Source of the DNA: Candidatus Syntrophopropionicum ammoniitolerans
GTDB taxonomy: Bacteria; Bacillota; Desulfotomaculia; Desulfotomaculales; Pelotomaculaceae
Assembly (NCBI GenBank): GCA_013201395.1
Contig: JABMJD010000001.1
Coordinates: 124,001-188,000 of the forward strand
Reading direction: 5' to 3'
DNA: 64,000 nucleotides
Shown: positions 1-64,000 of the stretch, one piece after another
Numbering within the stretch: the first letter of the stretch is position 1
Layout of the letters: each line of letters begins with the position of its first letter
The notes under the pieces: model-generated
What the model was told of the DNA's origin: nothing
What the model saw: only the letters and a program-made list of their open reading frames with translations
Databases searched by the model: none
Program-made: the position numbers and the translations under genes

Positions 1-684
1 GAGACAACCGGCGAAAAAGATGCCTCAGGCTTATCTGAAGACGATGTGCGTGCAATTCTGCCGTATTTTCGTGGAAAAATAACGCAGACACCACCGATGA
101 CATCTGCGATTAAGATTAATGGAAAGAAATTATACCAACTGGCCAGGGCCGGCATGGAAATTGACCGGCCGAAGCGGATGGTTTATATAAAAACACTGGA
201 ATTTATCAGCGGGTATGGATGGGGTACACCCCACCCACGAGCCCTAGTGCACTTGTCCTGTTCCAAGGGTACCTATGTACGAAGCCTTTGCCTCGACATC
301 GGGTCCAGACTGTGCTGCGGGGCTCACATGTCTTTTTTGGTCAGGACAGCAGTAGGTCCCTATAAAATATCTGACTCGCTTACATTAGAGGAAATTGAGA
401 TCATGAGCAAGGAAAACACCTTGCTGGAGAAGGTCATCAGCATCGAGCAAGCACTTTGCGCCCTACCGGCAGTTCTGGTTAAAAACGGGGCGGTGCGGGC
501 AGTGCTGTCGGGAGCTAAACTATATCCGCCCGGTGCAGCCTCACTACCCGGCGGATTAAACGAAGGTGACAAGGTCCGCCTGGTTGGGCCGCAAGGACTT
601 CTGGCTATGGCGGAAACAACATGTGACAAGCAGGATGATGTGATTCGTTTTGTTTTTAAGCCTGTTTGGGTACTGCCAAGGTAA
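1..684 (+). CDS. truB: tRNA pseudouridine synthase B, 5'-truncated by window edge
   Basis: Frame 1 is open from base 1 (ETTGEKDASGLSEDDVRAIL...); TPPMTSAIKINGKKLYQLARAG and CSKGTYVRSLCLDIG motifs; followed by ribF-rpsO-pnp. Confidence 0.95.
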   Translation, partial: ETTGEKDASGLSEDDVRAILPYFRGKITQTPPMTSAIKINGKKLYQLARAGMEIDRPKRMVYIKTLEFISGYGWGTPHPRALVHLSCSKGTYVRSLCLDIGSRLCCGAHMSFLVRTAVGPYKISDSLTLEEIEIMSKENTLLEKVISIEQALCALPAVLVKNGAVRAVLSGAKLYPPGAASLPGGLNEGDKVRLVGPQGLLAMAETTCDKQDDVIRFVFKPVWVLPR

Positions 685-701
685 TTTAGGGGGTCAGCAT
701 A

Positions 702-1637
702 TTGCATATATATAACAGCTGGGAAAGTCTTAAGAGTAAATATGATAATATTGTGATTGGCCTTGGTAATTTCGACGGTGTTCACATCGGGCACCAGAAA
801 TTAATTCATGATCTGGTAGCACTGGCCAAAAAGATGAAAGGTACGCCGGTCGTATTTACCTTTCATCCGCATCCACTGGCAGTATTGAAGCCCGAGAGTT
901 GCCCACCGCATCTATTATCACAGGAATGCAAACAGGAGATATTCGCCAGGCTTGGTGTTGAAGTGCTTTTGACCATTCCTTTCAACCTGAAGTTAGCCGG
1001 TCTGTCCCCAGGGGATTTTGTTAGAAAGGTATTATGTGAAGAAATCGGTGTCCGCGGTGTGGTGGTAGGATATAATTATACATTTGGACATAAGGCACAG
1101 GGAACACCGGAATTGTTAAATGATCTGTCCAAAACCTATGGTTTTGACTTAAGGGTGATCCATCCGGTAACAGTTGATGGGCAAACTGTCAGTAGTACAG
1201 CGATCAGGAACCTGATTAAAATAGGGGATGTATCCGGAGCCGCAAAATTATTAGGGTATTACCCGTTTATGAGTGGTGAAGTAGTTGCCGGGGAAAAACG
1301 CGGTAGAAAACTTGGTTTTCCCACTGCTAATTTGGAAATCGGTCCAGAAATTTTGGTGCCTGCAAATGGCGTGTATGCAGCAAAAATTGATCATCGTGCC
1401 GATACATACCTGGGCCTGGTTAATATTGGGGTTAAACCAACCTTCCAGGGCAACAAAAGAAACATTGAAGTACATTTGTTGGATTTCTGCCAGGATCTTT
1501 ATGGTGAACAGATTAAGATTAATTTTACCAGACGGATCAGGGAGGAAAAAAAATTTGCTTCACCAACCGAACTGATTGAGCAAATCGAGATGGATGTCCA
1601 TGCGGCCAGGGTGGAATGGTTGAAAACAGGGGAATAA
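702..1637 (+). CDS. ribF: bifunctional riboflavin kinase/FAD synthetase
   Basis: GNFDGVHIGHQKLI, HPHPLAVL, GEKRGRKLGFPTANL motifs. Confidence 0.95.
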   Translation: MHIYNSWESLKSKYDNIVIGLGNFDGVHIGHQKLIHDLVALAKKMKGTPVVFTFHPHPLAVLKPESCPPHLLSQECKQEIFARLGVEVLLTIPFNLKLAGLSPGDFVRKVLCEEIGVRGVVVGYNYTFGHKAQGTPELLNDLSKTYGFDLRVIHPVTVDGQTVSSTAIRNLIKIGDVSGAAKLLGYYPFMSGEVVAGEKRGRKLGFPTANLEIGPEILVPANGVYAAKIDHRADTYLGLVNIGVKPTFQGNKRNIEVHLLDFCQDLYGEQIKINFTRRIREEKKFASPTELIEQIEMDVHAARVEWLKTGE

Positions 1638-1675
1638 ATGAGTCCCCGCCTAAATATATTTCTTAAGAGGCAACA

Positions 1676-1704
1676 TTTACATGAATACCGGATTGTGCTA
1701 CAAT
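1676..1704 (+). promoter_or_regulatory. sigmaA-type promoter TTTACA-N17-TACAAT with extended TGC -10
   Basis: Direct reading upstream of the 1748 ORF. Confidence 0.6.
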
Positions 1705-1747
1705 TAACCTGTTAACAGTCCCGACAAAGCAAAAGGAGACGTTAACA

Positions 1748-1972
1748 TTGGGCATTCCCAAACATGATTTTCCTGATGAAGAGATTAAAAAATGGATTAA
1801 TCATATTTCTTTGATCTGTCTCAGTGAGGAGTTTCAGTCTCTTAAAAAGGAACTTGAAACTATTTATCTCCAGGCGAATATGAAGAATGTTCAGCTGGTA
1901 GCATTTCAGGATGCCCTTTATGCTTTTCTCAACCAGGGCAAGGATGAAAAGGCGCAGCCGGTCCATGCTTAG
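1748..1972 (+). CDS. small hypothetical protein, TTG start
   Basis: ORF with AAAGGAG RBS and promoter upstream. Confidence 0.65.
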   Translation: MGIPKHDFPDEEIKKWINHISLICLSEEFQSLKKELETIYLQANMKNVQLVAFQDALYAFLNQGKDEKAQPVHA

Positions 1973-1986
1973 AGGGTTAGATTAAA

Positions 1987-2208
1987 ATGAAGGTAATTAT
2001 TACCGAGCATGCCCGGAAGCGGCTGAGGGATATGAGGCAGGAAAAAATTACAATTGCAGATATTGTTAGTGCTGCCAACTCTATTCCGGGTAAAATACCA
2101 ACAGCTACTAGATTCCGCGGTTTTTTTGCTAAATCCGGTCGGATATTTGACCTGGTAGCCAAGGATATACCGGGTAGACGTCTGGTAATAACTATAATTG
2201 GCAAGTAG
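1987..2208 (+). CDS. small basic protein resembling DUF4258/RelE-like (HARKRLRDM...)
   Basis: N-terminal ITEHARKRLRDMRQEKITIADIV pattern; 14 nt after the previous ORF. Confidence 0.55.
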   Translation: MKVIITEHARKRLRDMRQEKITIADIVSAANSIPGKIPTATRFRGFFAKSGRIFDLVAKDIPGRRLVITIIGK

Positions 2209-2292
2209 ATCTATGTGAACTGCAGGCTAGGGGACTCGTTCTCCGGCGGTTTTCTTGGCTTGCGGCGATTTTAAATTAAAGGAGGTGACGGC

Positions 2293-2562
2293 ATGGCCTT
2301 GACCACTGAAAAGAAAAGTGAAGTTATCTCAGAGCACAAAATACACGAGAATGATACGGGGTCTCCGGAGGTTCAGGTAGCAATATTAACAACAAGGATT
2401 AACACACTTACCGAACATTTGAAACTACACAAAGGGGATCACCATTCACGGCGTGGTTTATTGAAAATGGTTGGTCGGAGAAGGGCTTTGCTCAATTATT
2501 TACGTGATCGTCATTTTGATCGATATCGTTCCTTAATTGAAAAACTTGGTTTAAGAAAGTAG
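2293..2562 (+). CDS. rpsO: 30S ribosomal protein S15
   Basis: [54 protein letters not shown]. Confidence 0.98.
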
Positions 2563-2570
2563 ACACATCA

Positions 2571-2600
2571 AAGCGGGTAATACCCGCTTCTTTATTGCAG
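2571..2600 (+). terminator. rpsO intrinsic terminator
   Basis: AAGCGGGTA-A-TACCCGCTT followed by CTTTATT. Confidence 0.75.
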
Positions 2601-2704
2601 TTGAACAATGTATTTTTTGTCATAAAAGAAGGAGATAATAGGGAATAGGAAGAAGATATTAGTGCAACAATTTTGTTTAATTTTTACAGGAGGATATCCC
2701 ATAT

Positions 2705-4912
2705 ATGTTGGAAAAACCAATTTTAAAAAAAGAAATCACGATTGGCGGTCGGCCAATGACACTGGAAACCGGCAGACTGGCCGGACAAGCCGGTGGAGCA
2801 GTTTATGTCCGTTATGGTGACACAGTAGTTTTGGTTACTGCCACCATGGCCAGATATATTAGGACAGGCATCGATTTTTTCCCTCTCACTGTGGATTATG
2901 AAGAGAGGTTTTATGCTGTGGGTAAAATCCCTGGTGGATTCATAAAACGAGAAGGCCGGCCCAGTGAAAAGGCCGTCCTTTCAGCCCGGCTGATAGACAG
3001 ACCCATAAGGCCCTTGTTTCCCCAGGATATGCGCAACGATGTCCAGGTGATCGCCACTATTTTGTCGGTGGATCAGGATCATGCCCCGGAAATAGCGGCG
3101 ATGGTGGGTGCTTCGGCGGCACTGCATATTTCTGAAATCCCCTTTAGACAGCCTATCGGTGGTGTGATAGTGGGCCGTGTGGATGGGCAGTTTGTGGTTA
3201 ACCCGGTACTGTCCCAGGCCGAAAAGAGCGAAATGCACCTGGTGGTTGCCGGCACTGCTGATGCTGTGATGATGGTGGAGGCAGGAGCAAAGGAAATTCC
3301 GGAGGATATTATGCTCGAGGCTATATCTTATGGCCACGGTGTGGTAGCAGAAATTGTAGATTTTATAGAAAAATTTAGAGCAGAGGCCCTGGCTATGGGC
3401 CTGGCCAAAGAAAAATTTGTTCCGGAAGCCAGTGAACCCGAGGAAGAAATGCTGGAAGCTGTTAGCGCCATGGCCATGGACAGGCTGGAGCAGGGGATCC
3501 GTATGTGTATTAAAGAAGGATTTTCAAAGCAGGCCAGGGATAACTGCCTCGACGAAATAAAAACGGAGATACTGGATCAGTACCTGGAAGAATACCCCGA
3601 AGAAGAAAACGCAATCATGAAAATAATGGGCTCCATTGAGAAAAAAATAATTCGCAAGATTATGTCGGCGGAAAGAATGCGTATTGACGGGCGCGCTATT
3701 ACCGAGGTGCGACCGATAACGGTTGAGGTTGGTATATTGCCGCGGCCCCACGGGTCCGGACTTTTTACCCGGGGTCAGACGCAGATTCTGTCGGCAGTGA
3801 CACTGGGTACCATTTCGGAAGAGCAGATTCTAGACGGATTGGGTGTTGAGGAATCCAAAAGATATATCCACCACTATAATTTCCCCCCTTATAGCGTTGG
3901 AGAAACGCGGCCGATTAGGGGTGCCAGCCGGCGTGAGATCGGTCACGGTGCTCTGGCCGAAAAAGCGCTTTTGCCTGTTATACCGGTAGAAGAAGATTTC
4001 CCATACACCATCCGGGTGGTATCGGATGCCTTGGAATCAAACGGTTCCACATCTATGGGTAGTGTATGTGGAAGTTGTTTGGCTTTAATGGATGCCGGTG
4101 TTCCTATAGTAGCGCCGGTGGCCGGCATTGCCATGGGACTAATCGCAGAAGAGAATGTATTTACCATTTTAACAGATATACAGGGCTATGAGGATCATCT
4201 TGGTGATATGGATTTCAAGGTAGCCGGCACGGCAAAGGGTATCACCGCCTTGCAAATGGACATCAAGATACCCGGTGTTACTAAAGCTGTGTTTGAGCAG
4301 GCACTGGCCCAGGCCTACGAGGGCAGAATGCACATTATGGGAAAAATGGCAGAGGTACTACCGGCTCCCAGACCTGAACTGTCACCCAATGCCCCAAGAA
4401 TTATCCATACAACCATTGACCCGGACAAAATTAGGGAAGTTATTGGCCCTGGCGGCAAGATAATCAAAAAAATTGTCGAGGAAACAGGCGCTGATATTGA
4501 TATTGAAGATGATGGTAAGGTGTTCATCGCCTCAATCGATCAGGAGAAAGGGCAGATGGCCCTGGAGATTATCGAGTCTATCACCAAGGAAGTGCTTGCT
4601 GGTGAAATATATAACGGCAAGGTGACTCGGGTTACTGATTTTGGTTGTTTTGTGGAAGTAGTCCCCGGCGTGATGGGCTTGCCGGGCAAGGAAGGCCTGG
4701 TGCATATCTCCCAGCTGGAACATCACCGGGTAAACAGGGTGGAGGATGTGGTCAAAGAGGGAGAAATGATTATGGTTAAGGTGATTGGCTACGACAATCA
4801 GGGCCGGATGAAACTTTCCAAAAAGGATGCCATGCCGCCGCCACCCGGCCAGGAGAAGAAAGGCAGCCGCAGTGGTGGCCGCTTCAAACGCCGGAATAAC
4901 CCAGGCGAATAG
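2705..4912 (+). CDS. pnp: polynucleotide phosphorylase
   Basis: Full-length PNPase with KH ([11 protein letters not shown]) and S1 domains; downstream of rpsO. Confidence 0.98.
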
Positions 4913-4942
4913 TGTCGTTTTTGCTATAAAAAACAAACAAAA

Positions 4943-4972
4943 AACCTCGTATATTGAGGTTTTTTTTGTTTT
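4943..4972 (+). terminator. pnp intrinsic terminator
   Basis: AAAACCTCgtatatTGAGGTTTTTTTTG. Confidence 0.8.
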
Positions 4973-5034
4973 TAAAATAATTTCATCCTACTCGGCATAA
5001 TTTAGTTTTGAATAGTTTATGAGGGGGATGATCT

Positions 5035-5796
5035 ATGATGCTTTATCTCAATCTGAGAAAAAGAGGGGTTAGGTCCGGTTTATTGTTTTTAGTTTCTTTG
5101 CTGGTCATCGGTGTAATCGTGACCAAAACCTGGGGTGCCCCGGGAAAGGCCGTTATGGCACCAATTTACCATGGCAGTGATAGTGAAGAAAAAATTGCAC
5201 TGACCTTTAATGTTGTCTGGGGGGAGGAGTTTATCCCGCAAATACTGACCACTTTGGATGAAAACGACGTAAAATGCACCTTTTTCATGGGTGGCCAGTG
5301 GGTGGATGATTTCCCGGAACTGGCTAATAAAATTGTAGAGGACGGTCATGAGTTAGGTAACCATGGTTATTCCCATTTGCACCAGGAACAAATGTCCATA
5401 ACAGCAAATGTTGAGGAAATTAAAAAGGCTGAAACAGCAATTGAAAATGTCACGGGGGTTAAAACAGTGTTATTTGCACCCCCATATGGTGAAAAGGGCG
5501 ATGTGGTAATAAAATCGGCAGAAGAAGCCGGTTACACTACGATCTACTGGAGCCTTGATACAATTGACTGGCAGCGGCCTGATCCATCTGTAATTTTGGA
5601 CCGGGTATTACCAAGAGCTCATAACGGGGCTATTGTGCTCATGCACCCAACTGCACCCACAGTAAATGCCTTGCCGGATATGGTTAAGGGGCTTAAGGAA
5701 GAAGGTTACCAGCTGGTCAAGGTTTCGTCGCTGTTGGAAGTCCTGGATAAGGAAAAAAATAAGGTGGAGGAAAACCAAGACACCGACAATAGTTAA
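5035..5796 (+). CDS. polysaccharide deacetylase family protein (sporulation-type)
   Basis: N-terminal TM; LTFNVVWGEEFIPQIL, HELGNHGYSHLH, FAPPYGEKG NodB-like motifs. Confidence 0.9.
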   Translation: MMLYLNLRKRGVRSGLLFLVSLLVIGVIVTKTWGAPGKAVMAPIYHGSDSEEKIALTFNVVWGEEFIPQILTTLDENDVKCTFFMGGQWVDDFPELANKIVEDGHELGNHGYSHLHQEQMSITANVEEIKKAETAIENVTGVKTVLFAPPYGEKGDVVIKSAEEAGYTTIYWSLDTIDWQRPDPSVILDRVLPRAHNGAIVLMHPTAPTVNALPDMVKGLKEEGYQLVKVSSLLEVLDKEKNKVEENQDTDNS

Positions 5797-5837
5797 TATA
5801 AACCAAAACCCCCTGAAAGATATTATTTTAACACATT

Positions 5838-5875
5838 AAAGCCTTTTGAAAGAATTATTTCAGAAGGCTTTAATT
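5838..5875 (+). terminator. intrinsic terminator
   Basis: AAAGCCTTtTGAAAgaattaTTTCAgAAGGCTTT + T-rich. Confidence 0.75.
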
Positions 5876-5893
5876 TTAATTTAAAAAGCTGCC

Positions 5894-7189
5894 ATGTTAT
5901 TTGTTGTCTGCGGAGATGTGTTGTTTTTGTGTCTTCTTTGTTTATCATTAAAAAAATTTGCAGAAATCCCACTATGGTTAAATATTTATTTGCGGAACTG
6001 GGAAACCTTTGGTTGGGAAAAGGGGTGTTTTGAAATCAGCTATAGACTGGCAAGAACAAGCTTTTTTCTTTTTTGTGTTTTCATGGTGTTCCTTTGCTGT
6101 CCCTATGTGGGGTCGGCAGAACATTTTTGTACAGAAGAGCCCCTGGTTACAGCCCGGGCAGCAGTGTTACTGGACGCTAATAGCGGCCAGGTTCTTTTTG
6201 AGAAGAACGCCGGGCAAAGGATGCCACCGGCCAGTACCACCAAGATTATGACAGCATTATTAGCTCTGGAAGGCGGAAATCTGCAATCCCTGGTAACTGT
6301 AAGTCCCTGGGCTGCTGCAGTGGGTGAAGCCAGTCTTGACCTGCGAGCAGGTGAAAAGCTTACCCTGGAAGAACTGATCTTCGGGGCACTACTGGAGTCA
6401 GGCAATGATGCCTGCGTGGCCATAGCAGAACACATTGCCGGTACTGAAAAACATTTTGTTACGCTAATGAACCAGAAGGCTTTGATGTTAGGCGCCATGG
6501 ATACAAGTTTTAAGAACACCAACGGCTTGCCGGCACCAGGGCATTACACCACAGCTCGGGATCTGGCAGTGATCACCAGGCAGGCCCTGGGCAACCCTCT
6601 TTTTAAAGAAATAGTAAGCACCCGCCAAAAAACAATTGGCGGCAACCGGGAAAGGCATTTAAATAACACCAACCGTCTGCTATGGAGTTATAGCTGGGCC
6701 GATGGTGTCAAAACAGGAACCACAAATGAAGCCGGCCAGTGCCTGGTAGCATCAGGTACGATTGACGGCAGGCAGGTAATTAGTGTGGTACTGAACAGTG
6801 AAAACCGCTGGCGCGATTCGACCCTACTGTTAAATCATGGTCATGAACATTTTGAAAACCAGCAGGTTTTTTCTGCAAACGAAACATTTGCGACTATACC
6901 GGTGAAAGAGGGCGATGTCCAGGAAATCAAGGCCCTCGTTCCGGAAGAATACACGGTAGTAATACCAAAAGGCAGGTCGGATCTCATAGACTTAAGGTAC
7001 AATACAAGGGAGGTGCTTTACGCACCGGTGATAAGGGGTGATTTTGTGGGCAATGTAGTGGTGTCGGTCAATGGCAAGTATGCCGGAAGTGTTGATCTGG
7101 TGTCTGATCGCCAGGTAACAAGGAAAAATACGCTGCAACTATTTCTAGAAAAAATTTTTAAACAAGGTGCAACAGGATATGACCGGTAA
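5894..7189 (+). CDS. D-alanyl-D-alanine carboxypeptidase (DacF/DacB-type); true start probably internal
   Basis: PPASTTKIMTALLALE, SGNDACVAIAEH, DGVKTGTTNEAGQC motifs of S11 peptidases. Confidence 0.92.
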   Translation: MLFVVCGDVLFLCLLCLSLKKFAEIPLWLNIYLRNWETFGWEKGCFEISYRLARTSFFLFCVFMVFLCCPYVGSAEHFCTEEPLVTARAAVLLDANSGQVLFEKNAGQRMPPASTTKIMTALLALEGGNLQSLVTVSPWAAAVGEASLDLRAGEKLTLEELIFGALLESGNDACVAIAEHIAGTEKHFVTLMNQKALMLGAMDTSFKNTNGLPAPGHYTTARDLAVITRQALGNPLFKEIVSTRQKTIGGNRERHLNNTNRLLWSYSWADGVKTGTTNEAGQCLVASGTIDGRQVISVVLNSENRWRDSTLLLNHGHEHFENQQVFSANETFATIPVKEGDVQEIKALVPEEYTVVIPKGRSDLIDLRYNTREVLYAPVIRGDFVGNVVVSVNGKYAGSVDLVSDRQVTRKNTLQLFLEKIFKQGATGYDR

Positions 7190-7235
7190 TATAACGAATA
7201 CTTTGGTGATGGAATAGTAGGAGGTTTTTCGCTGA

Positions 7236-8498
7236 ATGTATAATTTAGTGACCATGGACAACAACACGCAGATCATCACTGAGGCCGTACCCCATGTTCG
7301 TTCGGTGTCCATAGGCTTTTTTGTAGGCACCGGATCTCGTTATGAAACACCCGACATAAACGGAGCCTCACACTTTATTGAGCACCTGATGTTCAAGGGA
7401 ACCAGCAGGCGGACCCCCCGGGATATAGCTGAAGAGCTGGATGCGGTAGGTGGCCAGTTAAACGCTTTTACCACCAAGGAATACACATGTTATTATGCCC
7501 GGGTACTTGACGAGCATTTTGATTTGGCGGTAGATCTGCTGGGGGATATGCTTTTTGAATCGAAGTTTGCACCTGGGGATATAGATCGGGAAAGAAATGT
7601 AATTCTAGAGGAAATAAAAATGTATGAGGACGCTCCCGATGAGCTGGTGCACGATATTTTTGCTAGTTCTATCTGGCAGGGTCATTCCCTGGGGCAGCCC
7701 ATTATTGGCACTGTGGATGTAGTAAACAGCCTTTCCCGGGATAGGCTTTATGACTACTACAAGGCACACTACAACCCCAGCAGAATGATCGTGGCCGTGG
7801 CCGGCAACATAAAACATGATCTGGTAATGGATAGGCTGCGTCCAATCTTTGAAAAAAGGGGAGGCAAAGAATCCCCCAGGCTGATAAACAAACCAGCTAA
7901 TCAACGGCAGATTACCTGCCGGAATAAGGATACCGAACAGGTTCACTTGATTGTTGGTGCACCGGGATTGAAACTGGGCCATGACAAAATATATATTATG
8001 CAGCTGATTACCACAATCTTGGGCGGAGGCCTCAGTTCCAGGCTTTTTCAGGAAATTAGGGAGAAAAGGGGTTTGGTTTACTCGGTATATTCATATCATA
8101 GCTCTTACCAGGATGCCGGGCTTTTCGGTATGTATGCCGGGTTAAGCAAACAAAATGTGGACGAGGTTCTGGAGCTGATTTTTAAACAGGTAAGGGATAT
8201 CCAGGTTAAAGGTGTGCCGGAAGAAGAATTGCACCGGGCCAAGGAGCAGCTAAAAGGCAATCTCTATCTTGGTCTGGAAAATGTAAATGCCCGGATGAGC
8301 AGGCTTGGTAAATCCCAGATGTACCTGGGCAGGGTCATTACACCAGAAGAAGTTATAGACAAGCTAAACATGGTTACTACAAATGATATTCAAGAATTGG
8401 CGCAAGAAATGTTGGATCCCCAGGGTTTTTCCCTGGCCAGTGTCGGTCCATGGGATGACTGTGGTAATCTTAAAAAAGTAATCAATGGCTTACTATAG
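7236..8498 (+). CDS. M16 family zinc metallopeptidase
   Basis: HFIEHLMFKGT (HxxEH), GGGLSSRLFQEIREKRGLVYSV. Confidence 0.95.
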   Translation: MYNLVTMDNNTQIITEAVPHVRSVSIGFFVGTGSRYETPDINGASHFIEHLMFKGTSRRTPRDIAEELDAVGGQLNAFTTKEYTCYYARVLDEHFDLAVDLLGDMLFESKFAPGDIDRERNVILEEIKMYEDAPDELVHDIFASSIWQGHSLGQPIIGTVDVVNSLSRDRLYDYYKAHYNPSRMIVAVAGNIKHDLVMDRLRPIFEKRGGKESPRLINKPANQRQITCRNKDTEQVHLIVGAPGLKLGHDKIYIMQLITTILGGGLSSRLFQEIREKRGLVYSVYSYHSSYQDAGLFGMYAGLSKQNVDEVLELIFKQVRDIQVKGVPEEELHRAKEQLKGNLYLGLENVNARMSRLGKSQMYLGRVITPEEVIDKLNMVTTNDIQELAQEMLDPQGFSLASVGPWDDCGNLKKVINGLL

Positions 8499-8528
8499 AC
8501 AATATCATTGATTAAAGGTGAAGTAGAG

Positions 8529-8990
8529 ATGGACTTTTCAATTAATATCAAGGTTATGAAAATTCCCAAAGTCGCCGGGGCGGATCCCCATCTTCCCCAG
8601 TATGCAACTGAGGGTGCGGCGGGACTGGATCTGGCCGCCTGTCTGAAGTCTCCACAGGTTATAGCGCCTGGAGCCAGGGTTAAAATACCCACCGGTATTG
8701 CCATTGAAATGCCCCACACATATATTGCCGGTTTAATTTTCCCCAGAAGTGGATTGGCTACCAAACATGGCATTTCCCTGGCCAACGCCGTTGGTGTAAT
8801 AGATAGCGACTACAAGGGTGAAATTATCGTTCCTGTAACCAACCAGGGCGAAAAAGAATACGTGATTAAACCGGGAGAGCGAATTGCTCAACTGGTGTTT
8901 GTGCCTGTTTTCAAGGCTACCATCGTAGAAACAGATGAATTAAGGGAGACTGACCGGGGGGCAGGTGGATTTGGTTCCACCGGAAAATGA
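8529..8990 (+). CDS. dut: dUTP diphosphatase (ATG 8529 preferred over track start 8508)
   Basis: AAGLDLAA, PRSGLATKHG, GVIDSDYKGEI, RIAQLVF, RGAGGFGSTG motifs. Confidence 0.95.
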   Translation: MDFSINIKVMKIPKVAGADPHLPQYATEGAAGLDLAACLKSPQVIAPGARVKIPTGIAIEMPHTYIAGLIFPRSGLATKHGISLANAVGVIDSDYKGEIIVPVTNQGEKEYVIKPGERIAQLVFVPVFKATIVETDELRETDRGAGGFGSTGK

Positions 8991-9034
8991 CTTGAGCCAA
9001 TTGGCTAAATAATTGTCCTAAAATAAAGAAATTG

Positions 9035-9070
9035 ACAAAACTGCTCTATCTTGCAGAGCGGTTTTTTTGT
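9035..9070 (+). terminator. dut terminator
   Basis: AAACTGCTCTatcttgcAGAGCGGTTTTTTTG. Confidence 0.8.
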
Positions 9071-9123
9071 TTGCGATTCATATTTCAGGCCTGTCCATAA
9101 TAAATTATCCTGAGGTGAAAAAT

Positions 9124-9459
9124 ATGGCCGGGGTAATAATTTTCAGTTTGCTGGTTCTACTGCTTGTAATTCTATCCTTGCGAGAGCGCGTGCACCAGGG
9201 CTATTTGCGTGAAAAAGACTGGGAGTTTATTGGTGAGGCAAAATCAAGCCGGGTATCCCAGGCCTTGACTAACCTGATCGGTGTTGCCGGAGGCATATAT
9301 CTGGCACTGATGATTTTTGTCACCTTTTTAGAGCTGCAGATACCGGAACGGATATCCTTTGGCCGCATAAGTTTGGAACCCCTGGCGGCTATATCCATTT
9401 TGATTTCACTAATCCAGCCCTATTTTTTAAAGGTTGTAAACGCCTGGAAACGCCTTTAG
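9124..9459 (+). CDS. small membrane protein of unknown function
   Basis: ORF with several hydrophobic stretches; ATG 9124 preferred over 9067. Confidence 0.6.
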   Translation: MAGVIIFSLLVLLLVILSLRERVHQGYLREKDWEFIGEAKSSRVSQALTNLIGVAGGIYLALMIFVTFLELQIPERISFGRISLEPLAAISILISLIQPYFLKVVNAWKRL

Positions 9460-9486
9460 AAATGAACATCATGGAGGTGAAATACA

Positions 9487-9756
9487 TTGCGAATGGGTGA
9501 CCTTGTTGGTAAAGAAATTATCAATATTAATAATGGCCGGCGCCTGGGTGTAGTGGGAGATTCGGACATGAATGTTGACATTGATTCCGGTGATATTCAG
9601 TCCATTATACTGCCAAGAAGAAGTAACCTGATCAATCTGTGGATGGACAGGCAGCATCTAATTATACCGTGGGAGGCGGTAAAAAAAATTGGTACTGAGG
9701 TGATTATTGTAGAACTGGATCAAACCAGCCCTTTTTACCAGCGTTTTCCCATATAA
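9487..9756 (+). CDS. YlmC/YmxH family PRC-barrel sporulation protein
   Basis: DLVGKEIININNGRRLGVVGDSDMNVD; GGAGGTGA RBS. Confidence 0.85.
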   Translation: MRMGDLVGKEIININNGRRLGVVGDSDMNVDIDSGDIQSIILPRRSNLINLWMDRQHLIIPWEAVKKIGTEVIIVELDQTSPFYQRFPI

Positions 9757-9818
9757 AAAATTAGCTTTTTTTTGCTATATTAATTGGATTTACTAGTCAA
9801 TGAAAATTTTTGGCGCCT

Positions 9819-9850
9819 TAACTCCATGCCGGCATGGAGTTTTTTTTTAA
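9819..9850 (+). terminator. intrinsic terminator
   Basis: AACTCCATGCCGGCATGGAGTTTTTTTTT. Confidence 0.85.
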
Positions 9851-9900
9851 TCTTTTAAAACAGGTGTTATTAAGTGTACCTTTGATTGACATACTAAAAT

Positions 9901-10914
9901 ATGAAATATGAAAAATGGAGGCTCAGTATGGCCCGACAACAGAGGGTGGAAATAATCAGGGAAATAGGTAAACTGAGAGGATCGGCGGTAATTTGCTATG
10001 TTACCGGGGATCGTGATAATGTAAATACACGGATCGCCCCGGATGTGACACAGGTTTTTTATCGGCATTTAGAAATGTACGGAGATAGCCGTCAGGTAGA
10101 TCTTATGCTATACACACGTGGTGGTGATGTACTTACACCCTGGCGGCTGGTTCATTTGATCCGTGAATACACCAACCGGTTTTGTGTTCTGATACCTTTT
10201 AGATGCTATAGTGCGGGGACATTGTTATGCCTTGGTGCAGATGAATTGGTCATGAGCAGGTTAGCTGAATTGGGTCCTATCGATCCCAGTGTAGTCAACG
10301 CCTTTAACCCTCAGGATCCGAATAACCCCAGCGCGCGGATTCCCGTTAATATAGAGGATGTTTATTCATATTTGGCGCTGGCCGGAGAGAAAGCCGGTGT
10401 TTGTAGTAGTGACCAGCAAATAAAGGCTTTTTCTATCCTTGTGGAAAAAATTCATCCCCTGGCTCTTGGTAATGTCCATCGCAATTATATGTTAATCCGC
10501 TCTATGGCCAAAAAAATGCTGGCCATGCACCAGCAGCCTATGGAAGAAGAACGTATCGAACACATTGTTGACAACCTGACAGAAAAGCTATATGCCCATA
10601 ACCATATGATATCCAGACGGGAGGCAGCGGATGAAATCACCCTACCGGTGGCTGAAGAGGACGTTCGTTTGGAGTCGCTGTTGTGGTCTCTTTACCAGGA
10701 CTATGCAGAGGAGCTGGCTTTGTCCGAACCTTTTAATCCGGCGGAACAACTCCAGGGGGTAAGTTGTCAGTTCGATGTAACCAGTGGTTTTGTGGAATCG
10801 ATAAATGGCTCCGACGCTTTTGTTTTTTCGGGTGTCCTGAAAAGACAAGACTACCCTAAAGCAGGGGAAATTAAGGTAGACATCCTAAAACAGCGGTGGT
10901 TGACAATGTCCTAG
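9901..10914 (+). CDS. serine dehydrogenase proteinase (SDH)-family, ClpP/crotonase-like fold
   Basis: LYTRGGDVLTPWRLVHLIREY and RCYSAGTLLCLGADELVMSRLAELGPIDPSV. Confidence 0.82.
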   Translation: MKYEKWRLSMARQQRVEIIREIGKLRGSAVICYVTGDRDNVNTRIAPDVTQVFYRHLEMYGDSRQVDLMLYTRGGDVLTPWRLVHLIREYTNRFCVLIPFRCYSAGTLLCLGADELVMSRLAELGPIDPSVVNAFNPQDPNNPSARIPVNIEDVYSYLALAGEKAGVCSSDQQIKAFSILVEKIHPLALGNVHRNYMLIRSMAKKMLAMHQQPMEEERIEHIVDNLTEKLYAHNHMISRREAADEITLPVAEEDVRLESLLWSLYQDYAEELALSEPFNPAEQLQGVSCQFDVTSGFVESINGSDAFVFSGVLKRQDYPKAGEIKVDILKQRWLTMS

Positions 10915-10952
10915 GTTAGCTGGATTTGCTCTTTATTTAACCGGGAGGAGGA

Positions 10953-11171
10953 TTGCACGTGGGCAACCAAGAAAACCCTATAAGAAATGCTAATATAGTT
11001 TTTAACTATCAGTCAGACGGAACAAAATATTACCTTTTAACCGGAGGTACAGGATACCCCCTTGCTGAATTTAGTGCTCACCTGACCCAGGAAGGTGTTA
11101 ACAATGAAACAGTTTTGGTGGTACCGGAAATGAGGGAAAATACAGCAAATACAACAGGCGCACAACCTTAA
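10953..11171 (+). CDS. hypothetical protein
   Basis: ORF preceded by GGGAGGAGG. Confidence 0.55.
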   Translation: MHVGNQENPIRNANIVFNYQSDGTKYYLLTGGTGYPLAEFSAHLTQEGVNNETVLVVPEMRENTANTTGAQP

Positions 11172-11265
11172 ATGAATAAAATGTTGACATATATTTTTTT
11201 ATATATGAAAATAATCCTTGTATAAGTGATGCAATGGATTTCTATTTTTACAAGGGGGTACAGGG

Positions 11266-12072
11266 TTGATCGAGGTAATGGTTACCGGGGCATGCGGAAA
11301 AATGGGCCGGGAAGTGATCAAAACAGTATGGAATGCGGATGATATGGTGTTGGCCGGCGCCGTTGATAGTCGGGGTGAGGGTGCGGATATTGGCCAGATC
11401 ATCGAATGTGATCGGACAGGTATAAATGTGGAAAATGATCTGGAGGAGTTTCTGAAAACAAAGCACCCGGATGTGGCAGTGGATTTTACCGGGCCCCAGT
11501 CTGTATACCATAATGCATTGAAGTATCTTGCCCATGGTGTGAGGCCGGTCATTGGCACAACAGGTCTTGATAATGGACAGATTAAAGAAATAATTGACCT
11601 TTCAGAAAAAAAAGGGGTCGGCGGCCTGGTAGCGCCGAATTTTGCTATTGGCGCTATTCTAATGATGAGATGTGCCGCTGAAGCTGCTCGTTTTTTGCCT
11701 GATGTTGAGATAATTGAAATGCATCATGATAAAAAGATAGATGCTCCTTCAGGTACTGCTATAAAAACAGCGGAAATAATTCTAGAACAACGTGGGGAAG
11801 AGTACCAGCAGGGGCTGGCCACAGAAATTGAGAGCCTCTGCGGATCCCGGGGAGGCAAATATGTGGGCGGGATCCGCATTCATAGTGTGCGGCTGCCGGG
11901 ATTAGTAGCCCACCAGGAGGTAATTTTGGGTGGATTAGGACAAACCCTGACCATCAGGCATGATTCTGTTACCAGGGAGTCATTTATGCCTGGTGTCCTA
12001 TTAGGTGTACGCAGATCACTGTATCTGAACAAGATAGTGTACGGATTAGAAAAGCTACTATTTGACAACTAA
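11266..12072 (+). CDS. dapB: 4-hydroxy-tetrahydrodipicolinate reductase, TTG start
   Basis: VTGACGKMGREVIK, EMHHDKKIDAPSGTA, VAHQEVILGGLGQTLTIRHDS. Confidence 0.97.
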   Translation: MIEVMVTGACGKMGREVIKTVWNADDMVLAGAVDSRGEGADIGQIIECDRTGINVENDLEEFLKTKHPDVAVDFTGPQSVYHNALKYLAHGVRPVIGTTGLDNGQIKEIIDLSEKKGVGGLVAPNFAIGAILMMRCAAEAARFLPDVEIIEMHHDKKIDAPSGTAIKTAEIILEQRGEEYQQGLATEIESLCGSRGGKYVGGIRIHSVRLPGLVAHQEVILGGLGQTLTIRHDSVTRESFMPGVLLGVRRSLYLNKIVYGLEKLLFDN

Positions 12073-12146
12073 ATATAAAACAGGCACCTCTGTTTCCAGA
12101 AACTCATATAATGTTGTAACCGAGATACAAGGTCTCATAAGGAGTT

Positions 12147-13049
12147 TTGAGGGACGTGCAAATTAACCTGGAAGGGATGAGCATCGCTGTTTTGGGCGGT
12201 GACGACAGATCATTGGTGATATTGGAAGAGCTGCTGGCATCCGGCGCAGTTGTCAACACGGCCGGGTTGCCCGCCGACCTTCTTCCGGCCGGGGTTAATT
12301 GCTTCAGCGAACCTGAAGCAGGCCTGGCCGGTGTCGGTGGGGTGATCCTGCCTGTGCCGGGTGTAAATGAAAGGGGACAGTTATATTGCCCCCTGATCCC
12401 CAAGCCCCTGGTTTTAACAAGGGAACTGGCGGCTTGTTTTCCGCCCGGCATTCCCATCTTTACCGGGGTGATTGGGCCATATCTGGCCAAAATAGCTACA
12501 GTAACCGGACTACGACTAATTGAATTGATGGAACGAAATGAAGTGGCTATTTTGAACTCCATTCCCACTGCGGAAGGGGCCATACAAATGGCGATGGAAA
12601 TGCTGCCCATTACAATTCATGGTAGCTGTGCCTTTGTCCTGGGATTTGGCCGGGTGGGAGCAACTCTAGCACGTCTTCTCGGTGTCATGGGAGCCAGGAC
12701 CCGGGTGGTGGCCAGGAGACCGGAACATCTGGCCAGGATAACCGAATTGAACCTTGTACCGGTGCCCTTTGCCGAGATGTCCCACTACCTGGAGGAGGCT
12801 GACGTGATTTTCAATACCATACCTGCCCTTGTTTTGACAGGTAAGGTATTGGACAGAATACCTGCCGGCACGCTGATTCTTGATTTGGCCTCGGCACCGG
12901 GGGGAGTCGACTTCCAGAAGGCGGCAAATATTGGTATTAAAGCGATACTGGCACCGGGTATACCGGGCAAGGTAGCGCCAAAAACCGCCGGGAGGATTCT
13001 CGCAAAGGTAATCGTTGATCTTTTGCAAGAAGGGACGTTCGGCAATTAG
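12147..13049 (+). CDS. dpsA: dipicolinate synthase subunit A
   Basis: AVLGGDDRSLVILEEL, FVLGFGRVGATLARLLGVMGARTRVVARRP; adjacent to dpsB. Confidence 0.95.
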   Translation: MRDVQINLEGMSIAVLGGDDRSLVILEELLASGAVVNTAGLPADLLPAGVNCFSEPEAGLAGVGGVILPVPGVNERGQLYCPLIPKPLVLTRELAACFPPGIPIFTGVIGPYLAKIATVTGLRLIELMERNEVAILNSIPTAEGAIQMAMEMLPITIHGSCAFVLGFGRVGATLARLLGVMGARTRVVARRPEHLARITELNLVPVPFAEMSHYLEEADVIFNTIPALVLTGKVLDRIPAGTLILDLASAPGGVDFQKAANIGIKAILAPGIPGKVAPKTAGRILAKVIVDLLQEGTFGN

Positions 13050-13057
13050 TTAGGCTA

Positions 13058-13666
13058 TTGGTGACGGAGGTGCTTGATATTATGCGTTTGAAAGGGATTA
13101 GGGTGGGTTTTGCCCTGACCGGATCCCACTGTTGTCTTGACTTGGCATTACCCCAGGTAAATGAATTAGCGGCCGAAGGGGCAGAAATATTTCCAATCAT
13201 CAGTGACTCTGTTGACACCACAGATACCAGGTACGGCACCAGTGAAAAATGGGAGAGAATGCTTTGTGACTTTAGCGGACGGCAGATTTTAAAAACCATT
13301 ACGGAGGTAGAAGACGTCGGTCCCAAGAAATTATTTGATATAATGGTGGTAGCACCATGTACTGGAAACACACTGGCTAAAGTAGTCAACGGCATCACCG
13401 ATGGGGCGGTGTTAATGTCTGTAAAAGCACACCTGCGCAACCAGCGCCCGGTAGTGCTGGCCATATCGACAAATGACGGTCTAGGTTTAAATGCCAAAAA
13501 CATTGGGTTGTTGCTAAATGTAAAAAATATTTACATGGTGCCCTTTGGACAGGATAATCCCCTTGAAAAGCCGAATTCTTTAGTAGCCAAGTGGGATCTA
13601 ATCACTGAAACAGTGCTTTACGCGTTAAATGGCAGGCAGTATCAACCTGTTTTAACCTCTTATTAG
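13058..13666 (+). CDS. dpsB: dipicolinate synthase subunit B (flavoprotein)
   Basis: GVGFALTGSHC, VVAPCTGNTLAKVVNGITDGAV; follows dpsA. Confidence 0.95.
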   Translation: MVTEVLDIMRLKGIRVGFALTGSHCCLDLALPQVNELAAEGAEIFPIISDSVDTTDTRYGTSEKWERMLCDFSGRQILKTITEVEDVGPKKLFDIMVVAPCTGNTLAKVVNGITDGAVLMSVKAHLRNQRPVVLAISTNDGLGLNAKNIGLLLNVKNIYMVPFGQDNPLEKPNSLVAKWDLITETVLYALNGRQYQPVLTSY

Positions 13667-13728
13667 AATCAGTACTATTTGCCTGATTTTGAAATATACA
13701 AAAAAACTATTGTTGTTAATGGGGTGAA

Positions 13729-14754
13729 TTGAACATGAAAAAATACAATGTGGCTATCGTCGGTGCCAGTGGCGCAGTGGGCCAGCAATTAATTAAAATC
13801 CTGGAGGAACGCAACTTCCCCGTGGGTGAGTTAAAAATGTGTGCCACCACCCGCTCTGCCGGTAAAGAGCTGTTCTTCCAGGGAAAACCTTATATTGTTG
13901 AGGTAACTACACCTGACTCTTTTATCGGAATGGACATTGCTCTTTTCGCCGGTGGGGTGGCCAGTAAGGAATTTGGCCACGCAGCAGTGGAAAAAGGGGC
14001 AGTAGTGATCGACAACAGCAGCAATTTTAGGATGGATCCCACAGTACCCCTTGTGGTACCCGAGGTCAATCCCGAGGATATCAAATGGCATCGGGGCATT
14101 ATTGCCAATCCTAATTGTTCCACAATACAAATGGTGGTGGCCCTCAAGCCCATACATGACGCTGCAGTAATTAAGCGGGTCGTGGTGGCTACCTACCAGG
14201 CCGTATCGGGCGCGGGCCGGGAAGGGATATCCGAACTGATGTCCCAGACAAAAAGTGTTATGGAACAGGGAGAAGTGAAATCAAAGGTATTCCAACACCA
14301 GATTGCCTTTAACCTGATACCGCACATTGATGTTTTTATGGATCTGGACTATACCAAGGAAGAATGGAAAATGGTGCGGGAAACACAAAAAATACTGCAT
14401 GATGATTCCATGGCTATTACGGCCACTACAGTAAGGGTACCTGTACCCCGCAGCCATTCGGAAGCAATTAATATTGAAACTGAGAAGAAGCTCACTGCTG
14501 CTGAGGCCAAAAAGTTATTTGCAGAGTTCCCGGGTATCATAGTGATAGATGACCCGGCCGAAAATAAATATCCCATGCCCACAATTTCTTCTCATCGTGA
14601 TGAGGTTTTTGTAGGCCGGATTAGGGAAGATAATTCCATTGCCAATGGTTTGAATATCTGGGTAGTGGCGGATCAGATCCGCAAAGGTGCAGCCACCAAT
14701 ACTATCCAGATTGCGGAACTGTTAGTCAGGTACGGGTGCTTGCCGGGTAAATAG
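13729..14754 (+). CDS. asd: aspartate-semialdehyde dehydrogenase
   Basis: VAIVGASGAVGQQLIKILEER, NPNCSTIQMVVALKP, RVPVPRSHSEAI. Confidence 0.97.
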   Translation: MNMKKYNVAIVGASGAVGQQLIKILEERNFPVGELKMCATTRSAGKELFFQGKPYIVEVTTPDSFIGMDIALFAGGVASKEFGHAAVEKGAVVIDNSSNFRMDPTVPLVVPEVNPEDIKWHRGIIANPNCSTIQMVVALKPIHDAAVIKRVVVATYQAVSGAGREGISELMSQTKSVMEQGEVKSKVFQHQIAFNLIPHIDVFMDLDYTKEEWKMVRETQKILHDDSMAITATTVRVPVPRSHSEAINIETEKKLTAAEAKKLFAEFPGIIVIDDPAENKYPMPTISSHRDEVFVGRIREDNSIANGLNIWVVADQIRKGAATNTIQIAELLVRYGCLPGK

Positions 14755-14796
14755 ATTTATTTCCCTGGACCGGCAAACAGCCTAAGGGGGCCGGTC

Positions 14797-16017
14797 ATGA
14801 AATTTATTATTCTTAAGTTTGGGGGCACATCCCTGGTAAACGAAGATTCACGGGGGAAGGTAGCCTCTCGGGTATTGGAAACACGGGCCCAGGGATATGT
14901 ACCCCTGGTAGTGGTTTCGGCTATTGGCCGGCTGGGAGAACCCTATGCCACCGATACCCTTCTCTCTTATGCCCAGGTAGAAGGCCAGGAGCTGTCACCC
15001 CGTGAGTCGGATCTGTTGATGCACTGTGGTGAAATTATCTCTGGTGTAATATTGGCTGCTACCTTGCAGAAGAAGGGCTATCCGGCTGTCCTTCTTACCG
15101 GCGCTCAGGCCGGCATTATTACCAGCGCCGAACACAATAATAGTAAAATATTGAAAATTAACCCGGAAAATATACTAAAATATGTGCAGGATGGGAAAAT
15201 AGTTGTGGTCACCGGTTTTCAAGGTGTTACCGAAGATGGGGAAATCACAACCCTGGGCCGAGGTGGTAGCGATACTACTGCAGTAGCCCTCGGAGTAGCG
15301 CTAAATGCAGACAGGGTGGACATCTATACTGACGTAGAAGGAATAATGACAGCGGATCCACGGATTGTGGCTGACGCCAAGTTGTTGCAAATGGTTACCT
15401 ATAATGAAATCTGCCAGCTTGCTCGTGAAGGCGCCAGGGTGATCCACCCCCGGGCTGTGGAAATAGCCAGGCAAAAAAGTATTCCCCTGAGAATCAGATG
15501 CACTTTCAGTGATGCTCCAGGTACCCTGGTGACCCATGAGAGTCCCCACCCGGGTATTGATATCACCGGGGATCGGGTAGTCACGGGAATCACTCATATT
15601 CAAAACATTACCCAGGTCAGGATATCCACAAAAAATGCTGTTGACCCACTGGGTCAGCAGAAAGGTATTTTCCAGGCCCTAGCCCGGGCCCAGATTAGCA
15701 TCGATTTCATCAATGTCTGTCCGGAGTCTGTTGTTTTCACGATAAAGAATTCTGTGGTTCCCAGGGTCCTGCAGGTTCTAGACAATATGGACATATGTGC
15801 AGAAATTTTCCCTGATTGCGCCAAAGTAGCGGCAGTGGGAGCCACTATGACCGGTGTACCCGGCGTGATGGCCGGGATTGTTGCAGCACTGGCTCGGGAA
15901 AAGGTGCAGATCCTGCAATCTGCAGACTCCTATACAACGATTTGGGTTCTAGTAAGAAACCAGGATATGGAAAAAAGCATCCGGGCCTTACACCGACAAT
16001 TTGGCAGTGAAATGTAG
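14797..16017 (+). CDS. dapG: aspartate kinase (dapG type)
   Basis: KFGGTSLVNE, GRGGSDTTAVALG, C-terminal ACT domains; in dap operon. Confidence 0.95.
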   Translation: MKFIILKFGGTSLVNEDSRGKVASRVLETRAQGYVPLVVVSAIGRLGEPYATDTLLSYAQVEGQELSPRESDLLMHCGEIISGVILAATLQKKGYPAVLLTGAQAGIITSAEHNNSKILKINPENILKYVQDGKIVVVTGFQGVTEDGEITTLGRGGSDTTAVALGVALNADRVDIYTDVEGIMTADPRIVADAKLLQMVTYNEICQLAREGARVIHPRAVEIARQKSIPLRIRCTFSDAPGTLVTHESPHPGIDITGDRVVTGITHIQNITQVRISTKNAVDPLGQQKGIFQALARAQISIDFINVCPESVVFTIKNSVVPRVLQVLDNMDICAEIFPDCAKVAAVGATMTGVPGVMAGIVAALAREKVQILQSADSYTTIWVLVRNQDMEKSIRALHRQFGSEM

Positions 16018-16056
16018 ACCATCCCAGATAGGAGAATATAAAGAAGGTGAAAGACT

Positions 16057-16941
16057 TTGAACACTGATTTTGGGCGGATACTGACAGCCATGGTAACGCC
16101 TTTCAAAAAGGATCTGACTCTGGATTTTGATTTGGCCGGAAAATTGGCTAAGCACCTGGTGCAATCTGGATCAGATGGTTTAGTAATTGCGGGAACAACA
16201 GGGGAAAGTCCCACACTGACAAATGAGGAAAAAATTGATCTGTTCAGGGTTGTTGTTGAAGAGGTGGCCGGAAAGGCTCCCATTATTGCCAATACAGGCG
16301 GCAACTCAACAGCGGAAAGCATTGCTTTAACCCAGGCAGCGCAAAAAACCGGCGTGGATGGTGTTATGCTGGTAACTCCATACTACAACAAACCCTCCCA
16401 GGAGGGCATGTTCGAACATTTTAAGTCAGTGGCGGAAAACACAGATCTGCCCATAATAATATATAATATCCCTGGTCGCACCTCTGTGAACCTATTGCCT
16501 GCCACTATCGCCAGGCTGGCGGAAATAAACAATATCGTAGCCCTAAAAGAATCAAGCGGTAATATGGATCAGATTAGCGAACTAAGGCTATCACTGCCGG
16601 ATAGTTTTTCTATATACAGTGGAGACGATTCGTTGACCCTGCCAATCCTGATGCTGGGGGGAAAAGGTGTGATTAGTGTGGCCTCACATCTGGTTGGAGA
16701 ACATATGCAGGAAATGGTTAAGGCTTTTATCTCCGGTAAGGTAACACTAGCTAAAGACATTCATCTGGAGCTATACCCTTTCTTTAAAGGAATATTTATT
16801 ACTACCAACCCAGTCCCCATCAAATGCGCTCTTAATATGGCCGGCTGGCCGGTGGGAGCGCCCAGGCTACCATTGGTTGCAGCTACTAAGGAGGAAAAAG
16901 AATCTATTCGGGGGCTGATGGAAGGCATGAAATTGCTGTAG
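16057..16941 (+). CDS. dapA: 4-hydroxy-tetrahydrodipicolinate synthase
   Basis: [47 protein letters not shown]. Confidence 0.97.
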
Positions 16942-16961
16942 AACATAACGATGGATAGTTC

Positions 16962-16990
16962 AGCCGCAGTTAAAAAGCTGCGGCTTGTTA
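16962..16990 (+). terminator. hairpin between dapA and rnj; weak U tract, possible attenuator or processing site
   Basis: AGCCGCAG-ttaaaaag-CTGCGGCT then TGTT. Confidence 0.5.
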
Positions 16991-17028
16991 ACGTGAATGC
17001 CAAAAATGGTGAGACAGGAGGTGAAATT

Positions 17029-18693
17029 TTGACAAAAAGTAATAAGCTATCCTTAATACCCCTGGGCGGGCTGGGGGAAATCGGTAAAAATATGATGGTA
17101 GTAAAATACAGGGACAATATTTTAATCATCGACTGTGGGCTAATGTTTCCGGAAGAAGAAATGTTGGGCATTGATATCGTAATTCCGGATATCACTTATC
17201 TTTTGGAAAATAGGGAACTGGTAAAAGGGATTGTCCTCACCCATGGCCATGAGGATCATATTGGGTCTCTACCCTATGTGCTCAGACACCTAAAGGTGCC
17301 CGTATACGGAACCAGGCTCACTTTGGGGCTTCTAAAGGGTAAATTAAGGGAGCAGAATATCCTGGGTAATGTATCGCTAAATACTGTCAAACCGCGGGAT
17401 ATCGTTCAGATCGGGATATTTAAGGTAGAATTCATTAGAGTTTCCCATAGTATACCGGACGCCGTGGCCCTGGCTGTACATACACCGATGGGTGTGGTAA
17501 TGCATACCGGCGATTTTAAGTTTGATCTTACCCCGGTAGATGGCCAGGTAACAGATTTCTATCGTCTGGCCCATCTGGGGGAAAAAGGTGTGCTGGTTTT
17601 AATGTCTGACAGCACCAATGCGGAACGGCCGGGGTACACCGCGTCCGAGCGGGTTGTAGGGAATACCTTTGACGAAAACTTCCGAGAGGCAACTGAAAGA
17701 ATTATCATTACTACATTTGCTTCCAATGTACACCGGTTGCAACAGGCTATCCAGGCAGCGTACAAGCATGACCGTAAGGTTGCTGTTGTGGGTAGAAGTA
17801 TGGTCAATGTAATAAGTGTGGCCAACGAACTTGGTTATATAGATATTCCGGAAGGAATATTAATTGAGCTGGATGAGGCCAACAAATTGGCCCGAAACAA
17901 GGTCGTTATCCTCACCACCGGAAGCCAGGGTGAACCGATGTCGGCCTTAACCAGAATGGCCTTGTCGGATCACCGTCAAGTGGATATTTACCCGGGGGAT
18001 ACAATAATTATTTCAGCGGCACCAATACCAGGTAATGAAAAACTGGTGGCCCGGATTATCAACCAGCTATTCAAACTGGGGGCCAAGGTTATATATGAAT
18101 TGGCCAATGATATCCACGTTTCCGGCCACCCCAACCAGGAAGAACTTAAATTGATGCTTAACCTTGTTCGGCCAAGGTTTTTTGTCCCCGTCCATGGCGA
18201 ATATAGAATGTTAATTAAACATGCTGAATTGGCGAAAGATGTGGGGGTACTGCCGCAAAATATTATTGTGGCTGAAAATGGACAAGTACTCGAATTTAGC
18301 CGCCGTTCAGGACGGATCACCGGCCGGGTGGCAGCGGGTAAGGTCCTTGTTGACGGACTTGGTGTTGGTGATGTGGGTAATATCGTGCTTAAAGACCGCA
18401 AAATGCTTTCAGAGGATGGTATCCTGATCATTGTATTAACCATAGATCGGGAAAGCAAGAAGGTGATCGCCGGCCCGGATATTGTCTCCAGGGGATTTGT
18501 CTACGTGCGGGAATCGGAGGTATTGTTGGAAGAAGCCAGGGTCAGGGTGCAAAACACGTTGGACAAGTGCCTGGAAAAGGGTATCTTGGAATGGTCGAGT
18601 ATCAAGTCTCAAGTCAGGGATACGGTAGGCAAGTATCTCTATGAACAAACCAGAAGGCGCCCAATGATCCTGCCGATTATAATGGAAACCTAG
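17029..18693 (+). CDS. rnj: ribonuclease J (TTG 17029 after GGAGG preferred over 16951)
   Basis: LTHGHEDHIGSLPYVL, HTGDFKFD, SDSTNAERPG, VHGEYRML. Confidence 0.95.
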   Translation: MTKSNKLSLIPLGGLGEIGKNMMVVKYRDNILIIDCGLMFPEEEMLGIDIVIPDITYLLENRELVKGIVLTHGHEDHIGSLPYVLRHLKVPVYGTRLTLGLLKGKLREQNILGNVSLNTVKPRDIVQIGIFKVEFIRVSHSIPDAVALAVHTPMGVVMHTGDFKFDLTPVDGQVTDFYRLAHLGEKGVLVLMSDSTNAERPGYTASERVVGNTFDENFREATERIIITTFASNVHRLQQAIQAAYKHDRKVAVVGRSMVNVISVANELGYIDIPEGILIELDEANKLARNKVVILTTGSQGEPMSALTRMALSDHRQVDIYPGDTIIISAAPIPGNEKLVARIINQLFKLGAKVIYELANDIHVSGHPNQEELKLMLNLVRPRFFVPVHGEYRMLIKHAELAKDVGVLPQNIIVAENGQVLEFSRRSGRITGRVAAGKVLVDGLGVGDVGNIVLKDRKMLSEDGILIIVLTIDRESKKVIAGPDIVSRGFVYVRESEVLLEEARVRVQNTLDKCLEKGILEWSSIKSQVRDTVGKYLYEQTRRRPMILPIIMET

Positions 18694-18697
18694 CAAG

Positions 18698-18727
18698 AAA
18701 AGCCGCTTATTAATAAGCGGCTTTTCC
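18698..18727 (+). terminator. intrinsic terminator
   Basis: AAAAGCCGCTTATTAATAAGCGGCTTTTC. Confidence 0.85.
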
Positions 18728-18738
18728 TAATAATCGAA

Positions 18739-19371
18739 CTAACTGATGTAGGTCACCTTGAATCCATTTTCCTCCAGGGCCTCAACCAGGGGTGCCGGAT
18801 CCACAATACCAAGTCTGAGCACCACATCTGCCTTCTGATTATCCTTTTCCACTGTAACTACCGCCCGGATGATGATATCAAATTCCTTAACAATTTTGGT
18901 GATGTCGGCCAGCAGGCCTACCCTATCTTTGGCCTCTATAACCATTCTCACGCCTGGTTTGCCGTAGCCGAACAGTTTAACCATAGCATCAAAAATGTCA
19001 CTATCGGTGATAATTCCCACCAGAGCATTATTTTCAACCACTGGGACACTGTTGATTTTGTGTTCCCGCATTAATAGCGCAGTTTCCTCTATAGTGGTGT
19101 CTGGGGTAACCGTCATCACATCTTTAACCATAGCATCATCCACAGTTATTTTAGCTAGTAGGTAATTAACTTCAAATATACTCAGGGAAGTGGCTGGGGA
19201 TGGTGATACATTGAGCAGATCTTTTTCTGTTACTAGCCCTATTAATTTTCCTCCTAAAACAACAGGTAATTGTCGAATCTTGTTTTTTTTCATAATGCTT
19301 AACGCTTTAAGGACTGGAGTCTCTTTACTGATAGTAATAGGTGCCCTTGACATATAATCATGTATGAACAC
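18739..19371 (-). CDS. CBS-domain pair plus ACT domain protein (AcuB-like); GTG 19371 preferred over 19482
   Basis: VFIHDYMSRAPITISKETPVLKALSIMKKNKIRQLPVV, second CBS, then GVRMVIEAKDRVGLLADIT ACT. Confidence 0.88.
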   Translation of the reverse strand: MFIHDYMSRAPITISKETPVLKALSIMKKNKIRQLPVVLGGKLIGLVTEKDLLNVSPSPATSLSIFEVNYLLAKITVDDAMVKDVMTVTPDTTIEETALLMREHKINSVPVVENNALVGIITDSDIFDAMVKLFGYGKPGVRMVIEAKDRVGLLADITKIVKEFDIIIRAVVTVEKDNQKADVVLRLGIVDPAPLVEALEENGFKVTYIS

Positions 19372-19559
19372 AGAAAATCCCCCCCTTTGTGTACATTGTA
19401 ATCCATTAAATCCTAGGGACACAAGATATACTTCCCTAAAATTTCGCATTTTCCTTTTAATCAGAGACCTTTTATGACCCAATAGCTATATTTCCATTGC
19501 ATTTACCCCGAATTTCTGGTATCTTGAAAATAGGATAAAATTTAACAGAATAATAAATG

Positions 19560-19652
19560 CATGGGGAGCTGAATTGTTTCAGCTGAGAAAGAATGCCTGT
19601 TCTGACCCAATGAACCTGATCTGGGTAATGCCAGCGAAGGGAATGCAGCCTT
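19560..19652 (+). promoter_or_regulatory. TPP riboswitch (THI element)
   Basis: GGGGAGC...GCTGAGAAAG...GACCCAATGAACCTGATCTGGGTAATGCCAGCGAAGGGAATGC upstream of thiD/thiC. Confidence 0.95.
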
Positions 19653-19667
19653 ATTGTAAGATAGGTT

Positions 19668-19708
19668 TATAACCTTTTGCCGGCGCAGGTAAAAGGTTAT
19701 TTTATTTT
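19668..19708 (+). terminator. riboswitch expression-platform terminator
   Basis: ATAACCTTTTgccggcgcaggtAAAAGGTTATTTTATTTT. Confidence 0.8.
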
Positions 19709-19755
19709 CTAGGGAGGTGAATGGCACAGTTTTTATTAAGAATGGGGGTGCCTAC

Positions 19756-20565
19756 TTGAAAAATGTATTAACAATTGCCGGCTCTGATTCATGTGGCGGT
19801 GCAGGTATACAAGCAGATTTAAAAACATTCGGTGCTCTTGGTACCCATGGTATGAGCGTAATAACTGCCGTAACCGCCCAGAACACCAGAGGTGTGCTCA
19901 GTGTTAGGGAGCTGGATGTGGATATTATCAAGGATCAGATTGACTGCCTATTTGATGACATAAAAATAGATGCCGTTAAAGTTGGAATGGTGTCCAGTAT
20001 AGGAATTATTAATGTAATCGGCCGATGTTTGCAAAAGAACAGTGCAGTTAATATTGTTGTTGATCCGGTGATGGTTTCCAAAAGCGGTTATCATCTGTTA
20101 AGAGAGGAAGCTGAGGAAGAGCTGGTTAGGGTGCTATTTCCGCTGGCGGAACTGGTTACCCCCAATTTGTATGAAGCAGAGATTATTACAGGCGATAAAA
20201 TAGAAACACTGGCACAAATGAAAACAGCGGCAGTGAAAATATATGAACTAGCCGGCACAAAGGTAATTGTCAAGGGTGGCCATCTCACAGGTGACGCCGT
20301 AGATGTAGTTTTTGATGGTCATGATTTTAGCTATTTGCCGGGTAGGCGGATAGAAACAAAAAATACCCACGGCACCGGCTGCACATTTTCTTCAGCTATA
20401 GCAGCCATGCTGGCCCGGGGGTTTCCGATCCCGGAGGCAACCAGGCAGGCAAAGGAATATATAAACGGTGCCATTGGGTGCTCCTGGCAGCTTGGACATG
20501 GTGTGGGCCCGGTCAACCATTTTTACAATTTCTATAAAAAAGCGGGCCAGGGTGAGAACACCTGA
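19756..20565 (+). CDS. thiD: bifunctional HMP kinase/HMP-P kinase (TTG 19756 preferred over 19717)
   Basis: [56 protein letters not shown]. Confidence 0.96.
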
Positions 20566-20706
20566 TGGTTTGCAAAACAGTAATACCACCAGGCACCACA
20601 ACAACATATCCCTAAAAAGGAAAAAGTCTGGTTTTAACCAGGGCATGGTCTCAGGCAGGTATGGGTCTCATTATATGAGTTTCATTAATGGAAAGGATGT
20701 GCTGTA

Positions 20707-21999
20707 TTGCACTATACTACACAGATGGATGCTGCCCGGAAAGGCATTATTACGGCAGCTATGGAAATGGTCGCTGATGAAGAAATGATGGAGCCGGAAA
20801 AACTACGGGAGCTGGTGGCCGGCGGCAAGGTTGTCATTCCGGCTAATAAAAATCATGGTGCACTGAAACCCTGTGGTATTGGAAAAAATCTGCGCACCAA
20901 GATCAATGTCAATCTTGGTGTGTCCAAGGATTGTTGCCATATTGAAGCAGAGTTGGAAAAGGCCCAGATGGCAGTGGAATTGAAGGCTGATGCTATTATG
21001 GACCTGAGCTGCTATGGCCGAACGGAAGACTTCAGGCGCAGGCTGATTGAGGTATCTCCGGCGGCAATTGGGACGGTACCTGTCTATGATGCTGTGGGAT
21101 TCTACGAGAAGGAACTCAGACAAATAACAGTAGACGAATTTTTTGGGGTTGTAGAAAAACATGCCGCAGATGGTGTGGACTTTATGACCATCCATGCCGG
21201 TGTGAATAGAGATACTGCCGCCAGGTTCAAAAAAAATCCGCGGCTGACCAATATTGTATCCCGGGGTGGTTCCCTGTTGTTTGCCTGGATGGAAATGAAT
21301 AATAGAGAAAACCCCTTTTTTGAACATTATGATCGGCTGCTGGACATCTGCCGCCAGCATGATGTCACGATTAGTCTTGGAGATGCCTGCCGGCCAGGCA
21401 GCATCAAAGATGCCACAGATGCTGCCCAAATCCAGGAATTGATTATTCTGGGGGAGCTGACAAAGCAGGCCTGGGCAAGGGATGTCCAGGTGATGATCGA
21501 AGGCCCGGGGCATATGGCCCTAAACGAGATAGTGCCCAATATGCTTTTAGAAAAGAAATTATGCCATGATGCACCATTTTATGTGTTAGGACCGGTAGTA
21601 ACAGATATTGCCCCCGGCTACGATCATATCACCAGTGCTATCGGCGGGGCCATTGCTGCGGCTAATGGTGCCGACTTCCTCTGTTATGTGACGCCGGCAG
21701 AACACCTGCGGCTGCCCACACTGGAGGACATGAGGGAAGGCATCATGGCCACACGTATTGCCGCTCATGCGGCGGATATTGCCAAAAATGTGCCGGGAGC
21801 AGTCCATTGGGATCATGAAATGAGTGCTGCCAGGTGTAACCTGGATTGGCCCAGAATGTTTTCACTGGCGTTAGATCCGGAAAAGGCCAGGTGTTATAGG
21901 GCTGAATCCATACCGGAAAAAGAGGAAACCTGCACCATGTGCGGCAAGATGTGTGCGATCCGCCATATGAACAAGGTTTTAGCGGGAGAATACCTGTGA
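20707..21999 (+). CDS. thiC: phosphomethylpyrimidine synthase
   Basis: [39 protein letters not shown]-terminal [11 protein letters not shown] cluster motif. Confidence 0.97.
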
Positions 22000-22652
22000 A
22001 CAATGAAGCGGCAAAAAAAGGGGATTTAGTCTTTTTTGTTGATTTTGATGGGACAATAACCAGGCAGGATGTCTGCGCGGTGATGGTTGAAGCCTTTGCG
22101 GCGACAGGCTGGCGTGAAATAAATGCCAGTTGGGAAAGGAAGGAAATAACTACCGAACAATGTGCAAACATGACCTTTAACCTATTTAGGACAGATCCCG
22201 GTGGCTTGAAAAGGCTGCTGGAAACAATGGAAATTGATCGATATTTCCATAGATTTCTGAGCTTTTGCCGGGAAAAAGGGCACATGGTTTATGTGCTCAG
22301 TGACGGATATGATTTTTGTATTGATACTGTTTTTGCCAGGTATCAAATAGATGTACCCTATTACGCCAACAAAATGGTATATGACGGCAGTTTTAAAATA
22401 GAATGTCCCCACATAAATCCACAATGCGGCATTTGCGGCACCTGCAAAACCAAACTGATGGAGAAACTAAAGGGCCGGGGAAATACTGTGGTATACATTG
22501 GGGACGGATACTCCGACACCTGCCCGGTCACTAAAGCTGATATTGTTTTTGCCAAAAAAGATTTATACCGTTTCTGCCGGGATAATGGGATCAAGGCCAG
22601 GCATTATAATAGTTTTAAGGACATAATCATATACCTGGAATCCAGGCCATAG
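21996..22652 (+). CDS. HAD-IB phosphatase, MtnX-like (GTG start overlapping thiC stop)
   Basis: [35 protein letters not shown] motifs; [15 protein letters not shown] cysteine motif. Confidence 0.85.
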
Positions 22653-22764
22653 TATTGTCGCCTTATAAATGCACAGGGTAAACCTGTGTATTTTTTTTAT
22701 TATAAATACATACTAAGGATGTTGAACATAACAATTCATAAAATAACATACTGGAGTGAAATAA

Positions 22765-23607
22765 ATGAAAGAACGGAATTTTGAATCTGAACCAGGTGTC
22801 TTTCCATTTATCCCTATCCAGCCACCCGGACCGGCCATTGAGCCGGAACCGGAGCGACATGAGGACCCGGAGCGGGATAATGAGCCCCGCCCGGATCAGC
22901 AGCCCAGCCGCAGGATACCCGGCCAAACTAAAAGCACCCTGGAGGCCATGAAAGAGGTAGGGACAACACCTACCCCGGAAATAAAAAGCAACATCCATTG
23001 CCTGACTATTATTGGCCAAATTGAAGGACACCTGGTTTTGCCGCCCCAGAATAAGACTACCAAGTATGAGCACATGATCCCCCAGCTGGTAGCCCTTGAG
23101 CAGGCCCCCGAAATAGAAGGTATCCTAATCGTCCTGAACACGGTAGGTGGGGATGTAGAAGCAGGCCTGGCCATAGCAGAGATGATTGCCGGCATGTCCA
23201 AGCCCACTGTATCGGTTGTCCTCGGTGGCGGTCATTCCATAGGTGTGCCCATAGCGGTGGGTACCCAATATTCCTACATTGCCAATACCGCCAGCATGAC
23301 TATTCACCCTATTCGTCTCAACGGACTGGTTATTGGTGTACCCCAGACATATGAATATCTGGACAAGATGCAGGACAGGGTGGTGCGTTTTACCACTGAG
23401 CATTCCAGAATAAGTGGGGAAAAATATCGTGAATTGATGTTCCGCACGGGAGAGCTGGCCCGGGACATCGGCACTGTCCTCATCGGCCGGGAAGCTGTGG
23501 ACGTAGGATTGATTGATGAAGTGGGTGGTATAGGCGATGCTGTCAAGAAGCTAAAAGATTTAATCGAGGAGGGGAAAAAGAAACAGAAAGAGGTGTTACC
23601 CCAGTGA
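22765..23607 (+). CDS. tepA: ClpP-fold translocation-enhancing protein TepA-like
   Basis: [42 protein letters not shown]; followed by ylzJ-like gene. Confidence 0.9.
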
Positions 23608-23816
23608 TTCTATATACACCGATGCAGTTGGAACTTGTACTGGAGGGATTTGATCAAACTAAATACCCCGAATACAAGGAAATTAAATACAAAGGTGTGC
23701 CGGTATTGGTAGAAAAAACAGATTCCGGCGAACAAAAAATAGTGAAACTTCTCAGTACTGATCCTGCTGACTACCTTAAACAGGAAATGTCACCGGGTAG
23801 TTTAATTGAAACATAA
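23604..23816 (+). CDS. YlzJ-like protein
   Basis: [17 protein letters not shown]; 4-nt overlap with tepA. Confidence 0.85.
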
Positions 23817-23982
23817 AGGCGTAAAAAAGTTATTATTAGACTGTTGCGTTTAATTATGGCGTATCAGGAAATATTTTGACTATTTTTAACCGCCGGAGAG
23901 CCGCAAAATATTACATTAGTTTGTTTATCAGGACATGCCTCCCGTGCTATAATTAGGCAGTGTGAATCCGGGAGGTGTTATT

Positions 23983-24771
23983 TTGACTGTGTTACAAGCC
24001 CTATTCATGGGTATCATCCAGGGTTTGGGTGAGTTTCTGCCTATATCTAGTTCGGCTCACCTGGTTCTCACCCCATGGGTGTTGGGCTGGGAGGATCCGG
24101 GCCTGGTATTTGATGTGGCCTTGCATATGGGAACACTTCTGGCCGTGGTAGCCTTTTTCTGGCGGGATTGGGTGGAACTATTTAGCGAAGCAATTATCAA
24201 GCGTCGCAGTACACAAAAGGCTTCCATGTTCTGGTATCTGCTGATCGCAACTATCCCCGGTGCGCTGGCCGGTTATACCTTAGAAGAACAGGCTGAAACT
24301 ATTTTCAGAAATCCGCTAATTATTGCGTCCATGCTGATTATTATGGGTTTAATACTGTTCATTGTTGATCGGCGTGCCGTAAATAGAAAAAATATGAATG
24401 GAATAACCTTTGTGGACAGTCTGCTGATTGGGCTGTCCCAGGCTTTTGCCATCATACCGGGCGTTTCCCGTTCCGGTGTAACCATGACTGCCGGGCGGGC
24501 CCTGGGCTTTACCCGTAAAACAGCAGCCCGTTTTTCCTTTTTGTTATCCACACCGATTATTTTTGGTGCGGGGGTAATGCAACTAAAAAATCTAACAATA
24601 TCAGACATTAATATTGCCTTTATTATCGGGGTTTTATCGTCTGCTATAGTTGGTGTGCTGTCCATCGGGTTTCTCCTCCGGTACCTTACCACACGCAGTT
24701 TTGATATATTTGTATGGTATCGGCTGATCATCGGATTAGCAATAATTGTGCTGGTCTTTGTCCGTATGTGA
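23983..24771 (+). CDS. uppP: undecaprenyl-diphosphatase (TTG 23983 preferred over 23962)
   Basis: IIQGLGEFLPISSSAHL, PGVSRSGVTMTAGRALG. Confidence 0.96.
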   Translation: MTVLQALFMGIIQGLGEFLPISSSAHLVLTPWVLGWEDPGLVFDVALHMGTLLAVVAFFWRDWVELFSEAIIKRRSTQKASMFWYLLIATIPGALAGYTLEEQAETIFRNPLIIASMLIIMGLILFIVDRRAVNRKNMNGITFVDSLLIGLSQAFAIIPGVSRSGVTMTAGRALGFTRKTAARFSFLLSTPIIFGAGVMQLKNLTISDINIAFIIGVLSSAIVGVLSIGFLLRYLTTRSFDIFVWYRLIIGLAIIVLVFVRM

Positions 24772-24804
24772 CTGCATATAGTGGGAAAATTACAGTTGCG
24801 AAAA

Positions 24805-24838
24805 GGTCCTCTCCAACCGGGAGGGCTATTTATTTAAA
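24805..24838 (+). terminator. terminator-like hairpin
   Basis: TCCTCTC-caacc-GGGAGGG followed by CTATTTATTT. Confidence 0.55.
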
Positions 24839-24888
24839 GGAATTTCAGCCAAATTTGTGGTATATTATTTTTGAGGGGAGGAGGAGAG

Positions 24889-27126
24889 ATGGGCACTTTC
24901 AGTCAAATAAAGGATGAGCTGAAGTACGAGATACTCGGCATTGCCCTGGTTGCTCTGGGAATTCTGGGCCTGGTCTGCCTCCTTTTGCCTGAAGCCGGCT
25001 TGCTCAGCAGTTTTATAGATAAGGTGTTAAAAAGCGTCGCCGGTGAGGGGCGGTATATTTTACCATTCCTTTTGATCCTGGTTGGGGCGAAATTTGTACG
25101 TAATAGAGCTCAGGCTAACCTTTCTGAAAGAATGTACGGGGTGTTAGTACTATTTCTGATCGCTCTAACGTTGTTTCACCTGGTGATCCCTGTTGAGAAT
25201 GCTTTTTCTGCCGGCTTTGCGGGTGATGGGGGTGGATTGATTGGTGCTCTGGTTAGCTATGTGGCTATAAAATCCTTTGGCATCATTGGTACCTACGTTA
25301 TTCTAGTTGCCTTCAGTTTAATCGCCCTATTACTGCTGACAAAACTGTCAACGGCAGCCATGGTCAAGGGTTTTACCACAAAGGTGCGGAACACCTTTAA
25401 AAATGCCGTTGCCAGGATCATGAACTTCCTTTTTGAAGAGGTGGAAGAGGAAAAGGCTCCTGAACCGGCACCGCCGATCATCATTGATCATGAAGGAGAG
25501 CAGTATGCGATAGTTAAGGGACATAAAAAAATAAAAGAAACAAGGGCAAAAGAACGAATAACAGTAATGCCTCCCGCTGTAAAAAAAAGCACCCAAATAT
25601 CCCCAAATGTTGTTAGTAAAAACATTAGCGATGAATCACCAGAGGCGGAAGATATATTCCCTGTGTTTGATAAAAATTACCGGCAGGAATTGCCCACATT
25701 CCAACTACCGCCAATTTCTATTCTCACGCGCTCACACCGGGTTAAAAGCAACCGTTTGAGCAAGGATATTAGTGAAAATATACGCATATTAGAGGATACC
25801 CTGGAGAGTTTTGGGGTCAAGGCCAAAATTATGCAGGTTTCTAAAGGACCAGCCATTACCCGTTATGAAATCCAGCCCCCTCCCGGGGTAAAGGTTAGCC
25901 GCATTGTCGGTCTGGCAGATGATATTGCCCTGTCAATGGCTGCTCCGGATGTGCGCATTGAGGCCCCCATCCCCGGAAAGGCGGCAGTGGGCATCGAGGT
26001 GCCAAACAAAGAGGTTTCTATGGTGCACCTGCGGGATCTTCTGGAAACACAGGAATTTACCCAGTCTGGGTCCAGGTTGACGATAGCCCTGGGCAAGGAC
26101 ATTGCAGGCAACCCCAAGGTAACCGACCTGGCCAAAATGCCCCACCTATTAATAGCGGGCGCCACAGGATCCGGTAAAAGTGTTTGTCTGAACACATTAA
26201 TTGCCAGTATCCTTTTTAAGGCTACACCAGAAGAGGTCAAGCTGTTAATGATAGATCCCAAAATGGTAGAGCTGGCGACCTACAATGGTGTACCCCACTT
26301 GGTTAACCCGGTGGTTACTGATTCCAAGAAAGCTGCCACAGCATTACGGTGGGCGGTAAGGGAAATGGAACGCCGCTATGAGCTATTTTCCCAGGCCGGG
26401 GTACGGGATATCACCCGTTATAACAAATTTCCTAAAAAGAAGGAATCAGAAGTTGAGCAGCCTCTACCCCTAATAGTGATTATCATTGACGAGTTAGCTG
26501 ATCTGATGATGGTAGCGCCGGCAGATGTTGAAGATGCCGTATGCCGGCTGGCTCAGATGGCCAGAGCGGCAGGCATACATTTGGTAGTGGCTACTCAACG
26601 CCCCTCTGTAGATGTAATCACCGGGTTAATAAAGGCTAATATTCCATCAAGAATTTCCTTTGCTGTTTCATCCCAAATAGATTCCCGTACTATCCTGGAT
26701 ATGGCTGGTGCGGAAAAACTGCTGGGGAAAGGCGATATGCTATTTTTCCCAGTTGATGCTGCTAAACCGGTGCGAATTCAGGGCGCATATCTGTCCGACC
26801 GTGAAGTAGAGGACCTGGTCAACTATCTAAAAAAACAGGCCGAACCGGTATATGATGAGGAGATATTGTCCTCCGCACCGGAAGAAGAAATGATGCCGGT
26901 GATAGAAGACGGTCTACTGCCTCAGGCGGTTAAAATCCTGATCGAAAGTGGCCATGCCTCCATCTCCATGCTGCAAAGAAGATTACGCATTGGATACGCC
27001 AGAGCTGCACGTCTAATTGATATAATGGAGCAGAGGGGCATTGTTGGCGGCTATGAAGGTAGTAAACCACGATCCATACTGATGACCCTGGAACAATACA
27101 ATCAGTTTTTTAAAAACGACAAGTAG
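24889..27126 (+). CDS. ftsK: DNA translocase FtsK/SpoIIIE
   Basis: N-terminal TMs; [34 protein letters not shown]-terminal gamma domain. Confidence 0.96.
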
Positions 27127-27281
27127 TGGGGAATTACTATTCTAAACCCTATGGCTTAGGGCATAAATTGCATGCTGAGAACTAGTAGAAATGCTATCTA
27201 TATATTTTAATAAAAGGGAAAAACTAAAAATGTTTTTAATAACATCAATTTAGGAATGGTGAGGTTGTAGACAGTTTAAAT

Positions 27282-28352
27282 ATGGTTGAAGAAATCACAA
27301 TTGAAGAAGCACTCACAATGGAAAATGCTTTGCTGCTGGACGTTCGTTCCGAGGGTGAATTTAGTACGGATACCATACCGGGTGCTGTCAACATTCCTGT
27401 TCTTGACAACAATGAACGGGCCAGGGTGGGGAGCCTATATCGCCAGGAAGGGCCGCTGCCTGCCAGAAAGCTGGCTTTAGAGCTGGTGGAGTCAAAACTA
27501 TCATCTTTAGCGGCTGCTGTAGAGTACACCGAAACAGGCAATTTTGTTGTTTTCTGCTGGCGTGGGGGTGAACGCAGCCATTATATGGCCTCATTGCTGG
27601 ATACTATGGGATATCATGTATACCGCATTAAGGGCGGATACAAAAGCTATCGTCGTTATGTGAACAAATATCTGGCAAAGGAAGGGCTATCCCAGACATC
27701 TGTTGTGCTGCATGGGCTCACAGGTGTAGGGAAAACAGAAATACTGGGTCTGCTCAGGGAAAAGGGAATAAAGGTGCTGGATCTGGAAGGGCTGGCCCGG
27801 CACAGGGGATCGGTTTACGGCAAAATTGGGCTACCTCCTTCACCATCGCAAAAGGCCTTTGAGAGCGAAATTGTGAGATTTTTGTCATCAATGGATAAAA
27901 AAGAGGTTTTTGTAACTGAGTGCGAAAGTAGGAGAATTGGCAAGCTTTTGCTGCCCCAACCATTAGTAAATGGGATCAAAAACGGTATTCGAGTTTTGTT
28001 ATACGCACCCGTAACCACAAGGGTTAAACGCATTTGTAATATTTACACTGATGGATCTGCAAACAACATAGAAAAATTGCAGGAATCAACCTCAGCACTA
28101 GTGAAAAGGTTAGGTAGAACCAAAGTTGCAGAGTTAAATAGAATGCTGGCAGAAAAAAATTTTGCAGAGGTTTTTACCTACCTGCTGACAAAATATTATG
28201 ACCCGCTTTATAAATACCCGGATGGCCCAAACAAGGAGTATGCATGTTCAGTCGACACCAGCGACGTGGGAAAGGCAGCCACACAAGTTCTGAATTTTAT
28301 TACCGGTTTACCAGAATACAAGTCTGACAACAGTAAACCATCATCATACTAG
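27282..28352 (+). CDS. selU: tRNA 2-selenouridine synthase
   Basis: N-terminal rhodanese LLDVRSEGEF with FCWRGGERS Cys loop; P-loop HGLTGVGKTEIL. Confidence 0.92.
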   Translation: MVEEITIEEALTMENALLLDVRSEGEFSTDTIPGAVNIPVLDNNERARVGSLYRQEGPLPARKLALELVESKLSSLAAAVEYTETGNFVVFCWRGGERSHYMASLLDTMGYHVYRIKGGYKSYRRYVNKYLAKEGLSQTSVVLHGLTGVGKTEILGLLREKGIKVLDLEGLARHRGSVYGKIGLPPSPSQKAFESEIVRFLSSMDKKEVFVTECESRRIGKLLLPQPLVNGIKNGIRVLLYAPVTTRVKRICNIYTDGSANNIEKLQESTSALVKRLGRTKVAELNRMLAEKNFAEVFTYLLTKYYDPLYKYPDGPNKEYACSVDTSDVGKAATQVLNFITGLPEYKSDNSKPSSY

Positions 28353-28379
28353 AAATCACCTGTTCGGTCTGGGGGCGAA

Positions 28380-29174
28380 ATGGTGGAAATCGGCAATAGT
28401 TTAAAAGAGGCCAGGCTGGCCAAGGGACTGACCCTGGAGGATGTAGAAGAGGAAACAAAAATTCGCAAAAAATATATCGTGGCCCTGGAAATGGAACGAT
28501 TCGACGTGTTACCGGGGCCCATCTACGCCAGGGCTTTTCTTAAAAATTATGCCAAATATTTGAATGTTAACGTGCTTGAGATTATGGATGCTTTTAAACA
28601 AAAGCAAGAAGAGCAGGCTGCTCATGAAGAACATAGTGAACAACCGGCAGAAAAAGAAGTTGTCACACAAAAAGTTGCAGGTAGAAGGGATACCGGCAGT
28701 AAAGGGCTGCCACACCGGCATTATGCCCTTCTGGCACTCCTGGCGGTGGTAGTGGTAGCATCTCTGGTTTTCTTTGGCCGGGGGTTCTGGTCGAACAATG
28801 TTGCTGTGCATGAAGGGGGACAACAGGCACAGGAACAGGTCAACACCGGAGATAATAATAATGATGGACAGCAAGAACAGATCCCTGATGAGGTCACCCC
28901 TATCTCCGGTATTAAGGTCGATCTCAAGGTGATTAGCGATAGGAGCTGGGTTCTGGCCCTGGTAGATGGGGATGAGGCCTTTCAAGGGGAACTGGCGGCG
29001 GGTGAATCAAGATCCTTTACCGGCACAGAAAATATTTACATCAGGCTGGGCAATGCCGGGGTAGTGGAGGTACTGGAAAATGATCAAAGCCTGGGATTCC
29101 TGGGAAACTGGGGGGCCGTTGTGGAACAAGAATTTAAAGCCCCCCCACAGGTACAGCCCGGCAATACCCCTTGA
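28380..29174 (+). CDS. RodZ-like HTH/TM/DUF4115 protein
   Basis: IGNSLKEARLAKGLTLEDVEEETKIRKKYIVALE; central TM; C-terminal DUF4115-like region. Confidence 0.9.
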   Translation: MVEIGNSLKEARLAKGLTLEDVEEETKIRKKYIVALEMERFDVLPGPIYARAFLKNYAKYLNVNVLEIMDAFKQKQEEQAAHEEHSEQPAEKEVVTQKVAGRRDTGSKGLPHRHYALLALLAVVVVASLVFFGRGFWSNNVAVHEGGQQAQEQVNTGDNNNDGQQEQIPDEVTPISGIKVDLKVISDRSWVLALVDGDEAFQGELAAGESRSFTGTENIYIRLGNAGVVEVLENDQSLGFLGNWGAVVEQEFKAPPQVQPGNTP

Positions 29175-29191
29175 CAAACTGACCGGCCGGG

Positions 29192-30037
29192 CTACTCGGG
29201 GAAAATGCCTATACCCAGGGCACCAAGACCGGTATGAGTACCGATTACAGCGCCCAGGGTCGAACATACCGGCTGATCACAATTAAGAAAAGGAATGGTT
29301 TTTTCATGGAGCTGTCCCATACCCGCCGGGTCCATCCCGTGCATTAGGGCGCACTTGACCCGGCGTTGGCCCACTTTCCGGCTGATAATTTGCGCCAGTC
29401 TGTCAATGGCCTTGGCTCTTCCCCTGACTTTTTCCAGAGGGTGGATGATACCGTCTTTCAAGTATAATACCGGTTTGATGCTGAGGATATTACCCAGCAG
29501 GGCCTGGGCCTTGCCAATCCGCCCCCCCCGGGCCAGGTATTCCAGCGTATCTACAATAAAATACAACATTCCTTCTGAGATCATCTGTCTGACAGTCCTG
29601 AGGATTTCATTTTTGTCCTTGCCTTTATCTGCGGCACGAGCTGCCTCTAAAGCAATCATGCCCAGCCCCATGCTGGCCAGTTTGGAATCTATGACTACAA
29701 TATCAGCATTTGGCAGCATTTCCGCAGCCATCCGAGCAGACTGGCAGGTACCGCTTAGCGCTGTGGAAAGATGTATGGATATGATGCTGCTGCCTGATGC
29801 GGACAGCTCCCTATATATATCCAGAAACTCTGCCGGTGCCGGCTGAGATGTACGGGAATGTTCCTTTCGTTCCACCTGGCGCCGGTAAAACTCTTCATTG
29901 TCTATATCCACCCCATCCCTAAATATTTCATTATTGTTAAATATCACCATTAGAGGAACAACGGTAATATTATATTTTACTATTAGCTCCCGGGGCAGGT
30001 CGGCCGTACTGTCTGTTACTATTTTTACCTGACTCAT
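29192..30037 (-). CDS. DegV family (fatty-acid-binding, FakB-like)
   Basis: VKIVTDSTADLP, SQPAPAEF, SGTCQSARMAAE; gene next to DAK2 protein. Confidence 0.93.
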   Translation of the reverse strand: MSQVKIVTDSTADLPRELIVKYNITVVPLMVIFNNNEIFRDGVDIDNEEFYRRQVERKEHSRTSQPAPAEFLDIYRELSASGSSIISIHLSTALSGTCQSARMAAEMLPNADIVVIDSKLASMGLGMIALEAARAADKGKDKNEILRTVRQMISEGMLYFIVDTLEYLARGGRIGKAQALLGNILSIKPVLYLKDGIIHPLEKVRGRAKAIDRLAQIISRKVGQRRVKCALMHGMDPAGMGQLHEKTIPFLNCDQPVCSTLGAVIGTHTGLGALGIGIFPE

Positions 30038-30100
30038 GGTATTGTCACACCCAACTCATTATTTAATATTTGACTAATTATAATACAGAAACAGTTTATT

Positions 30101-31741
30101 TTACTCCAGGGATATAATCAGGTCATATACAGGCTGACCGCCTTCTTGTATTTCAAATTCATGTTCGCTGAAATCTTCCTGTATTTCTTCCATTAGTGTT
30201 TCTGCACCTTCTTTAGTTATGTTTTCCCCGCAATATAGTGTGATCAGCCTACCTTCATTACTTTCTTCACCACACAGTAATCTCAGGGTGTCTGCCAACA
30301 ATACTGCCAGGGTCGGTCCCGAAGTCATTAAATCGCCCTCGATGATACTAATATAGTCATCCTTTTTTATGTTTATGTCTCCATAAACGGTATCACGTAT
30401 AGCGCGAGTAATTTCTGCTGCACGGACCAAATCAAGGGCTTCTCCCATTTTGTTTAGGGCAGAATCGTAATTATCATCTGTATTCAGGGTCAACAGGGCA
30501 CTAATTCCCTGGGGAATATTTTTGGCAGGGACGACAGAAACCTCTTTGGTCGATAAGGCCTGAACCTGACCGGCAGAAAGAATAATATTCTTATTGTTCG
30601 GCAATATTATTATTTTTTCTGCGGGTACTTCACCCGCCGCCTTTAATAACTCACCGGTGCTGGGATTGAGGGTTTGGCCTCCTGCAACCACTATATCCGC
30701 ACCAAGACTTTTCATAATCGCGGTTATTCCTGCTCCGGCACCAACCGAAACGACACCAAATTCTTTGCTGCCATTAGCCTGTACGCTATTCGGCAAACCT
30801 GCTCTTTTGTTTTGCCCAACCATGTTGTCGATTTCAAAATCATGCAATGTACCGTACTTGAGGCAAATTTCCAGTACCAGGCCGGGATGGTTGGTGTGGA
30901 TGTGTATCTTTAATAGCTCCTCGCTGCCCACGACCATCAGGCAGTCTCCAAGTGGTGATAGGTCCTTCCTAATAGTTTCCTGTGGCAGGTTTCTGCCCTT
31001 TAGGATAAACTCTGTACAGTAAGCAAACACAACCGGTTGGGTGGCGTCATGGATTACTGAATGTGATGTGGGTGAGACATTTACCCTGGCTGCAGCAGGC
31101 TTTGCGACCGGCAATTTTGCCGCTGGTGAAGCCGATTTCAAGGCCCTCCTGGCCCCTTCCAGAATAGTAACAAATCCCTGACCGCCCGCATCAACTACAC
31201 CGGCTTCTTTTAGTTCGGGCAGTAAATCGGGGGTTTTTTCCAGAGCGGTAAAGGCACTTTTAAATGCTGCCGCCATGATCCGGAGCAGGTCCATGCTGCG
31301 GCGGTTGGCGGCTCCTTCGGCTGATTTTTTAACAACAGTGAGAATTGTACCCTCAACCGGATTCATTACTGCTCGATAGGCCATTTGGGATCCTCGATCC
31401 AGGGCAGCGGCAAAATCAGCGGCGGATGCTGTTTCTTTGGTGCTGATTGTTTGGGCAAAACCCTGCAGGATCTGGGACAGGATTACCCCGGAGTTACCCC
31501 TGGCGCCAATCAAGGCACCCCGGGCTGCTGCTTCAGCAACCATACCGATGTGGTTGGTTTCCAGGGGTTCAGCTTCATTGAGAGCGGCTGTAAGGGTTTG
31601 ATACATATTTGAACCCGTATCGCCATCCGGGACGGGAAAAACATTTAATGAATCAATATGTTCCTTGGATTGTTCCAATAACTCTACTGAGCCCCGGAGG
31701 ATTAATCTCAGGTCATTTCCGTCAAAAGAATATACTGCCAC
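30101..31741 (-). CDS. DAK2 domain protein (FakA-like); GTG 31741 after AGGAGG preferred over 31795
   Basis: SLNVFPVPDGDTGSNMYQT, GARGNSGVILSQILQG, GTILTVVK. Confidence 0.93.
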   Translation of the reverse strand: MAVYSFDGNDLRLILRGSVELLEQSKEHIDSLNVFPVPDGDTGSNMYQTLTAALNEAEPLETNHIGMVAEAAARGALIGARGNSGVILSQILQGFAQTISTKETASAADFAAALDRGSQMAYRAVMNPVEGTILTVVKKSAEGAANRRSMDLLRIMAAAFKSAFTALEKTPDLLPELKEAGVVDAGGQGFVTILEGARRALKSASPAAKLPVAKPAAARVNVSPTSHSVIHDATQPVVFAYCTEFILKGRNLPQETIRKDLSPLGDCLMVVGSEELLKIHIHTNHPGLVLEICLKYGTLHDFEIDNMVGQNKRAGLPNSVQANGSKEFGVVSVGAGAGITAIMKSLGADIVVAGGQTLNPSTGELLKAAGEVPAEKIIILPNNKNIILSAGQVQALSTKEVSVVPAKNIPQGISALLTLNTDDNYDSALNKMGEALDLVRAAEITRAIRDTVYGDINIKKDDYISIIEGDLMTSGPTLAVLLADTLRLLCGEESNEGRLITLYCGENITKEGAETLMEEIQEDFSEHEFEIQEGGQPVYDLIISLE

Positions 31742-31847
31742 AACTTGCACTCCTCCTGAATATAATGTCATTTTTGTTACTTTCGACACCAGCACTTATT
31801 TTCCTCTGAGAGGAACATGGGGCAATGTCAGGTGACACAGGTAACCT

Positions 31848-31876
31848 TTGACAATTATCGTTTAAAGTTGTACATT
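31848..31876 (+). promoter_or_regulatory. sigmaA promoter TTGACA-N17-TACATT
   Basis: Direct reading upstream of yajQ-like gene. Confidence 0.7.
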
Positions 31877-31896
31877 TAATAGAAAATCTAGGGTAG

Positions 31897-32403
31897 GTGT
31901 ATTTTGTGGCCAAGGATAATACTTTTGATATTGTTTCCCGGGTAGACATGCAGGAGGTTAAAAACTCAGTAGATCAGGCTTTACGGGAACTACGGACCCG
32001 TTTTGACTTTAAGGGGAGCAAAAGCGATATCATTTTTGATGGTGAGGAAATCACACTTATTGGGGATGACGATTTCAAGCTGAGAAGCGTCGTTGAGATT
32101 CTGGAAACCAGGCTGATTAAACGAGGAATTAATATCAAGGCATTAAGGTATGGAAAAATTGAACCGGCAGCAAAGGATACGGTGCGGCAAAAACTGAACC
32201 TGATCCAGGGTATAGATAAGGAACAGTCAAAGATAATTACCCGGTTAGTTAAAAATAGCAAATTGAAGGTCCAAGTGAGCATCCAGGGGGAACAGGTAAG
32301 AATAAGCGGCAAAAAACGTGATGATTTACAGGAAGTCATTAATATCATAAAGGATCATGAATTCGACATCCCTTTGCAGTTTGTAAACTATAGGACTGCT
32401 TAA
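31897..32403 (+). CDS. YajQ family cyclic-di-GMP/nucleotide-binding protein
   Basis: FDIVSRVDMQEVKNSVDQALRELRTRFDFKGSKSDI. Confidence 0.95.
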   Translation: MYFVAKDNTFDIVSRVDMQEVKNSVDQALRELRTRFDFKGSKSDIIFDGEEITLIGDDDFKLRSVVEILETRLIKRGINIKALRYGKIEPAAKDTVRQKLNLIQGIDKEQSKIITRLVKNSKLKVQVSIQGEQVRISGKKRDDLQEVINIIKDHEFDIPLQFVNYRTA

Positions 32404-32443
32404 ATATATCTTACTAAGGGCTATATTTTAATTTAGGAAGGAA

Positions 32444-33775
32444 ATGCAGATGACATTACGGGTTGGTATGGTCAGCCTGGGCTGCCCGAAAAATCTCGTT
32501 GACGGGGAAATCATGCTCGGCTTCATCAAGGATGCCGGTTTGATGATCACCAGCCGGGAGCAGGACGCGGATGTACTGATTATTAATACGTGTACATTTA
32601 TTGATCAAGCCAAGGAGGAATCCATAAATACTATTCTGGAACTGGCCCAGCATAAGGTTAAAGGTAACTGCCGCTCCATTATAGTAGCCGGGTGTTTGGC
32701 CCAGCGCTATCCCCAGGAGCTTTTACAGGAAATGCCGGAAATCGATGGTCTTGTCGGTACCGGTTTCATTGGGGCTATTACCGAGGCTATTAATAGAACA
32801 GTGGCCGGTGAACGGGTAGCCCTGGTAGGACCGCCCGGTTATCTGCACCAGGCCGGACAAACCAGGGTTTTGTCCACACCACCCTACACAGCATATCTAA
32901 AAATTGCCGAGGGGTGTGATAATAGGTGCTCTTATTGCATCATACCGGATGTCCGGGGACCTTATAGAAGCAGGGTTCAGGAAGATGTTCTGGAAGAAGC
33001 AAAAAAACTAGCCGGCCAGGGTGTCAAGGAGTTGATCCTTGCTGCACAAGACACCACATTATATGGAAAAGACGTTTACTCCCGGCTCGTTTTACCGTCA
33101 TTGCTGGCTGGGATGGAGCAGATTGAGGGACTGACCTGGATCAGGATCCTTTATGCCTACCCGACCTATTTGACCGATGATTTGATTAAAACAATGGCGG
33201 GTAGTAGGAAGATATGCCGCTACCTTGATCTGCCCCTGCAGCATGCCTCCAACACTGTTTTGAAACGAATGAGCCGGCAGGGAGATCGGGACGGTTACCT
33301 GAGGTTAGTGGAAAAATTGCGTCACCGCATACCGGGGATTACCCTGCGCACCTCATTCATCGTTGGCTATCCCGGGGAAACTGAAGCAGAGTTTCAAGAA
33401 CTACTTGAATTTATGCAACAGGTGAAATTTGATCATGCCGGGGTTTTTATCTATTCCCGGGAAGAGGGTACCAGGGCAGCGGAAATGACTGGCCAGGTGC
33501 CGAAAGATATAAAACAGAAACGGTGGGAAAAGGCCATGAAACTGCAGCAGGGAATCTCTCTGGACAACAACCGCAGCAAGATTGGCAAAACGCTAACAGT
33601 GCTTGTTACCGGTGTGGGGGAGAATAATACCTATGAAGGCCGGGCCGAGGGTGACGCCCCCGGTATTGATGGCCAGGTGTATTTTAAGGCCAACAAAGAT
33701 CTAAAATGCGGCGATTTTGTCAGGGTGTCGATCAAAGGTGCATCATGGTATGATCTCAATGGTGAACTGGTGTAA
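32444..33775 (+). CDS. rimO: ribosomal protein S12 methylthiotransferase
   Basis: VSLGCPKNLVDGEIMLG, radical SAM AEGCDNRCSYCIIPDVRGPYRSR. Confidence 0.96.
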   Translation: MQMTLRVGMVSLGCPKNLVDGEIMLGFIKDAGLMITSREQDADVLIINTCTFIDQAKEESINTILELAQHKVKGNCRSIIVAGCLAQRYPQELLQEMPEIDGLVGTGFIGAITEAINRTVAGERVALVGPPGYLHQAGQTRVLSTPPYTAYLKIAEGCDNRCSYCIIPDVRGPYRSRVQEDVLEEAKKLAGQGVKELILAAQDTTLYGKDVYSRLVLPSLLAGMEQIEGLTWIRILYAYPTYLTDDLIKTMAGSRKICRYLDLPLQHASNTVLKRMSRQGDRDGYLRLVEKLRHRIPGITLRTSFIVGYPGETEAEFQELLEFMQQVKFDHAGVFIYSREEGTRAAEMTGQVPKDIKQKRWEKAMKLQQGISLDNNRSKIGKTLTVLVTGVGENNTYEGRAEGDAPGIDGQVYFKANKDLKCGDFVRVSIKGASWYDLNGELV

Positions 33776-33797
33776 AAATTCAATAGGTAAAACCTCG

Positions 33798-33832
33798 ATC
33801 CGTCCTGCCAAAGGACGGATTTCACTTTAATC
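33798..33832 (+). terminator. rimO terminator
   Basis: ATCCGTCCtgccaaaGGACGGAT + T-rich. Confidence 0.75.
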
Positions 33833-33934
33833 AAATGGCTATTTATCCAGCCATTTACTAGGGAGATCAATTAATACCTGTGCTATAATGGTATGGCCGG
33901 ATTAGATTGCTTTATTTTTAGAAAGGGGATATTC

Positions 33935-34498
33935 ATGCCGTGGAAAGGCCTAAAACTGCATATAATCATTCTTTCCCTGCTAATTGGCATAGGGATTATT
34001 TTCGGCGCCCAGCAGATGCACCGGAAATATTATATAGAAAGGCCCGTCAACAATGTTTTGAGTGCCGACCAGGCTATTGAATCATACCGGCTCGATAATG
34101 AGGGTGGGACACTGCTGATATCTATAAAAATTAAAAGTGATGCCGGCCTAATGGTGCCCTACCAGGAAATAAGAAAAAACCTGGAGCAGGTTATGGGCCG
34201 CAGAAGTTATGTACTGGAGCTAGATGACCAACGTGACGATATACTGGATCAGGTTTGGTACAAAAGCCAATATGCCGTTTATCAGGCCCAGGTTCGGGGC
34301 AGTTTTATAGAAATGGCTGAAATAATCAACCGGGAAGCCTCCATGAACGGCGTGGAAGCTGATATTACTATCGATCAGGAATGCATTTATCTGCGGTTGC
34401 GGCACGAGGATTGTACATTGGATGAGATTATTCCCCGTGGAGCCGGTGGGTATAGCGGGGATAATATGCTTGTTGCCGGAGGTAGCGCCAATGATTAA
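33935..34498 (+). CDS. membrane-anchored protein of unknown function (ATG 33935 preferred over 33893)
   Basis: GAAAGGGG RBS; single N-terminal TM (LHIIILSLLIGIGIIFGA) then ~160 aa soluble domain; stop overlaps next start. Confidence 0.8.
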   Translation: MPWKGLKLHIIILSLLIGIGIIFGAQQMHRKYYIERPVNNVLSADQAIESYRLDNEGGTLLISIKIKSDAGLMVPYQEIRKNLEQVMGRRSYVLELDDQRDDILDQVWYKSQYAVYQAQVRGSFIEMAEIINREASMNGVEADITIDQECIYLRLRHEDCTLDEIIPRGAGGYSGDNMLVAGGSAND

Positions 34499-35969
34499 AG
34501 AAATTAGTATCGGCATCAGCATGGCGGTGATTGTGTCTATGCTGATAATGGGTTATGATGTTACCCCTTTTTTATTTTTGGCGGTTGCAGCGGGGGCGTT
34601 GTATTACTTCGTCAAAATGAAGGGGTTAATTAACGTTAAAAATTTTGAAACCGGCAGTGCAGCCGAAAAACAGATTTTTTCTTTTGATGATATCGGTGGG
34701 CAGCGATCGGCGATTAAGGAGCTCAAGGAGGCCCTTGACTTTATCAAGAACCATGGTGAGATAAAACATTTGGGCATTCGCCCGCTTAAAGGGATTTTAC
34801 TCACCGGCCCGCCGGGGACAGGAAAAACCTTAATGGCTAAAGCAGCCGCCGGTTATACGGATGCTGCCTTTGTGGCCGCATCTGGTTCGGAGTTTATTGA
34901 AATGTATGCCGGTGTAGGGGCCCAAAGGGTGAGAAAGCTTTTTCAGTCTGCACGAGAAATGGCGACCAAGCAGAACAAGGATAATGCCCTGGTATTCATT
35001 GATGAAATCGAGATTTTGGGAGGAAAGCGGGGGAAGGCTACCAGTCACCTGGAATATGATCAAACCTTGAACCAGTTGTTGGTGGAAATGGATGGTCTCA
35101 AGGTTGACGATAAGGTCAGGGTATTATTGGTGGCTGCTACTAACCGTGACGACATGCTGGATGCGGCCCTCCTCAGGCCGGGCCGCTTTGACCGGAGGGT
35201 TAAAGTTGGCTTACCGGATAAGGAAGGCAGATTGGAAATATTGAAGCTGCACACCAGGAATAAACCCCTGGCTAGTGATGTGAATTTGGAAACAATAGCC
35301 AAAGATGCCTTTGGTTTTTCCGGGGCTCATCTAGAAAGCCTGGCTAATGAGGCGGCCATTCTGGCCATGCGGGATGGGGCCGAGGAGATTAGTCAGCGTT
35401 ACTTCAACGAATCAATTGATAAGGTGATGATGGGAGGCAAACTGGACAAAAGACCATCCCAGTCAGAATTGAGACGAGTGGCTGTGCACGAGTCCGGGCA
35501 TGCCTTGCTCAGCGAAATTGTACGCCGGGGATCTGTTTCCACGCTTACCGTTACACCCCGCGGGAACGCCCTTGGCTATATGCGTCAAAGCCCGGATGAC
35601 GATACCTATCTATATACCAAAGAATTTCTAGAGAACCAAATAGCCGTTATGCTGGCCGGTGCCGTTGCCGAAGAGGTGATTTTAGGCAACCGCAGCACAG
35701 GTGCCTCTAATGATTTTGAGCAAGCTGTGCGCACCGCCGATACCATGTTGCAAAGCGGCATGACAGAACTGGGTGTAATTTGTCCGGATATTCTGCCCCA
35801 GGAATTAAAACACAAGACCATCACCGGTCTAGTTAAGGAACAGGAAGAAAGGGTAAGAAAATATATTGTCGGATCCGAAAATATTATTAACCAAACAGTG
35901 GAAATACTATTAGAGGAAGAAAAAATCACCGGGGAGCATTTTCGTGAAATCATGGATAGTCACAATTAA
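34491..35969 (+). CDS. FtsH-like AAA+ zinc metalloprotease, compact N-terminus (ATG 34491)
   Basis: GPPGTGKTLMAKAAAG, SRH RPGRFDRRV, zinc motif HESGH, TGASNDFEQA third ligand region. Confidence 0.92.
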   Translation: MIKEISIGISMAVIVSMLIMGYDVTPFLFLAVAAGALYYFVKMKGLINVKNFETGSAAEKQIFSFDDIGGQRSAIKELKEALDFIKNHGEIKHLGIRPLKGILLTGPPGTGKTLMAKAAAGYTDAAFVAASGSEFIEMYAGVGAQRVRKLFQSAREMATKQNKDNALVFIDEIEILGGKRGKATSHLEYDQTLNQLLVEMDGLKVDDKVRVLLVAATNRDDMLDAALLRPGRFDRRVKVGLPDKEGRLEILKLHTRNKPLASDVNLETIAKDAFGFSGAHLESLANEAAILAMRDGAEEISQRYFNESIDKVMMGGKLDKRPSQSELRRVAVHESGHALLSEIVRRGSVSTLTVTPRGNALGYMRQSPDDDTYLYTKEFLENQIAVMLAGAVAEEVILGNRSTGASNDFEQAVRTADTMLQSGMTELGVICPDILPQELKHKTITGLVKEQEERVRKYIVGSENIINQTVEILLEEEKITGEHFREIMDSHN

Positions 35970-35987
35970 CATGATCAACGCAAAAAC

Positions 35988-36035
35988 AGCCGCGGCAAGG
36001 TACTTTCTAGTTCTTTGCGGCGGCTTAATTATTAT
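35988..36035 (+). terminator. intrinsic terminator
   Basis: AGCCGCgGCAAG...CTTTGCgGCGGCTTAATTATT. Confidence 0.7.
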
Positions 36036-36118
36036 ACACATAAAATAGGGTTGTAAGGTTGTGCTGTTGATAACTTTTGTGTATGATTACTGTTATGCTA
36101 TAATTTAACATTAAGGAC

Positions 36119-37390
36119 GTGGTAAATTTGCAGGCAGAGTTAATATTTACCGGTACCGAGTTATTGCTGGGCCACATTTTGAACACTCATGCCCAATATC
36201 TTGGTCTAGCGCTTGCTAATATAGGAATTGAGGTGGCATTAAATACCACGGTAGGTGACGATCGGCAAGAAATGATTGAGGTTTTACGGCAGGCTTTGGC
36301 TCGCTCTGCCGATTTAATCATTGTTACCGGCGGCCTGGGTCCGACTACTGATGATATCACCATCGAGGTAGTGGCTGAAGCCCTGGGTTTGCCACTGGTT
36401 TTGGATCAGGCATCTCTTAAGACGATAAAAAAAAGATATCAGGATCGGGGTGTGAAAATGCCTGAAAGCAATGCCAAACAGGCATATTTTCCCCGTGGCG
36501 CCCAAATCCTGGCTAATGGCATAGGGACAGCCCCCGGAGCAATTCTAGAATTTAACAACAAAGCTTTAATAATTTTGCCCGGCCCGCCGCGTGAATTAAC
36601 CCCCATGTTTGAAGGTGGTGCCATGGCCTATCTGGCCCAAAAAATAGCGGGTGGTGAAGCAATCAGATATAAGATATTTAAGCTGACAGGCATTTCGGAG
36701 TCTGCCGTGCAGGACCTGCTAAAGGATATAGGGGGACAGGGCAACCCGGGGATAGCTTATCTCGCAAAACCAGGTGAAATTCAGGTGCGTGTTTCCGCAC
36801 GGGGTGCTACAGTTGATCAGGCTGAAAAATTATTGGCGGGTTTTGCCGAAAAGGTCAGGGCCCGGGTAGAAAGATATATTTTTGCCTGTGACGATACCAT
36901 ATTGGAAGAGTTGATCGGAAAACTTTTAGTAAAAAACGGGTTGACCATCGGGGTTGCAGAATCCTGTACCGGTGGGTTGATTGCTGCCGGATTAACTGAA
37001 ACACCTGGCAGTTCGGACTACTTTAAGGGAGGCATAGTTTCCTATAGTAATGAAATGAAAAACCAGCTTCTGGGTGTAGGTGCAGAAATATTAGACAGCC
37101 GGGGAGCAGTAAGTAGGGAAACAGCAGAAGCTATGGCCGTGGGTGTGCGTACTAGTACAGGGGCAGACCTGGGGTTATCCGTCACCGGTATAGCCGGTCC
37201 GGGGGGGGCCACGGAAACAAAACCGAGGGGTTTAGTCTATATGGCGCTGGCGGCAGGTCAGGTCATAATTTGCCAGGAGCATCATTTTTCCGGTATACGC
37301 GCAGCTGTTAGACAAGGTTCTGTTAAGGCCGCACTAAACATGGTTAGACAGTACCTTTTAGAGTATGAAACATCAAGCGGCCAACATTAA
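36119..37390 (+). CDS. cinA: CinA family protein
   Basis: [55 protein letters not shown]. Confidence 0.96.
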
Positions 37391-37423
37391 TAATAAACAC
37401 AGTATATAGAGGAGACTGAAAAC

Positions 37424-39016
37424 TTGACTTTAACAAAAAAAATTACTCCATTTGGGGGGCTCGAGGTACACTGGAGAGTAGCGCAAGCCCTCACCGATAT
37501 GGGCTTTGAGGAGCCCACACCGATTCAACAGCAAACAGTACCGCTACTGCAAAAAGGCAGGGATGTGATTGGACAGGCACAAACGGGAACCGGTAAGACA
37601 GCGGCATTTGGGATTCCCATTATAGAAACAGCCAATACCAGGCATGGTGGCGTGCAGGCCTTAATTGTCACACCTACTAGAGAACTGGCTATCCAGGTGG
37701 CAGAGGAAATCTCCCGGATAGGCAAATATCGCCGGGTGCGAACCATACCGATTTATGGTGGCCAATCAATAGACCGCCAAATAAGAAGGCTGAGACAGGG
37801 TGTGCAGGTCGTAATTGGCACTCCCGGCCGCCTCCTGGATCATTTACGCAGAAAAACACTGTCCTTATCTAATATAAAAACAGTAGTGCTTGATGAAGCA
37901 GATGAAATGCTGGATATGGGGTTTATCGATGATATTGAGGCTATTCTTCAAGCCACACCTGAAAAACGCCAGACCCTACTTTTTTCCGCCACTATGCCGG
38001 CGGAAATAAGGCGTTTAGCTGAGAGATATCTGCACAACCCGGAATTTATCACCGTTAGCAAACAAAGCTTGACCCTACCTCAGATTGAACAGGTATATTA
38101 CGAAACAAGGGAAGCCAACAAAATGGAAAGCCTGTGCCGTGTTCTTGATTCAATGACTGTAACACTGGCCATCATTTTTTGCCGTACAAAGCGTGGTGTA
38201 GACAATCTTGTGGCCGGGCTGCAGGCCAGAGGTTACCCAGCCGCTGCTTTACACGGTGATCTAAGCCAATACCAAAGGGATCGTGTTATGCGCCAATTTC
38301 GTACCGGAAGGATCGACTATCTGGTGGCCACAGATGTGGCAGCGCGTGGGCTGGATATAGACAATGTGTCCCATGTAATTAATTATGATGTTCCCCAGGA
38401 CCCGGAATTTTATGTACACAGGATTGGCCGCACAGGACGGGCAGGGAAAAGTGGTGTTGCTGTTACCCTGGTCACCCCGCGTGACTACAGGCAGTTCAGG
38501 CTTATTGAAGAGCTGACCAAGACACGCATCCGGCGCGAAAGACTACCATCCCAGGCAGACATCAATGAACGTCAGAAGGAGGATATTAAAGAAAGACTCT
38601 TTCTCATGCTGGAGGAAGGCAAATTGGCTTACTATCGCAGCATTGTCGATCTGTTTGCTGACCAATATGACCCCATGGATGTGGCGGCTGCGGCATTAAA
38701 ACTATCCCTTGACCTGGATGAGGGCGGGGACGACCCCTTTGTGGAATCTTTTAGCAATACCGGGGCTCGTCCTGGTATGGCCAGGCTTTTCATGACCATC
38801 GGCAGAAAGGATAATATCAGGGCGGTGGACCTGGTAAAGGCGATAGCACAAAAAGCAGGCATTGCAGAAAACAGCATTGGAAATATAAGTATCTATGAAA
38901 GATTTGCCTTTGTTGAAGTAGCAGAAGAATGGGCTCACCGGGTGCTGAACTGTCTACACCACCAGACAATAAGGGGACAGCGTATAAATGTGGAACCGGC
39001 ACGCAGCAGAAAATAA
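37424..39016 (+). CDS. DEAD-box RNA helicase with DbpA-type RNA-binding C-terminus
   Basis: AQTGTGKTAAFGIP, VLDEADEML, SAT, HRIGRTGRAGK; C-terminal FMTIGRKDNIRAVDLVKAI. Confidence 0.95.
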   Translation: MTLTKKITPFGGLEVHWRVAQALTDMGFEEPTPIQQQTVPLLQKGRDVIGQAQTGTGKTAAFGIPIIETANTRHGGVQALIVTPTRELAIQVAEEISRIGKYRRVRTIPIYGGQSIDRQIRRLRQGVQVVIGTPGRLLDHLRRKTLSLSNIKTVVLDEADEMLDMGFIDDIEAILQATPEKRQTLLFSATMPAEIRRLAERYLHNPEFITVSKQSLTLPQIEQVYYETREANKMESLCRVLDSMTVTLAIIFCRTKRGVDNLVAGLQARGYPAAALHGDLSQYQRDRVMRQFRTGRIDYLVATDVAARGLDIDNVSHVINYDVPQDPEFYVHRIGRTGRAGKSGVAVTLVTPRDYRQFRLIEELTKTRIRRERLPSQADINERQKEDIKERLFLMLEEGKLAYYRSIVDLFADQYDPMDVAAAALKLSLDLDEGGDDPFVESFSNTGARPGMARLFMTIGRKDNIRAVDLVKAIAQKAGIAENSIGNISIYERFAFVEVAEEWAHRVLNCLHHQTIRGQRINVEPARSRK

Positions 39017-39077
39017 ACAGAAATGAGCCGAAGCGGAGTTAAATACCGAACAATATACCTATTTCCTAAAATTAACA

Positions 39078-39107
39078 TTGACGACAACCAGAAATAACCA
39101 CTATAAT
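39078..39107 (+). promoter_or_regulatory. recA sigmaA promoter TTGACG-N18-TATAAT
   Basis: Direct reading. Confidence 0.75.
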
Positions 39108-39118
39108 AAGACCAGTGG

Positions 39119-39132
39119 CGAACTGATGTTCT
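39119..39132 (+). promoter_or_regulatory. LexA/SOS box CGAACTGATGTTCT
   Basis: One mismatch from the Gram-positive palindrome CGAAC-N4-GTTCG, just downstream of the recA -10. Confidence 0.8.
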
Positions 39133-39161
39133 AATAAAGTGGAATTGGGGGGGAGAAGTCA

Positions 39162-40199
39162 TTGTCGGAAAAACAAAAGGCTTTGGATTTAGCTATGACG
39201 CAAATAGAGAGACAATTCGGCAAGGGTTCAATTATGAAGCTAGGGGCGGCAGCGGCAAAAATGAATATTGAGGTTATTCCCAGCGGTGCTCTTTCTTTAG
39301 ATATAGCCCTGGGGGTGGGGGGGGTACCACGTGGGCGAGTGATAGAAATATTCGGCCCCGAATCCTCCGGAAAAACTACGGTGGCCCTACACATAGCAGC
39401 TGAGGCTCAAAAGTTGGGCGGTACAGCGGCGTTTATTGATGCCGAACATGCCCTGGACCCATCCTATGCTAAAAATCTAGGTGTAGATATAGAAAATCTC
39501 CTGGTTTCACAACCTGATACAGGTGAGCAGGCCCTGGAAATTGCCGAGGCACTTGTGCGCAGCGGCGCTGTTGATGTGATTGTTGTGGACAGTGTTGCTG
39601 CACTGGTACCCCGGGCAGAAATAGAGGGGGAAATGGGGGACGCTCATGTTGGTTTACAAGCGCGGCTGATGTCACAGGCTCTGCGCAAGCTTACTGCTGT
39701 TATCGGTAGATCGAGAACAACAGTCATTTTTATCAACCAAATCCGTGAAAAGGTAGGGGTGTTTTATGGTTCCCCGGAAACCACTACCGGTGGCCGGGCA
39801 CTAAAGTTCTACTCTACTATCAGGCTGGACATCCGTAGACAAGAAAATATTAAACAGGGGACAGACATCATCGGCAACCGCACCAAGGCAAAAGTGGTCA
39901 AAAATAAGGTTGCTCCACCGTTTAAGGTAGCAGAGTTTGATATCATGTATGGGACGGGCATATCAAAAGAAGGTAGTATTTTGGATATTGCCGTGGAACA
40001 AGAAATCATCAAAAAAAATGGGGCCTGGTATTCATATGGGGAAGACAGAATTGGCCAGGGTAGGGAAAATGCCAAAGGCTATCTGCGGGAATACCCGGAA
40101 AAAACTAATGAAATTGAACAAAAAATTCGCCGGGCCCTGAACATGACCGATGACAAAGAGAATAAAGGGGTCACCGCACCGGCTAAAGAGAGTAAATAA
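39162..40199 (+). CDS. recA: recombinase RecA
   Basis: [48 protein letters not shown]. Confidence 0.98.
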
Positions 40200-40655
40200 G
40201 TGAAGAGCGAAATGGATCAGGCCAGATTGTACGCCTATAAACTGATGAATTATCGTCCCCGATCCAAATTTGAATTAAGATGGCGCCTGGAAGGCAAAGG
40301 TTACTCTAATGAAGTGGTGGAAAACGTTATTAAAAACCTGGTGCGGCTGGGTTATATTGATGATGAAGGCTTTGCACGATATTGGATTGAGAAAAGAGCG
40401 GGCAAAAGAGGCAGCTATGGACTACGGCAGGAGTTACTGAGCAAGGGTGTCGACAGGGCCATTATCAACAAACATTTGGCGAAATTGTCACCCGAAATAG
40501 AATTGAAAGCCGCCCTGGTTCTGGGGCGGAAAAAGGTAAAGCGTGGCCGGACCTGTCCTGATCATGTTCTGGCCGGTTTTCTACAGCGCAGGGGCTTCTC
40601 TTTTAGTGTGATCAAAAGTGTTGTGCAAACCCTTCTGAGACCCAGTGACGTATGA
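40200..40655 (+). CDS. recX: regulatory protein RecX
   Basis: Immediately follows recA; MNYRPRSKFELRWRLEGKGY, LGYIDDEGFARYWIEKR. Confidence 0.93.
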   Translation: MKSEMDQARLYAYKLMNYRPRSKFELRWRLEGKGYSNEVVENVIKNLVRLGYIDDEGFARYWIEKRAGKRGSYGLRQELLSKGVDRAIINKHLAKLSPEIELKAALVLGRKKVKRGRTCPDHVLAGFLQRRGFSFSVIKSVVQTLLRPSDV

Positions 40656-40666
40656 AACCATCAGCC

Positions 40667-40695
40667 TTGACAGCATTATAAAAACCTTGTAAAAT
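40667..40695 (+). promoter_or_regulatory. sigmaA promoter TTGACA-N17-TAAAAT
   Basis: Near-consensus boxes with optimal spacing, 12 nt after recX. Confidence 0.8.
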
Positions 40696-40700
40696 TAATG

Positions 40701-40905
40701 CTGGGAGAAAATAGAATTGTATACTACTTTGTACGGGTTTTATTATAGATAAAATCCCATATTGCCGGGGGGTAGGGGTTGGGCATTTATTTTTGGCCGA
40801 ACTATTAAGTTGCGCTCATTTAAGCGGGCATTTCTTACCTGTGACTGGACAAGTATATAAGTAGTGACATTGTATTTTCTACCGAGTCTTACTCGGTGTT
40901 TTTTG
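40701..40905 (+). ncRNA. candidate ~200-nt structured RNA (6S-like architecture or rny attenuator leader)
   Basis: Own promoter; ends pair AGAAAATA/TATTTTCT, AAT/ATT, GT/AC, ACTACTT/AAGTAGT, TGTAC/GTATA; internal hairpin GGGTTTTAT..ATAAAA(t)CCC; terminator ACCGAGTcttACTCGGTGTTTTTT. Confidence 0.65.
40881..40905 (+). terminator. intrinsic terminator upstream of rny
   Basis: ACCGAGTcttACTCGGTGTTTTTTG. Confidence 0.85.
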
Positions 40906-40944
40906 TTTTTCAGTTTAATATTTACTAGTAAGGAGGTGAGTTGT

Positions 40945-42483
40945 GTGGATTTAGATACTGTTGTAATTATTATCATAGCCGCTTTGGCCACCTTTGTTTT
41001 GGGGTATTTCCTCAGGAGATATCTGGCGGAAGCAAAGATCATCTCTGCCGAAGCTGAGGCAGAAAAAATAATAGAAGAGGCTGATAAAGGAGCAGAGGCT
41101 AAGAAGAGAGAGGTTCTTCTGGAAGCTAAAGAAGAAGTTTTAAAACTCCGTAATGAGGTAGAAAAGGAGAACAGAGAACGCAGATCAGAACTGCAAAGAC
41201 TTGAGCGTCGTTTGGTGCAAAAAGAGGAAACCCTGGATCGCAAGGTTGACTCTATTGAAAAGAAAGAAGAGAAGCTGAGCAAAAAGGATCTGGAAATTGA
41301 AGCTATCAAGACAAAGCTGGCGGATGTCTATAATCAACAACTGGTGGAATTGGAACGAATATCTGGTTTAACATCTGAGGATGCCAAGCAAATCCTGCTT
41401 GCAGACATTGAAAAAGAGATTCAACATGAAGCAGCCATAATGATCAAGGACACTGAGAATAAAGCCAAGGAAGAGGGAGAAAAACGGGCCCGTAAAATAA
41501 TATCCCTGGCCATTCAAAGATGTGCCGCCGATCACGTGGCTGAGGCCACCGTAGCGGTAATACCGCTACCAAGCGATGAAATGAAAGGCCGTATTATTGG
41601 CCGTGAAGGCAGAAATATTAGGGCTTTTGAGACTCTGACAGGTATAGATTTGATCATTGATGATACACCGGAAGCCGTCATTTTATCCGGCTTTGATCCG
41701 ATTCGCAGGGAAGTAGCCAAAATTGCCCTGGAAAGATTGATAGTTGACGGCAGGATTCACCCGGCTCGTATAGAAGAAATGGTTGAAAAGGCACAAAAGG
41801 ATGTCAATACACAGATCCGTGAGGCTGGCGAACAGGCCACCTTTGAGACCGGTGTACACGGACTCCATAATGAGATCGTTACTCTCCTGGGTCGGCTTAA
41901 GTTTCGTACAAGCTATGGGCAAAATGTTCTGAAACACTCTATTGAGGTAGCACATCTGGCAGGTTTAATGGCTGCTGAATTAGGTGTAGATGTGCAGGTT
42001 GCTAAAAGGGCCGGCCTGCTACATGATCTGGGCAAAGCAGTTGACCATGAAGTAGAAGGTCCTCATGTAGCTATTGGCGTTGATCTGGCCAAAAAATATC
42101 GGGAATCACATGAGGTTATTCATGCTATTGCTGCCCACCATGGTGATGAGGAGCCTAAAACCATTATCGCTGTTCTTGTGCAGGCGGCAGATGCCATATC
42201 TGCAGCCAGGCCCGGGGCACGCAGAGAAACTCTGGAATCATATATTAAACGCTTGACAAAACTTGAGGAAATAGCTAATTCTTTCGAAGGTGTTGAAAAA
42301 TCCTTTGCCATTCAGGCCGGCCGTGAGGTAAGAATCATGGTGAAGCCGGACAAGGTTGATGATTTGACCGCTGTAAGACTGGTACGTGAAGTTGCTAAAA
42401 GAATTGAAAATGAACTGGACTACCCCGGCCAGATAAAAATAGTTATTATCCGGGAAACCAGAGTTGTAGAATATGCCAAATAA
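40945..42483 (+). CDS. rny: ribonuclease Y (GTG 40945 after AGGAGGTGA; track start 40864 would read through the terminator)
   Basis: N-terminal TM, coiled coil, KH ([31 protein letters not shown]), HD domain. Confidence 0.97.
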
Positions 42484-42667
42484 AGTTAACCTTAAACACT
42501 GACTACTACTTTATGAACAGGGGACATACCGGGTGAGGAGGTACGCAGCTTCCTTGCCAGTATGTCTCCTTATTTGTAATTTATGAAGACAGTGCACCTA
42601 ATACTTTTTTATGGGGTAACATCCCAGCAAGCTAAGTTTTAAAAAAGCAGGAATAACGCTTATAAAA

Positions 42668-42701
42668 CCGAATCACTAATTATTCGGCAGGTTTTTTTAA
42701 G
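42668..42701 (+). terminator. terminator-like hairpin in leader of the 42714 ORF
   Basis: CCGAATcactaattATTCGGcaggTTTTTTT. Confidence 0.6.
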
Positions 42702-42713
42702 GAAGGTGTCAGT

Positions 42714-43235
42714 ATGGGATTCAGTTACAAATGCAGCGGGGGAGAACCAACAGATAGTGTCGGCCTATTGATGTCCATATTAGTGTGTTACCCCGAAGTA
42801 TCCACTATCAATTTTTTCCCGGAGAAACAACTATTAAGGTTTACATTTATATATTCCCGGGTATTAGGTGATAATGAGCTTGCCGAATTAAAAAAAAGAC
42901 TGGTGGATAGTATTGAGGCGTACAACCACTTAGAGGGGAAGGAAATTCTTCAACTGGCCATAAATCACAATGTTTGTGATAACCTGACTATGATTGAGGT
43001 GCAGCGGGATGTCCACTCCCTGGTGCAAGAAGAAATAACCTTAATTGTGGAATTATTCCGCCAGTGTCCCCATGCAAATCTTGTTACAGAAGAAAATGAT
43101 CGTCTTATTGAAGAAGATATTATTGTCCAGGAAGAAATGATAGAACATATGTTGCAATGCATGAAAGGAACAACGGAAAAGAAATATCTGTATGCCTTTC
43201 GCGAAGAAGGCAGGGTTTTGGTTTTTAATAAATAA
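42714..43235 (+). CDS. hypothetical protein (possible YtxC-like sporulation protein)
   Basis: ORF with GGAAGG RBS; family not confidently recognised. Confidence 0.7.
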   Translation: MGFSYKCSGGEPTDSVGLLMSILVCYPEVSTINFFPEKQLLRFTFIYSRVLGDNELAELKKRLVDSIEAYNHLEGKEILQLAINHNVCDNLTMIEVQRDVHSLVQEEITLIVELFRQCPHANLVTEENDRLIEEDIIVQEEMIEHMLQCMKGTTEKKYLYAFREEGRVLVFNK

Positions 43236-43251
43236 TTAGGAGGTTTAGTTC

Positions 43252-44031
43252 TTGCGCCTGATGATAATCGGCGATATAGTGGGGCGTCCGGGTCGCCGGG
43301 CGATAAAAGCTAATGTAAACAGTTTAAAAAGGGAATTCAATATAGACTTTGTCATCGCCAATGGCGAAAATGCCGCCGGTGGTAAGGGTATAACCGAGGA
43401 TACTGGCCAGGAATTGTTTATAAATGGCGTGAACGTGCTGACCATGGGTAACCATGTGTGGAATAAAAGGGAAGCATTTGAATATCTAGGCAGGGAAACT
43501 CGCATTGTTAGGCCGGCTAACTATCCGCCCGGCACACCCGGTATGGGCTGGGCTTTCTATGATGTAGCGGGAAATATTAAAATTTGTGTGATTAACCTTA
43601 TGGGCAGGATTTTTCTAGAACCCCTGGACTGTCCTTTTCGTCGGGTTGACGAAATTATAAAAAAAATAAAGGAACAGGCCAGGATTATAATTGTTGACTT
43701 TCATGCTGAGGCTACCTCAGAAAAGGTAGCCATGGGATGGTATCTATCCGGGCGTGTAACCGCAGTGGTCGGTACTCATACCCATGTACAAACAGCGGAC
43801 GAAAAAATTCTTCCCGGGGGAACGGCATATATAACTGATTTGGGTATGACCGGACCCATGGAGTCAGTTATTGGTGTTAAAAAAGATGTTGTGATTGATA
43901 AATTCGTCAATAGGATTCCTCGCTATTTTGAGGTGGCCAAGGGGCCTTATCAATTTAATGCGGCTCTAATAGATGTTGATGAGGAAACAGGTGAGGCTAT
44001 TTCCATCAGGCGTATTCAAAATTATGAGTAA
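43252..44031 (+). CDS. ymdB: TIGR00282-family metallophosphoesterase (YmdB)
   Basis: MIIGDIVGRPGRRAI, NGENAAGGKGIT, TMGNHVWNKRE; follows rny. Confidence 0.95.
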   Translation: MRLMIIGDIVGRPGRRAIKANVNSLKREFNIDFVIANGENAAGGKGITEDTGQELFINGVNVLTMGNHVWNKREAFEYLGRETRIVRPANYPPGTPGMGWAFYDVAGNIKICVINLMGRIFLEPLDCPFRRVDEIIKKIKEQARIIIVDFHAEATSEKVAMGWYLSGRVTAVVGTHTHVQTADEKILPGGTAYITDLGMTGPMESVIGVKKDVVIDKFVNRIPRYFEVAKGPYQFNAALIDVDEETGEAISIRRIQNYE

Positions 44032-44171
44032 GATAATAGTGTGAATATTATGGCTGCAAAAAGTTATTGCGGTAAAATGAAAGGAATTTTTTAGTGGCCA
44101 GCGAAATATACATCATATAGGGTGATCAGGAGTTCAAGTCTATACCAAGTAATGGAGGAGGTTTTCAGCGA

Positions 44172-44432
44172 ATGGATATATTAAAAGTTTCAGCCAAGTC
44201 CAACCCAAATTCTGTTGCCGGCGCCCTAGCTGGTGTTCTTCGTGAGAGGGGTTGCGCTGAAATGCAGGCAATTGGTGCAGGTGCGTTAAACCAAGCAGTA
44301 AAAGCAGTAGCAATAGCCAGGGGTTTTGTGGCGCCAAGCGGGGTTGACCTCATATGTATTCCAGCATTTACCGACATAATTATTGATGGGGAAGAAAGGA
44401 CAGCAATAAAGCTTATTGTTGAACCACGGTAA
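44172..44432 (+). CDS. spoVS: stage V sporulation protein S
   Basis: LKVSAKSNPNSVAGALAGVLRERG...QAVKAVAIARGFVAPSG. Confidence 0.97.
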   Translation: MDILKVSAKSNPNSVAGALAGVLRERGCAEMQAIGAGALNQAVKAVAIARGFVAPSGVDLICIPAFTDIIIDGEERTAIKLIVEPR

Positions 44433-44468
44433 ACCAGTTGACAAGTAAAATAACTAATATTCAAACTA

Positions 44469-44512
44469 AAAACCTGTTTATTTAATAATATAAACGGGTT
44501 TTGTTTTTTTAT
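44469..44512 (+). terminator. spoVS terminator
   Basis: AAAACCTGTTTAT...ATAAACGGGTTTTGTTTTTTT. Confidence 0.8.
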
Positions 44513-44597
44513 TTTCCGGTATATTAATTAAAGCCAGTATATTTTAAACGAAAAAAGCAGGTTTTGCCATAAAAAACGTCGAAAATTTAAATTAGGG

Positions 44598-45425
44598 GTG
44601 ATCCTAAAAATGCCTGTAGATTTGCATATTCACACTACCTTTTCAGATGGTAGTGATACCCCTGAAGAAATTGTTGGCCTGGCTATGTTCCATAAATTGG
44701 AAGCTATAGCCATAACTGATCATGATACCCTGGATGGGGTTCGGCCGGCATTGCGCGCCGGGGTGGCCAGGGGGATCGAAGTCATACCCGGTATTGAGTT
44801 GGGATCATATGACCGGGGAGAGGAAATACACATCCTGGGTTATTTGGTTAACCTGGATGATCCCCTGTTCCAGGAAAAGCTGGCCAAATTTCGTGAAACA
44901 AGGATTTATCGTATGGAAAGAATGGTTGAAAAACTGCAGAAATTCGGCTTTCCTATTAATATGAAAATGATTGAAAACATTGCAGGTGACGGCTCCCTGG
45001 GCCGACCTCATTTGGCTGCAACAATGGTGAAAATTGGCGCTGTGCAGACAACGGTGGAAGCATTTGAGAGATATATCGGTGTGGGATGTCCGGCCTATGT
45101 ACCCAGACATAAAATGACACCTATTGAGGCTGTGACCCTGATCAAATCGGCAGGCGGTGTGCCCATACTTGCTCATCCGGGCCTGAACAGGCCGGAATAT
45201 TCCTGGTCGGATCTGATCGAAGCCGGTTTGGCCGGCGTCGAAGTATATCATCCCTCTCATACGGTAGAACAATCCAATTACTTTGGACACCTGGCCCGAC
45301 AAAAAGGTTTGATTGCTACAGGAGGTTCAGATTATCATGGCCCCGATCATAAGGAAGGGAACAGATTGGGTACAATTACTGTCCCCTATAGTGTTGTAAA
45401 GGAACTCAAAAAAAGAGTGAAGTGA
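44598..45425 (+). CDS. PHP domain phosphoesterase
   Basis: DLHIHTTFSDGSDTPEEIV, ITDHDTLDGV, GSDYHGPDH. Confidence 0.92.
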   Translation: MILKMPVDLHIHTTFSDGSDTPEEIVGLAMFHKLEAIAITDHDTLDGVRPALRAGVARGIEVIPGIELGSYDRGEEIHILGYLVNLDDPLFQEKLAKFRETRIYRMERMVEKLQKFGFPINMKMIENIAGDGSLGRPHLAATMVKIGAVQTTVEAFERYIGVGCPAYVPRHKMTPIEAVTLIKSAGGVPILAHPGLNRPEYSWSDLIEAGLAGVEVYHPSHTVEQSNYFGHLARQKGLIATGGSDYHGPDHKEGNRLGTITVPYSVVKELKKRVK

Positions 45426-45473
45426 AATAGGTTTCTTTTAAGATATAATCAAGGTGAACACCAGGAGGTTTGT

Positions 45474-46640
45474 ATGATTAAGGCAAAACGTATGGATGAG
45501 CTGTCCCCAGGGGTTTTTAATGATATGAATGAGAAAAAGAAGAGATTTGAGGCCAGAGGTACCAAGGCGATTAATCTCAGTGTGGGCAGCCCGGATCTTC
45601 CCCCTGCCCCGCATATAATAAGGGCTCTGCAAAAATCCGCCGGCAATCCCCTTAATTACACCTATTCATTGGGTGGTTTGCCCCAACTATATGCAGCAGT
45701 AGCCGGCTGGTATAAGAAACGTTTTAATGTTGATCTCAATCCGGAAAATGAAATACTGGCCCTTATGGGTTCACAGGATGGGTTAGCCCATTTAGCCATG
45801 TCCTACATTGATCCGGGTGATGTAGCCTTGGTTCCGGATCCCGGCTATCCTATTTATGGTTTCAGTATACTAATGGCTCAAGGTGAGGTTTATCCTCTGC
45901 CGCTACTGGCTGAGAATAATTTTTTGCCTGACCTATCCAAAATCCCGGCACATATTGCTAAAAAATCAAAAATAATCTGGCTCAACTACCCAAACAATCC
46001 CACCGCTGCCGTGGCAAACCTGAGTTTTTTTAAACAGGTAGTAGAGTTCGCTCGCCGGTATGATATTTTGGTTTGTCATGATGTGGCCTATGCTGAGTTG
46101 GCCTATGACAATTTCAAGCCGGTGAGTTTTCTGGAGGTAGAGGGAGCCAAAGAGGTAGGTGTGGAATTTTATTCCCTGTCCAAAACTTATAACATGGCTG
46201 GTTGTAGGCTTGGTTTTATTGTTGGCAATAGGCATGTTGTTGCTAATCTGGCCCTAATCAAATCAAATATAGATTATGGTGTGTTTTTGGCTGTTCAAGA
46301 AGCAGGCATTGCTGCTCTCACCGGCCCCCAGGATTGTGTGGCCAACACAGCCAGGGTTTACCAGCGGCGTCGGGATGTACTGGTGGGAGGTTTGGCTGAG
46401 ATTGGTTGGCATATTCCTAAGCCCAGTGCTTCCATGTTTGTCTGGGCACCTCTTCCGCCGGGATATACCTCTTCATATAACCTTGTTTCTGATTTATTGG
46501 AAAAGGCAGGGGTTGTTGTCGTTCCCGGTAATGCTTTTGGCAGACAAGGAGAGGGCTATGTGCGGATAGCCCTGGTTAGAAATGAAGAAGCCCTGGCAGA
46601 AGCTGTGCAACGGATTAGTAAGAACATAACTTTTAAATAG
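45474..46640 (+). CDS. class I/II aminotransferase (DapL-like)
   Basis: LNYPNNPTAAVA, EFYSLSKTYNMAGCRLGF PLP-lysine motif. Confidence 0.9.
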   Translation: MIKAKRMDELSPGVFNDMNEKKKRFEARGTKAINLSVGSPDLPPAPHIIRALQKSAGNPLNYTYSLGGLPQLYAAVAGWYKKRFNVDLNPENEILALMGSQDGLAHLAMSYIDPGDVALVPDPGYPIYGFSILMAQGEVYPLPLLAENNFLPDLSKIPAHIAKKSKIIWLNYPNNPTAAVANLSFFKQVVEFARRYDILVCHDVAYAELAYDNFKPVSFLEVEGAKEVGVEFYSLSKTYNMAGCRLGFIVGNRHVVANLALIKSNIDYGVFLAVQEAGIAALTGPQDCVANTARVYQRRRDVLVGGLAEIGWHIPKPSASMFVWAPLPPGYTSSYNLVSDLLEKAGVVVVPGNAFGRQGEGYVRIALVRNEEALAEAVQRISKNITFK

Positions 46641-46662
46641 AGGAATTGTGATGCAATTAATC

Positions 46663-46694
46663 AGGTAGTTAGGCCTAATTACTGTGTTTTTTTA
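46663..46694 (+). terminator. intrinsic terminator
   Basis: GTAGTTAGGCCTAATTACTGTGTTTTTTT. Confidence 0.6.
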
Positions 46695-46787
46695 GGACAG
46701 TGATGAAAAGTTTGTATCCCATTTAGGGTCTGCCGGTAACCGTCTATTTGCATATTATCCGGCATATACTATGATGGGTGATAAGGA

Positions 46788-47063
46788 ATGTATGAAGGGA
46801 CCGACCTGCCATACCTGAAAGCAAGAGTGCAAGAACTGGAAGAAAAGGTGGAGCAGCTCAGGTTAAGCCGCCGGGTATTGATGAACCTGATTGAAAAAAT
46901 TGAAAAAGAAAAAGAAATTTTTTTAGGCAGGCTGGAAAAGGAAAATCGCAAGCTGCATCAAAACAACTACCGCTACGCCAAATGGCTGCTTCTCAAAAAC
47001 AGGCAGATAGTTGAGTTGGAGTTAAAACTGAGTGATATAAACACCCGCAATTCATCAAAATAA
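46788..47063 (+). CDS. small coiled-coil hypothetical protein
   Basis: Heptad-like KARVQELEEKVEQLRLSRRVLMNLIEKIEKEKEIF; GATAAGGA RBS. Confidence 0.65.
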   Translation: MYEGTDLPYLKARVQELEEKVEQLRLSRRVLMNLIEKIEKEKEIFLGRLEKENRKLHQNNYRYAKWLLLKNRQIVELELKLSDINTRNSSK

Positions 47064-47217
47064 TTACTTATCCACATTTTTATCCACATTAAATTATGAA
47101 CTGTTGATTAATTATAATTTTACAAATATTTATTAACTTCGACAAAGGTTAATAAATTGGTGTTTTTTTAATCCGGAAGGTTTTTTTAGCAGTGTGCTAG
47201 AATGATTAAAATACAGT

Positions 47218-47342
47218 ATCCACAGGTGCCTATGTGTTTGGCCAACAGGGGAATCAGGTAAAAGCCTGAGCGGTCCCGCCACTGTAACCGGGGTGCAGCT
47301 AGTCCTGCATATGACCGGAAGCCAGGATACCTGTCTGTGGAT
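47218..47342 (+). promoter_or_regulatory. cobalamin riboswitch
   Basis: P1 ATCCACAG/CTGTGGAT; GGTGCC, GGGAATCAGGT, GCGGTCCCGCCACTGTAACCGGGG; upstream of cob genes. Confidence 0.95.
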
Positions 47343-47396
47343 TTCAGCCGGTAAGCCTTCGTGGTAAAAGGAACGGCGGGTAATGTGGCCCGATTT

Positions 47397-47429
47397 TTTA
47401 CCCCCGGTGGACCGGGGTAATTTTTTTGT
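47397..47429 (+). terminator. riboswitch terminator
   Basis: TTACCCCcggtggaccGGGGTAATTTTTTTG. Confidence 0.8.
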
Positions 47430-48005
47430 ATGGGTTGGTGCAGCATGAAAGGAAAATTAAGTTTGGTACTGGGCGGTTCACGCAGCGGCAAAAGTCAATT
47501 TGCTGAGGAAATAGCAACACGCTCAGACAAAAGGGTAACCTATATTGCCACTGCCGCTATTTTTGATGAGGAGATGGCAGCCAGGGTGAAGCTGCATCGA
47601 GAACGGCGTGCTAAAGATTGGCTGACTATTGAAGAAGAAAGAAATGTCCTGGAAGTGTTAAACCAGGGTGGTGAAGGAGACATTTTTCTTCTGGATTGCG
47701 CCACAGTATGGTTATCAAACCTGCTGTTTTACCAACAGAGCCTGGCGCCTAATACCCCGGCGCAGGCTATAGAAAAACAGTTAATGGCTATGGTTACCGA
47801 TTTAACAGAAACAACAAAAAGCGGCCTGGACCTTATCGTGGTTTCCAATGAGATTGGTCTTGGTGTGGTGCCGGAACACTATTTGGGCAGGTTGTTCAGG
47901 GATCTGGCCGGTAAGGCCAACCAACTCCTGGCTACAAGAGCGGACAGTGTTTATCTGGTAGTAGCGGGTATCCCCATGGAAATAAAAGGGGGATTCCCAA
48001 AATAG
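47430..48005 (+). CDS. cobU: adenosylcobinamide kinase/guanylyltransferase
   Basis: LVLGGSRSGKSQFAEEIA, IVVSNEIGLGVVPE. Confidence 0.96.
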   Translation: MGWCSMKGKLSLVLGGSRSGKSQFAEEIATRSDKRVTYIATAAIFDEEMAARVKLHRERRAKDWLTIEEERNVLEVLNQGGEGDIFLLDCATVWLSNLLFYQQSLAPNTPAQAIEKQLMAMVTDLTETTKSGLDLIVVSNEIGLGVVPEHYLGRLFRDLAGKANQLLATRADSVYLVVAGIPMEIKGGFPK

Positions 48006-48015
48006 CTTTAATGGG

Positions 48016-48843
48016 GTGACAAACATTAAGAACAAGACCATTATGATTCAGGGTACCGCCTCTAATGTGGGTAAAAGCATACTGGCCGCAGCACTATGTC
48101 GTATTTTTGTGCGTGATGGATATCGGGCAGCGCCATTTAAATCACAGAATATGGCCTCAAACTCCTTTGTGACAGCGGGCGGTGGCGAAATGGCACAGGC
48201 ACAGGCGACACAGGCCCGGGCTGCCGGTGTAAAACCGACTGTTGATATGAATCCGATATTATTAAAACCAATCAGCAATGCCTCTTCCCAGGTAGTGGTT
48301 CTTGGTAAACCGGTGGGTAGTTTTTCTGCCCAACAGTATCATCTTGAATATACCATCCAGGCCTTACCTGTTATTAGAGAGGCTTTAACCCGTTTGCGTT
48401 CTGCCTACGACATTATAGTAATTGAAGGCGCCGGCAGCCCGGCTGAAATAAACCTACAAGAACACGAAATTGTAAACATGCGCATCGCCAGGATGGCCGA
48501 CGCCCCTGTCCTGCTCGTTGCCGATATAGATCGCGGCGGGGCACTGGCATCTGTGGTCGGTACCATGGAGTTGCTGGCAGAGGAGGATCGGGCCCGTCTA
48601 GCCGGTTTTGTTATTAATAAATTTAGAGGTGATCTGACACTGTTTCAACCCGCTGTAGATTTTCTGGAGCAAAAAACCAGGCGGGCAGTTTTTGGTGTGG
48701 TGCCCTATTTAGATTTTATACCGGCTTCACTTAACAAGGCCCCGGCGCCCTTCATGCCCCTCGACGAAGATTTGGACAAGCTGGCTGAGCTGGTAAGAGA
48801 CAGTATGGATATAGAAAAGATCTATGCAGTTATGGGCTTATGA
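48016..48843 (+). CDS. cobQ: cobyric acid synthase-like protein lacking the GATase domain
   Basis: MIQGTASNVGKSILAAALCRIF, FKSQNMASNSFVT, EGAGSPAEINL, INKFRGD; C-term DLDKLAELVRDSMDIEKIYAVMGL; only 275 aa. Confidence 0.88.
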   Translation: MTNIKNKTIMIQGTASNVGKSILAAALCRIFVRDGYRAAPFKSQNMASNSFVTAGGGEMAQAQATQARAAGVKPTVDMNPILLKPISNASSQVVVLGKPVGSFSAQQYHLEYTIQALPVIREALTRLRSAYDIIVIEGAGSPAEINLQEHEIVNMRIARMADAPVLLVADIDRGGALASVVGTMELLAEEDRARLAGFVINKFRGDLTLFQPAVDFLEQKTRRAVFGVVPYLDFIPASLNKAPAPFMPLDEDLDKLAELVRDSMDIEKIYAVMGL

Positions 48844-48870
48844 AAATCTTTACGAAACAGGTAAACGGTT

Positions 48871-49827
48871 ATGGGATATATGCACTTATATGTAGCAATA
48901 GCATTTTTTTTAGACCTGCTGGTAGGGGATCCCCGCTGGGTTCCCCATCCTGTGGTGCTCATGGGAAAAGCCATCGGGATATTGGAACGATTTTGTCGCG
49001 GGATTTTTCATCATCCCCTGATGCTAAAATTTATGGGCTTTCTCACTGTGTTGATTACAGTTGGTGGTAGTTGGTTACTGACCCACCTGCTGATAAACTG
49101 GCTGTTTGGTATCAATTACTGGGCCGGTGTGGCTCTGTCGGTTTGGCTTATTTCTACTACCATAGCAGCCCGGGGTCTGGCCAGAGCAGCCGGGGAAATT
49201 TACCTTTTACTGCAAAGAGGTGATTTGTCGGCAGTTCGCTACCAGGTGGGGATGATTGTGGGCCGGGACACAGATCGAATGGAACCTGAGTCGGCAGTAA
49301 GGGCTACTGTAGAAACTGTGGCTGAAAACATTGTAGATGCAGTTGTGGCCCCGCTGTTTTATGCATTTCTTGGTGGTGCACCCCTGGCCATAGCCTACCG
49401 TGCCGTCAATACCCTTGATTCCATGCTGGGTTATAAGAATGAGCGCTATATAAACTTTGGCCTGGCAGCAGCGCGCCTTGACGATGTCGCCAGCTATATA
49501 CCGGCCCGTTTGACAGGGTTATTTTTACTTATCGCTGCCTGGATAGCAAGGATGAATGTCAAGGGGGCATTACAGGCCATCCTGAGAGATGCCTCAAGTC
49601 ATCCCAGCCCCAACAGCGGTATTCCCGAAGCAGCTGTTGCCGGCGCATTGGGGGTGCAGTTAGGCGGGATTAACTACTATCACGGTTGTCCTTCGTTTAG
49701 AGCTTACATGGGAAAAGCCTTAATGCCCCTGGCACCGAGGCATATTAAACTCACGGTGCGGTTGCTATACCTCTCCTCATGTCTGGCTGTTTTGACTGGT
49801 GTAATGATTTTCTATTTTTTTAGCTAG
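48871..49827 (+). CDS. cbiB: adenosylcobinamide-phosphate synthase (CbiB/CobD)
   Basis: LLVGDPRWVPHPVVLMGKAI, ENIVDAVVAPLFYAFLGGAPLAIAYRAVNTLDSMLGYKNERY. Confidence 0.96.
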   Translation: MGYMHLYVAIAFFLDLLVGDPRWVPHPVVLMGKAIGILERFCRGIFHHPLMLKFMGFLTVLITVGGSWLLTHLLINWLFGINYWAGVALSVWLISTTIAARGLARAAGEIYLLLQRGDLSAVRYQVGMIVGRDTDRMEPESAVRATVETVAENIVDAVVAPLFYAFLGGAPLAIAYRAVNTLDSMLGYKNERYINFGLAAARLDDVASYIPARLTGLFLLIAAWIARMNVKGALQAILRDASSHPSPNSGIPEAAVAGALGVQLGGINYYHGCPSFRAYMGKALMPLAPRHIKLTVRLLYLSSCLAVLTGVMIFYFFS

Positions 49828-49896
49828 TGCCTGGAGGTACTATGAACCCGGTTGCTGCCTAACGGTCGCATTCATGGAAAGGAATGAATATAATTA

Positions 49897-50643
49897 TTGA
49901 AAAGTATCCTATTTGCTCTGCAGCATCTAACCAGGCTACCCCTGCCGCGAATCCCATTCGATAAGGTTTCCTGTGGCCGGGGTACGGCATTTTTTCCACT
50001 GGCAGGCCTTTTAATCGGCGCTATCATGGCAGCGGTCATTTGGGCGGTAGAGGGGTGGTATTTGCCTTCTCAATTACAAGCTGCCCTGCTAATTGTGCTC
50101 ATGGTTGTTTTAACAGGGGGCATCCACCTGGACGGCTTTATGGATACCATCGATGGTTTATTTAGCGGCCGGGAACGAGAAAAATGTTTGGAAATTATGC
50201 GGGACAGCCGGGTAGGCGCTTTTGGTGTAATTGGGGCCATCTGTTTGCTGTTGTTTAAATTCTCCTTGCTGGCTAATATCCCTACCCTTTTGCTAATCAA
50301 GCTATTGGTTGTGGTGCCGACTATAAGCCGCTGGAATATGACTATGTCCATATTTGTTTTTCCTTATGCCAGAAGGGAAGGGTTAGGTACCGTCTACAAA
50401 AAATACTGTGGTTTAAGAGAGTTGCTTCTGGCAACTATACTAACGGCTGCTGTTTGCGGGTTAGTGCTGGGTGTTGATGGGGCTATTTTAATGCTCAGCG
50501 GCGGTTTGATAGCCTACCTGGTGGGGCAAAAGGTGAACAGGGTACTGGATGGGCTTACTGGTGACATATACGGTTTTATCAACGAACTAAGCGAAGTTCT
50601 GCTTTTGTTGATTGCCTATCCGTTGTTAAAGATATTAGGCTGA
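49897..50643 (+). CDS. cobS: adenosylcobinamide-GDP ribazoletransferase
   Basis: FFPLAGLLIGAIMA, GGIHLDGFMDTIDGLFSGREREKCLEIMRDSRVGAFG. Confidence 0.96.
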   Translation: MKSILFALQHLTRLPLPRIPFDKVSCGRGTAFFPLAGLLIGAIMAAVIWAVEGWYLPSQLQAALLIVLMVVLTGGIHLDGFMDTIDGLFSGREREKCLEIMRDSRVGAFGVIGAICLLLFKFSLLANIPTLLLIKLLVVVPTISRWNMTMSIFVFPYARREGLGTVYKKYCGLRELLLATILTAAVCGLVLGVDGAILMLSGGLIAYLVGQKVNRVLDGLTGDIYGFINELSEVLLLLIAYPLLKILG

Positions 50644-50661
50644 GGGAAGGAGGCTTTACCA

Positions 50662-51765
50662 TTGCAGCAGCTTGTACATATTCACGGTGGCAATATTACC
50701 CTGGCGGCAAAAAAATATGGGTTGCCCCAGGAAAAAATTATCGATTTTAGTGCGAATATCAATCCATTGGGGCCCTCGGAGAAAATTTTTCAGGCCATAA
50801 CAAGTAATCTAACGGCAGCTATCGTCAATTATCCTGATCCCGATTGCACAGAACTAAGGAACCTACTGTCCGGCTATCTGAGTGTAGATCGGGATCTGCT
50901 CCTAATGGGAAACGGTGCAGCCGAACTAATATACCTCCTGGTACGTATTATAGGAAGTAAAGGGGTCCGGGCGCTAATCCCCGTCCCTACATTCTGTGAG
51001 TATGGGCTGGCGGTACTCAGTCAAGGCGGGGAAGTAATTACCGTTAAAATGATCGAGGAAGAGGGGTTCGGTTTCCCACTTGATCGATTAATTAGCCTTA
51101 TACCTCAGGTCAACCTGCTGTTTATATGCAATCCCAATAACCCCACCGGACGGCTGGTGGAAAAGGCAGCCATAGAACAAATACTGGAGACATCAGCAAG
51201 ATATGGTGTGCTGGTGGTAATAGATGAGGCTTTTATGGATTTTGTCTCACAGCGGGCTCGTTATTCCCTAATTAAGGCTGTAGGGAACAACCCTAACCTG
51301 GCTGTTTTGTATTCTTTAACGAAATTTTTTGGCATACCGGGGCTGCGTCTGGGCGCAATTGCAGCCCCGGGAGACATTATTAGACGAATGAACACCGCCA
51401 AAGATCCATGGAATGTTAACAGCCTGGCCCAGGTGGCCGGTATAGCCGGTCTCAAGGATCAAGAACACATGGAGCAGACCAATGAACTGGTCAATAGGGA
51501 AAAGGCCTATCTCTTTGCAGAGTTGCAGAATATCCCCGGCCTAAACCCGCTGCCGGGGGCAGCAAATTTTATTCTGTTGAATGTGAGCGATAGTGGCCTG
51601 AAATCAAGTAAGTTAACAGAACTACTGGGCAGGCGTGGCATCCTGGTTAGAGATTGCCACGGGTTCAGCGGGCTTGCCGGCCGCTATATTAGGCTGGCAG
51701 TGAAAAATAGGCCCCAGAACGAGGCTCTGTTAAAGGCTATAAAAGATGTATTGAAAGGAAAATAG
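50662..51765 (+). CDS. cobD: threonine-phosphate decarboxylase-type aminotransferase
   Basis: HGGNITLAAKKYGLPQEKIIDFSANINPLGP, NPNNPTGRL, SLTKFFGIPGLRLGA; operon context. Confidence 0.9.
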   Translation: MQQLVHIHGGNITLAAKKYGLPQEKIIDFSANINPLGPSEKIFQAITSNLTAAIVNYPDPDCTELRNLLSGYLSVDRDLLLMGNGAAELIYLLVRIIGSKGVRALIPVPTFCEYGLAVLSQGGEVITVKMIEEEGFGFPLDRLISLIPQVNLLFICNPNNPTGRLVEKAAIEQILETSARYGVLVVIDEAFMDFVSQRARYSLIKAVGNNPNLAVLYSLTKFFGIPGLRLGAIAAPGDIIRRMNTAKDPWNVNSLAQVAGIAGLKDQEHMEQTNELVNREKAYLFAELQNIPGLNPLPGAANFILLNVSDSGLKSSKLTELLGRRGILVRDCHGFSGLAGRYIRLAVKNRPQNEALLKAIKDVLKGK

Positions 51766-51773
51766 ATAATATA

Positions 51774-52400
51774 ATGGGTTGCCGTATATACGTAATTAGA
51801 CATGGGGAAACTGCTTGGAATGTGGTGTCAAAATTACAAGGCCACACCAATGTGCCCCTATCGGATAATGGGCGAAGCCAGGCCAGGTTACTGGGCAAAC
51901 GACTGGCCGGGTTGGAGTTTGAAAACCTCTACAGCAGTGACCTGGTTAGGGCCTATGAAACAGCGCAGATTATTTCACAATACCATCACAACCTGGAAAT
52001 AAAGACATTGCCGGCACTGAGGGAGATCAACTTCGGGCGCTGGGAGGGATTTAGCATCAAGGAGATAGCGGAACTGTATCCGGAAAAAATTAAACAGTGG
52101 TGGAAAACGCCCCTGCAAACCAGGTTGCCCGATGGAGAATCGCTGGGTGACCTGGTGCAAAGAGTAGCAGCAGTGGTTAAAAACATCGTGGAAAGCCATA
52201 CTGGGGGCAACATTCTACTAGTAACCCATGGTGGAGTGATCCGCAGCATTGTAGGTACCGTCCTGGGTATGGATTTAAATGAACACTGGCGTCTATGTTT
52301 GGAAAATGCATCCTTGAATATAATTGACTTTCCCGCCTGGGATAAAGGCATACTAATGCTTTTTAATGATCACTCCCATCTCCAATCACCCTGTGTATAA
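51774..52400 (+). CDS. cobC: histidine phosphatase family (alpha-ribazole phosphatase-like)
   Basis: IYVIRHGETAWNV, FGRWEGFSIKEI, LLVTHGGVIRSI; end of cob operon. Confidence 0.88.
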   Translation: MGCRIYVIRHGETAWNVVSKLQGHTNVPLSDNGRSQARLLGKRLAGLEFENLYSSDLVRAYETAQIISQYHHNLEIKTLPALREINFGRWEGFSIKEIAELYPEKIKQWWKTPLQTRLPDGESLGDLVQRVAAVVKNIVESHTGGNILLVTHGGVIRSIVGTVLGMDLNEHWRLCLENASLNIIDFPAWDKGILMLFNDHSHLQSPCV

Positions 52401-52458
52401 AAAATATAGGTATTAAACTGCCTGCAGGTGAAACAATAAATAAAAAAAATGGGGTGCA

Positions 52459-52698
52459 TTGATCATGGAAGAAAATGACTCTTTTAAACAAAGTAGAGTT
52501 CCCTGGAGTGCGGAACCCAGCCTGAAAGAAATGGCCGCAGAGGTGGGGGTTGATGTAGGAGGCCTCATAGAAGGGATCAAAAATGAGCAAACAGATGAAG
52601 AAATTGCTGCTGATCTGGGTGTATCCGAAAGGCTTGTTTGCCATCTAAGGAATCGTTTCTATAGCCATGGGATAGATTCAGTGATGGGTCAAGACTAG
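52459..52698 (+). CDS. small HTH-containing protein
   Basis: EQTDEEIAADLGVSERLVCHLRNRF helix-turn-helix-like segment. Confidence 0.65.
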   Translation: MIMEENDSFKQSRVPWSAEPSLKEMAAEVGVDVGGLIEGIKNEQTDEEIAADLGVSERLVCHLRNRFYSHGIDSVMGQD

Positions 52699-52795
52699 AA
52701 ATCCATAACCAAAACTAGTTCTAGATTGCTTGGACATCCCTGGAGTAACTATGCTATAATAAGCAGATACACAAAATTGCTTGTTACTATTATAG

Positions 52796-54280
<1,485 letters not shown>

Positions 54281-54322
54281 CCGGAGCATGATGCCCAACA
54301 AGGGTACAAAATAGTGATCAAA

Positions 54323-54352
54323 AGCCTGCTTGCCGTGTGGCAAGCAGGCCAT
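54323..54352. terminator. bidirectional terminator between convergent genes
   Basis: GCCTGCTTGCCgtgtGGCAAGCAGGC perfect 11-bp stem. Confidence 0.8.
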
Positions 54353-54982
54353 TTAATGAAACCTGATCTTTTTTTCGAACAGCATATCTTCAAATAATAA
54401 AACATCCTTTGTACTAACGTTTTTACCAAATCGCACCATCAATACATTAGCCGGATGTTCCGTGATATCCGGATCGTCAGTAGCACGTCGTTTGAGACTG
54501 ACCAGGCCAAACAATCTTTCCAGCATTTTCTGGTATTCAAAAATCTCCAGTCCACTGCCTTCCAGGTCCCAGTGCCAGCAGAATTCCAGGGTGACTACAA
54601 TGAATTCTTCTATTATAGGGTTGCGAAAAGCCTCTTCCAGTAAAGCCTCAGCAATACCCTTCCGGCGCCAGTTGGGGCTGATTTCAATACCACCCAGCTC
54701 TAATATCTTGGGATGCCTGCTCCATCTAAAATACTCATCCGGATAGTGAAAGGTAATATAGCCTATAATTTCATAACCTGAGCGGGCAATGTAGATCATG
54801 CCCTGTGGCATTTTAGAAATAGCAATCAAAGCCCTTTTTTGTTCTTCTGCGGGACGGAAGTTGGTTAAATGCCGATTAAATTTTAGGTTTTCCAGGGATT
54901 TAGGCACTACCGGCCCTTCCAACAGGTAACCACCGGCTAGTTCTATAGAATCTTCACGCCCGTGACATGCAAGCATTATCAT
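54353..54982 (-). CDS. GNAT family N-acetyltransferase
   Basis: ELGGIEISPNWRRKGIAEALLEEAF acetyl-CoA binding motif. Confidence 0.85.
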   Translation of the reverse strand: MIMLACHGREDSIELAGGYLLEGPVVPKSLENLKFNRHLTNFRPAEEQKRALIAISKMPQGMIYIARSGYEIIGYITFHYPDEYFRWSRHPKILELGGIEISPNWRRKGIAEALLEEAFRNPIIEEFIVVTLEFCWHWDLEGSGLEIFEYQKMLERLFGLVSLKRRATDDPDITEHPANVLMVRFGKNVSTKDVLLFEDMLFEKKIRFH

Positions 54983-55322
54983 TTCACCTCATTCAAGGAT
55001 GGTAGTATTATTACCATTAAACCATGAAAACGACCATTCGCGGGCTAGGTATTAATATTAACTTGTGCACCTTCCTACCATTCAAGGGTTAAATTTTACC
55101 GTTTGCTGCTGTATATCAACCACTTACCTTATTATATTTCATAGTAGCATTTTTAATCAACCGTAAATTTGCTTTATTACCGTTTTATTCTTAAAAATTT
55201 TGTTGATTGAACAAATAATAAGTCTTAAATATCCTAATGGGAAATAAAGGAATATCTAAATATAAAACGAATTTATCAATTAGAACCTTCATAAGTTATA
55301 TTTATTGTGAGGTAGGTGAAAG

Positions 55323-56726
55323 ATGCAAATGGGTGGGAAGCTTAATTCCCTTACCGATGTGTTAAAGAAAACGCTATTTTTCTTTGAGGCTCTTTCTGTG
55401 GCAGAACTGGCGCCCCATGTACAAAGAAGAATGTTGAAGGACTATTCCTTGTTACAGGTAGAGGAAAGGGTTGGTCTATGCCTGAATCAAAACCCATGTT
55501 TTTATAAAGAAAAAGATAACTGGCGTTTGGATTTAGAAGGGAATAAAGAAAATGATCAATTTTACTCCCTACTTTTGAGAAGGGGGCGGGCTTTAAATCT
55601 AAAAGAAATATTAAAAAAATCCAACTATAGAAAGAAAAAAATGAAAAGAACAATATCGGAAGAAATAAATTTAATATCTGATGGCAGATTTATTCAACTG
55701 AATAATGGTTATTGGGGGTTAACTGAATGGGAGGTGGAAACAAGCCATTATTCCCTGAAAAATCTATTGATCAAGGCTATGAAAACCCATCCTGGTGGGC
55801 TTTCGCTACAACAACTTCATAAATTAATTAATACCTGGCATAACGCTGATATTAAGACCTTGGAGGGGGTATTAAAAAAGTTTTCCTATTTTGAAATGGT
55901 AGGGGAAGGTGTATGGACCTATAACCCCGCTGCCAGGGTACTGTATGAAGAGCTTTTAAAAAGGTTTCTCGGTGTTGTCAACAGACAAAAACAACGCTGG
56001 CACCGTGACAGGGCAGGTTGGAAGAAAAAGCTGGAGATAATGCAAAAACATATGCAGGAGGCAGTTTCCGGTCAGAGAGAGACAGCGGCAGCCCTGGCTG
56101 AAAGAATGGAACTAGCCAGCCAACATGAATACCTTTTAACCCAGATGGCTGAAAAGGATCTGCTCTTATCGCTGCGAAAACGGGAAATCTTGCGTTATCG
56201 GGAACACCTGGCAAAACTTGAGGCCAAGGCCAATAGTATTTTATATCAATGTCGCCTATGGGTAAAAAGAGCCAAGGAAGCCCAGGAAGGGAAAATGCGG
56301 TTGAAAGAACTCCTGGCTAAAAATCACGGCAATTTAGAGGGGTTATTTACTAAGCTGCAGTGTTATAAAGAAAAGGACCGGGAAAACAAGATCAGAACCG
56401 CCGAAATAAAAGAGCAGCATGGTATAAAAATAGCAGAATTGCAAACGGAAATAATAGATTTAAAGTTAAAATTAGAAAGAGAAAAATCTTCTGCGGCTAT
56501 TGAGAACAGTAAATTGCGGGAAGAAATCAAAGACCTGAGCAACGATTTGAAAAAAACTCTCAATGCGGAAGAAGATTTTAAACGTTCCTATCTAACGGCC
56601 CACCAGGAACTGGCTGCGGCCAGGGAAGAGTATAAAAGAATTGAAAAGCGGATGAAAAACCCTTTGGTACTTGTTATTTTAAAGATATGTTCTATTTTTG
56701 AAAGACAGGCCAAACAATCATTATAA
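55323..56726 (+). CDS. hypothetical: three winged-helix-like units plus ~240-aa coiled coil
   Basis: Long isolated ORF, GTGAGGTAGGTGA RBS, terminator downstream; three ~60-75 aa units each ending in an aromatic W-x-L/Y strand. Confidence 0.8.
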   Translation: MQMGGKLNSLTDVLKKTLFFFEALSVAELAPHVQRRMLKDYSLLQVEERVGLCLNQNPCFYKEKDNWRLDLEGNKENDQFYSLLLRRGRALNLKEILKKSNYRKKKMKRTISEEINLISDGRFIQLNNGYWGLTEWEVETSHYSLKNLLIKAMKTHPGGLSLQQLHKLINTWHNADIKTLEGVLKKFSYFEMVGEGVWTYNPAARVLYEELLKRFLGVVNRQKQRWHRDRAGWKKKLEIMQKHMQEAVSGQRETAAALAERMELASQHEYLLTQMAEKDLLLSLRKREILRYREHLAKLEAKANSILYQCRLWVKRAKEAQEGKMRLKELLAKNHGNLEGLFTKLQCYKEKDRENKIRTAEIKEQHGIKIAELQTEIIDLKLKLEREKSSAAIENSKLREEIKDLSNDLKKTLNAEEDFKRSYLTAHQELAAAREEYKRIEKRMKNPLVLVILKICSIFERQAKQSL

Positions 56727-56739
56727 TATTTGGCCAATG

Positions 56740-56766
56740 CCTGCCCCCTCAGGGGGCTTTTTTGTT
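56740..56766 (+). terminator. intrinsic terminator
   Basis: TGCCCCCTcAGGGGGCTTTTTTG. Confidence 0.75.
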
Positions 56767-56805
56767 TTTTGCACTACCGCCGACCGCGGGAGAAGAGGTT
56801 TTTAT

Positions 56806-57255
56806 TCAGGTAAATTGGTAGACAGGGGTGTTGTAATGTTGATAGGGCCCAGCCAATCTATCGACCCTTCGAAATCTTTGTTCACAAGCCTCCCAGCATC
56901 CTGTAGCTTCAGGGGGCAGAATTAATCCTGGAGCTTGCTCATGTTTTTTTTCCCCCGATTGAAGGAACTGATAGGTGCCCGGAGCTATTTCTTTAAAACC
57001 GGCAACAACCTTTTTGCTTGCATTTACCCCGGCAGCATCTTGCCTGTTTGTTTTTTCTACTGCAACATCCTGCCTGTTGTTGTTTGTTTTTCTTTCTGCA
57101 GCAACCTGCCTTTCCTGGGGGAATTTACGTGGGATGTTCTTTGTAATACTTTCGCTGCTATTTTTGTTTTTCGATTCCTCCTTTATTATTTTAGGACGGG
57201 ATTGGCTACTGTTTGCTGCCTGTTGATATCGCGGTAAATAAACCTTTTGAAACAA
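56806..57255 (-). CDS. low-complexity hypothetical protein with repeats (TTG 57255; track start GTG 57264)
   Basis: GAGGTGATCCAA-TTG RBS/start; NNNRQDVAVEKTNRQDAAG repeats. Confidence 0.55.
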   Translation of the reverse strand: MFQKVYLPRYQQAANSSQSRPKIIKEESKNKNSSESITKNIPRKFPQERQVAAERKTNNNRQDVAVEKTNRQDAAGVNASKKVVAGFKEIAPGTYQFLQSGEKKHEQAPGLILPPEATGCWEACEQRFRRVDRLAGPYQHYNTPVYQFT

Positions 57256-57320
57256 TTGGATCACCTCACCATATCTTATGCGTCAAAACTGAAAAAGGCA
57301 TATATAATTTTTAATCGTTC

Positions 57321-57347
57321 ACCAATAAAAGGAAATAACATATTCTA
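57321..57347 (+). promoter_or_regulatory. candidate sigmaK promoter AC-N16-CATATTCTA
   Basis: Matches mAC-N16/17-CATANNNTA; 47 nt before the Cys-rich ORF. Confidence 0.5.
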
Positions 57348-57393
57348 TAGTGTCCCTATTGAAAATCAATTACTAAGAGGAGGGTATTAATTT

Positions 57394-57993
57394 ATGGAAG
57401 CGGAACGTTCAAAACAACAATTACAAACTATTTGTATTGAGGTGCCGAAGGTTTATGATTATTGTTTTCAGGCCGAGCGCCGGGAAAACATCTGCACCCC
57501 TTTGGAGATTCCATCATCGGGCCCCTCGGATCCACCGCCTGTGGCCACAACGGTTAAATGCAGAATCAAAAATGCCTGTTGCAACGAGGTTAGTCGGTCT
57601 AAACCCGACGCATCGGGTAGATCGAATGTTACCTTTGCCATAGTAGTCGATTATATGTTAAGAGTAGTAGATGGTGAAGGCCATGTTATAAAAAGGTTTA
57701 ATGATCTGGCATTCAGCTTTACCAAGACAGTATTGCTCTGTGCTCCTGAAGGTACCATGACCAACTGTGAAATTGTCAACGCTACTTGTGGTCCTTGCCT
57801 GATATTGTGCAATCTCATTTCCTGCACATTTGATCTTTGCATTGTCATTCAATCGGTAGCAATAGTAAAAATACTGGTCCCCAGCTATGGTTTCTGCACA
57901 CCGGCACTTTGCGAACAGGTTTCCCCAGAAACTCCCTTTGTATGTCCACCGGAATTATTCCCACCCCAATGTCCACCAGTGACAAAGGACTAG
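57394..57993 (+). CDS. Cys-rich candidate spore-surface protein
   Basis: AGAGGAGGG RBS; 17 Cys in 199 aa; EVPKVYDYC N-term, LVPSYGFCTPALC, CPPELFPPQCPP C-term. Confidence 0.8.
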   Translation: MEAERSKQQLQTICIEVPKVYDYCFQAERRENICTPLEIPSSGPSDPPPVATTVKCRIKNACCNEVSRSKPDASGRSNVTFAIVVDYMLRVVDGEGHVIKRFNDLAFSFTKTVLLCAPEGTMTNCEIVNATCGPCLILCNLISCTFDLCIVIQSVAIVKILVPSYGFCTPALCEQVSPETPFVCPPELFPPQCPPVTKD

Positions 57994-57997
57994 CACC

Positions 57998-58028
57998 AGG
58001 GGCGGCATAACCGCCCCTAAATTAATCA
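57998..58028 (+). terminator. intrinsic terminator
   Basis: AGGGGCGGcataaCCGCCCCTAAATT. Confidence 0.7.
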
Positions 58029-58052
58029 TTTTAAAAACGGGGAGTAGTTATA

Positions 58053-58265
58053 GTGTATTTAATGAAACTATTAATAAATGGGTTGCAAAACCCGGAAAAA
58101 GCTAAAAATTTCAAGGAAGCGATCATGGGTATTGAAGGCGTAAGCAAGGTAGAAATTAAACCGCCGGGTGATGTAAGTATTTATTATAACCCCACCAAGG
58201 TGTATCCGGGCCGGATCAAGGCAACAATTAGTTCAGTGGGCATATCCTTACCAGGTGGGGGCTGA
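58053..58265 (+). CDS. HMA-like ferredoxin-fold small protein without CxxC
   Basis: MKLLINGLQNPEKAKNFKEAIMGIEGVSKVEIKPPGDVSIYYNPTKVYPGRIKATISSVG. Confidence 0.7.
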   Translation: MYLMKLLINGLQNPEKAKNFKEAIMGIEGVSKVEIKPPGDVSIYYNPTKVYPGRIKATISSVGISLPGGG

Positions 58266-58336
58266 AGGCATTGCTGATTCGGCGTTGCCGGTCATAAAAT
58301 AATAAAACCCCTGTTGATCAAGAAGAGGGAGCTATA

Positions 58337-58723
58337 GTGCAAGGTGCAGACGAGAAACTGATGTTAGATCTTGTAAATCGGGAAAGGGCCAAAGCGGGGC
58401 TAACGGCATTTGGAGTTGATGCTAAATTAGCAGAACTGGCTCGGTTAAAAAGTAGGGATATGTATAGAAAAAACTACTTTAGTCATACTTCCCCGACCTA
58501 CGGCAGCGCCCTGGACATGGAAAAGAAAGCTGGTATCTCATACCGGGTAATGGGGGCAGAGAATATTGCCAGGGCAGCCACAATGCAGCGGAGCCATGAG
58601 CTTTTTATGAACAGCGAAGGCCACAGGGCCAACATTATGAATGTCATGCATACAACCATTGGTATCGGTATAGTTGGCACACCAAATGGGGTTGTGGTGA
58701 CCCAGTTGTTCGCCGGCTATTAA
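58337..58723 (+). CDS. CAP/SCP domain protein (YkwD-like), no signal peptide
   Basis: LVNRERAKAGL, YFSHTSPTYGS, AENIARA, SEGHRANIMN. Confidence 0.88.
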   Translation: MQGADEKLMLDLVNRERAKAGLTAFGVDAKLAELARLKSRDMYRKNYFSHTSPTYGSALDMEKKAGISYRVMGAENIARAATMQRSHELFMNSEGHRANIMNVMHTTIGIGIVGTPNGVVVTQLFAGY

Positions 58724-58734
58724 AAACCACCATC

Positions 58735-58766
58735 AGGGGCACGGTAACGGGCCCCTTTGTTATTGA
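58735..58766 (+). terminator. intrinsic terminator
   Basis: AGGGGCacggtaacggGCCCCTTTGTTATT. Confidence 0.65.
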
Positions 58767-58894
58767 ATAATAAGCATTTAGGTTTTGCGGACAATACAGG
58801 GGTTTTGAAACAGTTCTGCATATTCATGCCTGCAGGGCTACTGAAAAATCGTGGGGCATAAAATAGATGTTAGTAGGTTTTGGGGGGATGTTAC

Positions 58895-60079
58895 TTGATT
58901 TATTTTGACAACGCAGCTACAACATGGCCGAAACCGCCGGAAGTCTGGCAGGCTATGGAACACTGCATTAAATCTGTAGGAGCAAATCCCGGTAGATCCG
59001 GTCATCGGATGGCTCTTCAGGCCGGCAGGCTGGTGGATGAAGCACGGGAACAGCTTTCCCTACTATTTAATATCTCAAATCCGGATCGTATCGTTTTCAC
59101 CCTTAATGCTACCGAGGCGCTAAACCTCGCTATAAAGGGTCTGCTTAAACCAGGAGATCACGTGATCACCAGTTCCATGGAGCACAACGCCGTAACCCGG
59201 CCGCTGCACCTATTACAAGGAAAAGGTGTAGAAGTAACAAAGGTCGCCTGCGCCGGGGATGGCAGCATCAGGGTAACAGATATAAACAGCGCTGTAAAGC
59301 AAAATACCGTGGCCATAATTATTACCCATGCTTCCAATGTTACAGGCACATTGATGCCTCTAGCGGAGATAGGACAGCTGGCCAAAAGAAAAAAACTGAG
59401 ATTAATTGTGGATGCGGCCCAGACTGCCGGGGTTTTTAATCTTGATGTTCCCTTCATGAATATACACCTGCTGGCTTTTCCCGGACACAAGGGACTTTAT
59501 GGCCCAACAGGAACAGGTGGGCTATATTTAGTCGACGGTCTGGAGCTAGAGACCCTTAAGGAAGGGGGAACCGGCAGTATGTCACATCTTCCGGACCTGC
59601 CCGACCTATTACCGGAACGCTACGAAAGCGGTACATTAAATGCTGTGGGCCTATCAGGACTAGCAGCCGGGCTAAAATTTGTGAGAAATGAAGGGACAGA
59701 AAAGATCAGGCAGTATGAAATGAACCTCACCAGTCGTTTTTTAGCAGGGGCTAAAAAGGTGAAAGGACTCAAGGTATATGGCCCGGAGGAGTTATATGAA
59801 CGTGCACCGGTGGTGGCTTTTAGCCTGGCGGGGAAAAATTCCGGCCGGGTGGGCATGCTGCTGGATCAAGAATACAATATTGCCTGCCGGGCCGGTCTGC
59901 ATTGTGCCCCCGATGCACATAAGACTCTGGGTACGTTTGAAAACAAACTGGTGCGCTTTAGTTTTTCCTATTTTAATAAAGAAGAGGAGATAGACAGTGC
60001 TATACTTGCCCTAACTGAGATTGCTGCCCTGCCTAATGAAAGATTTTATGAGGTAAAAGACAGTCCATGCGGTTGCTAG
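58895..60079 (+). CDS. cysteine desulfurase-family PLP enzyme (TTG 58895 preferred over 58880)
   Basis: IYFDNAATTWPKP, GHKGLYGPTGTGGLYL, RAGLHCAPDAHKTLGT. Confidence 0.93.
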   Translation: MIYFDNAATTWPKPPEVWQAMEHCIKSVGANPGRSGHRMALQAGRLVDEAREQLSLLFNISNPDRIVFTLNATEALNLAIKGLLKPGDHVITSSMEHNAVTRPLHLLQGKGVEVTKVACAGDGSIRVTDINSAVKQNTVAIIITHASNVTGTLMPLAEIGQLAKRKKLRLIVDAAQTAGVFNLDVPFMNIHLLAFPGHKGLYGPTGTGGLYLVDGLELETLKEGGTGSMSHLPDLPDLLPERYESGTLNAVGLSGLAAGLKFVRNEGTEKIRQYEMNLTSRFLAGAKKVKGLKVYGPEELYERAPVVAFSLAGKNSGRVGMLLDQEYNIACRAGLHCAPDAHKTLGTFENKLVRFSFSYFNKEEEIDSAILALTEIAALPNERFYEVKDSPCGC

Positions 60080-60101
60080 GTAGGAAACAGCTGGGGTTAA
60101 T

Positions 60102-61052
60102 CTAAACAATATCCCATTTGGAGCACCGAGAGCCCCAACGCCCAATGACTTTATCCCCTTCGTAAATTTCCACTATTTCGCATACATTGGAACAGCCGTC
60201 ACACTCAAAGCTGCTGGTGTGATAAGGAAGGCCGGCGATTTTAAAGCCCTTAAAATTTGTTTTTTTGTTCTGTACCTCCTCTTGGGCCAGCTGTGCTGCC
60301 CCGATGGCTCCCATTATGTCAAAATGCTTGGGGATGATCACAGGCATGCCCAGGGCTTTCTCAAAAGCAGCCTTTATTCCCACGTTGGCGGCTACACCAC
60401 CCTGGAATACAATCGGTGGCAATATTTCTTTGCCTTTGCCAACATTGTTCAGGTAGTTGCGCACCAGAGCTTCACTCAAACCGCTAATTATATCGGGAAT
60501 CTGATGTCCCATCTGCTGCTTGTGGATCATATCTGACTCCGCAAAAACAGTACAGCGGCCGGCGATTCTCACCGGTACAGTGGACTGCAGGGCCAGTGCA
60601 CCAAATTTATCAATCGGTATGTTTAACCGTGCTGCCTGCTGATCGAGGAATGATCCGGTGCCGGCCGCACAGACGGTATTCATGGCAAAATCAGTCACAA
60701 TACCATTTCTTAAAATAATAATTTTTGAATCCTGGCCGCCAATTTCAAAAACTGTTTGCACCTCGGGAACCATTGTCGAGGCCGCTACGGCGTGGGCGGT
60801 AATTTCGTTTTTTACAACATCGGCGCCAACCAATACACCGGCAAGATAACGGCCGCTGCCCGTGGTGCCGACACCAATAACCTCATAATCAGGTAAGATT
60901 AATTCCGCAGTTTTTTTCAACCCTTCCTGAATCACCTGGATTGGTCTTCCTTTTGTGCGTAGATAAAGGCCGGTAATGACTTTACCGGCCTCATCTATAA
61001 CTACAAAATTTATACTGACCGATCCGGCATCAATGCCTAAATATGCTTTCAT
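60102..61052 (-). CDS. BadF/BadG/HgdC-type acyl-CoA dehydratase activase
   Basis: YLGIDAGSVSINFVVID, EIGGQDSKIIIL, NTVCAAGTGSFLDQQAARL; extra C-terminal CDGCSNVCEI. Confidence 0.93.
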   Translation of the reverse strand: MKAYLGIDAGSVSINFVVIDEAGKVITGLYLRTKGRPIQVIQEGLKKTAELILPDYEVIGVGTTGSGRYLAGVLVGADVVKNEITAHAVAASTMVPEVQTVFEIGGQDSKIIILRNGIVTDFAMNTVCAAGTGSFLDQQAARLNIPIDKFGALALQSTVPVRIAGRCTVFAESDMIHKQQMGHQIPDIISGLSEALVRNYLNNVGKGKEILPPIVFQGGVAANVGIKAAFEKALGMPVIIPKHFDIMGAIGAAQLAQEEVQNKKTNFKGFKIAGLPYHTSSFECDGCSNVCEIVEIYEGDKVIGRWGSRCSKWDIV

Positions 61053-61068
61053 AACATGACCTTTCTGT

Positions 61069-62172
61069 TTAACCAGTTAATGTTAATTGTTTTTTTTGCA
61101 TGCGCTTTTTTCTTCTCATCAAGTCCGTAAATGCTTCCAGCCTTGTACCCATACCCGCCTTGCCGGTCTGTTCATCCAGAAAGAATGTTAAAACTGGTAT
61201 ATCATAATCCCTGCTGACACGGGGCAGAATGGTGCGGGCGACAATTTCCGGTATACAGGTAAAAGGGGCAATCTGGATCATGCCGTCAAAGCCCCGTTTG
61301 GCGCATAGTATGGTATTACCGATGGAATCACGCCCGTGGCCTCCCACCAACTCCGGTAGATAGGGAGCTGCAGCCTCCTTTACAGTCATCATTTCTGTGG
61401 TTTCGGTCCAGGTGTTATCCCTGGTCCAGCCTGTTAGGAACATGGATCTTTCTACCTCTACCCCCAGATGTCCTAGAGTCTCCTCCATTTCCAGGTTACT
61501 TGCCGGTTCCAGTAATACATATATTTCACCAACTATGCCTACCTTCAAAATCTCTCTGTTTGTGTCCTGGGGTACATCACGCAGCGCTTTTGAGGCTGCC
61601 GCCTCAGCCTCTATAATCTGTTCTGTAGTGTAGGCCTGATCAATCCATTCCAGTATCTTGCGGTACACTTTTGATGTTGTGCCGCGAGTAATTTCCCGGG
61701 GCCTGACCACATGGCTCAGTTTTTCAACATTATCAAGAGCCACCAGCTTGCGCCAGGCTCTCTTAATACACGAGACAATCCCCCTGATGGAGGTGCGGTT
61801 TTTATTAAGAGCCCTGACATTTTTAATAAAGTTAAAGGGCTGGAGCCTGGGCGGTTCAAAAACAATCATCTTGATGTCGTGCCCCAGATCCTTGAGTATT
61901 TTGTGGTGCAACATGGCGTATTCACCTGCCCGGCAGGGTCCCACACCACCAGAGGTGACAATGGTGTCCGCACCCATTTCTACTGTTTCCAGGTAGGTGC
62001 CCATTAATATTTTCAACGGAAAACAGGCAAATTCCGGGGAGTACCTGACGCCTAGATCAAGGGTTCTTTTACTAGGACGCGGGGGGACAACAACTTCATT
62101 GCCCAAATCCTCCAAAAGCATTTTAAAGGTACGCCAGGATTCTCCCATCCTGGGGAATGTTAATTTTGACAA
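61069..62172 (-). CDS. acyl-CoA dehydratase activase-related protein
   Basis: RYSPEFACFPLKILMGTYLE, PFTCIPEIVARTILPRVSRDYDIPVLTFFLDEQTGKAGMGTRLEAF. Confidence 0.87.
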   Translation of the reverse strand: MSKLTFPRMGESWRTFKMLLEDLGNEVVVPPRPSKRTLDLGVRYSPEFACFPLKILMGTYLETVEMGADTIVTSGGVGPCRAGEYAMLHHKILKDLGHDIKMIVFEPPRLQPFNFIKNVRALNKNRTSIRGIVSCIKRAWRKLVALDNVEKLSHVVRPREITRGTTSKVYRKILEWIDQAYTTEQIIEAEAAASKALRDVPQDTNREILKVGIVGEIYVLLEPASNLEMEETLGHLGVEVERSMFLTGWTRDNTWTETTEMMTVKEAAAPYLPELVGGHGRDSIGNTILCAKRGFDGMIQIAPFTCIPEIVARTILPRVSRDYDIPVLTFFLDEQTGKAGMGTRLEAFTDLMRRKKRMQKKQLTLTG

Positions 62173-63170
62173 GGGGAAACCTCCTTCCGGCGTCTGACCA
62201 TATCCACAAATGCCTCTAGACGGGTGGTCATACCGGCTTCACCGGTATGTTCGTCAATCATTAGTGTCATAAATGGAATATCCCCATGTTGCTTTGCTTC
62301 CAGCTCAATAAACTTATTTAACATGGAATCGGGTCCGCACCCAAAGGCAGTGAGATGGAGAACCGCATCTACGCGTCCCCGTCTAAAAAGATAGTGAGCA
62401 GCCTTGAGAACGGCATCACTAAAAGTCCAAAATAGGCGTTTGGGCAAACCACAATTTTTTTGCCAGGCCAATATTAGGGGATTAATATTTTCTGTGGTTA
62501 GGACACTTACCCCCATGTTTTTTAATTTGTCCAGCAAATTTACACTAATGAAGCTATCATAAATTGAATAAGGATACCCTAGAACGGCAAATTTTAAATT
62601 TGTCTGCGGGGGTAATGTTAGTTTTTTGTTGTTTGGGTTTTCCAGGTACTCCATGGCCTCTAGTGGATTTAATCCTTTTCTTAGGAGACGGTGATAACGG
62701 CGCAAAACCAACATAGCCTTGCAATATGCCTTGAAGACAATATTACGACCCACACCGAAATAGGAACCGATTTCCAAAAAAGCCTTGAGCTTTGATAGAC
62801 GTCCCTGGCGAGCATCAATGCGCACATCAATGATCGGGGGCAGACCGTCTAGTGAGTGTCGGATCATATCCGGCAACCCTAGAAATTTAGGACAGTAAAT
62901 AGTCTTTCCGTTCAGGCAGACCACACGGGGTATAAATAGACAGTCACATTTGTTCTTTAGTTCCATAACATGACCAAAGAAAAGTTTTATCGGCACACAA
63001 GCATCAGCCAGGGCTTCCCGTACACCTTTATCCAGAATGCTTTTTGTTGTGCCTTTAGATGTGACCACCTGCACTCCAATTTCATTAAAAAAAGCCAGCC
63101 AGAACGGGTAATAAACGTAATATAGTAGAGCACTTGGAATGCCTAATCTTTTGCCCAAACGTAGAGCCAC
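62160..63170 (-). CDS. acyl-CoA dehydratase activase-related protein (DUF2229-like); TTG start near 63158 possible
   Basis: KRLGIPSALLYYVYYPFWLAFFNEIGVQVV, DACVPIKLFFGHV, MTLMIDEHTGEAGMTTRLEAFVDMV. Confidence 0.87.
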   Translation of the reverse strand: MALRLGKRLGIPSALLYYVYYPFWLAFFNEIGVQVVTSKGTTKSILDKGVREALADACVPIKLFFGHVMELKNKCDCLFIPRVVCLNGKTIYCPKFLGLPDMIRHSLDGLPPIIDVRIDARQGRLSKLKAFLEIGSYFGVGRNIVFKAYCKAMLVLRRYHRLLRKGLNPLEAMEYLENPNNKKLTLPPQTNLKFAVLGYPYSIYDSFISVNLLDKLKNMGVSVLTTENINPLILAWQKNCGLPKRLFWTFSDAVLKAAHYLFRRGRVDAVLHLTAFGCGPDSMLNKFIELEAKQHGDIPFMTLMIDEHTGEAGMTTRLEAFVDMVRRRKEVSPCQN

Positions 63171-63442
63171 CTCCTAATTTTAATGTTTACTAAACTATAC
63201 AGGATGCATTGGCTGCTTATGCCATTGAATATTTTTATAAATAAATTCTATGCGGATAAGCGAAATTCCTCTCTAATTTAGTAATAAAATGGCCTGTATG
63301 CAATACATGGTAGAATTAGTGGGAGAAAAAATTTGCAGGATTAGTTTCATATATCAGCGAATAATAGATCCAGCTTGGCCGGGGGCAATTTTTTTTACTG
63401 TGTCCACGCGCCGATGACAAAAAAGTTTGAGGTGATCTTTGC

Positions 63443-63979
63443 ATGGCAGGTTATAGGGAGTTAATGACTTCGTCCAATACAATTTATCGGGGTAAAATCG
63501 TCAACCTGCGGGTTGATGAGGTGTCTTTACCAAATGGAAAAACCAGCAGGCGTGAGGTAGTAGAACATGCAGGCGCTGTAGCCATAGTTCCTATAAACGA
63601 AAAAAGGGAGTTACTCCTGGTCAGGCAGTATAGATATGCCGCCGGAATGGTTCTGTTGGAAATACCGGCGGGGAAGCTAGAACCGGGGGAAGATTATGAG
63701 GCCTGCGCCGGCAGGGAATTGACAGAGGAAACGGGATACGTGGCCGGCAAGCTAAAACATATGATCAGCTTTTATAGCACCCCTGGTTTTACAAACGAAC
63801 AAATTCACCTTTTCCTGGCCACCCAACTAACATTAAAAAAACAGAATCTCGACGAGGATGAATTTATTGAAGTAGAAACAGTGGGCCTGGAGCAGGCCCA
63901 AGAAATGGTTATGTCCGGGGCCATATGTGATGCTAAATCTATTGCGGGCATACTGGCTGCCCCTAATTTTCTAGAATAA
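63443..63979 (+). CDS. NUDIX hydrolase, ADP-ribose pyrophosphatase type
   Basis: EIPAGKLEPGEDYEACAGRELTEETGY NUDIX box. Confidence 0.93.
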   Translation: MAGYRELMTSSNTIYRGKIVNLRVDEVSLPNGKTSRREVVEHAGAVAIVPINEKRELLLVRQYRYAAGMVLLEIPAGKLEPGEDYEACAGRELTEETGYVAGKLKHMISFYSTPGFTNEQIHLFLATQLTLKKQNLDEDEFIEVETVGLEQAQEMVMSGAICDAKSIAGILAAPNFLE

Positions 63980-64000
63980 TGTGCTGATTAAGAGCCAGCT

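Follow-up and report, generated by a model that had tools for sequence, protein, structure and literature searches.

RNase Y is a main mRNA-cutting enzyme of Gram-positive bacteria and initiates a large part of mRNA decay in Bacillota. To our knowledge, control of its amount has been described only for Bacillus subtilis, where it is exerted via cleavage of the enzyme's own mRNA. The 5' UTR of E. coli rne (RF00040) is a structured leader of a decay-initiating endonuclease and serves feedback; an intrinsic terminator is not known to be part of the rne mechanism. In Gram-positive bacteria, transcription attenuators such as the pyrG and T-box leaders combine a promoter, a folded leader and an intrinsic terminator just before the ORF, and the pyrG antiterminator is formed by the 5' end itself. 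RNase Y of B. subtilis cleaves its own 164-nt leader and the early coding region, which results in autoregulation, and a contrast between this feedback and that of E. coli rne has been drawn (PMC10303841).

We analyzed a stretch of 64,000 nt from Candidatus Syntrophopropionicum ammoniitolerans (the window; all positions refer to it), in which rny (40945–42483, + strand; Pfam RNase_Y_N 1.6e-67, KH_1, HD) is located downstream of a leader that follows recX. The order on the + strand from 37424 to 44432 is a DEAD-box RNA helicase with a DbpA RNA-binding domain, recA, recX, the leader, rny, an ORF at 42714–43235, ymdB and spoVS; an RNA helicase and RNase Y share one neighborhood. For the gap between recX and rny, a first-pass annotation had described a near-consensus promoter, a transcription start at about 40701, extensive pairing of the two RNA ends, a hairpin and a terminator that leaves no space for another promoter before rny. 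Apart from the exact start, all of these features were recovered at the same positions. The sigmaA-type promoter TTGACA-N17-TAAAAT (40667–40695, + strand) consists of TTGACA at 40667–40672, a 17-nt spacer and TAAAAT at 40690–40695, and with 11/12 matches it scored highest of the promoter matches across the 3.5 kb scanned. Judged from the spacing to the -10 box, the start is predicted at about 40702–40703, thus in the region named before and 1–2 nt further downstream.

The RNA (+ strand) would begin with an unpaired 5' end (UGGG, 40702–40705), of which U, G and G are nearly invariant in 27 relatives. It continues with the 5' arm of a closing rod P1 (AGAAAATAGAATT..., 40706–40734), the 5' hairpin P2 (GGGTTTTA...TAAAATCCC, 40735–40758), a branched interior (40759–40852) that is variable when leaders are compared across model matches, and the 3' arm of P1 (40853–40880). 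The minimum-energy fold pairs 40706–40734 with 40853–40880 and contains the P2 hairpin, and the fold of 40701–40904 was more stable than that of shuffled sequences (z = -3.94, none of 200 shuffles as good). The intrinsic terminator (ACCGAGTCTTACTCGGT plus T-run, 40881–40904, + strand) follows directly; its hairpin ACCGAGT-CTT-ACTCGGT (40881–40897) has the stem core CCGAG/CTCGG. Terminator and T-run occur a single time in the 2.36-Mb genome, so this is not a terminator that the organism uses commonly. The Shine-Dalgarno sequence of rny (AAGGAGGTGA, 40930–40939, + strand) can be read directly, and the GTG at 40945 starts 40 nt past the end of the T-run at 40904. Since this gap is too short for a further promoter, transcription of rny from the upstream promoter must read through the terminator. 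The locus thus has the layout of an attenuator: promoter, leader and intrinsic terminator right before the ORF, with no promoter in between.

The rny frame is also open further upstream, across the terminator, to a GTG at 40864 (40864–40944, + strand). Neither a Shine-Dalgarno sequence nor a conserved start was seen at this GTG, and the extension is therefore probably due to chance. A coding function of the leader was set aside, because the differences in leader length are not multiples of three.

Homologues of the leader were found by DNA search in 46 of 60 relatives. A TTGAC/TAnnnT promoter was present in all of the first 30 relatives, 33–41 nt (nearly always 34 nt) ahead of the motif CTGGGAGAAAATAGAATT and with rny following. 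A covariance model built from 27 of the 30 relatives' loci that were read matched 71 of the 85 genomes of the order, with one copy each, and all 71 matches were located directly upstream of rny on the same strand. The class-level search covered the same 85 genomes and adds nothing beyond the order; at the level of the phylum, 24 of 399 genomes were matched. Together with the covariation presented below, the 71/71 association identifies a conserved structured leader tied to one gene, as is the case for attenuators. Leader L079, which has no rny, was discarded as a chance match of the model, and the 79 pattern matches in named genomes also include many chance ones without rny.

In three of the 14 order genomes without a model match, the assembly lacks rny. 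The remaining 11 have rny, and all of them keep a terminator or a terminator-like remnant at this place. Eight of these 11 show a CCGAG/CCGGG...CTCGG terminator together with a different, often longer leader interior, and one (G037) has the remnant ACCG...CGGT ahead of a T-run. In two genomes of one genus (G050 and G040, leaders L264 and L265), the rny promoter is kept, and the terminator in the same place has a GC-rich stem of unrelated sequence, GGCCCAACCT...AGGTTGGGCC, which looks like an exchange of the terminator without a change in its position.

The genes upstream of the leader are less constant. The leader stays with rny in several genomes where recX is missing, and it still precedes rny where recA is replaced upstream by metF (MTHFR) in one family or by a NifU-like gene in another. 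Because the upstream neighbors change while rny stays, these data speak for an RNA that is part of rny rather than of the recA-recX operon.

The drawn structure was supported by the comparison of 84 aligned sequences. Standard pairs made up 88.5% of the positions paired, compared to 36–49% when the partners were slid. Compensatory changes among relatives, on which the first-pass annotation had made its reading depend, were present: changes on both sides occurred in 28 of 39 pairs, and the number of cells with such changes was 232, compared to 65 in shuffles and a maximum of 76 in the slid versions. As this alignment was fitted to the structure, we also applied a test of arm pairing that is independent of any alignment. 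The 5' arm paired with its own 3' arm with a mean of -20.3 kcal/mol, compared to -13.2 kcal/mol with the arms of other families. In helix 5, which is the P2 hairpin, changes on both sides were seen in seven of eight pairs; the hairpin is present in most families, not in all. The core pairs C-G, G-C and G-C of the terminator were invariant in the 84 sequences. Simple folding of an alignment had recovered only the 5' hairpin and the terminator, since most of its sequences were from close relatives; more diverse sequences resolved the structure.

Among the model matches the leader length ranges from 92 to 244 nt, and the interior varies in length and form and is nearly absent in the shortest leader (L070). 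Promoter, 5' end, rod and terminator are therefore the conserved core. Within the order, the 5' arm is nearly invariant, more so than its 3' partner arm, and the need for pairing alone would not explain this degree of conservation.

We also searched 60 rny loci of the phylum for the terminator, in the 500 nt that precede RNase Y residue 29. A CCGAG/CCGGG/TCGAG...CTCGG/CTCGA hairpin preceded rny in 36 of the 60 loci (31 of 51 families), while the controls gave 4/60 for reversed sequence and 6/210 for other 500-nt windows of the same loci. In many of the loci with the hairpin, a consensus promoter is present and the leader is rod-like, with a 5' end resembling GGGAGAAACU. In the Bacilli that were read (Bacillus, Heyndrickxia and Paenibacillus or Paenibacillaceae-like), rny is preceded by a promoter and by a leader of about 150 nt that lacks a CCGAG terminator and a matching rod. 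The B. subtilis system thus resembles the locus of the window in that the leader of the same gene is involved and a sigmaA-type promoter is found some 150 nt before rny, but control in B. subtilis acts by cleavage and decay, with no terminator mentioned (PMC10303841), and the CCGAG...CTCGG terminator and the matching rod were not seen in the leaders of the Bacilli that were read.

Could the 5' end of the leader act as an antiterminator? A duplex test showed no sign of this in the order of the window: complementarity between 5' end and terminator did not exceed that of shuffles (mean z 0.02, 31 leaders), and an antiterminator thus gains no support in this order. For other classes, the mean z was -1.0 (31 leaders), with 13 of the 31 below -1, so that real complementarity was restricted to leaders outside the order. 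When formation of the terminator is disallowed, the predicted folds of all leaders pair the 5' end with the terminator segment. In the leader of the window, the terminator form is favored by 3.6 kcal/mol and has a predicted probability of 1.00, so by the folding model this terminator could simply be constitutive. In seven leaders from other classes, including L222 and L219, folding predicts the antiterminated form as the minimum. Leaders from these classes (for example L222, L219 and L200) have a 5' end ...GAGAAACU that is complementary to the terminator segment AGUUUCU, and in some also to the 3' arm of the rod; in such leaders this complementarity makes the antiterminated form the predicted minimum fold. 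These sequence features weakly support a 5'-end antiterminator in other classes. It is also possible that the rod is extended by pairing of the UGG with the CCG of the terminator; both are invariant, and covariation is therefore uninformative on this point.

Besides an attenuator leader of RNase Y, the first-pass annotation had offered a 6S-like RNA, which would bind RNA polymerase. An end-to-end rod of about 200 nt with two paired ends does resemble 6S RNA, and in B. subtilis the rny mRNA was enriched about 64-fold with RNA polymerase, which was called species-specific in that study (PMC11077062). Nevertheless, the 6S model (RF00013) had no match in the window at the gathering score, and none at E ≤ 5 in 40600–40990. 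A canonical 6S gene is present at another locus in all 41 genomes searched, the source genome included (G000:C76:7857–8037, 91.7 bits). The open interior on which the resemblance had partly been based turned out to be branched, varies among families in length and form and has no conserved central bubble, and the RNA is always linked to rny. We regard a 6S-like RNA as the least probable of all explanations considered. Several members of the order (G035, G042 and others) have two or three canonical 6S genes. At the leader, no Rfam 15 family reached the gathering threshold, either in the window or in a set of 12 diverse relatives. Below the threshold, the best hit was anti-hemB (24 bits at a threshold of 49.5 bits, E 0.0013); it mainly lay around the terminator and was treated as chance. 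Elsewhere in the window, a TPP riboswitch (RF00059, 19552–19660, + strand, 76.3 bits) and a cobalamin riboswitch (RF00174, 47207–47352, + strand, 68.4 bits) were identified.

The promoter of its own, the strong terminator, the stable rod-like fold and the single copy per genome would also suit a separate and abundant small RNA with a function in trans, for example through binding of a protein or of other RNAs, with rny gaining only from leakage of the terminator, and such a role could account for a 5' arm that is conserved beyond the demands of pairing. Against this stands that the RNA was never found apart from rny in the 71 order genomes, though the upstream neighbors change, and that the interior, where a seed site would be expected, is not constant in length or sequence from family to family and is almost absent from L070. 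We consider a trans-acting function unlikely. The nearly uninterrupted helix of about 25 base pairs at the 5' end, seen in all families, raises the question of whether the rod is chiefly a double-strand cleavage site for RNase III, which would set the decay of the rny mRNA as in the leaders of other RNase genes, with the terminator being secondary. RNase III of B. subtilis cuts at pairs of sites within long-range intramolecular duplexes (PMC11780869). This would leave the invariant terminator stem and the sequence of the 5' arm unexplained, and we judge it to be very unlikely. An ordinary arrangement, in which the terminator closes the recA-recX operon and rny has a plain promoter and a structured leader without regulation, gains from the fact that intrinsic terminators after operons are common. 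It is at odds with a promoter that lies upstream of the terminator, at near-constant distance to the RNA in all relatives, with none that fits between terminator and rny, with a terminator that persists without recA and recX upstream, and with a stem sequence that is conserved phylum-wide, which an operon terminator does not need. Such an arrangement seems highly improbable to us.

We conclude that the element is probably a cis-acting 5' leader of the rny mRNA that functions as a transcription attenuator. This agrees with the second proposal of the first-pass annotation and is supported by the anatomy and the conservation, as promoter, rod and terminator track rny whatever gene is located upstream. 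Transcription would begin at about 40703, and the leader would fold into a long rod abutting the terminator. Much of the transcription would stop at about 40904, yielding an RNA of about 200 nt as a by-product, and rny would be made by those polymerases that read through; the structured 5' end may set the stability of the read-through mRNA. We infer partial and regulated termination, with the activity of RNase Y or another RNA-turnover signal as the input. RNase Y itself would be the natural candidate, and the purpose would most likely be to keep the amount of RNase Y at a fixed level, as happens in B. subtilis (PMC10303841).

Compared to the known systems, the rny leader differs from the rne 5' UTR by the enzyme family and by the lack of a match to RF00040 or another Rfam family. 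It differs from the pyrG and T-box leaders in that no tRNA- or metabolite-binding element was recognized (no Rfam hit), that the regulated gene encodes an RNase, and that an antiterminator signal was not seen in the order of the window; the 5'-end complementarity in rny leaders of other classes parallels pyrG. A search of Rfam 15 and of the literature, the latter with most subscription journals outside its reach, for attenuators, riboswitches or leaders of rny gave no report of this leader; apart from the B. subtilis work, the papers found were unrelated. The leader is thus apparently an undescribed switch on the RNase Y gene. In a wider version, which we view as rather speculative, the attenuator would operate phylum-wide: the 5' end would pair with the rod or with the terminator of fixed sequence, and events at the 5' end (cleavage or binding by RNase Y, 5'-end processing or the choice of the start nucleotide) would decide on the transcription of rny. 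If this is true, an enzyme of mRNA decay would sense its own activity via transcription termination.

The conservation of the leader across the entire order and of the terminator in more than half of the sampled genomes of the phylum points to an older and more general control of RNase Y by transcription termination. The leader would represent a new RNA family whose target gene is clear, and its function could be tested in culturable Desulforamulus, Desulfofundulus and Sporotomaculum.
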